Of a DNA stretch of 51,145 nucleotides, positions 1-51,145 are shown piece by piece. The stretch spans positions 1 to 51,145 of the forward strand of contig CABYHW010000007.1 of the NCBI GenBank assembly GCA_902518705.1, written 5' to 3'. Numbering within the stretch: the first letter of the stretch is position 1; every line of letters begins with the position of its first letter. Source of the DNA: an uncultured Alphaproteobacteria bacterium (GTDB lineage: Bacteria > Pseudomonadota > Alphaproteobacteria > HIMB59 > GCA-002718135). Under the pieces are notes generated by a model. The model was not told the DNA's origin. It saw only the letters and a program-made list of their open reading frames with translations, and made no database searches. The translations under genes were made by a program, and so were the position numbers.

Positions 1-75
1 TAATTTTGTATTTTTGGAATAAATTTCATATAAAATATTGTGTATAGCAAATCTTAAATTAACACCTTTATTCAT
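1..75 (-). CDS. 5' end of a gene leaving the window, possible RsmB/NusB-fold protein
   Basis: An ATG at 75 (minus strand) opens a frame that stays open to the window edge, giving 25 residues that begin MNKGVNLRFAIHNILYEI. The spacing of Arg, Ala, Ile-Leu and Ile resembles the first helix of the NusB-like domain found at the start of the 16S rRNA methyltransferase RsmB, but 25 residues cannot establish this. It is divergent from tdk, and the 58-bp spacer is almost pure A/T, so promoters for both genes probably lie there. The open frame could also be chance in such AT-rich DNA, although its residue composition looks coding. Confidence 0.45.
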   Translation of the reverse strand, partial: MNKGVNLRFAIHNILYEIYSKNTKL

Positions 76-133
76 TTTTTTTTTAATTTATAATACAAAT
101 TTATTATATTTATAACTTAAAAGTATTAGACAA

Positions 134-685
134 ATGCGAGGAAATTTAGAAACAATTGTTGGAGCAATGTTTGCAGGTAAAACTAGTGAACTTCTCAAAA
201 GAATACTTTGGGCTAAGCATCAAAATAAAAAAATTATAGTTATTAAGCCTAGTATAGATAATCGCTATTCAGAAAAAAAAATAATAACTCATAACGATTT
301 AAGTCATGAGTGCTATTCCATGACAAACTGGAAAGAAACTCTACAGGATTTTCAGTTTAAAAAAGAATTAGTCGATGTTCTTTTTTTAGATGAAATACAA
401 TTCATGCATACGGAAGAAACAATATTAAATGTAGAAAAAATACTTAGTAGCGGAATAGATGTTGTTTGTGCTGGATTAGATCAGGATTCCAGAGGAAAGC
501 CATGGGAAACTTCTTCAATGATGTTAGGCCTATCTGATAAAATTATAAAAATATATGGTTTTTGTAATGTCTGTGGTGTTGAAGCTACAAAAACTTACAG
601 AAAAGAAGAGGGTGGACAAAGAACACGAGTTGGAGCAGCAAATATTTATGAACCAAGATGTTTAAAGCACTGGGAACCTAGATGA
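134..685 (+). CDS. tdk: Thymidine kinase (type II)
   Basis: Phosphorylates thymidine (and deoxyuridine) with ATP in the cytoplasmic pyrimidine salvage pathway. The 183-residue protein has the P-loop GAMFAGKT at residues 10-17, the Walker B-like LFLDEIQFM, and a C-terminal zinc lasso with CNVC and a later RCLKH, all in the order and length of the bacterial type II family. The family usually has DEAQF; here it is DEIQF. The gene stands alone on its strand, divergent from the partial gene at the left edge. Its TGA stop directly abuts the stop of acs on the other strand, leaving no room for a dedicated terminator. Confidence 0.95.
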   Translation: MRGNLETIVGAMFAGKTSELLKRILWAKHQNKKIIVIKPSIDNRYSEKKIITHNDLSHECYSMTNWKETLQDFQFKKELVDVLFLDEIQFMHTEETILNVEKILSSGIDVVCAGLDQDSRGKPWETSSMMLGLSDKIIKIYGFCNVCGVEATKTYRKEEGGQRTRVGAANIYEPRCLKHWEPR

Positions 686-2608
686 TTATTTATTCAATCT
701 ATTTGTAATTAGGTTACTAACAACATTTGGATCAGCTAAAGTTGTTGTATCTCCTAAATTTTCAAAATCATTTGATGCTATTTTTCTTAAGATTCTTCTC
801 ATTATTTTACCAGACCTTGTTTTAGGTAGACCATCTGTGATTTGAATAAAATCAGGAGTAGCAATCGGTCCTATTCTTTCTCTAATAGTTAATTTCAAAT
901 CTTTTATAAGTTCCTCTGAATTTTTTTCTCCTACATTCAGAGATACATAACAATATAGTCCATTTCCTTTTATATCATGAGGATATCCAACTACAGCTGC
1001 TTCTGAGACTTTTGGGTGTGATACAAAAGCACTTTCTATTTCTGCAGTTCCTAAATTATGGCCAGAAACTATTATTACATCATCAACTCTTCCAGTAATC
1101 CAATAATAACCATCTTTATCTCTTTTACATCCATCTCCTGTAAAATACTTTCCGTCAAATTGAGAAAAATATGTTTCTATGAATCTCTGATGATCTCCAT
1201 ACACAGTTCTCATTTGTCCTGGCCAAGATCTTTTTAAACATAACATTCCTTCACATTCTCCTTTCAACTCGACTCCATTTTTATCTACAATACATGGTTC
1301 TATTCCAAAGAAAGGCTTAGAGGCAGATCCTGGTTTTAATTCTATAGCTCCAGTTTGAGGAGAAATCAAAATTCCTCCAGTTTCGGTTTGCCACCAAGTG
1401 TCTACAATTGGACATTTTGAATTACCTGGAATCTCAAAATACCATTTCCACGCTTCAGGGTTTATTGGTTCACCAACAGTTCCTAGTAATTTTAATGAAG
1501 ATCTGCTGGTTTTTTTTACATGATCATTTCCTTCTCTCATAAGTGATCTAATTGCAGTAGGAGCAGTATAAAATATATTAACTTGATGCTTATCAATAAC
1601 TTGCCAAAATCTAGAGAAATCAGGATAGTTAGGTACACCTTCAAACATAAGGGTGGTTGCTCCGTTAGATAAAGGTCCATAAATGATGTAACTGTGGCCA
1701 GTTATCCAACCAATATCTGCGGTACACCAGTATATATCTCCCTCATTGTAATTAAAAATGTATTCATGAGTCATTGATGTATAGACAATATAACCACCAG
1801 ATGTATGCATAACTCCTTTTGGCTTTCCAGTGGAACCAGATGTATAAAGTATAAAGAGAGGATCTTCTGCTTTCATTATTTCTGGTTCACAATATTTTTC
1901 TACATCATTTGAAATATCGTCTATAAATGCGTCTCTGTCTTTTTTTAACATCACTGAATTGTTTGTTCTTCTAACAACTAAACATTTTAAAATATCAGGG
2001 CATTTTTCCATCGCCTTATCTGCAATTTGTTTAAGAGGAATAATTTTTCCACCCCTAACCCCTTCATCTGCAGTAATTAAATATTTTGATTCGCAATCAA
2101 GTATTCTACCTGATATAGATTCAGATGAAAAGCCTCCAAAAATAATTGAATGGATAGCACCAATTCTTGCACATGCTAACATTGCATAAGCAAGTTCAGG
2201 TATCATTGTAAGGTAAATTGTTACTCTATCCCCTTTTTTCACTCCAATTTTTTTTAAGACATTTGCATATCTACAGACATTTAATAATAATTCACTGTAA
2301 GTAATTTTTTTTACATCATTTGGATTGTCGCCTTCCCAAATAATAGCAGTTTTATCTGGGGTTTTTTTTGCGTGTCTGTCTAAGCAATTATACGATACAT
2401 TAAGCATTCCATCTTCAAACCATTTTATACTAACATTATTTTTAGAGTATTTTACTTCTTTAACTTTTGAAAATTTCTTGAACCAATCTATTCTTTCAGC
2501 ATTTTTTCTCCAAAACTCATCATTATTTTTAATAGAATCTTCATAAGTAAAATCATATTCTTCTTTATTTATTTTACCTTCAGTAATCCAACTTTTCCTT
2601 ATTTCCAT
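686..2608 (-). CDS. acs: Acetyl-CoA synthetase (AMP-forming)
   Basis: Converts acetate, ATP and CoA to acetyl-CoA via acetyl-AMP. The 640 residues span the full ANL-family architecture: the phosphate loop [11 protein letters not shown], the WWQTETGG adenylate motif, the hinge region [18 protein letters not shown], and the C-terminal [11 protein letters not shown] carrying the catalytic lysine that is usually controlled by acetylation. The segment normally read as GHR-LGTAEIE is GHN here (Asn about residue 518). It is the last gene of a minus-strand run with the sulfotransferase, EVE protein and tsaD, 27 bp below the sulfotransferase. Identity is secure; only the GHN change is unusual. Confidence 0.97.
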
Positions 2609-2635
2609 ATGAACCTTAAGTTAATTGTAAAATAA

Positions 2636-3541
2636 TTAAATTTCAACATCTATTTTGTAATCAAATTTTTCCATTAATTTACCAAACTTGCCTTCGATTT
2701 TTTTTATTTGTTTTTTGTCCAACTTTTTTTTCCACTGATTTTTTTTCCCAACAGAAAAAAAACTAGTATTAGCTGTTGCTTCTAAAAATCCCTTTTCTTT
2801 TTCATCTCTTTTAAATTTTTCAAACTTAGTAGAATCGATAATGTTTTTTACCTTTTCTTGCAAATTATTAAATTTAAATCCGTAATTTACGTCAAAAAAA
2901 TTGATTAATTTGTATATTTGTTTCTCTTTATCATACACTAGGTCTTCAAATTTTAATATCAAAATTGGTTTATTCCACTTTATTGAAGTCCAAGATAAAA
3001 GATGCTTATCCCAGCTGCTTAATAAAATTTTTGGTCTCTTATTGTCTTCAAATAAAGAATAATTATTTTTAGGCTCCATCCAAAATATACAAGACAAGTC
3101 ATTTAACATAAAATCAATACTTTGATTTATTGACATTCCAGTATGTTTTGCCCATGAAATACATACATCCCTTGGGTCTCTAATTATGTATATTATGCCT
3201 CTAGTGTTTAATTCATTAGTAAACGGATTTCCTCCTATTTCAAAAAGCCCACCATGAGTTTTAAGAAATATAAAATCTTGATCAAAACCAAGACTTTCTT
3301 TGCTTTGAAGTTTATTTAAATAATTGTAAATTATAGGTAAGTTATTTAATTTATTAAAATCTCTCTTTAATAAATGATAATTTTTCTTAATATTATTTGT
3401 AGTCTCAAATTGATGAATTTTATATGCATCTTCTAATTCAAATTTACCATCTTTAGAAAAGAATAATGATATTAAAATACTTCTTAGCAGAGTATTTCCA
3501 CTTTTAGGATATGAGGCTAGCCAAAAAATTTGGTTTTTCAT
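2636..3541 (-). CDS. PAPS-dependent sulfotransferase family protein
   Basis: Probable transfer of a sulfuryl group from PAPS to an unidentified acceptor. Visible hallmarks are the N-terminal 5'-phosphosulfate loop ASYPKSGNTLLR (about residues 9-20) and the 3'-phosphate binding segment IYIIRDPRDVCISWAKH in the middle; the 301-residue length fits the Sulfotransfer_1 family. There is no signal peptide or membrane segment, so it should be cytosolic. It starts one base after the EVE gene stop and precedes acs, so it is probably cotranscribed with them. Substrate cannot be told from sequence; marine bacteria use such enzymes on surface glycans and lipids, which is background knowledge rather than evidence here. 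Confidence 0.85.
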   Translation of the reverse strand: MKNQIFWLASYPKSGNTLLRSILISLFFSKDGKFELEDAYKIHQFETTNNIKKNYHLLKRDFNKLNNLPIIYNYLNKLQSKESLGFDQDFIFLKTHGGLFEIGGNPFTNELNTRGIIYIIRDPRDVCISWAKHTGMSINQSIDFMLNDLSCIFWMEPKNNYSLFEDNKRPKILLSSWDKHLLSWTSIKWNKPILILKFEDLVYDKEKQIYKLINFFDVNYGFKFNNLQEKVKNIIDSTKFEKFKRDEKEKGFLEATANTSFFSVGKKNQWKKKLDKKQIKKIEGKFGKLMEKFDYKIDVEI

Positions 3542-3542
3542 A

Positions 3543-3947
3543 TTAAATTGACATTTTTAATACAGTTTCCCATTCAATTTTTTTTAGTGGCATAACAGAT
3601 AGCCTACTTTGTTTTAAAAGAGCAATATCTTTAAGCTTCTTATTTTCTTTTATTTGATCTAGAGACACCGGGTTTTTTAGTTTTTTTGTTGCTACAACAT
3701 CAACTACAACAAAACGGCCTGTTTTATCAGTAGGATCTGGATAATATTCTTTTACTACTTTAACAATGCCAATAATACTTTTTTCAGTAACTGAGTGATA
3801 AAAAAAACATAAATCATTTTTTTTCATTTTTTTTAAATTATTTCTGGCTTGATAATTTCTTACACCATCCCACATTGATGCACCCTCTTTGACTTGATTA
3901 TTCCAAGACCATGCATCAGGTTCAGATTTCAACAACCAGTATTTCAT
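3543..3947 (-). CDS. EVE domain-containing protein
   Basis: A 134-residue single-domain protein starting MKYWLLKSEPDAWSW, followed by WDGVRNYQARNNL and a LCFFYHS segment. This is the standard signature of the EVE (PUA-like) fold, which binds modified bases in DNA or RNA. The cellular ligand in bacteria is not settled. It lies 41 bp downstream of tsaD on the same strand and 1 bp before the sulfotransferase. Proximity of EVE genes to tsaD is familiar in alphaproteobacteria and hints at a nucleic-acid housekeeping role. Confidence 0.92.
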   Translation of the reverse strand: MKYWLLKSEPDAWSWNNQVKEGASMWDGVRNYQARNNLKKMKKNDLCFFYHSVTEKSIIGIVKVVKEYYPDPTDKTGRFVVVDVVATKKLKNPVSLDQIKENKKLKDIALLKQSRLSVMPLKKIEWETVLKMSI

Positions 3948-3988
3948 TTTAATATTCCCTTATTTTAATTTTTTCATAAAAATTAATT

Positions 3989-4999
3989 TTATAATACACT
4001 TCTTATTGGTAATCTAGGCATTGGTTTAAAAAATAAATCATTTCTGTCTTTTTTATAAAATTTCATACATGCCCAAGCAATCATTGCTGCATTGTCTCCC
4101 ATCATTTCTTTTATAGGATAATAAATTTCAATATTTTTTTTGATAAAAAAATTCTCAATTTTACTTCGAATATATTTATTATTTGATACTCCTCCTACAA
4201 CAGAAATTGATCTTATATTTTTATTTTCAGAACTTAATCTTTTTAATCCTCTTTCTAATTTTTCAATAAGGATTTCAGTAATATTTTTTTGAAATGACGC
4301 TGACAAATCTTGAATAAATTTTTTATTAATTTTATTTTTTTTTGTTAAAAGGTTGATATGTGTTTTAATACCAGAAAATGAAAAATTAAAATTTTTTTCT
4401 TTAACTAAAGGTTTTGGTAAAACAAATTTATCCTCATCCCCCTTAAAAGCTTGTTGCTCAATCTCGCTACCGCCAGGATATGAAAGACCAATTAATTTTG
4501 CTGTTTTGTCAAAAGCTTCTCCAATTGCATCATCAACACTTTGTCCCAACAACTCTATTTCGCTTTCATTTTTCATCAGATAAACCTGAGTATGACCACC
4601 GGTTAAAAGTAAGACAAGATTTGGAAATTTAATATTGTTATTAAAACTTGTAGACAATATGTGTCCTTCAAGATGATTACTTGGAACGAATGGTTTGTTA
4701 CAAGAAATTGCTAGAGATTTAGTAAAAGTTGAGCCAACTAATAAACTTCCTATAAGCCCAGGTCCACAAGTAGCGGTAAAGACATCTATTTCTTTTGGTT
4801 CTATTTTTTTATTATTAAATAAATTATTTGTTATAATCTGTATTTTCTCCAAATGTGATCTTGAAGCTAACTCTGGAACAACACCACCATGTATTTTATG
4901 AATTTCCTGAGAAAAAGTAATATGTTCAAAAATAGCGTTGTTTTCCATTAGACATATTGATGTTTCGTCGCACGATGTTTCTGCAGCAAATACAAGCAT
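3989..4999 (-). CDS. tsaD: tRNA N6-threonylcarbamoyladenosine transferase TsaD
   Basis: Transfers the threonylcarbamoyl group to A37 of ANN-decoding tRNAs, with TsaB and TsaE. The 336-residue Kae1/Gcp protein shows the N-terminal AAETSCDETS nucleotide loop, HGGVVPELASRSH with metal-ligand histidines, CGPGLIGSLLVG, NHLEGH, LTGGHTQ, and the late GGVSNN and MGDNAAMIAW motifs. It heads the minus-strand run tsaD-EVE-sulfotransferase-acs and is divergent from the Mic60-like gene across 61 bp. tsaB and tsaE are not in the window. Confidence 0.97.
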   Translation of the reverse strand: MLVFAAETSCDETSICLMENNAIFEHITFSQEIHKIHGGVVPELASRSHLEKIQIITNNLFNNKKIEPKEIDVFTATCGPGLIGSLLVGSTFTKSLAISCNKPFVPSNHLEGHILSTSFNNNIKFPNLVLLLTGGHTQVYLMKNESEIELLGQSVDDAIGEAFDKTAKLIGLSYPGGSEIEQQAFKGDEDKFVLPKPLVKEKNFNFSFSGIKTHINLLTKKNKINKKFIQDLSASFQKNITEILIEKLERGLKRLSSENKNIRSISVVGGVSNNKYIRSKIENFFIKKNIEIYYPIKEMMGDNAAMIAWACMKFYKKDRNDLFFKPMPRLPIRSVL

Positions 5000-5060
5000 A
5001 TTTTTTTGGTATAGTATTTTACACTGTTAAACAACAAACTAATAATGCTAAAAAAAGGGC

Positions 5061-5945
5061 GTGAAAAAAGTTTTTGACAGTTTTTATGTTTTTTCAAAAT
5101 TTTCATTGAGCTTTGTACTTTTATTATGCGTTTTTTTCTTAATTTATCTTCTCTATACCAATTATCAAAATGAGGATGAGTTTTCCAAAAATCAGATTGA
5201 ACTAGAAAATGAACTTAGAGAAAATATTAATGAAAATTCTGAATTTATAAAAAACATATCTAAAGAGATATTAGAAACAAAAACAACTTTAACAAATATT
5301 GAAAAACTTATTAAAGAAGATTCAGAAAAAGAGTCAAAAGTTGATTTAACGTTAATCAATGAAAGTATAGAAATATTAAATAAGAATTTCAATTCTCTAA
5401 GTTATGAGATTTCTTCTCTAAAAAATAAAAAAATTGAAGATCAATCTAAAAATAATCCTGAACTAGTAAATCAATCTATCAATGAACTAGTTGAGTTAAT
5501 AATAATAAAATATGAAAATAACATGAATTTTGATAGAGAACTCAAATATCTTGAAACAATTTTAGAAAAAAACAAAAATCCTATATTGGAAAAATTATCA
5601 ATTATTAAAAGAGATAAATACAAAGGTCATTTATTTTTAGAAGATCAATTTAATGAGGAAGTTAATTTATATTTGAAGAATAAAGTGAATGAAAGCAATA
5701 ATCTATTTAACAAAATTTTTTTACCCTACATAAATCTTTCTCCATCTTCAGAAAATATTATCATTGATGAAAAAGTTTTAATATTAGAGCAAACTAAATT
5801 TTTTATCAAAAATAGAAACATTGCTAAAGCTTATGAAAGTATAAGTAAGATAGAAAATTATAAAGTTTTTTTTAAAGTATCTTTAAATGAAATGAAAAAT
5901 TATAATAGATTTATAACAGAAATATCAAAATTAAATAATGTATAG
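5061..5945 (+). CDS. Mic60/mitofilin-like inner-membrane protein
   Basis: A 294-residue protein with a GTG start, a short cytoplasmic N-terminus, one strong transmembrane helix (about residues 12-33), then a long charged coiled-coil region (about 40-125) and a helical C-terminal part. No enzyme motif is present. Sequence identity alone would not name it. The call rests on architecture plus position: alphaproteobacteria carry Mic60-like genes between the haem genes hemC-hemD and hemY, next to tsaD, and this one overlaps the hemY-like gene by 8 bp. Mic60 homologues shape intracytoplasmic membranes and contact outer-membrane proteins. It is shorter than many homologues. A generic coiled-coil anchor protein remains possible. 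Confidence 0.6.
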   Translation: MKKVFDSFYVFSKFSLSFVLLLCVFFLIYLLYTNYQNEDEFSKNQIELENELRENINENSEFIKNISKEILETKTTLTNIEKLIKEDSEKESKVDLTLINESIEILNKNFNSLSYEISSLKNKKIEDQSKNNPELVNQSINELVELIIIKYENNMNFDRELKYLETILEKNKNPILEKLSIIKRDKYKGHLFLEDQFNEEVNLYLKNKVNESNNLFNKIFLPYINLSPSSENIIIDEKVLILEQTKFFIKNRNIAKAYESISKIENYKVFFKVSLNEMKNYNRFITEISKLNNV

Positions 5946-7239
5946 ATTTTCAATTTTTATACTGCAGTTTTTGTTATTAATTATAGCACTTACTTTTATT
6001 TTTACCAATCCATTTATTGTATCTTTAGATATAGGAAATTTAAAATATTCTTTTTCCTCAAATTTATTTACTGTTGTTTTTATATCTTTTATTTTTCTAT
6101 TGTATTTGGTGCTTTATTTATATTTCAGATCAAGACATTCAATTAGTAAATATTTCCTAAAAAATAAATATAATAAAATTGAAAAAGGTTACTTGTACTT
6201 TGTCGATGCAATGATAGCTGTCGCAAACAAAGATAACAAGACAGCTTTAAAATCACATAAAAAAATGACTAGTTATCTTAAGGATGATCCATCATTATCT
6301 CTGTTACTAAAGTCTGAAGTGTTAAAGATAGAAAAAAAATTTCCAGAATTAAACAATGTTTATGAAGATATGATTAAATCAAAAAAGACTGAAACTCTTG
6401 GTTATAGAGGTTTAATGGAGCAAAATTTAAGAAATCAAGATTATCATCATGCTTTCTTATATGGAGAAAAATTATTTTCAATAAATCCAAATATTGAGAA
6501 ACTATATGATACATTAATATTTATTGCTGCAAAAACAAAAAACTGGAATCAAATAATTTTAATATCAAATAAAGCGTTTTCAAATAAAATAATAAGTAAA
6601 AATGATTTAAATGAAAATAAATCCATAGCTTTTTATGAAATAGCTAAAATAAAATTTGATAGTGATATTAAAGATGCTCTTAAAAATGTTTTAAAAGCTT
6701 TAGAATTGAAAAAAAACTTTGCTCCATATGTAAAACTCCATTTAGAAATTATTATTAATTTAAAAGATAAAAAAAATCTTAAAAAACTAATTAAAAAATA
6801 TTGGAGTTTAAATCCAAGCTCTCTACTTAGTTCTATTATAATAAAAATACTCAATGATAATGATTTAACTGATATAAAATTCATAAATGAAATAATTAAC
6901 AATAATGCTAGTGAAGAAGAGTCCAAAAAACTTTTAATTTATTTTGCTATTAAAAATTTAAAATGGGATATTGCTAGAGAAAACATCACTGGAATGATTG
7001 GCTCTAGTCCTTCTAAGGATATCTGTTATTTTATGTCTGAAATAGAACTTGGAGAAAATAATGATAAACAAAAAAGTGATGCTTGGATAATGAGAGCAGA
7101 AAATGCTAAATTGGAAAATAGTTGGATATGTAGAATAACAAATCAATCACAAGAGGAATGGAGTTCTTTATCTAACTCTGGTAATTACAATTCTCTTGTT
7201 TGGACATCTCCAATGATGTTAAGACAAAATAGTAATTAG
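5938..7239 (+). CDS. hemY: HemY-like membrane protein with TPR-type helical repeats
   Basis: A 433-residue protein with two N-terminal membrane helices (about residues 5-26 and 38-62) linked by a short loop, then a cytosolic helical solenoid of TPR-like pairs. This matches the HemY_N plus TPR family (not the protoporphyrinogen oxidase also called HemY), whose biochemical role is unproven. Its start lies inside the end of the Mic60-like gene, suggesting translational coupling. The C-terminal segment SWICRITNQSQEEWSS retains the Trp and Cys spacing of the family but lacks the later CxxC pairs that alphaproteobacterial members usually carry there. The symbol is given on family grounds only. Confidence 0.7.
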   Translation: MYRFSIFILQFLLLIIALTFIFTNPFIVSLDIGNLKYSFSSNLFTVVFISFIFLLYLVLYLYFRSRHSISKYFLKNKYNKIEKGYLYFVDAMIAVANKDNKTALKSHKKMTSYLKDDPSLSLLLKSEVLKIEKKFPELNNVYEDMIKSKKTETLGYRGLMEQNLRNQDYHHAFLYGEKLFSINPNIEKLYDTLIFIAAKTKNWNQIILISNKAFSNKIISKNDLNENKSIAFYEIAKIKFDSDIKDALKNVLKALELKKNFAPYVKLHLEIIINLKDKKNLKKLIKKYWSLNPSSLLSSIIIKILNDNDLTDIKFINEIINNNASEEESKKLLIYFAIKNLKWDIARENITGMIGSSPSKDICYFMSEIELGENNDKQKSDAWIMRAENAKLENSWICRITNQSQEEWSSLSNSGNYNSLVWTSPMMLRQNSN

Positions 7240-7240
7240 T

Positions 7241-7942
7241 ATGAAATTAAATTTTTTTATAGGATATGATTCTAAAGAAGATATAGCATACAGAGTTTGT
7301 AAATACTCATTATTAAAGAGGACAAATGCTGATGTTAATGTCATCTCTTTAAAACTTGATGAACTTATTGCTAAAAAATTATATACCAGAAATCTTGATC
7401 CTTTAGCATCTACACAATTTACATACTCTAGATTTTTAGTACCAAAATTAATGAATTATGAAGGTTGGGCCGTTTTTTGTGATTGTGATTTTATTTTTTT
7501 AGACGATGTATCAATTTTATTTAAAAATCTTGATAAAACTAAAGCTGTTTATTGTGTTAAACATGATTATACACCAAAAGAAAAACATAAAATGGATGGA
7601 CAAAAACAATCTGTTTATCCAAGAAAAAATTGGTCAAGTTTTTTAGTTTTTAATTGTTCTCATAAAAGTACTAGAAATCTAACAATTGAAAAAGTCAATA
7701 GTGAATCAGGTGCTTATTTACATCAATTTAGGTGGTGTAAAGATAATGAAATTGGTTCACTTGATGAACGATGGAATTGGCTTGAAGGGTGGACATCGCA
7801 GCACAACAATTCTAAACCTTTTGCTGTTCATTATACAAGAGGAGGACCCTGGTTTCCAGAATGGCAAGATGTAGAATTTGCTGATGATTGGATTAGTGAG
7901 AGAGATGAATATCTTTCAAAAAAATTTATTTCAGGAACTTAA
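7241..7942 (+). CDS. Glycosyltransferase-like protein (GT-A fold, GT8-like)
   Basis: A 233-residue cytosolic protein. It starts MKLNFFIGYDSKED, a typical beginning for proteins that bind a nucleotide-sugar. It then has WAVFCDCDFIFLDDV with a DxD-type metal motif (around residue 83), and near the end HYTRGGPWF, which resembles the C-terminal His-Gly-Pro-Trp motif of GT8 enzymes. Donor and acceptor are unknown. It begins 1 bp after the hemY-like stop, so it may be cotranscribed. Its 3' end overlaps the convergent TPR-glycosyltransferase gene by 12 bp. Confidence 0.65.
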   Translation: MKLNFFIGYDSKEDIAYRVCKYSLLKRTNADVNVISLKLDELIAKKLYTRNLDPLASTQFTYSRFLVPKLMNYEGWAVFCDCDFIFLDDVSILFKNLDKTKAVYCVKHDYTPKEKHKMDGQKQSVYPRKNWSSFLVFNCSHKSTRNLTIEKVNSESGAYLHQFRWCKDNEIGSLDERWNWLEGWTSQHNNSKPFAVHYTRGGPWFPEWQDVEFADDWISERDEYLSKKFISGT

Positions 7943-9715
7943 AAACTTATCAAGTAAGTTATTTTCATTGATAATTCTCTCTTTCTCAATAAATGTTATA
8001 GATTTATACCAGGGTGTTTTATTATCAGGTTGATTCCAGTAGTGGAATATTGCATGATTATTAGGCCTTATCAATAGAGTATTAACTCCAAGTGACCCTG
8101 CTAAATGTGCCGTGCTATTACTTACTGTTATAAAAAGATCAAGGTTTTTTAAGACTGATGCTAGACTATCAAAATCATTGAATAAGTCTAAATTTTCTAA
8201 ACTAATTATATTTTTGTTAAATTTCTTATTATAATTACTTATCTCTTTTTTAATATCACCGTATTGTAAATTAATAAAATTACAATTTTTTGTTTCAAAA
8301 ATATTATTTAAATCTTCTAATTGCAGTGATTTTTCGGTCGCGTATCTATTTTTAAAACTTTTCCAGGATATGCCAATGTTTAAATCACCTTCTAACTCTC
8401 CTAATATAGATCTGTATTTTTTGATTAAACTGTTTTCAGCCTGTAAATAACATCCAGTCCCAAAATCTTTTTTATTTTGTCTAAAAAACTTTCCTAAACT
8501 TCCTGCATATATGACGTAATCATAATTTCTTAGTAATCTTTCATTTTGAGATATTTCTTTAAAATTTATAAATTTTTTTTTGTAATTTGGAAATGAATTT
8601 GAGAAAATTTTTTTTAATCTTGGATCACATTCAATTGTGACATATTTACATTTATTTAACAAATCGGGATACATTGAACCGTATAGTATTTCATCACCTA
8701 CACCTTGCTCTCTTAATATTAATAATTTTAATTCATTATTTAAATAATTTTTATTAATAAGTTTTTTTCTGATTTTATTGATTGTGGAGTTATTTTCGAC
8801 AAAATCTGACAAATTAAGCCTTCCATCAAAATAATACCATCCATCTTTATAATTTTGTCTAAACAAATAAATTAATGATAATATTTTTTGAATATTTCCA
8901 TCATATTTATTTATTTCTAATGCTTTTTTACAATATTTTTCTGCTAATACTAATTCATTAATATCAAAATATGCTTTAGCTAAATTATTAATAATGATTG
9001 GATTTTGATGATTAAGTTCTAAGGCTTTCTGATAAAGTTTTATAGATTTTTTATATCTACCTTCTTCGCGATAAAAACCAGCTAGATTATTAATTATTTC
9101 GTATGAATTATTATTTAAATTATAAGCATTTAGAAGATACTTTTCAGCATTTTTTGAATCTCTTTTTTCATGATACATTCTACCTAAAGAATTTAAAATA
9201 AATGAACAATTTTTATCTTGTATCAAACCTTTTTTAAAGATTCTTTCAGCTTTATCAAATTGTCTCATAGACAAATAATTAAGACCAAGAATATTTAAAA
9301 AATTCAAATCTTTACTTATTGCTATATAACTTTCACAAATCTTTATAGATTCTTTATATTTTTTTAATTTATATAATATGAGTGCCTTATCTTTGATGAT
9401 ACCTTCATTTTTGATATTTTGATCAAGTAATTTCTCTATAATATCTAAAGCTTCAACATTATTTTCCTCTTTAATGTACAAGAGATAAAGATTTATCATA
9501 GCTTTAAAATTGTTATTTTTTTTAATTAAAAATAAATAATTGTTTTTTGATTCCTCATTGAGATTTAAAGTTTGTTCAATTACTGCTAAATTAAATCTTA
9601 ATTGGTCATCTAATTGATTTTTTTTAAAAATTTTCTTTAATTTTTTATATGCAAGCACTTTTTTACCTTCTGAAAATTCTTTTAGTGCCAAATTAATTTC
9701 TTTAGAATTGTTCAT
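7931..9715 (-). CDS. TPR-repeat protein with C-terminal GT-B glycosyltransferase-like domain
   Basis: Residues about 1-290 form consecutive TPR repeats (recurring patterns such as NLAGFYREEGRYKKSIKLY). Residues about 320-590 resemble the nucleotide-sugar domain of O-GlcNAc-transferase-like or family-9 transferases: ILREQGVGDEILYGS, NIGISWKS and VSNSTAHLAGSLGVN, the last matching the donor-binding helix. The likely reaction is glycosylation of a protein or envelope acceptor; the substrate is unknown. I chose the ATG at 9715 over an upstream TTG at 9721 (594 residues). It is convergent with the preceding glycosyltransferase, and the BI-1 terminator lies directly upstream of the start. Confidence 0.75.
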   Translation of the reverse strand: MNNSKEINLALKEFSEGKKVLAYKKLKKIFKKNQLDDQLRFNLAVIEQTLNLNEESKNNYLFLIKKNNNFKAMINLYLLYIKEENNVEALDIIEKLLDQNIKNEGIIKDKALILYKLKKYKESIKICESYIAISKDLNFLNILGLNYLSMRQFDKAERIFKKGLIQDKNCSFILNSLGRMYHEKRDSKNAEKYLLNAYNLNNNSYEIINNLAGFYREEGRYKKSIKLYQKALELNHQNPIIINNLAKAYFDINELVLAEKYCKKALEINKYDGNIQKILSLIYLFRQNYKDGWYYFDGRLNLSDFVENNSTINKIRKKLINKNYLNNELKLLILREQGVGDEILYGSMYPDLLNKCKYVTIECDPRLKKIFSNSFPNYKKKFINFKEISQNERLLRNYDYVIYAGSLGKFFRQNKKDFGTGCYLQAENSLIKKYRSILGELEGDLNIGISWKSFKNRYATEKSLQLEDLNNIFETKNCNFINLQYGDIKKEISNYNKKFNKNIISLENLDLFNDFDSLASVLKNLDLFITVSNSTAHLAGSLGVNTLLIRPNNHAIFHYWNQPDNKTPWYKSITFIEKERIINENNLLDKFLSS

Positions 9716-9727
9716 AAGCAAAATAAA

Positions 9728-9755
9728 AAACCCAGTCTATCGAAAGACTGGGTTT
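9728..9755 (-). terminator. Rho-independent terminator of the BI-1 gene
   Basis: An 11-bp perfect stem (arms 9728-9738 and 9745-9755, six-base loop) with a GC-rich CCCAGTCT core. On the minus strand it is followed by a T-rich run, so it terminates transcription coming from the BI-1 gene that ends at 9777. It lies immediately upstream of the TPR-glycosyltransferase start, which therefore needs its own promoter or read-through. Confidence 0.9.
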
Positions 9756-9776
9756 AGTAAATATATAATGTATAGC

Positions 9777-10529
9777 TTATCTTCTTTGTCCAAATAATTG
9801 AAGTAATAATATAAACAGATTTATAAAGTCTAAGTAAAGTTTAAGTGCTCCCATTAGTGCTTTTTTTGATCCTACTTCATTGCTGTCACCACTGTAATAC
9901 ATATTTTTTATATTTTGAGTGTCATATGCAGTCAAACCGATAAATACTAAAACTCCTATAACGGAAATAGCAAATTGCAATGCTGATGAACCTATAAAAA
10001 TGTTAACAACACTTGCAATTATTATACCAATAAGACCCATAAATAAAAAACCTCCGAGTCTAGTTAAATCTCTTTTTGTGGTATAGCCATACAAACTCAT
10101 CGCTCCAAAAGTACCTGCGGTAATAAAGAATACTCTTGCTATTGAAGTCTGAGTGAACTCAATAAATACAGATGCAAGAGATAATCCCATTATACTTGCA
10201 AACAGCCAAAAAGTTATTTGAGCAGCAGATACTGACATTTTATTTATTCTTGCGCTTAAATAAAATACAAAACCTAGTGGAGCTAACATCACAACCCATT
10301 TTAGCGGGGAACCAAAAAGTAACATTCCTATCTGAGTAACGCCTACAATTTGACCCATGTCATTTGTAACTATTGAAGCTTTACCAAAAAAGTAAGCTAC
10401 AAATCCGGTAAGTAACAAGCCAATTGTCATATAATTGTAGACTTTAAGCATATATGCTCTTAATCCTTCATCAATTGCTGCTTGATCTACAGATTTAGTA
10501 TAAGATCGTTGATTAAAGTCTAAAGCCAT
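9777..10529 (-). CDS. Bax inhibitor-1 (BI-1/YccA) family membrane protein
   Basis: A 250-residue polytopic protein with about seven hydrophobic helices and the family signature near the end: GLTAYDTQNIKNMYY, with a conserved Asp, followed by ALKLYLDFINLFILLLQLFG. BI-1/YccA proteins act as pH-sensitive calcium leak channels, or partners of the FtsH protease, in the inner membrane. The start is supported by AAGGAGA seven bases upstream of the ATG. It is monocistronic: its own terminator lies downstream, and the divergent aldo/keto reductase starts 70 bp away. Confidence 0.93.
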   Translation of the reverse strand: MALDFNQRSYTKSVDQAAIDEGLRAYMLKVYNYMTIGLLLTGFVAYFFGKASIVTNDMGQIVGVTQIGMLLFGSPLKWVVMLAPLGFVFYLSARINKMSVSAAQITFWLFASIMGLSLASVFIEFTQTSIARVFFITAGTFGAMSLYGYTTKRDLTRLGGFLFMGLIGIIIASVVNIFIGSSALQFAISVIGVLVFIGLTAYDTQNIKNMYYSGDSNEVGSKKALMGALKLYLDFINLFILLLQLFGQRR

Positions 10530-10599
10530 AATTTCTCCTTTAAATTATTACTAATATCGTTATAAATCCGACAATTTCAAGGCATTTTGTAAAAATATT

Positions 10600-11649
10600 A
10601 TGAAGTATAGAAAACTAGGCATATCAGATTTAGATGTAAGTGTCATTTGCCTAGGTACTATGACTTGGGGAGAACAAAATAATCAAGATCACGGCTTTGA
10701 ACAGATGAATTATGCATTTGAAAGAGGCGTAAATTTTTTTGATACAGCTGAAGTTTATTCTATACCAACTAGAGCAGAAACGTATGGCAAAACTGAGGAA
10801 ATTATTGGTAATTGGTTTAGTCAAAATAATAAAAGAAAAGACGTAATTTTGGCAACTAAAATTTGTGCAAAAAGTGATGGTAATAGTTGGATAAGAAACG
10901 GGGGACCAAATCTTATTTTTGATAAAAAAAATATTAATGCGGCGATTGATGGGAGTCTTAAAAGATTAAAGACTGATTATATTGATTTATACCAACTTCA
11001 TGCTCCAGAAAGAAAAGTACCAAAGTTTGGAAAACTAGATTTCGAATATGACCCTGAAGATTCATGGGTTGATTTAGAAGAAGTCTTATCTTGTCTTCAA
11101 GACTTAGTTAAACAGGGAAAAGTAAGACACATAGGTGTATCTAATGAGACACCTTGGGGTGTAATGAAATATATGAAATTATCAGAAGAAAAAAATCTTC
11201 CTAGAATGATGTCTATTCAAAATGTTTATAGTTTAGTAAATAGAATTTTTGATATTCATAATTCGGAAGTTTCAATCAGAGAAAATTGCGGCCTACTTGC
11301 TTATTCACCTTTAGCAGGAGGTAGATTAAGTGGTAAATATATTGGAGGTAAAAATCCACCCAATACAAGATTTACATTATGGGCTAACCGCTTTGATAGA
11401 CACAACACAATGAGAGGAGAAAATGCTATAGAAAAATATGTTAACCTTGCAAATAAGCATGGCATAGTGCCATCTACATTTGCTAACGCTTTTGTGAATG
11501 ATCGTCCATTTGTAACAAGTAACATTATTGGGGCGACCACAATGGATCAGCTCAAAGAAAATATTGATAGTATTGATATAACCTTAACAGATGATATTTT
11601 ACAAGAGATTGAAGATATCCATCTTTATGATCCAAACCCTTGCGTATGA
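10600..11649 (+). CDS. Aldo/keto reductase, Tas-like (first tandem copy)
   Basis: An NADPH-dependent carbonyl reductase of the Tas branch of the AKR superfamily; the physiological substrate is unknown. The 349 residues show the catalytic tetrad Asp48, Tyr53 (FDTAEVY), Lys87 (ATK) and His134 (YQLH). The C-terminal NIIGATTMDQLKENI lines the cofactor phosphate pocket. It is clearly paralogous to the next gene, 18 bp downstream. At the position after His134 it has Ala, where the second copy and Tas have Trp (HWPER), which could change the active-site entrance. Confidence 0.93.
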   Translation: MKYRKLGISDLDVSVICLGTMTWGEQNNQDHGFEQMNYAFERGVNFFDTAEVYSIPTRAETYGKTEEIIGNWFSQNNKRKDVILATKICAKSDGNSWIRNGGPNLIFDKKNINAAIDGSLKRLKTDYIDLYQLHAPERKVPKFGKLDFEYDPEDSWVDLEEVLSCLQDLVKQGKVRHIGVSNETPWGVMKYMKLSEEKNLPRMMSIQNVYSLVNRIFDIHNSEVSIRENCGLLAYSPLAGGRLSGKYIGGKNPPNTRFTLWANRFDRHNTMRGENAIEKYVNLANKHGIVPSTFANAFVNDRPFVTSNIIGATTMDQLKENIDSIDITLTDDILQEIEDIHLYDPNPCV

Positions 11650-11667
11650 TAATCGTGAGTATAAAAA

Positions 11668-12720
11668 ATGAAGTATAGAAAATTAGGTAATACAGAAATT
11701 GATGTGAGTGTTATTTGCCTTGGTACTATGACTTTTGGTGAACAAAACAGTCAACAAGATGGTTTCGATCAAATGGATTATGCTGTTGAAAGAGGAGTGA
11801 ATTTTTTTGATACTGCAGAGCTATATGCAGTTATGCCTAGAAAAGAAACTTATGGTAAAACTGAGGAGATAGTTGGTAATTGGTTTCAAGAAAAGAAAAA
11901 TAGAGAAAAAATAATTTTAGCATCAAAAATAGCTTCAAAATCAGATGGTCTTGAATGGATCAGAGAAGGATCAAAAACTCTTGGTTTTGATAAAAAAAAT
12001 ATGAACGCCGCAATAGATGAAAGTCTTAAAAGACTAAAAACTGATTATATTGATCTATATCAATTGCATTGGCCTGAAAGAAAAGTTCCTAAATTTGGAA
12101 TTTTAGATTTTGAATACGATGCTAGTGATAATCATTGGACTAACGTTGAAGAAGTTTTATATAATTTAGATCAGCTTGTTAAAGCAGGTAAGATTAGATA
12201 TGCAGGTTTATCTAATGAGACACCATGGGGTGTTATGAAATATCTTCAGATATCTAAAGAAAAAAATCTTCCTCGTATGATGTCTATTCAAAATGTATAT
12301 AGTTTAGTAAACCGTGTATTTGATATTCATAACTCAGAGGTTTCTATTCGTGAAAATTGTGGTTTACTTGCCTATTCACCATTAGCTGGAGGAAGATTAA
12401 GCGGTAAATATATTGGCGGTAAAAATCCAAAAAAAGCCAGATATTCGCTTTGGCCTAGACGGTTTTCTAGACATCATACAGAAAGAGGAGAAAGAGCTAT
12501 TGAAAAATATGTTAACATAGCAAACAAACATGGAATTCCACCTTCAACTTTTGCTAATGCTTTTGTAAACGATCGCCCATTTGTGACTAGCAATATAATA
12601 GGTGCTACAAGTATCGAACAACTTAAAGAAAATATTGATAGTATAGATGTATCTTTATCAAAAGAATTATTAAAAGAAATAGAAGATATACACTTATCTG
12701 ATCCAAACCCCTGTGTTTAA
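11668..12720 (+). CDS. Aldo/keto reductase, Tas-like (second tandem copy)
   Basis: The 350-residue paralogue of the preceding gene, with the same tetrad positions (Asp48, Tyr53, Lys87, His134) and the family-typical HWPER. A block of more than 50 residues around 190-250, including NVYSLVNRVFDIHNSE, is almost identical to the first copy, although the codons differ at many third positions. This points to an old duplication kept under protein-level selection. The two genes are almost certainly one transcript. Its stop is 5 bp from the convergent kinase gene. Confidence 0.93.
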   Translation: MKYRKLGNTEIDVSVICLGTMTFGEQNSQQDGFDQMDYAVERGVNFFDTAELYAVMPRKETYGKTEEIVGNWFQEKKNREKIILASKIASKSDGLEWIREGSKTLGFDKKNMNAAIDESLKRLKTDYIDLYQLHWPERKVPKFGILDFEYDASDNHWTNVEEVLYNLDQLVKAGKIRYAGLSNETPWGVMKYLQISKEKNLPRMMSIQNVYSLVNRVFDIHNSEVSIRENCGLLAYSPLAGGRLSGKYIGGKNPKKARYSLWPRRFSRHHTERGERAIEKYVNIANKHGIPPSTFANAFVNDRPFVTSNIIGATSIEQLKENIDSIDVSLSKELLKEIEDIHLSDPNPCV

Positions 12721-12725
12721 TATTT

Positions 12726-13601
12726 TTATATTTTAATTTTAAGTAATAGATCACGAACATTCTCAATATAGCTTCTATCCCATAAATAAACATTTAATAA
12801 TGAATAGTATAATTGATAAATTGGCTCATATTCTAGATAATATTTATCAATACTTATATGACTATTATATTTATCTAAAAATTTTCTATCAATAAATTTT
12901 GGATTAAACCATCTCAAATAGGAGACTTCTAATTCATTATGACCATAAAAAGATCCCGGATCAATTAAGCCTGTAAATTTTTTATTTTTGAAAAGTATAT
13001 TGCCCTCCCATAAGTCCCCATGTAGCAATGATGGTTTTGGTTTGTTGGGAATAAAATTATCTATTTTTTTTAATAATATATCAACTTTAGTGTTAGTAGT
13101 TTTATCCATAGGCTGATTCTTATTGATTAACTCAAATATATAATTCAATCTTTTATCTCTATAGAATTCTACCCAATTTTTGGAGTAAGAGTTCGGCTGA
13201 TTTAAACCACCAATCTGTGTATCAAAATTAAAACCATAATTAATGTTTTTTTTAGAATGAAGTGCAATTATACAATTTAACAAATCATCATTCGTTTTAT
13301 TTGGTAGACAATTATTGTTTTCTATAAATGACATTACAATAAATTTATTATTATAATTAATTATTTTTGGAAAAAAATTAAACTTATGAGTATTTAAAAA
13401 AAGAAGATTGTCGGCTTCTGATTTTATTGCATTAAACTTGCCTTTTTTATTGTAATAATATTTGACAATAAATGGTTTATTATCTTCTGTGTTAATTTTT
13501 AAGCAATTTATACCAAAAGAATCAGATAATATGTTGTAATCTAAAATTTTTTTATTATCTAAAAGTTTTTCAATTTCTAAAATGACATTATTTTCAATCA
13601 T
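12726..13601 (-). CDS. Fructosamine kinase-like (FN3K) family protein
   Basis: A 291-residue aminoglycoside-phosphotransferase-fold kinase. Diagnostic segments are the ATP-lysine strand PFIVKYY near residue 42, the catalytic loop LLHGDLWEGNILF, and the metal aspartate in LIDPGSFYGHNELEVSYLRWF; HGDLWxGN with GHxExE is specific to the fructosamine/ketosamine-3-kinase branch. It would phosphorylate glycated amines so they decompose (deglycation). Its ATG (13601) and the ATG of the divergent DUF3429 gene (13607) are only 5 bp apart, so its promoter must lie within that neighbour. Confidence 0.88.
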   Translation of the reverse strand: MIENNVILEIEKLLDNKKILDYNILSDSFGINCLKINTEDNKPFIVKYYYNKKGKFNAIKSEADNLLFLNTHKFNFFPKIINYNNKFIVMSFIENNNCLPNKTNDDLLNCIIALHSKKNINYGFNFDTQIGGLNQPNSYSKNWVEFYRDKRLNYIFELINKNQPMDKTTNTKVDILLKKIDNFIPNKPKPSLLHGDLWEGNILFKNKKFTGLIDPGSFYGHNELEVSYLRWFNPKFIDRKFLDKYNSHISIDKYYLEYEPIYQLYYSLLNVYLWDRSYIENVRDLLLKIKI

Positions 13602-13606
13602 ATTAA

Positions 13607-14038
13607 ATGTTAAAAAAAATTAATATTCAATTTTTATTTTCATATTTTGGTTTAATACCATATGCAGTAATACTTTTAGATAAATATTTTTTTTTAATAA
13701 TTAATGAAGAGGTTTCATCTAATTTTATTATTTATTACAGTTTAATCATTATTGTTTTCATAGGATCAATTAACTGGAATTTGAAAGACAATCTACCAAC
13801 ACATATTGTAGTTTATGGTTTTTTGCCAAGCTTTTTCTCAGTTATAATCATAATATTAAATCTCTATGATATTAGTGTGTTTATAATATTTTTTTTAATA
13901 ATTCTCCTATTATTGACTCAACTATTTTTTGATTACATAATCATATTTTCTAACGAATCAAATAAAGGAGCGTTTTATTTTCTAAGATTTCCTCTAACAA
14001 TTTTGATCTCAGTTTTCTTATTACTTATTTTATTTTAG
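13607..14038 (+). CDS. DUF3429 family inner-membrane protein
   Basis: A 143-residue protein with five predicted membrane helices. The early YFGLIPYAVILLDKY and later YYSLIIIVFIGSINWNL match the GLiPF and Y-x-IlaFlgGi-W pattern of DUF3429 proteins, whose function is unknown. It starts 5 bp from the divergent kinase gene, and its 3' end overlaps the convergent asparaginase gene by 14 bp. No ribosome-binding site is possible outside the neighbouring coding region. Base composition is extremely T-rich, as expected for a membrane protein in this genome. Confidence 0.75.
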   Translation: MLKKINIQFLFSYFGLIPYAVILLDKYFFLIINEEVSSNFIIYYSLIIIVFIGSINWNLKDNLPTHIVVYGFLPSFFSVIIIILNLYDISVFIIFFLIILLLLTQLFFDYIIIFSNESNKGAFYFLRFPLTILISVFLLLILF

Positions 14039-15020
14039 AACTTATATATCCAATCTTTTTTCCTGCATGATTCTTGAGATAAAATGGTTCTTTTTTTTCT
14101 AAATCACCTAACTCTTTTTTATTCATTAGTTTTAATTTTCTAAATATATTTATTATAGTTATTGGTATGGCTCTTTCATTACCATCACTTACTTTAATCA
14201 CCCCACTCACCCCTTTTTTCAAATGAGCAAACAAAAACACACCTTCAGCCCCATGTTTACAAAATATTTTACTTTTTGAAGAATCAATTACTTTTGTATC
14301 AAAGCTTTTTGTTCCTCCAATATAATTTGGATAATTTAAAGTTGAATCAATAAGTAGTTTCGTTGCTATTGAATACTCAAAATTACTATTATAACATTTA
14401 ATTAAATTATTTAAGGCTTTAGATATTGATTTTATTTGGAATGAATATTGTGGAGCACTACAACCATCTAAAGAGAAATTCTCTTTTGACAGTTTTGTCT
14501 CTGTGAATTTATTGAAGACTTTTCTGATATTTTTTTGATGCGGATGATTGAAATCTAAATAATTTGCAATGCTGTAATTATTAAATAGACAACTTGTTAA
14601 CATAGCTAAATGTTTGCCAGCACAATTGTTATGTAACTCGTTAAATTTCTTTCTTGAATATATTATTTTTTCTGAAGCTGTTTTGTCTAATGGTCCATGA
14701 ATACCACATCGTAAATTTTTTGTTTTTAATTTTATTTTTGAAATCCAACTTTTTAGTTCACGTATATGAAATTCCTCTCCTTTGTGAGAAGCACAAGCTA
14801 AAGCTATGTGTTTATCTCTTAATTTATATTTTTTAATTGCACCTGACATTACAAAAGGTATAGCTTGAAATATTTTAATTGAAGATCGAGGAAAAAAATA
14901 ATCATTATCATTATTTGTAGATAACAAAATTTTACCATCAACATTTGTTATCAATGCTTTGACCTGATGGGTACTTTCAATTCTTTTACCTCTAATAAAA
15001 TCGACGTGAATTTTGGTCAC
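14025..15020 (-). CDS. Asparaginase II family protein
   Basis: A 331-residue member of the Asparaginase_II (PF06089-type) family, expected to hydrolyse asparagine to aspartate and ammonia. Visible signatures are PRSSIKIFQAIP near residue 43, CASHKGEEFHIRELKSW, LRCGIHGP, and HNNCAGKHLAML in the middle, then DGCSAPQYSF. The start is GTG at 15020. It lies 24 bp below the ChrR-like gene on the same strand, so it may belong to the ECF sigma transcription unit. Its 3' end overlaps the DUF3429 gene by 14 bp. Confidence 0.9.
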   Translation of the reverse strand: MTKIHVDFIRGKRIESTHQVKALITNVDGKILLSTNNDNDYFFPRSSIKIFQAIPFVMSGAIKKYKLRDKHIALACASHKGEEFHIRELKSWISKIKLKTKNLRCGIHGPLDKTASEKIIYSRKKFNELHNNCAGKHLAMLTSCLFNNYSIANYLDFNHPHQKNIRKVFNKFTETKLSKENFSLDGCSAPQYSFQIKSISKALNNLIKCYNSNFEYSIATKLLIDSTLNYPNYIGGTKSFDTKVIDSSKSKIFCKHGAEGVFLFAHLKKGVSGVIKVSDGNERAIPITIINIFRKLKLMNKKELGDLEKKEPFYLKNHAGKKIGYISSKIK

Positions 15021-15044
15021 GCTTTGAATTATACAATAATGAAT

Positions 15045-15674
15045 TTATTTTGGCTTAAAAAAAGATTTAATAAATGTAAATAAATTTAAGAAAGATCCGT
15101 ACTTACCAAAGAAAATCACATCTTTTTCAGTAATACTTAAACATACACAACCAGTATCTCTTGATGCAATTGGAGTATGTTTTATTTTTTGATCATTTAT
15201 CTGAATGTCCCCCTTACAGTATTCACCATATTCATCGCAGAAACTGCCTTCTAAAACTAATATGTATTCTTTACCACCATGGGAGTGCAGTGGTACGGAA
15301 ACTCCAGGATCCATTTTTATTAATTTTAATTCGTCTTTATCGTCAATCTTGGCAGTATACTCATTAAAACCTTTATAAATTTGTTTCCAATTTAAATTAT
15401 TAAGGCTTCCAAAGAAACTATTTACTGGATCTTCAACATAAGAAGTAGATTTACTATTTTCACCATTAATGCAGTCTGTATACTTAAGATTTTTAGGATG
15501 AATGTTTTCATTATCTATTAGATTTTCACCCAACATATTTTCAAATGTAAAGCTGATTCTAGAAGCATTTGAATTTAAATGTAAGTATGTTGAAGCAAAT
15601 AGTGATTTTGCAGGACCTAATAGCCCTGATGCGAAATCAAATATAAGCTGGTTTTTTACTACTGTTCCGTTCAT
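15045..15674 (-). CDS. ChrR-like cupin anti-sigma factor with degenerate zinc domain
   Basis: Partner of the ECF sigma factor upstream, with which it overlaps by 4 bp (ATGA). The 209 residues comprise an N-terminal segment FDFASGLLGPAKSLFASTYL, resembling the anti-sigma domain, and a C-terminal cupin with HSH at 130-132, Glu136 and His166 as metal ligands followed by a GCVC segment. In ChrR the anti-sigma domain binds zinc through an N-terminal His and an HxxxCxxC set. Here the aligned positions appear to be Tyr30, Asn34 and Ala37, and the N-terminal His is missing. It may still bind sigma without zinc, or act only through the cupin. Confidence 0.75.
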   Translation of the reverse strand: MNGTVVKNQLIFDFASGLLGPAKSLFASTYLHLNSNASRISFTFENMLGENLIDNENIHPKNLKYTDCINGENSKSTSYVEDPVNSFFGSLNNLNWKQIYKGFNEYTAKIDDKDELKLIKMDPGVSVPLHSHGGKEYILVLEGSFCDEYGEYCKGDIQINDQKIKHTPIASRDTGCVCLSITEKDVIFFGKYGSFLNLFTFIKSFFKPK

Positions 15675-16207
15675 CTTAAAAATCCCTGCATTTTGGTTAA
15701 AATATGTCTTATTCTTGATTTAACTGTCCCTAAAGGAATTTCAAGCTCATCTGCGATTTTTTTATGACTTTTATTTTCAAAAAAGTTCATTTTTATCATT
15801 ATTTTTTGCTGTTCATCGAGTTCATTATTTATTTTTTCTATTTGTGCTTTTGCTTCATTTTCTTCAATTAGATCAACTTCTCTATCTTGGTATAAAAATT
15901 CTCGTATATCTTCTTCTTTAAAATCTATTTTTGAATTTTTCCTGAAAAAGTCTATTTTTTTGTTTCTAGCAATAGTAAATATCCACGTTGAAAGGGCTGA
16001 TTTGTTTGAGTCATACAGATCTGATTTTACCCAAACACTGCTTAAAACCTCTTGTGTCAGTTCTTCAGACCTTTCAAATCTGATGCCATTTTGAATAAAA
16101 TAGGCATTAACTTTGGGGGCAAAAAAATCAAAAATTTCCGAAAAAGCCATTTCGTCGCGGTCTATTTTAATCCTATTCATAAGGTTGATTAAATGTGACT
16201 TTTCCAT
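15671..16207 (-). CDS. ECF RNA polymerase sigma factor (ChrR-associated, ECF11-like)
   Basis: A 178-residue group 4 sigma factor. Region 2 covers about residues 15-90: FFAPKVNAYFIQNG, SEELTQEVLSSVW and LSTWIFTIARNKKIDFFRK. Region 4 covers about 120-178: LDEQQKIMIKMNFFENKSHKKIA and PLGTVKSRIRHIL. The LSTWIFTIARN and SHxxIA...PLGTVKSRI pattern is that of the ECF11/RpoE group, which controls the singlet-oxygen and photo-oxidative response in phototrophic alphaproteobacteria. It is cotranscribed with the ChrR-like gene. No recognisable ECF11-type promoter was found in the 72-bp upstream spacer, so autoregulation is not supported by what I can see. Confidence 0.92.
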   Translation of the reverse strand: MEKSHLINLMNRIKIDRDEMAFSEIFDFFAPKVNAYFIQNGIRFERSEELTQEVLSSVWVKSDLYDSNKSALSTWIFTIARNKKIDFFRKNSKIDFKEEDIREFLYQDREVDLIEENEAKAQIEKINNELDEQQKIMIKMNFFENKSHKKIADELEIPLGTVKSRIRHILTKMQGFLR

Positions 16208-16259
16208 GATTTAAAAAGAATCCGACATTGTCTAAACTTTCTTAACTAATTGCATAAGA

Positions 16260-16265
16260 TATACT
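16260..16265 (+). promoter_or_regulatory. Possible -10 element for the IalB-like/argG unit
   Basis: TATACT lies 14 bp before the ATG at 16280 in the short divergent spacer between the ECF sigma gene and the IalB-like gene. No convincing -35 hexamer sits 16-18 bp upstream (CTTTCT at 17 bp). It is a weak call based on one hexamer in AT-rich DNA. Confidence 0.3.
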
Positions 16266-16279
16266 AAAAGAAGCAATTG

Positions 16280-16750
16280 ATGAAAATTTTTATTAAGTTT
16301 TTAATAGTACTATATGTAGCACTACCTTCTAATGTTACAGCCCTAGAAGCTGGGGAATGGTCTTTTGAGAAAACTGATGAGTATTGTTATGTAGGTAGTC
16401 TAGCAACAAAAACAGATTTACCTAGTGATAAGAAAAGAGGTGATTTCTATGTTTTGGTTTACAAAAACATTGGTAATCCTGACACTGTAGTCCAAATTGA
16501 AGCGGGTTATAACTATAAAGTGCCTTCCGATATTATAGTAAATATTGATAAGGGAGATTATAAATTTTACACAACAGAAGACTTACCAACTGCTGCTTGG
16601 ACAGAAGATGATAGTAAAGTTATTTTTGCAATGAAGAAAGGACTTGAGCTCAAAGTTACCGGTGAGTCTTCCAGAGGTACTGTTACTATTGATACATATA
16701 CCCTTAATGGATTTACTGCAGCCTATAATAAATTAATCGAAGATTGTTAA
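16280..16750 (+). CDS. IalB-family (invasion-associated locus B-like) periplasmic protein
   Basis: A 156-residue exported protein: a signal peptide of about 22 residues (KIFIKFLIVLYVALPSNVTA) is followed by a mature domain with WSFEKTDEYCYVGS near the start and a Cys as the last residue, a probable disulfide pair. The motifs IEAGYNYKVPS, FAMKKGLELKVTGESSRGT and IDTYTLNGFTAAYNKL match the IalB family common in alphaproteobacteria, whose general function is unknown despite the Bartonella name. I chose ATG 16280 over TTG 16277. Its stop codon abuts the argG start, so the two are coupled. Confidence 0.85.
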   Translation: MKIFIKFLIVLYVALPSNVTALEAGEWSFEKTDEYCYVGSLATKTDLPSDKKRGDFYVLVYKNIGNPDTVVQIEAGYNYKVPSDIIVNIDKGDYKFYTTEDLPTAAWTEDDSKVIFAMKKGLELKVTGESSRGTVTIDTYTLNGFTAAYNKLIEDC

Positions 16751-17932
16751 ATGCCTAAAAAAATTGTTTTAGCTTATTCTGGTGGATTAGATACCAGTGT
16801 TATTCTTAAGTGGCTTCAAAATAAATATAACTGTCCAGTTGTTACCTTCACAGCTGATATTGGTCAAGGTGATGAATTATCACCAATAGAAAATAAAGCT
16901 AAAAATCTAGGAGTAAAAGAAGTTTTTATAGAAAATCTTCAAGAAGAGTTTGTTAGAGATTACGTATTTCCAATGTTTAGAGCTAATGCATTATATGAAG
17001 GTACATATATGCTTGGAACCGCAATAGCACGTCCTTTAATTGCAAAAAGGCAAATAGAAATTGCCAAAACTGTAGGTGCAGACGCTGTTGCACATGGGGC
17101 TACTGGGAAAGGTAATGATCAAGTTAGGTTTGAACTTGGTTATTATTATAATGATCCAAAAATTCTAGTAATTGCGCCTTGGAGAGATTGGGAATTTGAA
17201 AGTAGAAGCGATTTAATTAAATTTGCACAAATTAATCAAATTCAAGTACCTAAAGATAAATTAGGTGAGCCTCCCTTTAGCACAGATGCAAATTTATTAC
17301 ATACTTCATCAGAGGGTAAGCTACTGGAAGACCCTTGGGCTGAACCACCTGAACATGTTTATACAAGAACAAAAAATTTAGAAAACTGTTCAAATGAAAG
17401 TGAAACTATAATAATAGAATTTAAAAAAGGCGATCCAGTCTCAATAAACAAAAAAGAATTAAAGCCTCATTTATTATTAAAAAAATTAAATGACATAGCA
17501 GGTATGCATGGTATTGGAAGATTAGATTTAGTTGAAAATAGATTTGTTGGTATTAAATCCAGAGGTGTTTATGAGACACCAGGTGGTACAATTTTATTAC
17601 AAGCAAGAAGAGCTATTGAAAGTCTCACACTGGACAAAGGCGAATCTCACCTTAAAGATGAGATCATGCCTAAATATGCAGAAACAATATATAACGGATT
17701 TTGGTTTTCTTCGGAAAGATTAGCCATGCAGAAGTTAATTGATTCTACACAAGATAAAGTTAATGGACATGTAAAATTAAAATTGTTTAAAGGAAATGTT
17801 GTTATTCTTGGAAGAAAATCTCCAAATAGTCTTTATAATAATTCACTAGTATCCTTCGATGAAAAAGGTGACTTTAACCAAAAAGATGCAGAGGGATTTA
17901 TTAAAATTAATTCTTTAAGATTTAAAATTTAA
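16751..17932 (+). CDS. argG: Argininosuccinate synthase
   Basis: Joins citrulline and aspartate, with ATP to AMP, in arginine biosynthesis. The 393 residues carry the N-type ATP loop [10 protein letters not shown] (residues 8-17), [25 protein letters not shown] and the C-terminal [10 protein letters not shown], matching the type-1 enzyme at nearly the usual length of about 400. It begins directly after the stop of the IalB-like gene (no spacer) and is followed 5 bp later by a glycosyltransferase-like gene. argH is not in the window. Confidence 0.97.
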
Positions 17933-17937
17933 ATTTA

Positions 17938-18684
17938 ATGAATAAAATATTTGTAACGACCTTCAACAAAAAATTGTATGATAAATATGCATACAAATTA
18001 ATAGAAACTTATATTAAAACTAAACAGTCTGTTAACTTAATTTGTTATGTTGAAGATGATATAAATTTATATCCAAGCCATAAACAAATAAAATACTTAA
18101 ATTTGTTTAAGGAACAACCTGAGTCACTTAATTTTTACAAAAGAAACTTTGAAAAAAATCAAAAATTTGCAAATGCTAGTTATTTGTTAGATGCTGTAAA
18201 ATTTAGCTATAAAGTTTATGCCCAAAATGATTCAAGAAAATATGGAGATTATATTTTCTATATTGATAGTGATACTGAATTTAAAAACCAAATTCCAATT
18301 AATTGGTATGATGATTGTTTACCTATTGATGTATTTATTTCTATATTTGACAGATTAGGTTTTTATACAGAAACTGGTTTTTTAGCTTTTAATAATGTGA
18401 TTACAAACAATAAAGGAAACAAAATAGCTGATGATTTTTTTAAACTTTATGTAAATTATTATAATAATGATCTTATATTTTCTCTACCTGCATTTACAGA
18501 CTGTCATGCTCTTGATGCTACTAGATGGAGGTTTATATTTTTAAAAAAAATTGTTCTTGAGTATTCAAATTATAAAGAAAAACATCTTGGAAATTGGATT
18601 AAAAAAAGAGACATAAATGTAATGAATGATGATTTTGTCTCCAAATATATTGTTCACAAAAAAGGTAATTTAAAAAACAATTAA
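17938..18684 (+). CDS. Putative glycosyltransferase (GT-A-like) of unknown substrate
   Basis: A 248-residue cytosolic protein beginning MNKIFVTTFNKKLYDKYA. In the middle it has YGDYIFYIDSDTEF, where the DSD triplet after a hydrophobic strand looks like the metal/nucleotide-sugar DxD of GT-A enzymes. Late Asp and His residues (FTDCHALDATRWRF, KYIVHKKG) could be the remaining metal ligands. I do not recognise a named family. It is 5 bp after argG, so probably in the same transcript, and its stop is 1 bp from the convergent gmd stop. Confidence 0.5.
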   Translation: MNKIFVTTFNKKLYDKYAYKLIETYIKTKQSVNLICYVEDDINLYPSHKQIKYLNLFKEQPESLNFYKRNFEKNQKFANASYLLDAVKFSYKVYAQNDSRKYGDYIFYIDSDTEFKNQIPINWYDDCLPIDVFISIFDRLGFYTETGFLAFNNVITNNKGNKIADDFFKLYVNYYNNDLIFSLPAFTDCHALDATRWRFIFLKKIVLEYSNYKEKHLGNWIKKRDINVMNDDFVSKYIVHKKGNLKNN

Positions 18685-18685
18685 T

Positions 18686-19678
18686 TTATTTCAATTTTTT
18701 TATATACTCTATATCTGATTTTAACATTATTTTAGCTAAACTTTTAAGTGATGTTTTTGGTTGCCAACCAAGTAATTTTCTTGCTTTAGCTGAATCACCT
18801 TCTAAACTATCAACCTCTGTGGGTCTAAAATATTTTTTGTCTGATATGACAAATTTTTTATAATCTAAATTTAATAGTCCAAATACAATTTTACAAAAAT
18901 CTCTAACACTATGTGATTTTCCAGTTGATATTACAAAATCATCAGGTTTTTTTTGTTGAAGCATTAACCACATTGCCTCCACATAATCTTTTGCATAACC
19001 CCAGTCTCTTTTTGCTTCAAGGTTACCCAAAACCAATTTTTTTCTAAGCCCTAAATAAATCATAGCAGCACCAAGAGTAATTTTCCTTGTAACAAAATTT
19101 TCACCTCTATTTGGTGATTCGTGATTAAATAATATTCCGTTTGAAATAAACATATTGTATGCCTCTCTATAATTAACTGCTATCCAATGTGCATAAACTT
19201 TAGCTGCAGCATATGGTGACCTTGGATGAAATGAAGAGTTTTCATTAAGTTTATTTGCACTAAAATTACCATACATCTCACTCGATCCAGCCTGATAAAT
19301 TTTAGGATAAATTTTAAGATTTCGTATGGCTTCTAATAATTTTAAAGTGCCATAGCCAGTTGCTTCAAGAGTATATTCTGGAATCTCAAAGCTTGTACCA
19401 ACATGACTTTGAGCACCCAAATGATAAATTTCATTCGGTTTTACTTTAGATAGGATTTTAGTTAATGATCCACTGTCAACTAAATCTCCATAATGCAAAA
19501 TAAATTTCTTGTTTTGCTTATCATTTTTTAAATTCAAAAACTTTTCTATTCTACCACGATTAAATGTACTTGTTCTTCTTACTAAACCGTGAACTTCATA
19601 TTTTTTTTTCAGAAGTAATTCAACTAAATAGGATCCATCTTGTCCAGTTACACCAGTTATTAAAGCTTTTTTACTCAC
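18686..19678 (-). CDS. gmd: GDP-mannose 4,6-dehydratase
   Basis: Converts GDP-mannose to GDP-4-keto-6-deoxymannose, the first step toward GDP-fucose, GDP-rhamnose or GDP-perosamine for surface glycans. It is an extended SDR protein with TGVTGQDGSYL for NADP, the long LVRRTSTFNRGRIE, catalytic SSEMYGN and YxxxK (YAAAKVYAHW), and DWGYAKDYVEAMW. I prefer GTG 19678, which overlaps the folD stop by 4 bp (GTGA), over TTG at 19684. It is slightly shorter than many homologues. No downstream epimerase/reductase or other nucleotide-sugar gene is in the window. Confidence 0.95.
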   Translation of the reverse strand: MSKKALITGVTGQDGSYLVELLLKKKYEVHGLVRRTSTFNRGRIEKFLNLKNDKQNKKFILHYGDLVDSGSLTKILSKVKPNEIYHLGAQSHVGTSFEIPEYTLEATGYGTLKLLEAIRNLKIYPKIYQAGSSEMYGNFSANKLNENSSFHPRSPYAAAKVYAHWIAVNYREAYNMFISNGILFNHESPNRGENFVTRKITLGAAMIYLGLRKKLVLGNLEAKRDWGYAKDYVEAMWLMLQQKKPDDFVISTGKSHSVRDFCKIVFGLLNLDYKKFVISDKKYFRPTEVDSLEGDSAKARKLLGWQPKTSLKSLAKIMLKSDIEYIKKLK

Positions 19679-20562
19679 TGGCAATGATAACTTTTAAACG
19701 CTGTTGTAGTATTTTTAAGTAAACATGCAATAGTCATTGGCCCGACTCCTCCTGGTACAGGTGTAACAAAAGAGGCTACCTTCTTTGCTTCTTCAAAACA
19801 TACATCACCAACAATTTCTGTTTTAATAGAATCTCCATCTTTTTTTTCAATTCTGTTAATGCCTACATCAATTACAATAGAATTCTTCTTTATCCAGTCA
19901 CCTTTTACAAATTCAGGTTTTCCAACAGCAGCTATTAATATATCTGCTTCCTTACAGATTTCAGGCAATAATTCTGTTTTTGAATGAGCTATCGTTACAG
20001 TACATGATTCCCGAAGCAACAAGCTTGCCATAGGCTTGCCTACAATGTTCGATCTTCCAATTATTACTGCTTTTTTACCGACAATATTTAGACCCAAATT
20101 TTTCAACATTAGTAGACAACCTTGAGGAGTACACGGTATCAACAAATCTTTATCTGAAATTTGGCTTGTTGATAAAATTCCGACGTTGTATGGATGAAAT
20201 CCATCAACATCCTTTTTTGGATCAATAGTTTCTAAGATTTTATTTTCATTAAAATTTTTTGGAAGTGGAAGCTGAACCAGTATTCCATTTACATTTTCAT
20301 CTTTGTTTAATTTTAATATTAATTTGATTAAATCTTCTTCAGAATCTAAATTATTCAGTTTATGATCAAAAACCTCTATTCCAACTTCAATTGCTTTTTT
20401 TGTTTTAGCTTTTACATATACAGTACTAGCAGGTATTTCACCAATTTGAATTACAGCTAGCCCAGGTTTTTTTTTAAATTTATTATAAAGTTTCTTTATT
20501 TCTTCTTTTAAGTTATTTCTTATATCTTGAGCTAACAACTTCCCATTTATTATATCTGACAT
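19675..20562 (-). CDS. folD: Bifunctional methylene-THF dehydrogenase/methenyl-THF cyclohydrolase
   Basis: Interconverts 5,10-methylene-, 5,10-methenyl- and 10-formyl-tetrahydrofolate using NADP. The sequence shows the catalytic tyrosine/lysine segment ASTVYVKAKTKKA, VQLPLP, PCTPQGCLLML, the NADP motif GRSNIVGKPMASLLL, and the C-terminal TPVPGGVGPMT. I start it at ATG 20562, because GAGGT sits just upstream and the protein then begins MSDIINGK. An in-frame TTG at 20577 would add five residues. It follows yggT by 2 bp and overlaps gmd by 4 bp, so yggT-folD-gmd is one unit. Confidence 0.97.
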   Translation of the reverse strand: MSDIINGKLLAQDIRNNLKEEIKKLYNKFKKKPGLAVIQIGEIPASTVYVKAKTKKAIEVGIEVFDHKLNNLDSEEDLIKLILKLNKDENVNGILVQLPLPKNFNENKILETIDPKKDVDGFHPYNVGILSTSQISDKDLLIPCTPQGCLLMLKNLGLNIVGKKAVIIGRSNIVGKPMASLLLRESCTVTIAHSKTELLPEICKEADILIAAVGKPEFVKGDWIKKNSIVIDVGINRIEKKDGDSIKTEIVGDVCFEEAKKVASFVTPVPGGVGPMTIACLLKNTTTAFKSYHCQ

Positions 20563-20564
20563 TA

Positions 20565-20846
20565 TTACCTCGGCCAATATTCAAATAGCAAACTTTTTAA
20601 AAACCAAAGTCCTAAATAAACAATTATTGGAGATAAATCAATTGTCCCAAAAGTAGGCATGTATCTTCTTACAAAATTTAAACTTGGTTCACATAATCGA
20701 TATAAAGCATCAAGAATGCTATAAACGAAACGATTACCCGTATTAATTATATTAAAGTTTACTAGCCATGTTAGGATTATGTAAACTATAAGAATAAATT
20801 GAAATAAGTTTATAATTTGAATAATTAAATATAAAAGTGAGTTCAT
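20565..20846 (-). CDS. YggT family membrane protein
   Basis: A 93-residue protein with two hydrophobic helices flanking a polar loop containing LCEPSLNFVRRYMP, the conserved EPxLxxxRRxxP signature of YggT proteins. These are linked to osmotic tolerance and, by genomic context, to cell division and membrane biogenesis, but lack a defined activity. It is the first gene of yggT-folD-gmd, with a predicted promoter directly upstream. Confidence 0.93.
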   Translation of the reverse strand: MNSLLYLIIQIINLFQFILIVYIILTWLVNFNIINTGNRFVYSILDALYRLCEPSLNFVRRYMPTFGTIDLSPIIVYLGLWFLKSLLFEYWPR

Positions 20847-20869
20847 TATAAAATTTTAATTTAATATTC

Positions 20870-20898
20870 ATTATGCATTATGACTTTAATTTAATCAA
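20870..20898 (-). promoter_or_regulatory. Predicted sigma-70 promoter of yggT-folD-gmd
   Basis: On the minus strand TTGATT (20893-20898) and CATAAT (20870-20875) are separated by 17 bp; they match the -35 and -10 consensus at 4/6 and 5/6. The predicted transcript start is about 17 bp before the yggT ATG. The -35 hexamer lies just past the terminator of the upstream binding-protein gene, consistent with a fresh promoter. Confidence 0.45.
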
Positions 20899-20900
20899 AA

Positions 20901-20927
20901 AAAAAGCGGTCTCTAAGACCGCTTTTT
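20901..20927 (-). terminator. Rho-independent terminator of the amino-acid binding protein gene
   Basis: A perfect 12-bp stem (20901-20912 with 20916-20927) with the GC core GCGGTC, a three-base loop and A/T tracts on both sides. It lies 19 bp after the stop of the binding-protein gene, and the long T run follows on the minus strand. Confidence 0.92.
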
Positions 20928-20945
20928 ATTAAAATAAAATTAGCA

Positions 20946-21779
20946 TTACATAGAGATATCTCTACCAAACCACTCTTTAGTTATTTCAGCAGTAGTTCCA
21001 TCTTTAGACATTTCTGCAATAGCAGCATTCCACATTTCTAAGATATCTGTATCTTCCTTTCTAACTGCTCCGCCAACACCATCACCGAAGACTCCACCAG
21101 AAAATGTTGGGCCTGTAAATGCAACATCAACACCACCATCAGATTCCATAAAATCAATAATTGATCCTACATCAGCTAGAACTGCATCACATCTTCCAGC
21201 AGCTAAATCTAAATTATGATCATCAACCGCTTGATACAGTTTTACATCTACTGCACCAGACATGTGTTTTTCTAAAAAATTTTGATGAATTGTGGAAGAT
21301 TGAACACATACAGTTTTACCATCCATTGCTGCAACTAGCTGTCCTATAGCAGCCTGTTCTTTTCCTCCAGCATTATTAAGATTAACTTTAGACATCCCGG
21401 CTATATTTAAATCTGCTAAACCACTATTTTTTAAAACAGCAAATCTTGCACCATCTGTCATATATCCAGTTGTAAAATTAACTTTTTCTTTTCTTTCTTC
21501 AGTAATAGACATTCCTGCAATAATAATGTCATATTTACCTTGAAGAAGAGCAGGTATTATACCGTCCCAATCTTGAGTTACCCACTCACACGTAACACCC
21601 ATTCGTTTACATGCTTCGTTACCAAAGTCTATTTCAGCACCTTCTAACTCACCAGCAGAGTTTAGGTTATTCCATGGTGGATAAGCACCTTCTGTACCAA
21701 TTCTTATTGTTTGTGAATTTGCAATTGAAGCAAATCCAAAAACACCAATTGATAATAAGTAAATTAAAATTTTTTTCAC
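20946..21779 (-). CDS. Amino-acid ABC transporter substrate-binding protein (family 3)
   Basis: A 277-residue periplasmic binding protein: a signal peptide of about 22 residues ending FGFASIANSQ, then TIRIGTEGAYPPWNN, the family-3 opening strand. WDGIIPALLQGKYDIIIAGMSIT and the later LAAGRCDAVLADV are typical of the polar amino-acid/opine group; the exact ligand is not readable. The start is GTG at 21779, with a full AAGGAGG just upstream, one of the strongest ribosome-binding sites in the window. A terminator follows directly, and no permease or ATPase gene is adjacent, so its transporter partners are encoded elsewhere. Confidence 0.93.
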   Translation of the reverse strand: MKKILIYLLSIGVFGFASIANSQTIRIGTEGAYPPWNNLNSAGELEGAEIDFGNEACKRMGVTCEWVTQDWDGIIPALLQGKYDIIIAGMSITEERKEKVNFTTGYMTDGARFAVLKNSGLADLNIAGMSKVNLNNAGGKEQAAIGQLVAAMDGKTVCVQSSTIHQNFLEKHMSGAVDVKLYQAVDDHNLDLAAGRCDAVLADVGSIIDFMESDGGVDVAFTGPTFSGGVFGDGVGGAVRKEDTDILEMWNAAIAEMSKDGTTAEITKEWFGRDISM

Positions 21780-21783
21780 GTTT

Positions 21784-21790
21784 CCTCCTT
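21784..21790 (-). promoter_or_regulatory. Full-consensus Shine-Dalgarno of the binding-protein gene
   Basis: Minus-strand AAGGAGG ends four bases before the GTG start at 21779. It decides the start codon and suggests high expression, in contrast to the weak or absent ribosome-binding sites of most genes here. Confidence 0.85.
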
Positions 21791-21806
21791 GAAGAAGTAT
21801 TTCAAA

Positions 21807-21812
21807 ATTATA
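21807..21812 (-). promoter_or_regulatory. Possible -10 element of the binding-protein gene
   Basis: A perfect TATAAT on the minus strand lies about 28 bp upstream of the GTG start, giving a leader of about 20 bases that contains the strong ribosome-binding site. The region 17 bp upstream (TTATTT) is a poor -35, so only the -10 is called. Confidence 0.4.
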
Positions 21813-21855
21813 ATGAAACCATATAAGCTAAATAAAAAAAAACAAAATAAATTGT

Positions 21856-22242
21856 TCAAGCCTTTTTCGTTTTGGTCTTAATTAATACAAAAAACAAGCC
21901 AATTATTAGTAATATAAAAGGAAAACTCCAAAGAAAGATATTACTATAATTCATTAATGGTCTAAAAAGAATGTATTCGCCATATCTTTCTACTAAAAAT
22001 TTCTTAATATCCCTCTCACTCTTTCCTTCTTGCAACTTGCGTTTTACTATTTTTTTGATGTCATTTGAAAATTCTGCATCTGAGTCATAAATGCTTTGAT
22101 TTTGACAAGTCATACATCGTAACTCTAATGTTAAATTTTTTACTCTCTCATCAATATTTTCAATTGCAAAAATCTTAAGACTAAAAAATATAAAACTTAA
22201 TATTGCTATATTTAGAAATTTAAAGAAGGGGTTCAATTTCAT
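21856..22242 (-). CDS. ccmH: Cytochrome c maturation protein CcmH (CycL)
   Basis: A 128-residue periplasmic, membrane-anchored thiol-disulfide protein that reduces apocytochrome c haem-binding cysteines. It has an N-terminal signal segment, the redox motif LRCMTCQNQS (Cys43 and Cys46), KFLVERYGEYILFRP, and a C-terminal membrane helix (about residues 100-122). It is the last gene of the ccm operon and overlaps ccmG by 23 bp. The separate CcmI/TPR part found in some proteobacteria is not present downstream. Confidence 0.95.
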   Translation of the reverse strand: MKLNPFFKFLNIAILSFIFFSLKIFAIENIDERVKNLTLELRCMTCQNQSIYDSDAEFSNDIKKIVKRKLQEGKSERDIKKFLVERYGEYILFRPLMNYSNIFLWSFPFILLIIGLFFVLIKTKTKKA

Positions 22243-22744
22243 TTTTTAAAATATCCTTTGTTATCGGGCCCATAAATTTATATATAATCTTACCATCCTC
22301 ATTAATTAAATATGTTTCTGGTAGACCAAAAACACCAAACTCTAATGCAATTAATCCATCAGAGTCTACACCAACAAAATCATATGGATTTCCATCATCC
22401 TTCAAATATCTTTTGGCATCTGAAGTTGAATCTTTGTGATTAAATCCTAACAAATATAATTCTGGATACTTTTTACCTATCTCAAAAAAAAGTGGATGCT
22501 CTATTTTACAAGGACTACACCAAGAAGCAAAAAAATTAATTAAGGTCTTTTTATTTTTTATATCTTTTGTTTTGATTATATCCTTTGCATTATACAAAGA
22601 ACTACTTTCAAAAATAGGAACATCTTTATTTAAGAGTGCACTCGGTGGTTTGTTAGGATCTTTATCACTTAATAAATAAACTAGTGAAAAAATACATATG
22701 ATTAAAAGTACTATTAATGGTGTTAAAATAAATATCCTGTTCAT
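22220..22744 (-). CDS. ccmG: Thiol:disulfide interchange protein CcmG/DsbE
   Basis: A 174-residue membrane-tethered thioredoxin that keeps apocytochrome cysteines reduced for haem ligation. It has an N-terminal membrane anchor (about residues 5-25), the active site WCSPC (75-79), DFVGVDSDG and the cis-proline segment GLPETYLINEDG. It overlaps ccmF by 4 bp and ccmH by 23 bp. Confidence 0.96.
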   Translation of the reverse strand: MNRIFILTPLIVLLIICIFSLVYLLSDKDPNKPPSALLNKDVPIFESSSLYNAKDIIKTKDIKNKKTLINFFASWCSPCKIEHPLFFEIGKKYPELYLLGFNHKDSTSDAKRYLKDDGNPYDFVGVDSDGLIALEFGVFGLPETYLINEDGKIIYKFMGPITKDILKNEIEPLL

Positions 22745-24603
22745 CTTCTAGAAACAGCTATTAAACCTGAATACATCATTATTATCACTCCAAGCCATAT
22801 AAAGCTTACAAATGGATTAATTAAAACTTTTACAAACCACTCATTATTTTTTTGATCACCAAGGATAAAATATATATCCTTATCCCACTGATGTAAAATA
22901 CCAGCTTCAGATGTAATCATCTTTGACACTGGATAATAATTTTTTCCAGCCTCTATTTCTTTTGATTGATTTTTTCCAGTATCAAACAAAAATTTTCCTC
23001 TTAAAGATTGAAAATTAATCTCATTAGTTGTTTCTATTTTTTCAAACAAAACTGTCTTTCCATTTACATTAAACCTATCCCCCTCATTAAGGTTAAAATC
23101 TAGCTCATTTTGAAAAACACTAGAACAAGTGATACCAATTATAGCAATACCAACACCAATATGCGCTACATGAGGATTAATTATTTTGAAAAACTTAATG
23201 TTAATTTTAATTTTATACGAAGAAAATATAGCAATAATTGATGCCAATATTATCCAAAAACCTAAAAGTAACCCAACAAAACCCCATGTATTAAAATCCA
23301 AAAAATATGATTGAAGTATAACTAAAACACTTAAGATAATAAAAGCTAGAACATATTTTTTTGAATTATTTATCTTATTTGTTTGCCAGGATAAAATTGG
23401 TGCAATACTCATTAATAAAAAACCAGGGATCATTATAGGAATTACTGTTGAATTAAAATAAGGGCCTCCAACTGATATTCTCTTATTATACAAAACTTCA
23501 ATTATAATTGGGTATATAGTTCCTAAAAGAATAGTTAAGGTAGCTATGATCATTAAAATATTATTTATTACAAGTGCTGAAACCTTATTGATAAATAACA
23601 AGTTTAAAGCATTTGATTTTTCTGGCTCTTTTAACAAAAAAACTAAAAAACCAAATCCAGTTACAATAAAAAAAATTAGTAATATAAATATGCCTCTGGA
23701 TGCGTCTGCTGCAAATGAATGTACGCTTGTTAAGATTCCAGATCTTACCAAAAATGTTCCAAAAACACTTAATGAAAAGCAAAGAATTGATAAAAAAACT
23801 ATCCATTTTTTAATAGCTTGCTCACCTCTTACCATCATGAGTGAATGAACTAATGCAAGTCCTGCAATCCAAGGCATTAGTGAAATATTTTCAACTGGAT
23901 CCCAAAACCACCAACCACCCCATCCTAATTCATAATATGCCCAATATGAACCAAGAGCTATTCCACCAGTTAAAAAAGTCCAACTAATTAATGACCATTT
24001 TTTAGCAACATATATCCATTCATCATCTGTATTTTGAAATAAACCAGCTATTGCAATACTGAAAACTATAGAATAACCAACATAACCAGCATATAAAATT
24101 GGAGGATGAACAGCCAACCCAGGATCTTGTAAAATAGGATTTAAACCTAAACCTTCGTTTACTAATATTGAATTAACGAGAAATGGATTAGAGGTAAAAA
24201 CTATAAATAGACCAAACAAAATATGAAGAAAAGCTTGAATAATCAAAGTTAATTTTTGAAAGTTATCTTCTATATTTTTAGTAAAAGAAAAAAAGAAACT
24301 AAAAATAGATAATATACAAAGCCACAGCAGCATCGAACCTTCATGATTCCCCCAAGTACCTGAAATTTTATATATTAGCGGTTTATTTGAGTGAGAGTTT
24401 TGAAAGACATTATAATTTGAGAAATCAGATACCACATACGCATATATTAATGAAAAAAAAGATAACAAAGTTAATAAAGATGAAAAGCGGATGAATAAAT
24501 TAAATTTCTGTTTTTGAAATTTAAATATGTATCTAGATAAAAATAAGTAAAAATTAATACCTATCGCAAAAACTAAGCTTAAAAAACCAACTAATGAACT
24601 CAT
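22741..24603 (-). CDS. ccmF: Cytochrome c haem lyase subunit CcmF
   Basis: A 620-residue polytopic inner-membrane protein that receives haem from CcmE and, with CcmH, attaches it to apocytochrome c. The tryptophan-rich signature WGGWWFWDPVENISLMPW lies near residue 230, and conserved histidines are present, as in SGTWGNHEGSMLLW and AVHPPILYAGY. A large periplasmic domain sits near the C-terminus. It overlaps both ccmE and ccmG by 4 bp, indicating tight translational coupling. Confidence 0.97.
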   Translation of the reverse strand: MSSLVGFLSLVFAIGINFYLFLSRYIFKFQKQKFNLFIRFSSLLTLLSFFSLIYAYVVSDFSNYNVFQNSHSNKPLIYKISGTWGNHEGSMLLWLCILSIFSFFFSFTKNIEDNFQKLTLIIQAFLHILFGLFIVFTSNPFLVNSILVNEGLGLNPILQDPGLAVHPPILYAGYVGYSIVFSIAIAGLFQNTDDEWIYVAKKWSLISWTFLTGGIALGSYWAYYELGWGGWWFWDPVENISLMPWIAGLALVHSLMMVRGEQAIKKWIVFLSILCFSLSVFGTFLVRSGILTSVHSFAADASRGIFILLIFFIVTGFGFLVFLLKEPEKSNALNLLFINKVSALVINNILMIIATLTILLGTIYPIIIEVLYNKRISVGGPYFNSTVIPIMIPGFLLMSIAPILSWQTNKINNSKKYVLAFIILSVLVILQSYFLDFNTWGFVGLLLGFWIILASIIAIFSSYKIKINIKFFKIINPHVAHIGVGIAIIGITCSSVFQNELDFNLNEGDRFNVNGKTVLFEKIETTNEINFQSLRGKFLFDTGKNQSKEIEAGKNYYPVSKMITSEAGILHQWDKDIYFILGDQKNNEWFVKVLINPFVSFIWLGVIIMMYSGLIAVSRR

Positions 24604-25040
24604 TTATATTTTTTATTCCAATAACCTGTATCTTTCAGATCTTCTTTTATTGATGCTGGCATATAATTTTCATCATGTTTTGCAAAAACATTAGTTGCAT
24701 TAAAAATATTTTTATCAACAAAAGCACCCTCTATCACTGCACCTTGCCCTTCTCTAAATAAATCAGGAAGAATGCCTTTGAAAGTCACAAGTATAGATGC
24801 TTTTTCATCAGTAATTTTAAATTTAAATGAACTTGAAGAAATTTTATTAAAACTATTATTTTCAACAAAACCGCCTATCCTTATTATTTTATTTATTATG
24901 ATATCTGATTTATCAATTTCAGATGGTGTATAGAAATACGACACGTTTTCTCTCGTATTATATAAAATAAGTAAGACTGCGCTTAGTATAATTACCAAAG
25001 TAAGCAATATAAGTAGTAACCTTTGAAACCGTAAGCTCAT
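24600..25040 (-). CDS. ccmE: Haem chaperone CcmE
   Basis: A 146-residue membrane-anchored OB-fold protein that binds haem covalently in the periplasm and passes it to CcmF. It has an N-terminal anchor helix (about residues 8-28), IRIGGFVE, LVTFKGILPDLFREGQG, and the haem-binding AKHDENYMP with His122 and Tyr126. It overlaps ccmD by 4 bp upstream and ccmF by 4 bp downstream. Confidence 0.96.
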   Translation of the reverse strand: MSLRFQRLLLILLTLVIILSAVLLILYNTRENVSYFYTPSEIDKSDIIINKIIRIGGFVENNSFNKISSSSFKFKITDEKASILVTFKGILPDLFREGQGAVIEGAFVDKNIFNATNVFAKHDENYMPASIKEDLKDTGYWNKKYK

Positions 25041-25141
25041 TTATTTTTTATTCTTCTAAGTTTTAAGTAACTAAAAAATAATAACAAAAAAATTAAAAGA
25101 AAGGCTGCGATATAAGTTCCTAAAATATACCAAAAATACAT
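25037..25141 (-). CDS. ccmD: Haem exporter protein CcmD (34 aa)
   Basis: An open frame of 34 codons between ccmC and ccmE. It begins MYFWYILGTYIAAFLLIF and ends with a basic tail, KLRRIKNK. One membrane helix with an N-terminal Tyr/Trp cluster and a positively charged cytosolic end is the CcmD signature; it helps release holo-CcmE from the CcmABC complex. The TGA stop overlaps the ccmE ATG (ATGA), and the position in the operon is canonical, so the call is firm despite the size. The 61 bp between it and ccmC hold nothing I recognise. Confidence 0.9.
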   Translation of the reverse strand: MYFWYILGTYIAAFLLIFLLLFFSYLKLRRIKNK

Positions 25142-25202
25142 ATTTAATAATAACAAAAATACTTAGGAATGATACTTAATCCAATGGACCAAAAGTCACA
25201 AA

Positions 25203-25901
25203 TTAACTTAAATAAGATTTTCTTGAAATTATCTCTGTTTTTATTCTTAAAATGGCTATTGCTATTCCAATCAATATAAATGCAAATGTCATAATAATTA
25301 AAGGTGTCATCATTGAAGGATCAATGTTTGGTTTAGATAATTTACTTATTGTTGCAGGTTGATGTAAAGTATTCCACCAATCCACAGAAAATTTAACTAT
25401 CGGCAGGTTTACTGATCCAATAAGAATAAATATAGCAACAACTTTTTCTCTAACAACCCTATTTTCAAAAGATAAATTCATAAAAATAATAATTAGATAA
25501 ATAATAAAAAGTATAGCAACAGATGTTAAACGCGCATCCCATACCCACCAAGTACCCCACATTGGTTTTCCCCACAAAGAACCACTTATTATACATATTA
25601 AAGTAAAAACTGCTCCTATCGGAGCTACTGCAGTATTAAAAATAAAACCAAAGGGTATTCTAAAAGCAAGTGCCAAAATACTATAAAGAGTCATTATTGC
25701 ATAAGTTAGTAAAGCTAACCATGCACTTGGAACATGTACATACATTATTCTTACTGTTGATCCTTGCTGATAATCATCTGGTGATAAATAAAAAGAAAAC
25801 AATAATCCTATTGCAAACAATATGATAGATAAGATCAGTAATGGTCTAAACAAATAATCAGCCATCTCATTAAATTTACTAGGATTAACTAAGAACTTCA
25901 T
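25203..25901 (-). CDS. ccmC: Haem exporter protein CcmC
   Basis: A 232-residue protein with six membrane helices that loads haem onto CcmE. The WWD signature is WGTWWVWDARLTS near residue 115, flanked by conserved histidines (YVHVPSAW and LHQPAT). It starts 1 bp after the ccmB stop. Confidence 0.96.
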   Translation of the reverse strand: MKFLVNPSKFNEMADYLFRPLLILSIILFAIGLLFSFYLSPDDYQQGSTVRIMYVHVPSAWLALLTYAIMTLYSILALAFRIPFGFIFNTAVAPIGAVFTLICIISGSLWGKPMWGTWWVWDARLTSVAILFIIYLIIIFMNLSFENRVVREKVVAIFILIGSVNLPIVKFSVDWWNTLHQPATISKLSKPNIDPSMMTPLIIMTFAFILIGIAIAILRIKTEIISRKSYLS

Positions 25902-25902
25902 A

Positions 25903-26574
25903 TTAATTATTTTCTAATGAAAGTTTAAGACACAACCCGCTTGCCCAGGGATTTATAGCAAAAACAATTAACAATATTCCAAATAATATATTTATAAGAG
26001 AATTAAAGCTTTCTTCCATATTAATTATACCTACTGAAAAAATAATTACTGGAACACTAAATATCATAACAACGACACTACCCAACAGAAAGTTTCGTTG
26101 ATTCATTAGGTTCATTGAAGATGAAATTGAACCTAAACAGGACAGAATAAGTGATCCTATGCTAAAACTAGCAAATAAGTAGAAGAGTTTATCATTAGCA
26201 ATATTTAGTAAGATGCATGCAATCGGTATTGATAAAAGAAAAGGCACCTGCACAAACAAAAAATGTGAAAAAGTTTTTAAAATAGAAATAAAGCCAAAAC
26301 TAAACCCATTTAAATGTATGATCAATAAATTGCCATTCTCAAAGTCATCTTGATAAAATTTTCTTAGAGATAAAGTTGAGCTTAATAGCAATAAAGTCCA
26401 CAATATACCAACTCCTATGAAAGAAATTGTTTCCTTATCTGGTCCGATAGAGAAAATAAAAATGAATATTGATATGAAAAAGAAAATAATATTGGTTAAA
26501 ATATCTTGAATGCCACTCATATTTAGTTTGTATTCTCTGTAATAGAAAAAAAATATTTTATTTAACAAGTTCAT
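25903..26574 (-). CDS. ccmB: Haem exporter membrane subunit CcmB
   Basis: The 223-residue permease subunit of the CcmABC ABC complex, with six hydrophobic helices. An early FFYYREYKLNMSG and FIGVGILWTLLLLSSTLSLRKFY in the first third follow the family pattern. It starts 4 bp after the ccmA stop. Although called an exporter, the complex is known to drive release of haem-CcmE rather than to transport haem itself. Confidence 0.93.
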   Translation of the reverse strand: MNLLNKIFFFYYREYKLNMSGIQDILTNIIFFFISIFIFIFSIGPDKETISFIGVGILWTLLLLSSTLSLRKFYQDDFENGNLLIIHLNGFSFGFISILKTFSHFLFVQVPFLLSIPIACILLNIANDKLFYLFASFSIGSLILSCLGSISSSMNLMNQRNFLLGSVVVMIFSVPVIIFSVGIINMEESFNSLINILFGILLIVFAINPWASGLCLKLSLENN

Positions 26575-26578
26575 TATT

Positions 26579-27184
26579 TTATAAGTTTATTTCTTCTGTC
26601 ACATAAATTCCTGGATTTTGATGTGAGCTAAAAATTATAGACCCTTCTTTACTGCAATGATCTTCAAAAGTTTGTTTCATTAGTTCAATTGAATCTTCGT
26701 CCAAGTTAGAAAGAGGCTCATCTAAAATCCAAACTTTTTTGTTCTCCATTATTAATCTCAAAAATTCTAATTTTTTAGTTTCGCCAAAAGACAATGTTCC
26801 AACTTTTTTATTCAAATAATTGTCTAATTTTAAAGTTTTTAATGCTGTTTCAATTTGAGCATCATTAATATTTGATATAAAAAATTTTTTCCAAATATAA
26901 ATATTATCTTTTATTGTTAATTTTCTTAAGCTTGATGTTGTGTCAGCAATGTACGTAACATTATTATAGAAATCATATAAATTTTTTTTCAATAATTTTC
27001 CTTTCCAATATATTGATCCAAATGATGGCTCTAATAGATTAAGAATTGCTTTTAATAATGTAGTTTTGCCAGAACCGTTTTTACCTTTTAAAATGGTAAT
27101 ATTTCCAGGTGAAAGTGATAGATTAATATTTTCAAAAATTCTTTTTTCTAATCTCTCTATCGATAAATCCTTAACAATTAACAT
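26579..27184 (-). CDS. ccmA: Haem exporter ATP-binding subunit CcmA
   Basis: A 201-residue ABC ATPase with Walker A KGKNGSGKTTLL (about residues 34-45), the signature LSFGETKKLEFLRL, and Walker B VWILDEPLSNLD. It is the first gene of ccmABCDEFGH. Only 37 bp separate it from the upstream terminator, and I see no convincing promoter there, so transcription may come partly from read-through of the lysine-rich gene or from a non-consensus promoter. Confidence 0.95.
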   Translation of the reverse strand: MLIVKDLSIERLEKRIFENINLSLSPGNITILKGKNGSGKTTLLKAILNLLEPSFGSIYWKGKLLKKNLYDFYNNVTYIADTTSSLRKLTIKDNIYIWKKFFISNINDAQIETALKTLKLDNYLNKKVGTLSFGETKKLEFLRLIMENKKVWILDEPLSNLDEDSIELMKQTFEDHCSKEGSIIFSSHQNPGIYVTEEINL

Positions 27185-27221
27185 TATTAAAGTCTAATTA
27201 CTTTTGGATTTAAAACAATAA

Positions 27222-27244
27222 AAAACGGGGCATAACCCCGTTTT
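27222..27244 (-). terminator. Rho-independent terminator downstream of the lysine-rich protein gene
   Basis: A nine-bp stem with a CGGGG core (27222-27230 with 27236-27244) and a five-base loop. On the minus strand it is followed by a T-rich tract, so it terminates the gene ending at 27311. It is the third and most distal of three hairpins in that 3' region. Confidence 0.85.
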
Positions 27245-27293
27245 ATCTTTTGAAAAAGATAAGAAAAAGAAAACTTTAAATTAAAGTTTTCTT
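27243..27293 (-). other. Two extra hairpins in the 3' region of the lysine-rich gene
   Basis: Between the stop codon (27311) and the terminator lie two more inverted repeats. One is a 13-bp near-perfect palindrome with arms 27267-27279 and 27281-27293. The other is an 8-bp stem, 27243-27250 with 27255-27262, with a TGAA loop. With the terminator they form three consecutive stems within 72 bp. They could protect the mRNA 3' end or form the body of a small RNA released from it. Confidence 0.6.
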
Positions 27294-27310
27294 GAAAAAT
27301 TGAAGTATTA

Positions 27311-27487
27311 CTATCTTCTCTTTTTCTTCTTTTTAGCAGCTTTTTTCTTTTTCTTTTTAGGAGCTGCTTTTTTCTTTTTCTTAGGAGCAGCTTTTTTCTT
27401 TTTCTTTTTAGGAGCTGCTTTTTTCTTTTTCTTTGGAGCTGCTTTTTTCTTTTTCTTTGGAGCAGCTTTCTTTTTCTTCTTAGCCAT
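27311..27487 (-). CDS. Lysine-rich AAPKKKKK repeat protein (histone H1-tail-like)
   Basis: A 58-residue protein made almost entirely of Lys, Ala and Pro: an MA start, lysine blocks of five or six separated by AAP, and a terminal RR. There is no folded domain. Such tails resemble histone H1 C-termini and bacterial nucleoid proteins, so binding of DNA or RNA is the natural inference, but the function is unproven. I start it at ATG 27487, where AAGGAG sits eight bases upstream. An in-frame extension of 16-17 codons reaches ATG/GTG codons at 27535-27538, close to the predicted transcript start, and cannot be excluded. It has its own promoter and terminator. Confidence 0.75.
   Translation of the reverse strand: MAKKKKKAAPKKKKKAAPKKKKKAAPKKKKKKAAPKKKKKAAPKKKKKKAAKKKKKRR
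27320..27481 (-). repeat. In-frame tandem repeats encoding AAP-K5/6 units
   Basis: Five AAP units, spaced by lysine codon blocks of 15 or 18 bases, give 24- or 27-bp repeats, with a final AA unit lacking Pro. The units differ at third positions (GCA/GCT, AAA/AAG), so they are not fresh duplications. The purine runs make the locus prone to length variation by slippage. Confidence 0.85.
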
Positions 27488-27514
27488 AAAATACTCCTTG
27501 TATTTTGTTACCCC

Positions 27515-27530
27515 GGAGGAACCTACCTCC
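27515..27530 (-). promoter_or_regulatory. Leader hairpin of the lysine-rich gene
   Basis: In the predicted 5' leader, GGAGG and CCTCC pair across six bases in unusually GC-rich sequence for this genome. The CTCC of the 3' arm is also complementary to the GGAG of the true ribosome-binding site (27494-27499), so the two pairings would be mutually exclusive. Regulation of translation is inference. Confidence 0.45.
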
Positions 27531-27548
27531 CTCATCACCTAAGTGATA

Positions 27549-27577
27549 ATTATAAAAGGCTGACCATTTATTCCCAA
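27549..27577 (-). promoter_or_regulatory. Sigma-70 promoter of the lysine-rich gene
   Basis: Minus-strand TTGGGA (27572-27577), a 17-bp spacer and a perfect TATAAT (27549-27554). The predicted start, about 27542, gives a leader of about 55 bases carrying the hairpin and the ribosome-binding site. Confidence 0.6.
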
Positions 27578-27737
27578 AACTTACGGTTAAAGTCAACAAT
27601 ATAGCAATATTTTAAAATTTAATAAGAGTAAAAAATTTTAAAATTAAAATTTAAATATAAAATAAAAAAATATTTTATAATCTTCATATTTTTTGGCAGA
27701 TTTCTGATAATAAATTAACATTTTGCTATACAAAAAA
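27578..27737. other. AT-rich spacer with no recognised feature
   Basis: This is the central part of the longest gene-free stretch in the window (27488-27783), between the divergent promoters of the lysine-rich gene and acnA. It is almost all A and T. I see no open frame, strong hairpin or known riboswitch pattern in it. Confidence 0.6.
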
Positions 27738-27766
27738 TTGTCTTCATACTATTTATTTATTATAAT
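27738..27766 (+). promoter_or_regulatory. Sigma-70 promoter of acnA
   Basis: TTGTCT (27738-27743), a 17-bp spacer and a perfect TATAAT (27761-27766) lie 17 bp before the acnA ATG. The expected leader is only about 11 bases, so there is no room for a regulatory RNA. Confidence 0.65.
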
Positions 27767-27783
27767 TATTTTATAAATTTAGT

Positions 27784-30426
27784 ATGAAAAACGCGAATTC
27801 TTTTAATTCTGAACATTTAATTAAAATAAATAATCAAAATTTTCATTATTTTGATTTGAACGAAGTAGCAAAACAATTTGATATTGATTTATATAAAGTT
27901 CCAATTTCATTAAAAGTAATACTAGAAAATTTAATTAGAAATGAAGATGGTGAAAATATTTCTAAAAGTATGATATCTAAAGTATTCTGCTCATTAAAAG
28001 AAAGAAATAAAAAAAATGAAAAAATAGAGATAGCTTTCTTCCCAACCCGGGTACTTATGCAAGATTTTACTGGAGTACCAGCTGTTGCAGATTTAGCTGC
28101 GATGAGAAATGCACTAAAATCAAAAGGAATTGAGCCAAAAAAGATAAATCCTCTTTCTAGAGTTGATTTAGTTATAGACCATTCCGTTATGGTTGATAAT
28201 TATAAAAATAATAACTCCCTAAAAGAAAATGTTAAGAAGGAATTTGAAAGAAATAAAGAAAGATATGAATTTCTAAAGTGGGGTCAAAGTTCATTTGATA
28301 ATTTTTACTTAGTACCCCCCGGTGCTGGAATTTGTCATCAAGTAAATTTAGAAAATATTGCTAAGACGGTTTGGCTGAAGGAGATTGAGAATAAAAAATA
28401 TTTATTTCCAGACTCTGTGGTAGGAACTGATAGCCATACGACAATGGTCAATTCTCTTTCAGTACTAGGATGGGGTGTAGGGGGGATAGAAGCTGAGGCT
28501 GCTATGTTAGGCCAGGCAATTTCAATGAATATACCAGAAGTAATCGGTTTCGAACTTAAGGGATCTTTAAAAGAAGGGATCACTGCAACTGATTTAGTCT
28601 TATCAATTACAAAAATTTTACGAGATAAAGGTGTAGTTGGAAAATTTGTAGAATTTTATGGAAACGGTTTAGCGAATTTATCTTTGGCTGATAGAGCAAC
28701 TATATCTAATATGGCGCCTGAGTATGGCGCAACATGTGGATTTTTTCCTACAGATGAAGAAACAATTAATTATCTAAAGTTAACTGGCAAAGATAATGAA
28801 CATCTAAGTATTGTTGAAGAATATTCAAAAAAACAAACTCTTTGGGCAGATGAAAACTATGCACCAGAATACTCAGATAAAATAATGCTAGAGTTAGATT
28901 TAATTGAGCCTTCTCTTGCTGGTCCAAAAAGACCTCAGGATAAAATTCTTTTAAAAGAAGTTCCAGTAGAATTTAGTAAGATGGATAGCAATGTAAATAA
29001 TAATAAAGATGTATTGAATACAGGGGATATTGTGATTGCTGCAATTACTAGTTGTACAAATACATCTAATCCAAATGTAATGATCGCAGCAGGATTAGTT
29101 GCTAAAAAGGCAGCAGATTTAGGCTTAGAGGTTAAACCTTGGGTTAAGACTAGTTTAGCACCAGGAAGTAAAGTTGTTAGTGATTATCTTGATAAAGCTG
29201 GTTTAACAGAATACCTTGATATTCTAGGCTTTAACACAGTTGGCTATGGATGTACAACTTGCATAGGAAATTCTGGCCCTCTAGATGAATGGGTTTCTAA
29301 TGAAATTAGGTCAAATAATTTAACTGTTTGTTCAGTATTATCTGGAAATAGAAACTTTGAAGGCAGAGTTCACCAAGAAGTTAAAGCAAACTTTCTTGCT
29401 TCACCACCTCTTGTTGTTGCTTATGCTATTGCAGGTAATATTAATATTAATCTTACAACTGATTCTCTTGGTAAATCTAAATTTGGAGAAGAGATATTCT
29501 TAAAAGATATATGGCCAACAAACAAAGAAATTAACGAAACACTTGGTTTATGTTTAACACCTGAAATGTTTAAAGAAAGATACAAAGAAATATATAAAGG
29601 AGATGATAACTGGTTATCGATTGATAATTCAAAGGAAACAACCTATGATTGGAATGATACTAGCACTTATATAAAGCATCCGCCTTTTTTTAATACAGAA
29701 AATAAATTTGAGTTAAAGGATATTAAAGATGCAAGAATATTAGCATTATTAGGCGATAGTGTAACAACTGATCATATTTCACCAGCTGGGAATATTAAAG
29801 AGGATAGTCCTGCCGGTTATTATTTAACAGACAGACAAATTAATCCTAAGAATTTCAACTCATATGGATCAAGACGCGGTAATCATGAAATTATGATGAG
29901 AGGCACCTTTGCTAACATAAGAATAAAGAACCAGATTTTAAATAATATAGAAGGAGGTTTAACAAAATCTTTCTTATCCAATAAACAAATGTCAATATAT
30001 GATGCAGCTCAAGAATATATTAATAATAATGTTGATACAGTTATTATAGCTGGAAAAGAATATGGTACAGGATCGTCTAGAGACTGGGCAGCTAAAGGCA
30101 CAAGACTCTTAGGTGTTAGAGCGGTAATCGCAGAGAGTTTCGAAAGAATTCATAGATCTAATTTAATTGGTATGGGGGTATTGCCTCTTGAATTTATGAA
30201 TAATGAAAACAAAATAAATCTTAATATTTTAGGCCACGAATACATTTCTATTTTTGGCTTATCTGAGCTAAAACCTGGAACTATACTTAGTTGTAAAATT
30301 AATTCTACTGAGTCTAAAAATATAAAATTAAAGTGCAGAATTGATACTAATAAAGAACTTGAATACTACAAAGCTGGAGGAATTTTAAACTACGTTTTAA
30401 ATGAAATAATATCTGAAGCTGCTTAG
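27784..30426 (+). CDS. acnA: Aconitate hydratase A
   Basis: Isomerises citrate to isocitrate in the TCA cycle with a [4Fe-4S] cluster. The 880 residues contain VVGTDSHTTMVN, the cluster cysteines in TSCTNTSNP and GYGCTTCIGNSGPL, and the C-terminal swivel-domain motif KEYGTGSSRDWAAKGT with catalytic Ser/Arg. This is the IRP/AcnA type, not AcnB. It has its own consensus promoter and ends 4 bp before the helicase gene. Confidence 0.98.
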   Translation: MKNANSFNSEHLIKINNQNFHYFDLNEVAKQFDIDLYKVPISLKVILENLIRNEDGENISKSMISKVFCSLKERNKKNEKIEIAFFPTRVLMQDFTGVPAVADLAAMRNALKSKGIEPKKINPLSRVDLVIDHSVMVDNYKNNNSLKENVKKEFERNKERYEFLKWGQSSFDNFYLVPPGAGICHQVNLENIAKTVWLKEIENKKYLFPDSVVGTDSHTTMVNSLSVLGWGVGGIEAEAAMLGQAISMNIPEVIGFELKGSLKEGITATDLVLSITKILRDKGVVGKFVEFYGNGLANLSLADRATISNMAPEYGATCGFFPTDEETINYLKLTGKDNEHLSIVEEYSKKQTLWADENYAPEYSDKIMLELDLIEPSLAGPKRPQDKILLKEVPVEFSKMDSNVNNNKDVLNTGDIVIAAITSCTNTSNPNVMIAAGLVAKKAADLGLEVKPWVKTSLAPGSKVVSDYLDKAGLTEYLDILGFNTVGYGCTTCIGNSGPLDEWVSNEIRSNNLTVCSVLSGNRNFEGRVHQEVKANFLASPPLVVAYAIAGNININLTTDSLGKSKFGEEIFLKDIWPTNKEINETLGLCLTPEMFKERYKEIYKGDDNWLSIDNSKETTYDWNDTSTYIKHPPFFNTENKFELKDIKDARILALLGDSVTTDHISPAGNIKEDSPAGYYLTDRQINPKNFNSYGSRRGNHEIMMRGTFANIRIKNQILNNIEGGLTKSFLSNKQMSIYDAAQEYINNNVDTVIIAGKEYGTGSSRDWAAKGTRLLGVRAVIAESFERIHRSNLIGMGVLPLEFMNNENKINLNILGHEYISIFGLSELKPGTILSCKINSTESKNIKLKCRIDTNKELEYYKAGGILNYVLNEIISEAA

Positions 30427-30430
30427 TTTA

Positions 30431-32980
30431 ATGTCTTATGAAGATGAAAATTTATTAGCCATACTTGGACCCACAAATACTGGAAAAACCTATGCAGCGT
30501 TTGAAAAATTACTTTCTTATTCGTCAGGAATTTTTGGTTTTCCATTAAGATTACTTGCTAGGGAAAATTACGACAAGGCAGTGACAAGAATTGGCCTTAA
30601 TAATGTAGCATTAATAACTGGTGAAGAAAAAATTCTTCCGAAAGAAGCAAAATATTTTTTTTGTACTGTTGAATCAATGCCTAATAATATCTCTGTAGAA
30701 TGTGTGATAATTGATGAAATTCAACTAGCTGCTGATTATGAAAGAGGCCATATTTTTACTGATAGAATTTTAAATTTAAGAGGTATTTACAAGACAATTT
30801 TCTTAGGCTCATTAAATATAGAAAAAATTATAAAAAAAATTTATCCTAATATAATCATAGAGAAAAAAAATAGATTTTCTCAACTTACATTTCTAAAAAA
30901 ACAAAATTTTTCTAAGCTTGAACCTAGGTCCGCAATAATTGCATTCAATATCAATAAAGTTTATGAAATTGCTGAAAATATTAGAACTCATAAAGGTGGC
31001 ACTGCTGTAGTTCTAGGATCACTTAGCCCAAGAACTAGAAATGCACAAGTTGAAGTTTATGAAAATAAAAATGTTGATTATCTTGTAGCAACTGATGCTA
31101 TTGGCATGGGATTAAATCTTAATATCAATCATGTAAGTTTCTCAGCATTAGAAAAATTTGATGGAAGATATAATCGTAACCTTGCACCAAATGAATTAGG
31201 TCAGATTGCAGGCAGAGCAGGCAGATATAAACAGAATGGTACCTTTAGCTATACTAAAGAGGCGGGAAATTTAGACCCATTAATTATACAACAAATAGAA
31301 ACACATAACTTTGATAATATTCAAAAAATTTACTGGCGAAATAGTAAATTAGATTTCAATTCAGTTGATACCCTATTATCTTCATTAAAAAAATACCCTA
31401 TTCACAATTACTTTATACATAAAAAAAATGCTTTAGATGAAATTAATTTGCGTAATTTAATTATTGATAGTGAAATAAAAAAAAATCTTTCCTCAAAAAA
31501 TAATTTAAAGTTATTATGGGATATCTGTCAAATCCCAGATTTTGAAAAACTCTTCAATGATAATTATTTATTACTTTTAAAAGAAGTATATCTTATCTTA
31601 GTACAAAATAATTATAATATTCCTGAAGAATGGATTAATAAAAAAGTAAGTAGACTTAATAATTTTGGTGGAGGTATCCCCGAGCTTACAATAAAAATTT
31701 CTCAAATTAGGACTTGGACATACATCTCAAATAATCACGAATGGTTTAAAAACTCAAATTATTGGAAAGAAAAAACCCTACAAATAGAGAATGAATTATC
31801 TGATCTTTTACATGATAGTCTAACAAAAAAATTTATAGACTACTCGTCAAAATTTTTTATAGGAAGAGAAAAGTTTCAAAATATTAAGGATATCCTTGTA
31901 AAAAATAAAAATGAAATATTTTTAGATAATTATAAATATGGAATTATTAAAGGTTTTGATCTTATTCTGGTAAAAAAAATATATTCACAATCTCTTTTTT
32001 CAATTAGTAATATAAAAAAAACAGTAAGAAAAGTGATTAATGATAAAATAGATAATTTCTTAAATGCACCATTAAACTCAATCAGTTTTGGTGATGTTGC
32101 CAAATCTAAAATTACAGAAGATACCTTAATATATTGGGGAGATGAACCTGTTGGTAAACTAGGTAAAAGTAAAAATATATATAGGCCTAATGTAGATGCT
32201 TTGAATTCTGAATATTTATCTTCAGAAAATAAATTATTGATTTCAGCAAAACTTCAAAAATGGTTAGAAGGTGAAATAAATGAAACACTCCATCCACTTA
32301 ATAAAAATTTAGATGAAGATATTAATTCAGAAATTAGAGCCATAGCCTTTAATTGTTTTGAAAATTTTGGAAACTACCCAACTGAAAAATTTAAAGATAC
32401 TCTAAAGACACTTTCACAAGAAAGTAAATCTCAACTTTCTAAATTAGGTATCAGAATTGGTGCAAAATTTTTTTTTATACCTAACTTATTGAAAAAAAAA
32501 CCTTTAGAGCTTTGCGCTATTTTATGGAAAACATTCCATCAAATTGAAAATAATAATTTTGTTCCATTACCACTAAATGGCAGAGTATCTTTTATTTCAA
32601 AAATTAAAATGCCTGATAACTATTGGCAATCAATTGGATATATTAATATTAAAAATTTTATATTTAGAATTGATGTATTTGAAAAAATTTTTTTTCTTGC
32701 AAGACAAAAATTAAAGAAAGGACCTTTTTTAGAATCATCTGATCTCATGAATCCAATTGGTTGTAATAGTGATCAACTAAAAGATATAATGTTTTACTGT
32801 GGATATGAATATATAATTCTATCTGATGATAAAAAACTATTTTTTATTGCCAATAAGAAAAAAGAATATAAAAAAAATATAAAAAATAAACCAAACATAA
32901 AAATAAATAAAAAAAATAACAATGATAAAATTAAAAGAGACCCTGATTCTCCATTTGCAGTTTTAGAAAAACTTCTTTAA
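30431..32980 (+). CDS. Suv3-like ATP-dependent helicase
   Basis: An 849-residue superfamily 2 helicase of the Suv3/DExH type found in alphaproteobacteria and mitochondria, probably acting on RNA. It has motif I GPTNTGKT near residue 13, DEIQLA as motif II near residue 97, TDAIGMGLNLNI as motif V and QIAGRAGRY as motif VI. A long C-terminal region ends in a Lys/Asn-rich linker and the conserved DPDSPFAVLEKLL. It starts 4 bp after acnA and precedes the TerB-like gene. In many alphaproteobacteria an S4-domain RNA-binding gene follows; here it does not. Confidence 0.92.
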   Translation: MSYEDENLLAILGPTNTGKTYAAFEKLLSYSSGIFGFPLRLLARENYDKAVTRIGLNNVALITGEEKILPKEAKYFFCTVESMPNNISVECVIIDEIQLAADYERGHIFTDRILNLRGIYKTIFLGSLNIEKIIKKIYPNIIIEKKNRFSQLTFLKKQNFSKLEPRSAIIAFNINKVYEIAENIRTHKGGTAVVLGSLSPRTRNAQVEVYENKNVDYLVATDAIGMGLNLNINHVSFSALEKFDGRYNRNLAPNELGQIAGRAGRYKQNGTFSYTKEAGNLDPLIIQQIETHNFDNIQKIYWRNSKLDFNSVDTLLSSLKKYPIHNYFIHKKNALDEINLRNLIIDSEIKKNLSSKNNLKLLWDICQIPDFEKLFNDNYLLLLKEVYLILVQNNYNIPEEWINKKVSRLNNFGGGIPELTIKISQIRTWTYISNNHEWFKNSNYWKEKTLQIENELSDLLHDSLTKKFIDYSSKFFIGREKFQNIKDILVKNKNEIFLDNYKYGIIKGFDLILVKKIYSQSLFSISNIKKTVRKVINDKIDNFLNAPLNSISFGDVAKSKITEDTLIYWGDEPVGKLGKSKNIYRPNVDALNSEYLSSENKLLISAKLQKWLEGEINETLHPLNKNLDEDINSEIRAIAFNCFENFGNYPTEKFKDTLKTLSQESKSQLSKLGIRIGAKFFFIPNLLKKKPLELCAILWKTFHQIENNNFVPLPLNGRVSFISKIKMPDNYWQSIGYINIKNFIFRIDVFEKIFFLARQKLKKGPFLESSDLMNPIGCNSDQLKDIMFYCGYEYIILSDDKKLFFIANKKKEYKKNIKNKPNIKINKKNNNDKIKRDPDSPFAVLEKLL

Positions 32981-33001
32981 AGGTATTTTACTAGGTATAA
33001 A

Positions 33002-33454
33002 TTGATAAATTTACTAAATAAAATATTTAATAATCAGAATTCTACAGAAGATAATGATAATAATAAAAACTTAGAACTACTCTGTGGATTAATGATCGAA
33101 GCAGCTTTTACAGACGGTCAAGTTGATAAAACTGAATTAAATAAGATTAAGTCAAGTTTGATAAGTGTTTTTGGAGAGGATCCAAAAGAAGTAGATTTGG
33201 TTCTTGAGAAAGCAGAAATAAATAAAAACAACTCTAAATCTCTTCATTATTATACATCTTATATTAATAAAAACTTTGATGGTAAAAATAAATTATTACT
33301 AATTGAAGCTTTGTGGGAAATAGTATTATCTGATGGAGCAATTCATGATTTTGAGTCAAATCTCATTAGAAGACTTAGTGGATTACTATATATTTCTGAT
33401 GTTAATTCTGGAAATGCAAGGAAAAGAGCTCTAAATAAAATTTTGAAAAAATAA
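33002..33454 (+). CDS. TerB-like domain protein
   Basis: A 150-residue helical protein with two Asp-rich metal-type motifs, [16 protein letters not shown] and [16 protein letters not shown], the paired DG-D/E pattern of TerB (tellurite-resistance-associated) domains. TerB proteins bind divalent metal at membranes; the function in this context is unknown. The start is TTG at 33002, since no ATG occurs in frame before the conserved region. It lies 21 bp after the helicase and 8 bp before fdxA. Confidence 0.8.
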
Positions 33455-33462
33455 TATATATA

Positions 33463-33795
33463 ATGACTTACGTTGTTGATGAAAAATGTATTAAATGTAA
33501 ACACATGGATTGTGTGGAAGTATGTCCTGTAGATTGCTTTTACGAAGGTGAAAATATGTTGGTAATTAATCCGGATGAATGCATAGATTGTGGGGTATGT
33601 GAGCCTGAATGTCCTGTAGAGGCAATATATTCAGATACTGAAGATGGTTCAGAAAAGTGGGCAGAAATTAATAGAAAGTATTCTGAAAAGTGGCCAAATA
33701 TAAATGAAAAAAAAGAACCTCCTAGTGATGCAAAAGAATGGGAAAATATAGAAAATAAATATAAAGATCACTTTAGCCCAAAGCCAGGAAGATAA
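33463..33795 (+). CDS. fdxA: Seven-iron ferredoxin FdxA
   Basis: A 110-residue [3Fe-4S][4Fe-4S] ferredoxin for electron transfer. Cysteines at 9, 12, 17, 21 and 25 and at 40, 43, 46 and 50 lie in [17 protein letters not shown] and [12 protein letters not shown], the standard seven-iron pattern, followed by the usual acidic/aromatic C-terminal tail. Its stop abuts the carD start directly; the helicase-fdxA-carD grouping is conserved in alphaproteobacteria. Confidence 0.96.
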
Positions 33796-34299
33796 ATGAA
33801 AAATAAAAAAAGAAAAGATTTTAATATTGGGGAAACAGTTGTTTATCCTAAACACGGCGTAGGTGAAATTATCAAAATAGAAAATATGGAAATTGCTAAT
33901 ATTAAAAATGAATTTTATGTTGTAAAAATGGAACAATCAAAATTAACTATAAGAGTTCCTTTAGAAAAAAAAAATGAGGTTGGGCTTAGAAAAATATCAT
34001 CGAAAAAAATTATTGAAGAAGTATTTGAAATATTAAAATTAAAGCCAAAAATTAGAAGAATTATGTGGAGTAGAAGGGCGCAAGAATACGAAGGAAAAAT
34101 TTTTTCTGGAGACCCAATCAAAATTGCAGAAGTTGTTAGAGATTTGTTTAGAAAAAGTAGTCAAGCAGACCAATCATATAGTGAAAGGCAAATGTTTCAA
34201 GTTGCAATTGAAAGACTAGCTCGGGAAGTTGCTGCTGTTGAAAAAACTGACTATTTTCAATCTACTGAAAAAATTGAACAAATACTTAATAAAAAATAA
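33796..34299 (+). CDS. carD: CarD family transcriptional regulator
   Basis: A 167-residue protein with the N-terminal RNA-polymerase-interacting Tudor-like domain (IGETVVYPKHGVGEIIKIE, then FYVVKMEQSKLTIRVPL) and a C-terminal helical DNA-binding domain containing LFRKSSQADQSYSERQMF. CarD binds the RNA polymerase beta subunit and stabilises open complexes, especially at rRNA promoters. The gene is coupled to fdxA, with no spacer, and to the phosphatase-like gene (2 bp). Confidence 0.95.
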   Translation: MKNKKRKDFNIGETVVYPKHGVGEIIKIENMEIANIKNEFYVVKMEQSKLTIRVPLEKKNEVGLRKISSKKIIEEVFEILKLKPKIRRIMWSRRAQEYEGKIFSGDPIKIAEVVRDLFRKSSQADQSYSERQMFQVAIERLAREVAAVEKTDYFQSTEKIEQILNKK

Positions 34300-34301
34300 T
34301 T

Positions 34302-35114
34302 TTGGAACACAAAAAAAATTTTATAGAACTTAGAAATGATACAAGAATTTGGGCAATAGGTTCGATACATTCTAATTTAAACTCATTCAATTCGTTAAAA
34401 AATTTTATCTTATCTAATTTTAAATACGGAGACAAAATTGTTTTTTTAGGTAACATAATTGGGTTAGGTTTAGAATCAAGGGAAACACTTTCAAGTGTCA
34501 TTGAATTTAGATTTAAGCTAATGTCTAAGTATTTATTAAATAAAGAAGATGTAATCTTTTTAAGAGGTGCTCAAGAAGAAATGTTAAGTAAAGTTCTTCA
34601 ATTACAAACTGCTCCAAATCCTCATGAAATTATTGAATGGATGTTTGATCATGGCGTTAGTGCAACTATAAAATCATATGGTTTTGAGATTGATGAAGTT
34701 ATAAATATTTCTAGTTCAAGTACAGTAAATATTTCAAAATGGACATCGAAATTAAATAAATCTATAGAAAGTAACCCAGGTCATAAGGAATATATATTAA
34801 ATTTAAAACATGCTGCATATTCTTCAACAAAAAAAGTACTTTTTGTAAATCGAGGAGTTGATATTTCTAGACCTCTATCTGCTCAAAGCGACTGTTTTTG
34901 GTGGGGATACCATAATTTTTCTAAAATTGAAAATCCATATAAATCATTTGTCAGAATTGTCAGAGGCTATCAGTCTAAAAATAATATTGGTATTGAGAAC
35001 TCAAAAAATAATATAATCTGTACCTTATTTAGACAACCACTCTCCGAAAAGAAGGTTTTAGCTGGTTTATTCGGTATTAATGGAGAGATACTAGATTTAT
35101 TTGAATCAAATTGA
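34302..35114 (+). CDS. Metallophosphoesterase-fold protein lacking catalytic residues
   Basis: A 270-residue protein that aligns with Ser/Thr-phosphatase or ApaH-type metallophosphoesterases but has lost every recognisable metal ligand. The first motif is GSIHS (residues 20-24) instead of GDIHG, the second GNIIGLG (50-56) instead of GDxxDRG, and the third RGAQE (88-92) instead of RGNHE. The later FVNRGVD replaces FVHAGxx, and VRGYQ replaces the GHT block. The fold-defining strands and spacing survive. A regulatory or binding role is inferred. The start is TTG, 2 bp after carD; rpoH follows 31 bp later. Confidence 0.7.
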   Translation: MEHKKNFIELRNDTRIWAIGSIHSNLNSFNSLKNFILSNFKYGDKIVFLGNIIGLGLESRETLSSVIEFRFKLMSKYLLNKEDVIFLRGAQEEMLSKVLQLQTAPNPHEIIEWMFDHGVSATIKSYGFEIDEVINISSSSTVNISKWTSKLNKSIESNPGHKEYILNLKHAAYSSTKKVLFVNRGVDISRPLSAQSDCFWWGYHNFSKIENPYKSFVRIVRGYQSKNNIGIENSKNNIICTLFRQPLSEKKVLAGLFGINGEILDLFESN

Positions 35115-35145
35115 TCTAAATTAAAAATTTTACGTATATATATAT

Positions 35146-36003
35146 ATGAATTATAAATTCTCTAGTAAACTAATAGAATTATCAAAAAAAGGCGATATTC
35201 TTGACAAAGAAACAGAATTTTCCTTAATTAATGATTGGAGAGAAACAAAAAATCCAAAATCTCTTCAAAAGATACTAAATGCTTACCTAAGACTTGCAGT
35301 TTCTTACGCAAGAAAATTCTCTAGTTATGGTCTTCCTATTGATGATCTAATTCATGAAGGAGTTCTAGGAATAATGCATGCCCTAGATAAATTTGAAACT
35401 TCAAAGGATTTTAGATTATCAACATATGCTTCTTGGTGGATTAGAGCCTCAATGCAAGACTATATTTTAAAAAATTGGTCTGTTGTAAGAACAGGTTCAA
35501 CTGCTTCACAGAAAGCTCTATTTTTTAATCTAAAAAAGATAAAGCAAAAAATTAATGATGTTTCAAATGATTATATGGGCCAAAAAGAAATTGATGAAGT
35601 TTCAAAAATTTTAAAAGTTAAGTCTTTAGAGGTTCAGAATATGGAATCTCGCCTTACAGGTGGTGATCTGCATTTAAATCAAAAAATTGATAGTGAAAAT
35701 GAAAATGATTTAATGGACTTAATTGTAGACGAAAGAGATTCTCCTGAAGAAGTTTTTCAAAATTTAAATGATAATAGAGTAAAAAATAATTATGTTTCTG
35801 AAGCAATTGAAACTTTAAATGAAAGAGAAAAAACAATTATTAAACTTAGAAAGTTTAGAGAAAAAAGTATAACACTTGATGAACTTGGACAAAAACTAAG
35901 AATAAGTAAAGAAAGAGTCAGACAAATTGAAACAAAAGCACTTCAAAAACTAAAAAAAGCTCTATTAGATATCTCTCAGCAAGACAAAGAATTTTTTATT
36001 TGA
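35146..36003 (+). CDS. rpoH: RNA polymerase sigma-32 factor (heat shock)
   Basis: A 285-residue group 3 sigma factor directing heat-shock transcription. Region 2 shows YGLPIDDLIHEGVLGIMHALDKF and RLSTYASWWIRASMQDYIL; the RpoH box is QKALFFNLKK. Region 4 shows LNEREKTIIKLR and LGQKLRISKERVRQIE. RpoH is normally unstable and controlled by DnaK and FtsH through the RpoH box region. The upstream 31 bp include an (AT)n run and no clear ribosome-binding site. Confidence 0.95.
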   Translation: MNYKFSSKLIELSKKGDILDKETEFSLINDWRETKNPKSLQKILNAYLRLAVSYARKFSSYGLPIDDLIHEGVLGIMHALDKFETSKDFRLSTYASWWIRASMQDYILKNWSVVRTGSTASQKALFFNLKKIKQKINDVSNDYMGQKEIDEVSKILKVKSLEVQNMESRLTGGDLHLNQKIDSENENDLMDLIVDERDSPEEVFQNLNDNRVKNNYVSEAIETLNEREKTIIKLRKFREKSITLDELGQKLRISKERVRQIETKALQKLKKALLDISQQDKEFFI

Positions 36004-36034
36004 TACACATACAAAATTCAAATAAGATGTATAA

Positions 36035-36571
36035 ATGCAATATATCTACTCTATTATATTTTTATTAGTATTAATTTTCAGCAAGCAATCTATTTCTACA
36101 AATCTGGACGTTTTTGGAATAGGTATTTTTGATATAAAATTTGATGGATCTAAAAATAATTATGTAACTGATTTAAGATATGAGAAACGATTTGATAAAT
36201 CTCTTATAAATATCGGACCTAAAGAAGAAAATTTTTTCTTTCTAAAGCCTTTTCTAGGTTTTGAAGTAACAAGCAAATCTGCATCATATTTTATAACTGG
36301 AATATATTTAGAAGATAATTTAGGTCAATTATTTACCGGAAAAAATAATAAATTAATTTTTACACCAAGCTTTGGTGCAGGTTATTATGATAATGGATCA
36401 GGAAAAGATTTGGGTAATAAGTTAGAGTTTAGAACCAGTTTTGAATTAAGTTATGAACTTAAAAACAAGAATAGAATAGGCTTTTCAATAAGTCACATTT
36501 CTAATGCAAATTTAGGTAAAAAAAATCCTGGTGCAGAAGTAATAAATATATCTTATCAAATACCCTATTAA
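36035..36571 (+). CDS. PagL-type lipid A deacylase (acyloxyacyl hydrolase)
   Basis: A 178-residue outer-membrane beta-barrel protein with a signal peptide (about residues 1-21) and alternating hydrophobic strands ending in aromatic-rich ISYQIPY. The C-terminal SHISNANLGKKNPGAEV supplies the catalytic triad by position: His154, Ser156 and Glu168, the same spacing as His126/Ser128/Glu140 in PagL. It would remove the 3-O acyl chain of lipid A. It follows rpoH by 31 bp, possibly in the same transcript, and is convergent with dusA. Confidence 0.82.
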   Translation: MQYIYSIIFLLVLIFSKQSISTNLDVFGIGIFDIKFDGSKNNYVTDLRYEKRFDKSLINIGPKEENFFFLKPFLGFEVTSKSASYFITGIYLEDNLGQLFTGKNNKLIFTPSFGAGYYDNGSGKDLGNKLEFRTSFELSYELKNKNRIGFSISHISNANLGKKNPGAEVINISYQIPY

Positions 36572-36576
36572 TATAC

Positions 36577-37551
36577 TTAACTAAGATTTCTTTCACTAAC
36601 AAATTTTATTAATAAATCTTCGATTAAATTAATTTTTTTATCTTTCATGTAATCATTGATTTTAGATTTATAGATTTTACTATTAGGTACTGAAAAAAAT
36701 ATACTAAGTAGAGGACTTAACAATCTAAATATTGATTCAAAATCTAATTTTGGTTTTATATATTCAAAATAATTATTAATTATTGATTCATCAATTAATA
36801 TATTTTTTTCTTTAAAAATCTTTTTATCAACCTCTTTTAATATGAAGGGATTATTTTTAATTAATCTTCCAACCATTACACCATCAAATTCTCCTAATAG
36901 AATTTCTGCTTTATCAAGATTATCAATACCTCCATTGAGGATAAATGTTATATTAGGAAATTTATTTTTAATTTTTTTTACAAAAACATAATTAAGGGGA
37001 GGTATTGATCTATTTGCTTGTGGACTAATACCATTTAATATTGCATTTCTTGCATGTACATAAATAACTTTAATTCCTGTTTTTGATATTTCATCAATAA
37101 ATTCTTCAAAAAACTCATAGTTTAATTCTCTACCTAACCCTAATCTGCATTTTAATGTTGCTTCAATTTTATCATTTTGTAAGGCATCTATACAATTTTT
37201 GACAAGAATTTTATCATTCATCAGACATGCACCAAAGCTACCCCTTTGTACAGCTTTACTTGGACAACCAACATTTAAATTAATTTCATCGTAGTTGTAA
37301 TCTATTGCAATTTGAGAAGCTTTTATTAACTCATCAATGTCAGAACCGCCTACCTGAAGAGCAACAGGATTATTACAGTCATTATCAATTATATTTTCTC
37401 TATTCTTTGAATAAATCAATGACTTTGTTGCTATCATTTCACTAAATAAAAAACTCTTATTTGACAAAATTCTATATAGTTTCCGTGCATATGGTGTTGT
37501 ATATCCCATCATTGGAGCTACGCAGAATTTTCTACTAATTTCCTTTTTCAT
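36577..37551 (-). CDS. dusA: tRNA-dihydrouridine(20/20a) synthase DusA
   Basis: An FMN-dependent enzyme reducing uridines in the tRNA D-loop. The 324 residues start with FCVAPMMGYTTPYARKLYR and include LFSEMIATKSL, NPVALQVGGSD, the catalytic-cysteine segment NVGCPSKAVQRGSFGACLM, VHARNAILNG, and the glycine-rich FMN strands ILNGGI and MVGR. These features are of the DusA subgroup. It is divergent from the carbonic anhydrase gene (40 bp). Confidence 0.95.
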   Translation of the reverse strand: MKKEISRKFCVAPMMGYTTPYARKLYRILSNKSFLFSEMIATKSLIYSKNRENIIDNDCNNPVALQVGGSDIDELIKASQIAIDYNYDEINLNVGCPSKAVQRGSFGACLMNDKILVKNCIDALQNDKIEATLKCRLGLGRELNYEFFEEFIDEISKTGIKVIYVHARNAILNGISPQANRSIPPLNYVFVKKIKNKFPNITFILNGGIDNLDKAEILLGEFDGVMVGRLIKNNPFILKEVDKKIFKEKNILIDESIINNYFEYIKPKLDFESIFRLLSPLLSIFFSVPNSKIYKSKINDYMKDKKINLIEDLLIKFVSERNLS

Positions 37552-37591
37552 TCAATTTTGCTATATAAATAACTTTTAAAATAATTATATT

Positions 37592-38224
37592 ATGGAAATA
37601 CCAAAATTTTTAATCGAAAGATATCAATTCTGGAAAAAGAATACTTTTGAAGATTACAAAAATATCTACGATCAGGCCTATAAAACTACCCAAAAACCAA
37701 TTGCAATGATTATTACTTGTTGTGATTCTAGAATTCTAGAAAATTCAATTTTTGGAGGAAATGTCGGAGACTACTTTATACATAGAAATATAGCAAATAT
37801 AGTTCCTTCCATAAATGACAAAGAAAATAACATACCAACATTGTCAGCCATTGAATATGCTTTAAAAGTTTTAAAAATTCCTAATTTAATTATTTTAGGA
37901 CATTCAAATTGTGGTGGAGTTGAGTATTCTTACAAAACTTTTAAAGATAAAAAAAATTTAAATAATTTTGAATATATAAGTAAATGGGTAAGTTGTTTAG
38001 ATATACCCTTCAACAAAATTCCTAAAGATATTACAGAAAATGAAAAAATAACTTTTTTAGAGCAAGAGAATATAAAACAATCAATTGAAAATCTATATGA
38101 ATATGATTTTATAAATAAATTGATAATTGAAAAAAAACTGAATGTAATTGGTTTGTGGTATCAAATCAATTCTGGTCTAATTAAGTTTTTAGATAAACAA
38201 AATAGTTTTATAGATTTAGATTAA
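37592..38224 (+). CDS. Beta-class carbonic anhydrase
   Basis: Interconverts CO2 and bicarbonate in the cytoplasm. The 210-residue protein has the zinc ligands Cys43 (in CCDSR, with Asp45 and Arg47), His104 and Cys107 (GHSNCGG), and HRNIANIVP in between. It stands alone. Its TAA stop shares bases with the panB stop on the opposite strand, within a TTAA palindrome at 38221-38224. Confidence 0.95.
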   Translation: MEIPKFLIERYQFWKKNTFEDYKNIYDQAYKTTQKPIAMIITCCDSRILENSIFGGNVGDYFIHRNIANIVPSINDKENNIPTLSAIEYALKVLKIPNLIILGHSNCGGVEYSYKTFKDKKNLNNFEYISKWVSCLDIPFNKIPKDITENEKITFLEQENIKQSIENLYEYDFINKLIIEKKLNVIGLWYQINSGLIKFLDKQNSFIDLD

Positions 38225-39006
38225 TTATAAGTAAATTTTAAACTAGGAAACTTTTTAAGTTTAACCTCTCGATTATATCTTTTTACTGTATTGCTAGCAA
38301 TTTTATTAAAATTTAAATAATTTTTTACAAATTTAGGTTTTTTATTATTAGGGCCTAAATTTATTAGATCATCAAATACTAAAACTTGACCATCACAATA
38401 TTTTGAAGCGCCTATGCCAATTGTAGGTATTGAAACATTTTCTGTTATTAGTTTAGCTGTGTCTGCTGTTATACATTCTAACAAAACAGCTCTTGCTCCC
38501 AGCCTCTCAGATTCTTTTGCCAGTTTTAATAAATTCTTTTTTTCTATTTCAGTTTTTCCTAAAATCTTTATTTTATTAAAGTTTTTATAGCTCTGTGGTG
38601 TCACGCCTATATGTGAAATAATATTTATTTTTTTACTAACTAAGTGTTTTAAAATAACTAGTTTTTTTTTATTTATTTCTAACTTTAATAAATCAGGTTT
38701 ACAGTAATTTAATAATATTTTTGCATTTTTGAAAGCATCTTTTTTATTTTCATATGTTTTATAAGGCATATCCAAAACCTTCAAACTTTTCTTAATGACT
38801 TTATTTACAGCTTTCCCATGATATTTCATCATATCCAATGTAACACCTTGAGTATTCTTCATTCCATATAGGGTTGAACCTAATGAGTCTCCAACTAGAA
38901 TTAAATCAATTTTTCCATCTAGAATAGATGCAATTGAGGGTGAATATGCAGTCAAACAACTTATAGGTTTATAAAAATTTTTATTCAGAATTTTAATATT
39001 TTTCAT
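38221..39006 (-). CDS. panB: 3-methyl-2-oxobutanoate hydroxymethyltransferase
   Basis: Transfers a hydroxymethyl group from methylene-THF to alpha-ketoisovalerate to give ketopantoate (pantothenate/CoA pathway). The 261 residues include LTAYSPSIASILD, VGDSLGSTLYGM, DMPYKTY, HIGVTPQSYK, RAVLLECITADTAKLI, and GIGASKYCDGQVLVFDD with the catalytic glutamate region. It follows dxs by 31 bp on the same strand. panC is not nearby. Confidence 0.96.
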   Translation of the reverse strand: MKNIKILNKNFYKPISCLTAYSPSIASILDGKIDLILVGDSLGSTLYGMKNTQGVTLDMMKYHGKAVNKVIKKSLKVLDMPYKTYENKKDAFKNAKILLNYCKPDLLKLEINKKKLVILKHLVSKKINIISHIGVTPQSYKNFNKIKILGKTEIEKKNLLKLAKESERLGARAVLLECITADTAKLITENVSIPTIGIGASKYCDGQVLVFDDLINLGPNNKKPKFVKNYLNFNKIASNTVKRYNREVKLKKFPSLKFTYN

Positions 39007-39037
39007 TTCTTATATTTATGTAAATATTTTTAAAGTT

Positions 39038-40954
39038 TTAAACTTTTAATTTAAAATTTTTAATATCAATAACTTTATTTTCATAAAAATTATTTATTTC
39101 TTTAATTATTGACTCTGTGTCCATATTAATATCTTGATATTGTTCATCTGGAGTCATGTGTTCTACGAAACGATCGGGAAAAATTAAATTTTTTATTATA
39201 ACATTATCCTTTTTTGACCTTTTATTATGTACATAATGTAAAACATGTGACGAAAATCCACCTATAGAACCTTCTTCAATTGTTAAAATATATTTATGAT
39301 TGTTTAGTAAATTATCTATTAATTTAGTATCTAATGGTTTTGCAAATCTGCCATCTGCAATAGTAGGATAAATATTATTTTTATTTAGAAAAATACTTGC
39401 TTCAATACATTTTTCAAGTCTCGTTCCTAAATTTAAAATAGCAACGTCATTACCTTCAATTAGAATATATCCTTTACCTATATCTATATCTGTAGGCTGA
39501 TTATTAAATACTTCATCTGATCCTGCTCCTCTTGGAAATCTAAAAGCAGATGGTGTGTCATTTATTTCACAAGATAACTCAATCATTTTTGATAACTCTC
39601 TTTGATTGCTTGGCGCCATAACAATAAAATTTGGCAGTGTGGTTAAATAGGTAATATCAAATGATCCAGCATGAGTAGGACCATCTGAACCTACTAGTCC
39701 CGCTCTATCAATTGCAAATCTAACAGGCAATTTTTGAATAGCTACATCATGTACGATTTGATCATAAGCTCTTTGTAAAAATGTTGAATAAATTGCAACA
39801 AATGGTTTAAAACCCTCTGTAGCCAATCCAGCTGCCATAGTAACGGCATGTTGTTCAGCAATACCTACATCAAAAAATCTTTTTTCAAATTTTTGTTGGA
39901 ATAATTTTAAGCCTGTGCCAGACATCATAGCAGCTGTAATTGCGACAACTTTTTCATCATTCTCGGCAAGTTTTACTAGTTTTTCTCCAAAGACATTTGA
40001 GTAAGATTTTAAATTTGTTTTTTTAACTGAATTACCTGTATTAATATCAAACTTCTCTACACCATGAAATTTATCTTCTGATTTTTCTGCTGGAATGTAT
40101 CCTTTGCCCTTTTTAGTTATGCAATGAAGAAACACTGGTTTATCAAATTTATTATCTCTAATATTTTCTAAAACATTTACTAAGTTATTAATATTATGAC
40201 CATCTATTGGACCAAGATAATAAAAACCTAATTCTTCAAATAAAGTACCACCAGAAATTAGTCCCTTAGAATATTCTTCGGTTCGGTAAAGAGTTTCTGT
40301 AATATTTTTTGGGAAAGTTTTACTAATTTTTTTTATAATATTTCTTAAACTCGAATAAGATTTAGATGATAGCAACTTTGTAAGATAGGTGCTCATTGCA
40401 CCTACAGGCTTATCAATTGACATTTTATTATCATTAAGAATAACAATTAAACCTTTTTTTTGAGCACCAGCATTATTAAGACCTTCAAATGCTAAGCCAG
40501 CACTTAAGGCGCCATCTCCAACAACGCATATAACTTTTGAATTATCTTTATTTATATCTTTTGCAGCTTTAATTCCTAAACCTGCTGATACTGCAGTGGA
40601 ACTGTGAGCTGTACCAAATGGATCATATTCACTTTCGGATCTTCTTACAAAGCCATATAAACCATCTTTTTTTCTAAGTGTCTCAATACTTTTTTTTCTA
40701 CCTGTAATGATTTTATGAGGATACGCTTGATGTCCGACATCCCATATTAATTTATCATGTGGAGTATTAAATACATAATGAATTGCTACAGTTAACTCAA
40801 CTACTCCAAGTCCCGCGCCAAGATGACCACCAGTTTTTGAAACAGTCTCAATTGTTTTAGACCTTAATTCATCTGAGATTTGTCTTAAATCCCCTTTTTT
40901 AAATTCTCTTAAATCAGATGGAAAATTAATTTTATCTAAAAGCTCATAATCCAT
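39038..40954 (-). CDS. dxs: 1-deoxy-D-xylulose-5-phosphate synthase
   Basis: A thiamine-diphosphate enzyme that condenses pyruvate and glyceraldehyde 3-phosphate, the entry to the MEP isoprenoid pathway. The 638 residues show GHLGAGLGVVELT, WDVGHQAYPHKI, GDGALSAGLAFEGLNNAG with the ThDP/metal motif, GAMSTYL, DVGIAEQHAVTMAAG, and DRAGLVGSDGPTHAG. The usual neighbours xseB and ispA are absent. The 184-bp spacer above it, up to the divergent aminopeptidase gene, shows no other gene I can support. Confidence 0.97.
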   Translation of the reverse strand: MDYELLDKINFPSDLREFKKGDLRQISDELRSKTIETVSKTGGHLGAGLGVVELTVAIHYVFNTPHDKLIWDVGHQAYPHKIITGRKKSIETLRKKDGLYGFVRRSESEYDPFGTAHSSTAVSAGLGIKAAKDINKDNSKVICVVGDGALSAGLAFEGLNNAGAQKKGLIVILNDNKMSIDKPVGAMSTYLTKLLSSKSYSSLRNIIKKISKTFPKNITETLYRTEEYSKGLISGGTLFEELGFYYLGPIDGHNINNLVNVLENIRDNKFDKPVFLHCITKKGKGYIPAEKSEDKFHGVEKFDINTGNSVKKTNLKSYSNVFGEKLVKLAENDEKVVAITAAMMSGTGLKLFQQKFEKRFFDVGIAEQHAVTMAAGLATEGFKPFVAIYSTFLQRAYDQIVHDVAIQKLPVRFAIDRAGLVGSDGPTHAGSFDITYLTTLPNFIVMAPSNQRELSKMIELSCEINDTPSAFRFPRGAGSDEVFNNQPTDIDIGKGYILIEGNDVAILNLGTRLEKCIEASIFLNKNNIYPTIADGRFAKPLDTKLIDNLLNNHKYILTIEEGSIGGFSSHVLHYVHNKRSKKDNVIIKNLIFPDRFVEHMTPDEQYQDINMDTESIIKEINNFYENKVIDIKNFKLKV

Positions 40955-41138
40955 AATTTAGTTTACTATTTTTGCATAGATTTGATATTTTTAATATCTG
41001 AAAAAAAACAAGAGTTTGTGGAAAGATTTTATTGAAGAATTTGAAATATTTAAGTTCTTTTTCCAAAAAATTATTAAACATAAATTTTAAAGTAAAATCT
41101 CTAGACTTTTTAGAATATAAAAACTAATTATAAAATTA

Positions 41139-42377
41139 ATGTTTTACCATGTAGATCCAAAAAAAATTGACAAACTCGCACATCTATCCATTAAAAGAGG
41201 AGTTGCGCTTGAAAAAGGTCAAAATCTTTTAATAACAGCACCGTTAGAGTCTATACCTTTGGTTAGAAAAATAGTTGAATATGCTTACAAAGAAGGTGCT
41301 GGACTTGTAACTCCACTTTTCAATGATTCTGATATTACATTGTCTCGTTTTAAGTATGGAAATGATGAATCTTTCAATGTTGCAGCAAATTGGCTTTATA
41401 ATGGAATGGGTGAAGCCTTTGACAACAATACAGCTAGAATGGCTATTGCTGGTGATGACCCCATGCTATTATCTGAAATTGATCCTGATAAAGTTTCGCG
41501 TGCAAATAAAGCTAATGCTGTTGCATACAAACCAGCTAGAGAAAGAATTACTGAATTTAAAATTAACTGGAATATAATTTCATGGCCAGGAAAGGCATGG
41601 GCAAAAAGAGTCTTCCCAGATCTTGATGATAGTGAAGCAATAAAAAAATTAGGAGATGCAATATTTCATGCATCGAGAGTTAGCAATGATGATCCAGTAG
41701 CTGAATGGGACCAACATAATAAAAATTTAAGAGATAAAACAGATTGGTTAAATGCTAAAAATTTTCATTCGTTAAAATACTCTGGTCCTGGAACATCTTT
41801 AACCGTAGGTCTTGCTGATGATCATGAGTGGATGGGAGGCGCATCAGAGGCACAGAATGGTATTGTTTGTAATCCAAATATACCATCTGAAGAAGTATTC
41901 ACAACTCCTCATGCTGCTCGTGTAAGTGGTGAAGTCTGCTCAACCAAACCTCTATCTTATCAAGGAACCCTAATTGAAGATATTAATGTTCGCTTTGAAG
42001 ATGGTAAAATTGTTGATGCAAAATCCTCTAAAGGACAAGATGTTTTATTAAAAGTTCTTGACTCAGATGAAGGCTCAAGAAGACTTGGTGAAGTAGCCTT
42101 AGTCCCTAATAGTTCACCTATTTCGCAATTAGGAATAACTTTTTATAACACTCTTTTTGATGAAAATGCTGCCTCTCATATTGCTTTAGGACAGTGTTAC
42201 TCAAAATGTTTCAAATCCAAAAAAGACTTATCAAAAGAAGAGATTACTCAAAGAGGTGGTAATTCAAGCATGATACATATTGATTGGATGATTGGCTCAG
42301 GTGAAATTGATGTAGAGGGTATTGATAAGGATGGCGCTACTACGCCAATATTTAAACAAGGAGAATGGTGTAATTAG
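41139..42377 (+). CDS. M29 family aminopeptidase
   Basis: A 412-residue metallo-aminopeptidase of the M29 (AmpS/PepS, thermophilic aminopeptidase) family releasing N-terminal residues from peptides. Recognisable segments are EKGQNLLITAPLESIPLVRKI, GPGTSLTVGLADDHEWMGG, NIPSEEVFTTPHAARVSGE (metal-ligand Glu and His), LGEVALVPNSSPISQ, NTLFDENAASHIALGQCY and MIHIDWMIGS. It is monocistronic on plus. The 184 bp upstream are AT-rich and contain several TATA-like hexamers but no clear promoter. Confidence 0.94.
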   Translation: MFYHVDPKKIDKLAHLSIKRGVALEKGQNLLITAPLESIPLVRKIVEYAYKEGAGLVTPLFNDSDITLSRFKYGNDESFNVAANWLYNGMGEAFDNNTARMAIAGDDPMLLSEIDPDKVSRANKANAVAYKPARERITEFKINWNIISWPGKAWAKRVFPDLDDSEAIKKLGDAIFHASRVSNDDPVAEWDQHNKNLRDKTDWLNAKNFHSLKYSGPGTSLTVGLADDHEWMGGASEAQNGIVCNPNIPSEEVFTTPHAARVSGEVCSTKPLSYQGTLIEDINVRFEDGKIVDAKSSKGQDVLLKVLDSDEGSRRLGEVALVPNSSPISQLGITFYNTLFDENAASHIALGQCYSKCFKSKKDLSKEEITQRGGNSSMIHIDWMIGSGEIDVEGIDKDGATTPIFKQGEWCN

Positions 42378-42382
42378 TTTTT

Positions 42383-42505
42383 CTATTTTTTTAAATAAGG
42401 TCCAAAGCTAAGATCTAAACCAACACCAACTCTAGCTAATGAATAAATAATAACTAAGAAAAAAATTACTATAACTAAGTTTTTTATAATCTTTTTTTCA
42501 TCCAT
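42383..42505 (-). CDS. 40-residue single-helix membrane peptide coupled to the MFS gene
   Basis: A small open frame starting 4 bp after the MFS stop on the same strand. It begins MDEKKIIKNLVIVIFFLV, forms one hydrophobic helix (about residues 8-24), and ends GLDLSFGPYLKK. The tight spacing, a charged N-terminus before a clean transmembrane helix, and its fit into an otherwise empty 132-bp gap argue that it is real. It may be an accessory subunit of the transporter or an independent small protein. I do not recognise a family. Confidence 0.55.
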   Translation of the reverse strand: MDEKKIIKNLVIVIFFLVIIYSLARVGVGLDLSFGPYLKK

Positions 42506-42509
42506 AAAA

Positions 42510-43763
42510 TTACGCTGTTTGTATATTTGTATTAGATAATGGTTTTTCTCTAATTGGTAAATGGATTATTGCAGAAAAGGCACCTACTCCTATACCAACC
42601 CACCATACAATATCATAACTTCCATAGATATCATAAAATAGACCACCTAACCAAACACCTACAAAAGATCCTAGCTGATGAGAAAAAAATACAATCCCAT
42701 ATAATGTACCCATAAATTTTAATCCATAAATATGACCTATAATTCCTGAAGTTAAAGGAACTGTTGCTAACCATAAAGCACCCATAACTATTGAAAATAT
42801 TGCAATAGAAGTTGGTGTAATAGGTAATAAGATAAATAAAATTGCCGCAATAGTCCTTCCAGTGTAAATTAAAGATAAAAGATATTTCTTATAATGCCCC
42901 TTTCCTAAGGCTCCAGCAATCAAACAACCAATTATATTAAACAATCCTATAAGAGCCATAGATAATGCTCCTAAACCTTCTACAGAACTACAAACAAAAC
43001 TCATGAAACTTCCTTCTATAATTGGACTACTAGATTCAACAATAAATGCTGGAAAATGTGCAGTAATAAACGCTAACTGAAAGCCGCAAGAAAAAAAACC
43101 AAAGAACAACATTGAGTATGTTGGATCTTTTAATGCAACAAATACAGCATCAGTAATTTTTTCATTTTCATTATTAATATTTGTATTTGATAATTCTGTT
43201 TTTAAAATTGGAACAAGTATCAGTGTTATTAATAATATAATTGAAAAGATTTCAAACACTGAAGACCAAGGCAAAAATGATAATAGAATAGAAGCAAGTG
43301 GTGGACCAACCACTTGTCCAGCCGATCCTGCAGCAGTTGTAATACCTAGTGCTAAAGATCTTTTTTCTGGAGATGCCGCTCTTCCAACTACTGCTAAAAT
43401 TGGACCAAAACCACTACCAGCTATACCAAAACCAATTAATAGGTTTAAAGTTTGATGCGCCTCTGGAGTTGTAGCAGTACTACTTATGAAAATTCCAATT
43501 GCATAAAGAATTAAGCCTAGCGCTATTGCTTTTCTATCACCATATTTTTCGGCAAAAGCACTAAATAGTGGAGTGCCTACCCCCCAAGCTAAATTTTGAA
43601 TAGCAATGGCAAGAGAAAATTCTGAACGGTTCCATAAAAAATCAGACGCAATAGGAATTTGAAATAGGCCAAATGTTGAACGAATTGCAAAACTTATTAA
43701 AAGAATTAAACTTCCTCCAATTAGAATAGGAGTAAATACAGAATTAATTCTCTCATCTTTCAT
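42510..43763 (-). CDS. MFS transporter
   Basis: A 417-residue major facilitator with 12 hydrophobic helices. The loop 2-3 motif is degenerate (SAFAEKYGDRKAIALG), and helix 5 carries a Gly/Pro-rich AAGSAGQVVGPPLAS. Helix 1 starts after ESIN-like polar residues and contains SFAIRSTFGLFQIPIA, typical of the oxalate/formate or monocarboxylate-like branch. The substrate cannot be assigned. A 40-codon membrane-peptide gene follows after 4 bp. Confidence 0.88.
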   Translation of the reverse strand: MKDERINSVFTPILIGGSLILLISFAIRSTFGLFQIPIASDFLWNRSEFSLAIAIQNLAWGVGTPLFSAFAEKYGDRKAIALGLILYAIGIFISSTATTPEAHQTLNLLIGFGIAGSGFGPILAVVGRAASPEKRSLALGITTAAGSAGQVVGPPLASILLSFLPWSSVFEIFSIILLITLILVPILKTELSNTNINNENEKITDAVFVALKDPTYSMLFFGFFSCGFQLAFITAHFPAFIVESSSPIIEGSFMSFVCSSVEGLGALSMALIGLFNIIGCLIAGALGKGHYKKYLLSLIYTGRTIAAILFILLPITPTSIAIFSIVMGALWLATVPLTSGIIGHIYGLKFMGTLYGIVFFSHQLGSFVGVWLGGLFYDIYGSYDIVWWVGIGVGAFSAIIHLPIREKPLSNTNIQTA

Positions 43764-43810
43764 ATTTTATTAGATAACAGGAAGAATTTTTATTTCTAGA
43801 ATTTTTATTA

Positions 43811-44281
43811 TTAAATCGTATTATTTAATTCTGTCTTTTCGTTTTCTTCTTTTTCAGGAACAACATATGCAACAGCACAATGATCTAAACAATAAGGCTT
43901 ATCTTCAAACCTATCTTTACCACAAAAACGAAAGTCAGCTTCATCAGGATGACCTTCAGGCCATTCACAACCTCTCTTTGGGGCTGCAGTGAATATATTT
44001 TTAACAACAGGTTGGAAAACAGCAGGCTCTTTAGAGACAATCTCTGGTTCTTTGGTGCTTTCAAAATTTAATTTTGGCATTACTGGAGATCTAGCTTTTT
44101 TTCGATCAGGCTTAACAGCTGTTCTTCTTATAGGTGATGGTCTTCTCTCGAGTCCAATTCTATGAGCTTTTCCAACCACTGCGTTTTTGGTGAAACCTAA
44201 TAATTTTCCAATTTGAGCTGTTGGTAGACCTTGGTCCCATAAATCTCTAAGTTTTGCTACATTATTATCATCCCAAGGCAT
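43811..44281 (-). CDS. gcrA: GcrA cell-cycle regulator
   Basis: An alphaproteobacterial sigma-70 cofactor that activates promoters carrying methylated GANTC sites. The N-terminal helix-turn-helix shows MPWDDNNVAKLRDLWDQG and GKLLGFTKNAVVGKAHRIGL. After a variable basic linker, the C-terminal sigma-binding part shows CEWPEGHPDEADFRFCG and KPYCLDHCAVAYV. I start it at ATG 44281, with GGAG upstream, instead of TTG 44287. Its presence predicts a CcrM methyltransferase elsewhere in the genome. Confidence 0.94.
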   Translation of the reverse strand: MPWDDNNVAKLRDLWDQGLPTAQIGKLLGFTKNAVVGKAHRIGLERRPSPIRRTAVKPDRKKARSPVMPKLNFESTKEPEIVSKEPAVFQPVVKNIFTAAPKRGCEWPEGHPDEADFRFCGKDRFEDKPYCLDHCAVAYVVPEKEENEKTELNNTI

Positions 44282-44419
44282 AATCAAACTCCATTACTAC
44301 ATTTAGTAGCTTAAAAAAGGTTTAATATACTAAATATATGTATTAAAAAAGATAAAACTGCAAATTTTTAAAAAAAATCAATGATTACCAGCATTTTTTT
44401 TATATACATGTGAATAGAA

Positions 44420-45616
44420 ATGAAAGAATTAAGAGATCTAGACTGTAAAAACAAAAAAATAATTGTTCGAGTTGATTTAAACATACCAGTTTTGGAAGGG
44501 ACAATTACAGATCATTCAAGAATTCATGCTATTTTACCAACACTAGAAAAACTAATTAAGAATAAAAATAAGATATTCTTAATTGCTCATTTTGGCCGAC
44601 CTAAAGGTCAAGTTAATAAAACATATTCCATTGAGTTTTTATGTTCAGAATTAAAAAAATTTTTAAATTTAAACACAATTCATTTTTTAGCTAACTGTGA
44701 AAAAAAAATAATTGAGACAAAAATTGCTAAAATGGACATGGGGGAAATTTGTCTATTAGAAAATATTCGTTTTAATGCTGAAGAAGAAAAAAATGATCTT
44801 AATTTTTCAAAAGTATTAGCTTCTAGCTTTGACATATATATTAATGACGCTTTCTCTGCATCTCATCGTAATCATGCATCTATAGTAGGTATTACTAAAT
44901 ACTTACCTTCATACGCTGGATTAAGTTTCTCCAAAGAAATTGAAAATTTAGATAAATTTTTAGAAAATTCAAATAAACCAAATTTAGCAATTATAGGTGG
45001 CTCAAAGGTTTCAACAAAATTAAAAGTTTTAGAAAATATAGTTGAAATTTTTGACTCTTTAGTGATTGGTGGTGCAATGGCTAATACCTTTTTGCTATCA
45101 AATAATTATAACGTTGGTTCTTCTCTGGTAGAAAATGATTTTATTAAACTATCAAAAAAGATACAAAAAAAAGCAGAATCAAAAAATTGCAAAATACTTT
45201 TACCAATTGATGCTGTTTGCTCAAAAACAATAGAAGATAGAGTAAATGTTAAGACTTATTCAATCAATAATATTCCAAATGACCAAATGATATTAGATGT
45301 TGGTGAACAAACAACAAAACTAATTTCAGATGAAATATTAAAATCTAAATCAATTTTATGGAATGGGCCTTTAGGCGCATTTGAGTATAGTCCATTTGAT
45401 AAAAGTACAATTTCAGTTGCAAATATTATACAAAATTATTCAAGTAAACCTCAATTAGAAGCTCTAGCAGGAGGAGGAGATACACTTGCAGCAATAAAAA
45501 AAGCTAAAGCCAGTGATGCATTTAAATATTTATCTACAGCTGGGGGTGCATTTTTAGAGTGGCTTGAGGGAAATAAATCACCAGGATTTATAGCATTAAG
45601 AGAAAACAATTTTTAA
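44420..45616 (+). CDS. pgk: Phosphoglycerate kinase
   Basis: Transfers phosphate between 1,3-bisphosphoglycerate and ADP in glycolysis/gluconeogenesis. The 398 residues include RVDLNIPV, IAHFGRPKG, NDAFSASHRNHASI, GGSKVSTKLKVLENI, LWNGPLGAFE and the C-terminal AGGGDTLAAI and STAGGAFLEWLEG. It is not flanked by gap or fba. It is convergent with ispZ, with the stops 1 bp apart. The 132-bp spacer to gcrA holds the start regions of both genes and no other feature I can support. Confidence 0.97.
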   Translation: MKELRDLDCKNKKIIVRVDLNIPVLEGTITDHSRIHAILPTLEKLIKNKNKIFLIAHFGRPKGQVNKTYSIEFLCSELKKFLNLNTIHFLANCEKKIIETKIAKMDMGEICLLENIRFNAEEEKNDLNFSKVLASSFDIYINDAFSASHRNHASIVGITKYLPSYAGLSFSKEIENLDKFLENSNKPNLAIIGGSKVSTKLKVLENIVEIFDSLVIGGAMANTFLLSNNYNVGSSLVENDFIKLSKKIQKKAESKNCKILLPIDAVCSKTIEDRVNVKTYSINNIPNDQMILDVGEQTTKLISDEILKSKSILWNGPLGAFEYSPFDKSTISVANIIQNYSSKPQLEALAGGGDTLAAIKKAKASDAFKYLSTAGGAFLEWLEGNKSPGFIALRENNF

Positions 45617-45617
45617 C

Positions 45618-46157
45618 TTAATCTTCAATTTGATATTTTTTAATTAAAGGGAATTGTGTCATTGTAAAAATAAACGTAATTGGCAAGATACCAAAAACTT
45701 TAAAATTTACCCAAACATCAGTACTTTGTGTTCTCCAAACAATTTCATTTAAAACAGCAAGTGCAACAAAAAAAGCAATCCACCTTTGAGTTAATATTCT
45801 CCATCCATCTTCTTCTAGTTTAAGTGCAGCACCTAAAAGATACTTTAAAAGAGGTTTTTTAACAATCACTCCTCCATATAAAATTAATGCGAAGACCATA
45901 TTTATTATTGTTGGTTTCATTTTAATAAAAATTTCATTGTCAAAATAAATTGTTAGACCTCCAAATATTAATACAATCGCAGCCCCAAGAGTTGGCATAA
46001 TTGGTATTTTTTTCTCAAGTATAAATGAAATGATTACTGAAATTACAGTTGCAATCATAAGAGGAAGTATTGCTTCTTGAAGACCACTTCTTGTATAAAA
46101 AATAAAGAATACAGCAAGCGGTCCTATATCAATTAATAATTTATAAACTGACTTCAT
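45618..46157 (-). CDS. ispZ: Inner membrane septation/intermediate filament protein YciB (IspZ)
   Basis: A 179-residue protein with five hydrophobic helices, beginning LLIDIGPLAVFFIFY and containing ILTQRWIAFFVALAVLNEIVW, the conserved W-x-N-x-RW family features. YciB/IspZ affects cell-envelope synthesis and septation. It overlaps ftsY by 4 bp; dapF-mtaB-ftsY-ispZ is a conserved alphaproteobacterial cluster. Confidence 0.93.
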   Translation of the reverse strand: MKSVYKLLIDIGPLAVFFIFYTRSGLQEAILPLMIATVISVIISFILEKKIPIMPTLGAAIVLIFGGLTIYFDNEIFIKMKPTIINMVFALILYGGVIVKKPLLKYLLGAALKLEEDGWRILTQRWIAFFVALAVLNEIVWRTQSTDVWVNFKVFGILPITFIFTMTQFPLIKKYQIED

Positions 46158-47074
46158 TTTTGTTCTTCTAGATTTAAAATAGATCTAGCAAAGTTTTGAG
46201 AATTAAAGGTTACAAGGTCCTCAATACTTTCTCCAAGACCAACATAACTTATAGGGATTTCAAATTTATTTGCAATTGAAATTAATGCTCCGCCTTTTGC
46301 TGTTCCATCCAATTTAGTTATTATAAGACTTGATACATTCAGTTGATTTCCAAAGATTTCCACTTGCTTAATCATGTTCGAACCATTCGTTCCATCTAAA
46401 ACTAACACAGTCTCAATATTAAAAGAGGAATTAACTTTTGAGATAACATTCTTCAATTTAATTAGCTGATTAATGAGATTAGTATTATTTGATAATCTTC
46501 CAGCAGTATCTATAAGTAAAAAATCATAATTTTCTTTTCCAAATTCTTCAGTTGCCTGATACGCTACGCTTGCTGGATCTTGATTACTTTTTCCAGCAAT
46601 AAAACCATTATTGTTTTTTTTCGCCCAATTTTCCAACTGCTCAACAGCTGCTGCCCTAAATGTATCACAAGCAGCAATCAAAATTTTTTTATTTGATAAA
46701 ATTTTATTTGCAATTTTACCAATAGTGGTTGTCTTTCCACTTCCGTTTACCCCAACAAAAATTAATATTTTTTTTTCATCATTTGTTTCATTTATCAGAA
46801 CATGTTCTCTTGGAAGTAATATACTTTCTATATTTTGAGCTAAGAGTTCTAGTACATTTTTTATTCCATCATCATTTGAAATTTTTATTTTTTTTATAGA
46901 ATCTATTAGCTGATTTACAACATCCAAACTAATGTCAGATGAAATAAGAACATTTTCTAATTCTTCTAAAGTTAAATCGTCTATTTTTTTGTTTTTTAAA
47001 ATCTCTACAATATTAAAAGAAAGTATATTTGAAGTTTTACTTAACTTATCTTTAAATATTGAGAACAAACTCAT
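46154..47074 (-). CDS. ftsY: Signal recognition particle receptor FtsY
   Basis: The SRP-type GTPase that docks ribosome-SRP complexes at the membrane. The NG domain shows GVNGSGKTTTIGKIA (G1), DTFRAAAVEQLENWA, LLIDTAGR (G3), TKLDGTAKGGALIS (G4) and YVGLGESIEDL. At 306 residues the acidic A domain is nearly absent, as in many alphaproteobacteria. It overlaps mtaB and ispZ by 4 bp each. The partner ffh lies about 2 kb away on the other strand. Confidence 0.96.
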   Translation of the reverse strand: MSLFSIFKDKLSKTSNILSFNIVEILKNKKIDDLTLEELENVLISSDISLDVVNQLIDSIKKIKISNDDGIKNVLELLAQNIESILLPREHVLINETNDEKKILIFVGVNGSGKTTTIGKIANKILSNKKILIAACDTFRAAAVEQLENWAKKNNNGFIAGKSNQDPASVAYQATEEFGKENYDFLLIDTAGRLSNNTNLINQLIKLKNVISKVNSSFNIETVLVLDGTNGSNMIKQVEIFGNQLNVSSLIITKLDGTAKGGALISIANKFEIPISYVGLGESIEDLVTFNSQNFARSILNLEEQK

Positions 47075-48330
47075 GCTATTCTTGCTAATAATGTATCATT
47101 TTCTACGCCTGTGTATATACAGGAAATTATATTTCCCGCTTTAAACTCTTCTTCAAGTTTTACTTTTAAAAAATGCTGATCTTTTCCAAGTGAAAAATTT
47201 TCTTTTCTACTTTCAATTAAAATTTGTTCCTTTTTTCCAATATTTTTTTTTAAATGTTGTTTTAATTTTTCCATACCTCTCTCTCTAAGTCTTCTTGCTC
47301 TATCTTTGATAATATTTTTTTGAACTTGAGGCATTCTAGATGCAGGAGTGTTTTCTCTTGGTGAATAAGGAAAAATATGAAGATGAGTTAAATTACACTC
47401 ATCAACTAGTTTAATTGAATCTTGAAACATCGTTTCTGTTTCTGTTGGAAAACCGGCAATTATATCAGCGCCAAATGTTGCATCTTTCCTAATAGATAAA
47501 ACTTTCTTACAAAAATTAATTGCCATTTCCCTTGAATGTCTTCTTTTCATTCTTTTCAAAATTAAATTGTTTCCGGCTTGTAAACTTATATGAAAATGAG
47601 GCATCAATCTTTCGTCCTTTAAAACATCCCAAAAATCTTCGTCTATTTCAGCGCAGTCAATTGAAGACAAACGCAGTTGTTTTAATTCAGGTACTAATTT
47701 TAGAATTCTTTTAATTAAATTAGAAAAAGTAGGTTTTGCTGGAAGATCTTTTCCATAATCAGTTATATCTACTCCTGTTAACACTACTTCATTATATCCA
47801 TTGCTAACAATTTTTTTTATTTTATTTACTATCTCTCCCGCAGGTACACTTCTATTATTGCCCCTGCCAAATGGAATAATACAAAAAGTACAGCGATGGT
47901 TACAACCTTGTTGTATTTCAATATAAGCTCTCGATTTTCCTTCAAATTTTTCAATTGAATTAGGTACTGTTTTACTTTCTTCTAATATATTTCCTACTTT
48001 AAGTTTTTTAGACTGATCAATATTTTTCCATGTTAAAGTTTCTAATTTTTCTGTGTTCCCAATTACTGAGTCTACTTCTTTTAAATCCTTGTATTTTAAT
48101 GGATTGATTTGGGCCGCACATCCTGTAACTACTATTTTATTATTAGGAAAATTTTTTTTTGCCTTTCTAATTTCATAAGAAACTTTTTTCTCAGCTTCTT
48201 CAGTTACTGCACATGAGTTTATGACTGTAACATTATTTAAATTATTTGTTTTAAGATGGTTTTTAATAATTTCACCTTCATAAATATTCAATCTACAACC
48301 TAGATTGACTACATAGTTTTTATTTCTCAT
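47071..48330 (-). CDS. mtaB: tRNA t6A37 methylthiotransferase MtaB
   Basis: A radical-SAM enzyme converting t6A37 to ms2t6A37, acting on the product of the TsaD pathway. The N-terminal UPF0004 domain has cysteines in NLGCRLNIYEGE, NSCAVTEEAE and VTGCAAQ. The radical-SAM CxxxCxxC is in GCNHRCTFCIIPFGRG, followed by EVVLTGVDITDYG and a short C-terminal TRAM-like domain. The 419-residue length and the absence of an MiaB-type N-terminus favour MtaB over MiaB or RimO. It starts 3 bp after dapF and overlaps ftsY by 4 bp. Confidence 0.94.
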   Translation of the reverse strand: MRNKNYVVNLGCRLNIYEGEIIKNHLKTNNLNNVTVINSCAVTEEAEKKVSYEIRKAKKNFPNNKIVVTGCAAQINPLKYKDLKEVDSVIGNTEKLETLTWKNIDQSKKLKVGNILEESKTVPNSIEKFEGKSRAYIEIQQGCNHRCTFCIIPFGRGNNRSVPAGEIVNKIKKIVSNGYNEVVLTGVDITDYGKDLPAKPTFSNLIKRILKLVPELKQLRLSSIDCAEIDEDFWDVLKDERLMPHFHISLQAGNNLILKRMKRRHSREMAINFCKKVLSIRKDATFGADIIAGFPTETETMFQDSIKLVDECNLTHLHIFPYSPRENTPASRMPQVQKNIIKDRARRLRERGMEKLKQHLKKNIGKKEQILIESRKENFSLGKDQHFLKVKLEEEFKAGNIISCIYTGVENDTLLARIA

Positions 48331-48333
48331 AAA

Positions 48334-49152
48334 TTATATTTCTAAACTACCCCGATAACTTATTTCTGCAGGCCCTATCATAATAGATTCATTATTAATT
48401 ATATTTATGTGCAGTGAACCTTTTTCAAGTTTCACTTCAGCGTTATTTTCAATCAATCCTTTTTTCCATGCCGCATATACAGCCGCACAGGCACCACTAC
48501 CACAAGCTAACGTGATTCCAACTCCACGTTCCCAAACTCTCATTTCAATTAAATTTGAATTAATAACTTCAACTATTTCAACATTAGTTTTATTTGGAAA
48601 GAGCTCATGATTTTCTATTCTAGGACCTATACTTTCAAGATCTGTATCTTTTATAGATTTTCCAAAAAAAACTACATGTGGATTACCTACATTAACAGCA
48701 ACTCCATTACTATATCCATCAATTGAAATTGGTATATTCATTGTATCGACTTCTTTACTTAAAGGAATTTTATCCCAAGTATTTTTTATTGAACCCATGT
48801 TGACACTTATATTGTTATCTATTTTTTTTGATACTAATATGCCTGCATCAGATTGAATTTTTAAAATTTCTTTATTTGAATCTTCATCAAATAGTATTTT
48901 TGCCACGCAGCGTGTTCCATTACCACAAGCTTCGGCTCTATCACCACCAGGATTAAAAATTTCAATTTCAGCATCAGCAATCTGATTACTTGTATTATTA
49001 ATTGTGATTAATTGATCACACCCTGCCCCAGTTTTTCTGTCACTGAGTCTTTTAATAATATCTTCAGTAATTGCGATATTGTTAGACCTTTTATCTATGA
49101 TAACAAAATCATTCCCAAGTCCATGCATCTTTATAAAGTCTACTTTTTGCAT
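48334..49152 (-). CDS. dapF: Diaminopimelate epimerase
   Basis: Interconverts LL- and meso-diaminopimelate for lysine and peptidoglycan synthesis, without a cofactor. The 272 residues start with KMHGLGNDFVIID and carry the two catalytic cysteines in ACGNGTRCVAKIL and LACGSGACAAVYAA. It is the first gene of dapF-mtaB-ftsY-ispZ. The start is ATG 49152, with a TATAAA close upstream that would give a nearly leaderless transcript if used. Confidence 0.97.
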   Translation of the reverse strand: MQKVDFIKMHGLGNDFVIIDKRSNNIAITEDIIKRLSDRKTGAGCDQLITINNTSNQIADAEIEIFNPGGDRAEACGNGTRCVAKILFDEDSNKEILKIQSDAGILVSKKIDNNISVNMGSIKNTWDKIPLSKEVDTMNIPISIDGYSNGVAVNVGNPHVVFFGKSIKDTDLESIGPRIENHELFPNKTNVEIVEVINSNLIEMRVWERGVGITLACGSGACAAVYAAWKKGLIENNAEVKLEKGSLHINIINNESIMIGPAEISYRGSLEI

Positions 49153-49297
49153 ATTTGTTTTATAACCTAATTTATCGATAAATCTCAGTAAATATGGGAA
49201 ATTTAAGAATACTTGACTTTCAATTATTCAGCTAATAGAGGGTCACCAACAAATCCTACATTTGTAAACGATTGAGCTTGTTACAATTGTGATAGGT

Positions 49298-49328
49298 ACT
49301 CTAGCCCACGAGTTTCGTGCCCTGGAGT
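49298..49328 (+). promoter_or_regulatory. GC-rich hairpin in the ffh leader
   Basis: A two-part stem: seven pairs (49298-49304 with 49322-49328, one G-U), a CC/CC internal loop and five pairs, CACGA with TCGTG, around a GTT loop. It is conspicuously GC-rich in this genome. A -10-like TACAAT (49282-49287) lies 10 bp upstream, so the ffh mRNA may begin with this hairpin. No T tract follows, so it is not an ordinary terminator. Function is unknown. Confidence 0.45.
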
Positions 49329-49348
49329 TAAAAGACTATTGGAGATTT

Positions 49349-50713
49349 ATGTTTGATACACTGAACACAAAATTTGAAAAAATTGTTCAAAGTATTCGGG
49401 GTAAGGCTGTTATATCAGAAACAGATCTTGAAGTTACATTACGTGAAATTAGAATCGCTCTCTTAGAGGCAGATGTTTCCTTAGTTGTAGTAAAAGAATT
49501 TATAAATTCCATCAAGTCAAACATTTTAGGAAAAGAAATTCTCAAATCTGTTAAGCCAGATCAAATGATCATAAAACTTGTGCAAGATGAGCTTGTAAAT
49601 ATTCTTGGATCAGAAAATAAATCTCTAAATTTATCTTCTTCTCAATTAACTAAAATATTGTTTTGTGGATTACAGGGATCTGGGAAAACAACATCAATTG
49701 CCAAACTTTCCTATTTGTTAAAGAAATCTTCAAAGAAAAAAATTTTACTAGCATCAGCAGACATTTATCGACCAGCAGCACAAGAACAATTAAAAGTATT
49801 AGCTGAAGAAACTGGCTCAGACTTCTTTAATCACAATCTATCATCAGCCAGTAAGATTGTTGATGATTCCATAGACTATGCTCAAAAAAATTTATTTGAT
49901 ATTCTTATTTTAGATACTGCTGGACGACAAGTTGTAGATAAAAAGTTAATGAGTGAATTAATAGAAATTGAAAATAAGTTTAAACCTGACGAAACATTAT
50001 TAGTAGCAGATGCTCTAACAGGACAAGATGCTGCAAATGTAGCTAAAACTTTTAGTGATGCAATAAATATTACTGGATCAATTTTAACTCGAATAGATGG
50101 TGATAGCAGAGGTGGTGCAGCACTATCAATCAAATCGATAACAAACTCTCCTATAAAATTTATAGGACTAGGTGAAAAAGTAGAAAATTTTGAACCTTTC
50201 CATCCTGAAAGAATTGCACAAAGAATCTTAGGTATGGGAGACATTGTATCTCTTGTCGAAAAGGCTGCTGAAAATATTGATAAAGAAGAAATGGAAGATA
50301 TGGCAAAAAAGATCGCTAAAGGAAAATTTGATCTTGAAGATTTTGCCAATCAATTAAAGCAAATGGGTAAAATGGGTGGAGTTTCCGGTTTACTTTCTAT
50401 GATGCCAGGTGTTTCAAAGGCACAGAAGTTAATGGCAGAAAATAAAATTTCTAATTCAATGATTGATAAACAAATAGCTATAATCAGTTCAATGACAAAA
50501 AAAGAAAGGGCTGATCCAGATATTATAAAGGCTTCACGTAAAATTAGAATTTCAAAAGGATCTGGAACAAAAGTTCAAGACGTTAACAGGTTATTAAAAC
50601 AGTTTCTCCAATCACAAAAAATGATGAAGAGAATGAAATCAATGGGCAAAGGAGGAATTCCCAGTGATTTAATGCAAAAATTACAAGGAAATCTTCCTCC
50701 AAACATAAATTAG
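49349..50713 (+). CDS. ffh: Signal recognition particle protein Ffh
   Basis: The SRP54 GTPase that binds signal sequences and 4.5S RNA. I start it at ATG 49349, because the protein then begins MFDTLNTKFEKIVQSIRGKA like other Ffh proteins and GGAG precedes it. An in-frame GTG at 49289 would add 20 residues lying over a hairpin. The 454 residues show GLQGSGKTTSIAKL (G1), DIYRPAAQEQL, LDTAGRQ (G3), TRIDGDSRGGAAL (G4) and a C-terminal M domain rich in methionine (MGGVSGLLSMMPG, QSQKMMKRMKSMGKGG). rpsP follows 12 bp later. Confidence 0.97.
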   Translation: MFDTLNTKFEKIVQSIRGKAVISETDLEVTLREIRIALLEADVSLVVVKEFINSIKSNILGKEILKSVKPDQMIIKLVQDELVNILGSENKSLNLSSSQLTKILFCGLQGSGKTTSIAKLSYLLKKSSKKKILLASADIYRPAAQEQLKVLAEETGSDFFNHNLSSASKIVDDSIDYAQKNLFDILILDTAGRQVVDKKLMSELIEIENKFKPDETLLVADALTGQDAANVAKTFSDAINITGSILTRIDGDSRGGAALSIKSITNSPIKFIGLGEKVENFEPFHPERIAQRILGMGDIVSLVEKAAENIDKEEMEDMAKKIAKGKFDLEDFANQLKQMGKMGGVSGLLSMMPGVSKAQKLMAENKISNSMIDKQIAIISSMTKKERADPDIIKASRKIRISKGSGTKVQDVNRLLKQFLQSQKMMKRMKSMGKGGIPSDLMQKLQGNLPPNIN

Positions 50714-50725
50714 AAAGGAAATAAA

Positions 50726-51145
50726 ATGCCAGTAAGAATAAGATTATCAAGAGGTGGTGCAAAGAAAAGACCATTTTATAGAATAGTAGTTGCTGATTCT
50801 AGAAGAGCGAGAGATGGAAAATTTATAGATCAAATTGGAACTTATAACCCAATGCTTCCAAAGGATAGCACTGATAGGGTTAAAATGGATTTAGACAAAG
50901 CTAAGGAATGGATTGCAAAAGGAGCAAAACCATCAGATAGAATTTCTATTTTTCTCAGCAATCTTGGTGTGATGGAAAAACCAGTTATTACTGAAAAAAC
51001 AAAAAAACATCTACCTAAGAAAAAAGCACAGGAACGTTTAGCTGCTGCTAAAGAAAAAGAAGAAGCTGTGAAAGCTACAACAGAAGAACCAAAAGCAGAA
51101 GAAGCAGAAGCTAAGCCAGCTGAAGATGCACAACCTGCTGAAGAA
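50726..51145 (+). CDS. rpsP: 30S ribosomal protein S16 (3' end outside window)
   Basis: The frame begins MPVRIRLSRGGAKKRPFYRI, continues through VADSRRARDGKFIDQIGTYNP, and is open for 140 codons to the window edge. The S16 core occupies about the first 85 residues. The rest is an Ala/Glu/Lys-rich tail, as seen in other alphaproteobacteria. AAAGGAA precedes the start. It follows ffh by 12 bp; the usual continuation rimM-trmD-rplS would lie beyond the window. Confidence 0.97.
   Translation, partial: MPVRIRLSRGGAKKRPFYRIVVADSRRARDGKFIDQIGTYNPMLPKDSTDRVKMDLDKAKEWIAKGAKPSDRISIFLSNLGVMEKPVITEKTKKHLPKKKAQERLAAAKEKEEAVKATTEEPKAEEAEAKPAEDAQPAEE

Follow-up and report, generated by a model that had tools for sequence, protein, structure and literature searches.

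The open reading frame (ORF) at positions 34302-35114 of the window, the whole 51,145-nt stretch of DNA that was analysed, belongs to an unnamed and ancient pseudoenzyme family built on the known PPP phosphatase fold, and about one third of alphaproteobacteria carry this gene beside carD. The best explanation overall, to which sequence comparisons give an even chance, is that the protein is a non-catalytic PPP scaffold that would bind CarD, or CarD together with RNA polymerase, and modulate the stabilisation of open complexes. A first-pass annotation had described an intact frame packed between two transcription regulators, and both points were borne out: the 270-aa frame is uninterrupted, with carD on one side and a gene for an RpoH-type sigma factor on the other. 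The genes concerned are the following.

30431-32980, forward strand: Suv3-type helicase of the conserved cluster (PF22527, E 2e-27; synteny)
33002-33454, forward strand: TerB-like protein of the conserved cluster (PF05099, E 3e-24; synteny)
33463-33795, forward strand: fdxA-type 4Fe-4S ferredoxin of the conserved cluster (synteny)
33796-34299, forward strand: carD, CdnL-type RNA-polymerase-binding regulator, conserved upstream neighbour (PF21095, E 1e-22; PF02559, E 3e-14; synteny)
34302-34304, forward strand: TTG start codon, 2 nt past the carD stop
34302-35114, forward strand: pseudo-PPP-phosphatase, intact ORF with TTG start, predicted PPP fold, ligands lost family-wide
35146-36003, forward strand: second, RpoH2-type sigma factor (Sigma70_r2 and r4; below the TIGR02392 cut-off)

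We looked at the fold of the window protein with an AlphaFold model, for which the input was an alignment of this protein with 71 relatives from named genome records. The model was obtained with a mean pLDDT of 92.7 and a pTM of 0.91, and both Foldseek and VIA-align placed it among the PPP phosphatases. The best structural match was the phosphatase domain of PnkP (4j6o, Z 21.2 over 214 residues); RLPH2 (5vjv, Z 21.0), an ApaH-like protein (2qjc, Z 20.2), lambda phosphatase (18.8), and PP5 and PP1 (about 17-18) were also retrieved. This indicates that the product has a PPP-type (PP1/ApaH-like) fold, as modelled, within the calcineurin-like phosphoesterase superfamily, and not an unrelated one. 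Homology to PPP enzymes was also found at the sequence level, since the family profile aligned motif by motif with an active PPP from a genome of the same genus (L034) over 216 columns (hhalign probability 99%, E 2e-18). The window protein alone, however, had no match in Pfam at E<=10 and gave chance matches only in a sequence search of the PDB, and a Metallophos search of the window's own genome recovered five other genes and missed this ORF. The PP1/ApaH-like fold proposed in the first-pass annotation is therefore upheld by the model and the family profile, but the kinship to PPPs is not visible from the single sequence. No model covering the family was found in Pfam or NCBIfam, and a literature search returned no prior description of it.

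The motifs GSIHS, LGNIIGLG, RGAQE, VNRG and VRGY of the window protein aligned with GDIHG, LGDYIDRG, LGNHE, VHAG and VHGHT of the active L034 PPP. Their positions and conservation are given below.

34362-34370, forward strand: former GDxH motif, S21-I22-H23; Asp replaced by Ser, His retained (alignment with active PPPs)
34449-34469, forward strand: former GDxxDRG motif, G50-N51-I52-I53-G54-L55-G56; N51 in 93% and G54 in 100% of 160 members, D and D in active PPPs
34563-34583, forward strand: former GNHE motif, R88-G-A-Q-E-E-M94; Q91 in about 97% of members (H in 14/14 active PPPs), E92 and E93 in 99-100%
34845-34856, forward strand: former HAG motif, V182-N183-R184-G185; N, H, S, A or P in the family, H in every active PPP
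34962-34970, forward strand: former HGHT motif, R221-G222-Y223; R221 in 99%, position 223 mostly Y/F and never H in 160 members

The motif counts and the clade test rest on 160 distinct alphaproteobacterial members; five sequences initially grouped with the family proved to be active PPPs on inspection and were removed. The Asp of GDxHG was absent from 160/160 members, S, A, C or P being found at position 21, and the Asp of DRG was replaced by Gly (G54) in all 160. The GHT His was likewise missing from every member, while the first Asp of GDxxDRG (D51) was retained in six. At the Asn and His of GNHE the window protein has A90 and Q91, so that the GDxHG Asp, both Asp residues of GDxxDRG, the GNHE Asn and His and the GHT His of an active PPP are all lacking from it. 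In contrast, the 14 active PPP comparators keep D, D, H and H at the positions lost in the family. The first-pass annotation had quoted these motifs exactly and considered all of them altered; however, not every ligand is gone, as the window protein keeps the GDxHG His (H23), like about 95% of the members, and slightly under half of them have the HAG His. Since only six members have the first GDxxDRG Asp and most have the GDxHG His, the usual di-metal centre cannot be formed from this residual set. The losses are common to the family, with no intact-ligand orthologue among the 160 members, and on these alignments the catalytic death of the protein is close to certain. Eight residues conserved in the family differ from those of active PPPs (W17, N51, G54, R70, Q91, K97, W200 and R221) and lie mostly in or beside the former catalytic loops, five of these replacements (N51, G54, Q91, W200 and R221) being nearly invariant. 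Such family-specific conservation is the pattern expected of a new binding site in an old pocket.

In the class search, 98 of the 289 genomes had a match with E below 1e-20; a gap followed, up to 6e-8, where other PPPs start. By contig scanning, at least 568 matches were confirmed, including Magnetospirillum, Azospirillum, Niveispirillum, Telmatospirillum, Oceanibaculum and Kiloniellaceae; plasmids yielded no copy, and nothing hinted at an origin in phages or defence systems. The family and the active PPPs split in a tree rooted at its midpoint, where the branch of the active PPPs had a support of 1.0 and that of the family 0.58. This split is consistent with a single loss, and the di-metal centre was probably lost from the PPP fold before the divergence of the sampled lineages. 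Within the window's order, the median dN/dS of the pseudophosphatase was 0.23; carD (0.09) and the sigma factor (0.05) gave lower medians, and terB (0.31) a higher one. The value of 0.23 is probably an overestimate, because dS near saturation (median pS 0.63) biases it upward. Judged from these substitution rates, the gene is under purifying rather than relaxed selection. A decaying pseudogene was rejected on this median, dS being near saturation, and on the finding of no internal stops inside the homologue matches checked. Altogether, the PPP fold, the shared ligand losses and the purifying selection agree with the earlier proposal of a maintained non-enzymatic protein.

Some members deserve separate mention. 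The most degenerate ones (L231, L234, L236 and L232), in which Q91 or other family residues are lost, come partly from genomes where the gene lies away from carD or where CarD was not found. For L123, L149, L151, L167 and L187, several record names (Asaia, Stygiobacter, Rhizobium, Anaerolineae) do not fit the sequence, and the L151 match holds two in-frame stops.

The gene order suv3-terB-fdxA-carD-pseudophosphatase was common to other genera of the family and to much of the class. In the class genomes where both genes could be located, carD was directly upstream on the same strand in 58 of 71, 1.4 kb away in two more and not near the gene in 11. Among loci from named records, carD was found at 2 kb or less upstream in 79/80. 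The linkage is thus operon-like, and genetic linkage to carD, one feature looked for in an accessory factor of CarD-RNA polymerase, is present. Moreover, 96 of the 98 class genomes carrying the pseudophosphatase had a CarD match. The ORF began with TTG at 0-11 nt past the carD stop in 29/29 same-genus loci. This points to translational coupling and lends weight to the assigned start. Where copies did not adjoin carD, their neighbours were unrelated (ffh, purH and dapB, for example) and no alternative partner emerged. No fusion of the pseudophosphatase to carD or RpoH was found. When CarD and the pseudophosphatase were compared in a mirror-tree analysis, the partial Spearman coefficient was 0.20, and CarD was not convincingly separated from the ferredoxin control. 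A gene for a PagL-like lipid A 3-O-deacylase (36035-36571 in the window) follows the cluster, and this position is held across the family.

As for the other neighbour, the sigma factor is an RpoH2-type copy, since it scores under the RpoH cut-off and a canonical RpoH is found elsewhere in same-genus genomes. It is the only RpoH found in the window's assembly, which is 71% complete; better-assembled relatives also have the canonical one. The RpoH2 gene has another location in g3, g4 and g6, three genera of the same family, while the pseudophosphatase is still beside carD. It also stays beside carD in g5 and g7, in whose assemblies (91% and 84% complete) RpoH2 was not found. Neither the pseudophosphatase nor the RpoH2-type sigma occurs in family f2 of this order, in which one genome (1.41 Mb) is complete, but carD is kept there. 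Thus, among relatives carD is the conserved neighbour and RpoH the less constant one, and from gene order the partner gene is carD, not rpoH.

CarD is present in virtually all alphaproteobacteria (PMC5324124) and has been proposed to drive many sigma-70 promoters (PMC8407463). In Caulobacter, CarD is cleared in a (p)ppGpp-dependent manner, and a factor with an effect on CarD turnover was suggested, with none identified (PMC11034885). Of the 254 class genomes sampled that have CarD, about 158 were without the pseudophosphatase; therefore, CarD does not need it in general, and the protein would be a lineage-specific modifier rather than a core factor.

We also looked at the ends of CarD. The Ala-Ala end of this protein is a ClpXP degradation signal in Caulobacter. 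CarD of the window's order ends with NKK or KR, and most other alphaproteobacterial CarD with Ala-Ala. A trade-off in which CarD without a C-terminal Ala-Ala needs the pseudophosphatase was rejected, since Ala-Ala was common both with the gene (96/105) and without it (27/36, a group that includes a few loci from genomes possessing the pseudophosphatase). In six loci of family f2 (L073-L078), which have no pseudophosphatase beside carD, CarD is 231-245 residues long, and in L073 and L076, the two whose sequence was inspected in full, it has a lysine/alanine-rich N-terminal tail of about 65 residues resembling histone H1.

The conservation of this dead-phosphatase family at the side of carD suggests that the protein is probably a non-enzymatic partner of CarD. 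The loops of the former active site would have been rebuilt as a new conserved site (W17, N51, G54, R70, R88-G-x-Q91-E-E-M, K97, W200 and R221), and the protein would bind CarD, or CarD on RNA polymerase, without catalysis. Once bound, it may raise or limit the stabilisation of open promoter complexes by CarD, and a small ligand in the old pocket might govern this effect. In the window's genus, ribosomes probably reinitiate at the weak TTG just past the carD stop, so that the protein would be co-produced with CarD, at a level that may equal that of CarD or be lower. As to the tuning of CarD activity and turnover (PMC11034885), a conserved dead protein from the same operon would be a direct candidate. 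The presence of the gene in the cultivable genera Magnetospirillum, Azospirillum and Niveispirillum puts it within reach of experiments.

A bolder version, in which the class-wide pseudophosphatase is a dedicated CarD regulator that senses nucleotides in its dead site and sets the support given by CarD to housekeeping promoters, is rather doubtful; if true, it would add a further, new layer to the control of transcription in alphaproteobacteria. A ligand sensor whose rebuilt pocket binds Ap4A or (p)ppGpp uncut, and reports stress to the transcription machinery, is in our opinion unlikely. The appeal of nucleotide sensing comes from the ability of some of the nearest enzymes to cut Ap4A and from the (p)ppGpp-dependent clearance of CarD in Caulobacter (PMC11034885). 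The closest profile relatives include ApaH/Ap4A hydrolases (NF001204 in 18/28 members; 2qjc), and the conserved arginines R88 and R221 are located in the former phosphate-binding loops; however, several of the phosphate-binding residues of PPPs are lost.

The carD linkage could also reflect the inertia of an old suv3-terB-fdxA-carD operon. That the gene is a mere passenger of this operon, with a function unrelated to transcription such as structural partner in another housekeeping process, would fit with the mixed content and age of the cluster and with the copies found outside it, but the gene tracks carD specifically and its start codon appears coupled in the window's genus; we regard this reading as distinctly improbable.

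Still harder to sustain, and very unlikely to our mind, is a role devoted to the adjacent RpoH2-type sigma, for instance as an anti-sigma or co-sigma factor. The gene is directly upstream of RpoH2 in the window's genus, an RpoH-type gene is nearby in 21/80 named loci, and L230 and L269 keep the pseudophosphatase near an RpoH-type gene with carD elsewhere. Contrarily, the behaviour of the five other genera described above speaks against this role, and adjacency of carD and rpoH was also seen in genomes lacking the pseudophosphatase (11 of 34 loci). An enzyme with another metal arrangement or chemistry in the same pocket is scarcely credible: H23 (about 95%), the nearly universal E92, and the nearly invariant N51 and Q91 indicate that the pocket is under selection, but in essentially the entire family the carboxylates that bind metal, as well as the Asn-His pair of GNHE and the His of GHT, are lost or have given way to non-ligating residues.

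We return to the proposed non-catalytic partner of CarD and compare it with known systems. With bacterial PPPs (PrpA/PrpB, lambda phosphatase, RLPH2 and the PnkP phosphatase domain), the family shares the fold over 198-225 aligned residues (Z 19-21) and the order of the motif blocks, including W..GG..TL.SYG. Unlike them, it has other residues in place of all the catalytic Asp, of the Asn-His of GNHE and of the His of GHT, and it forms a separate clade; it would add a bacterial PPP pseudophosphatase family without a Pfam or NCBIfam model. The symmetrical Ap4A hydrolases of the ApaH type have the same fold (Z 17.3), and NF001204 matches a C-terminal stretch of the members cited above, although the score is far under the family cut-off (24.5 vs 176 bits in one member) and the ligands are lost. 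As regards accessory factors of CarD/CdnL, a literature search found no protein cofactor of the pseudophosphatase type, and the gene described here is part of the carD operon across much of the class. A metallophosphoesterase fold that serves as a scaffold without catalysis is also seen in inactive calcineurin-like phosphoesterases of eukaryotes, such as VPS29 and the B subunits of DNA polymerases, which are components of larger machines. They belong to other branches of the superfamily and have, to our knowledge, no link to CarD or bacterial RNA polymerase.
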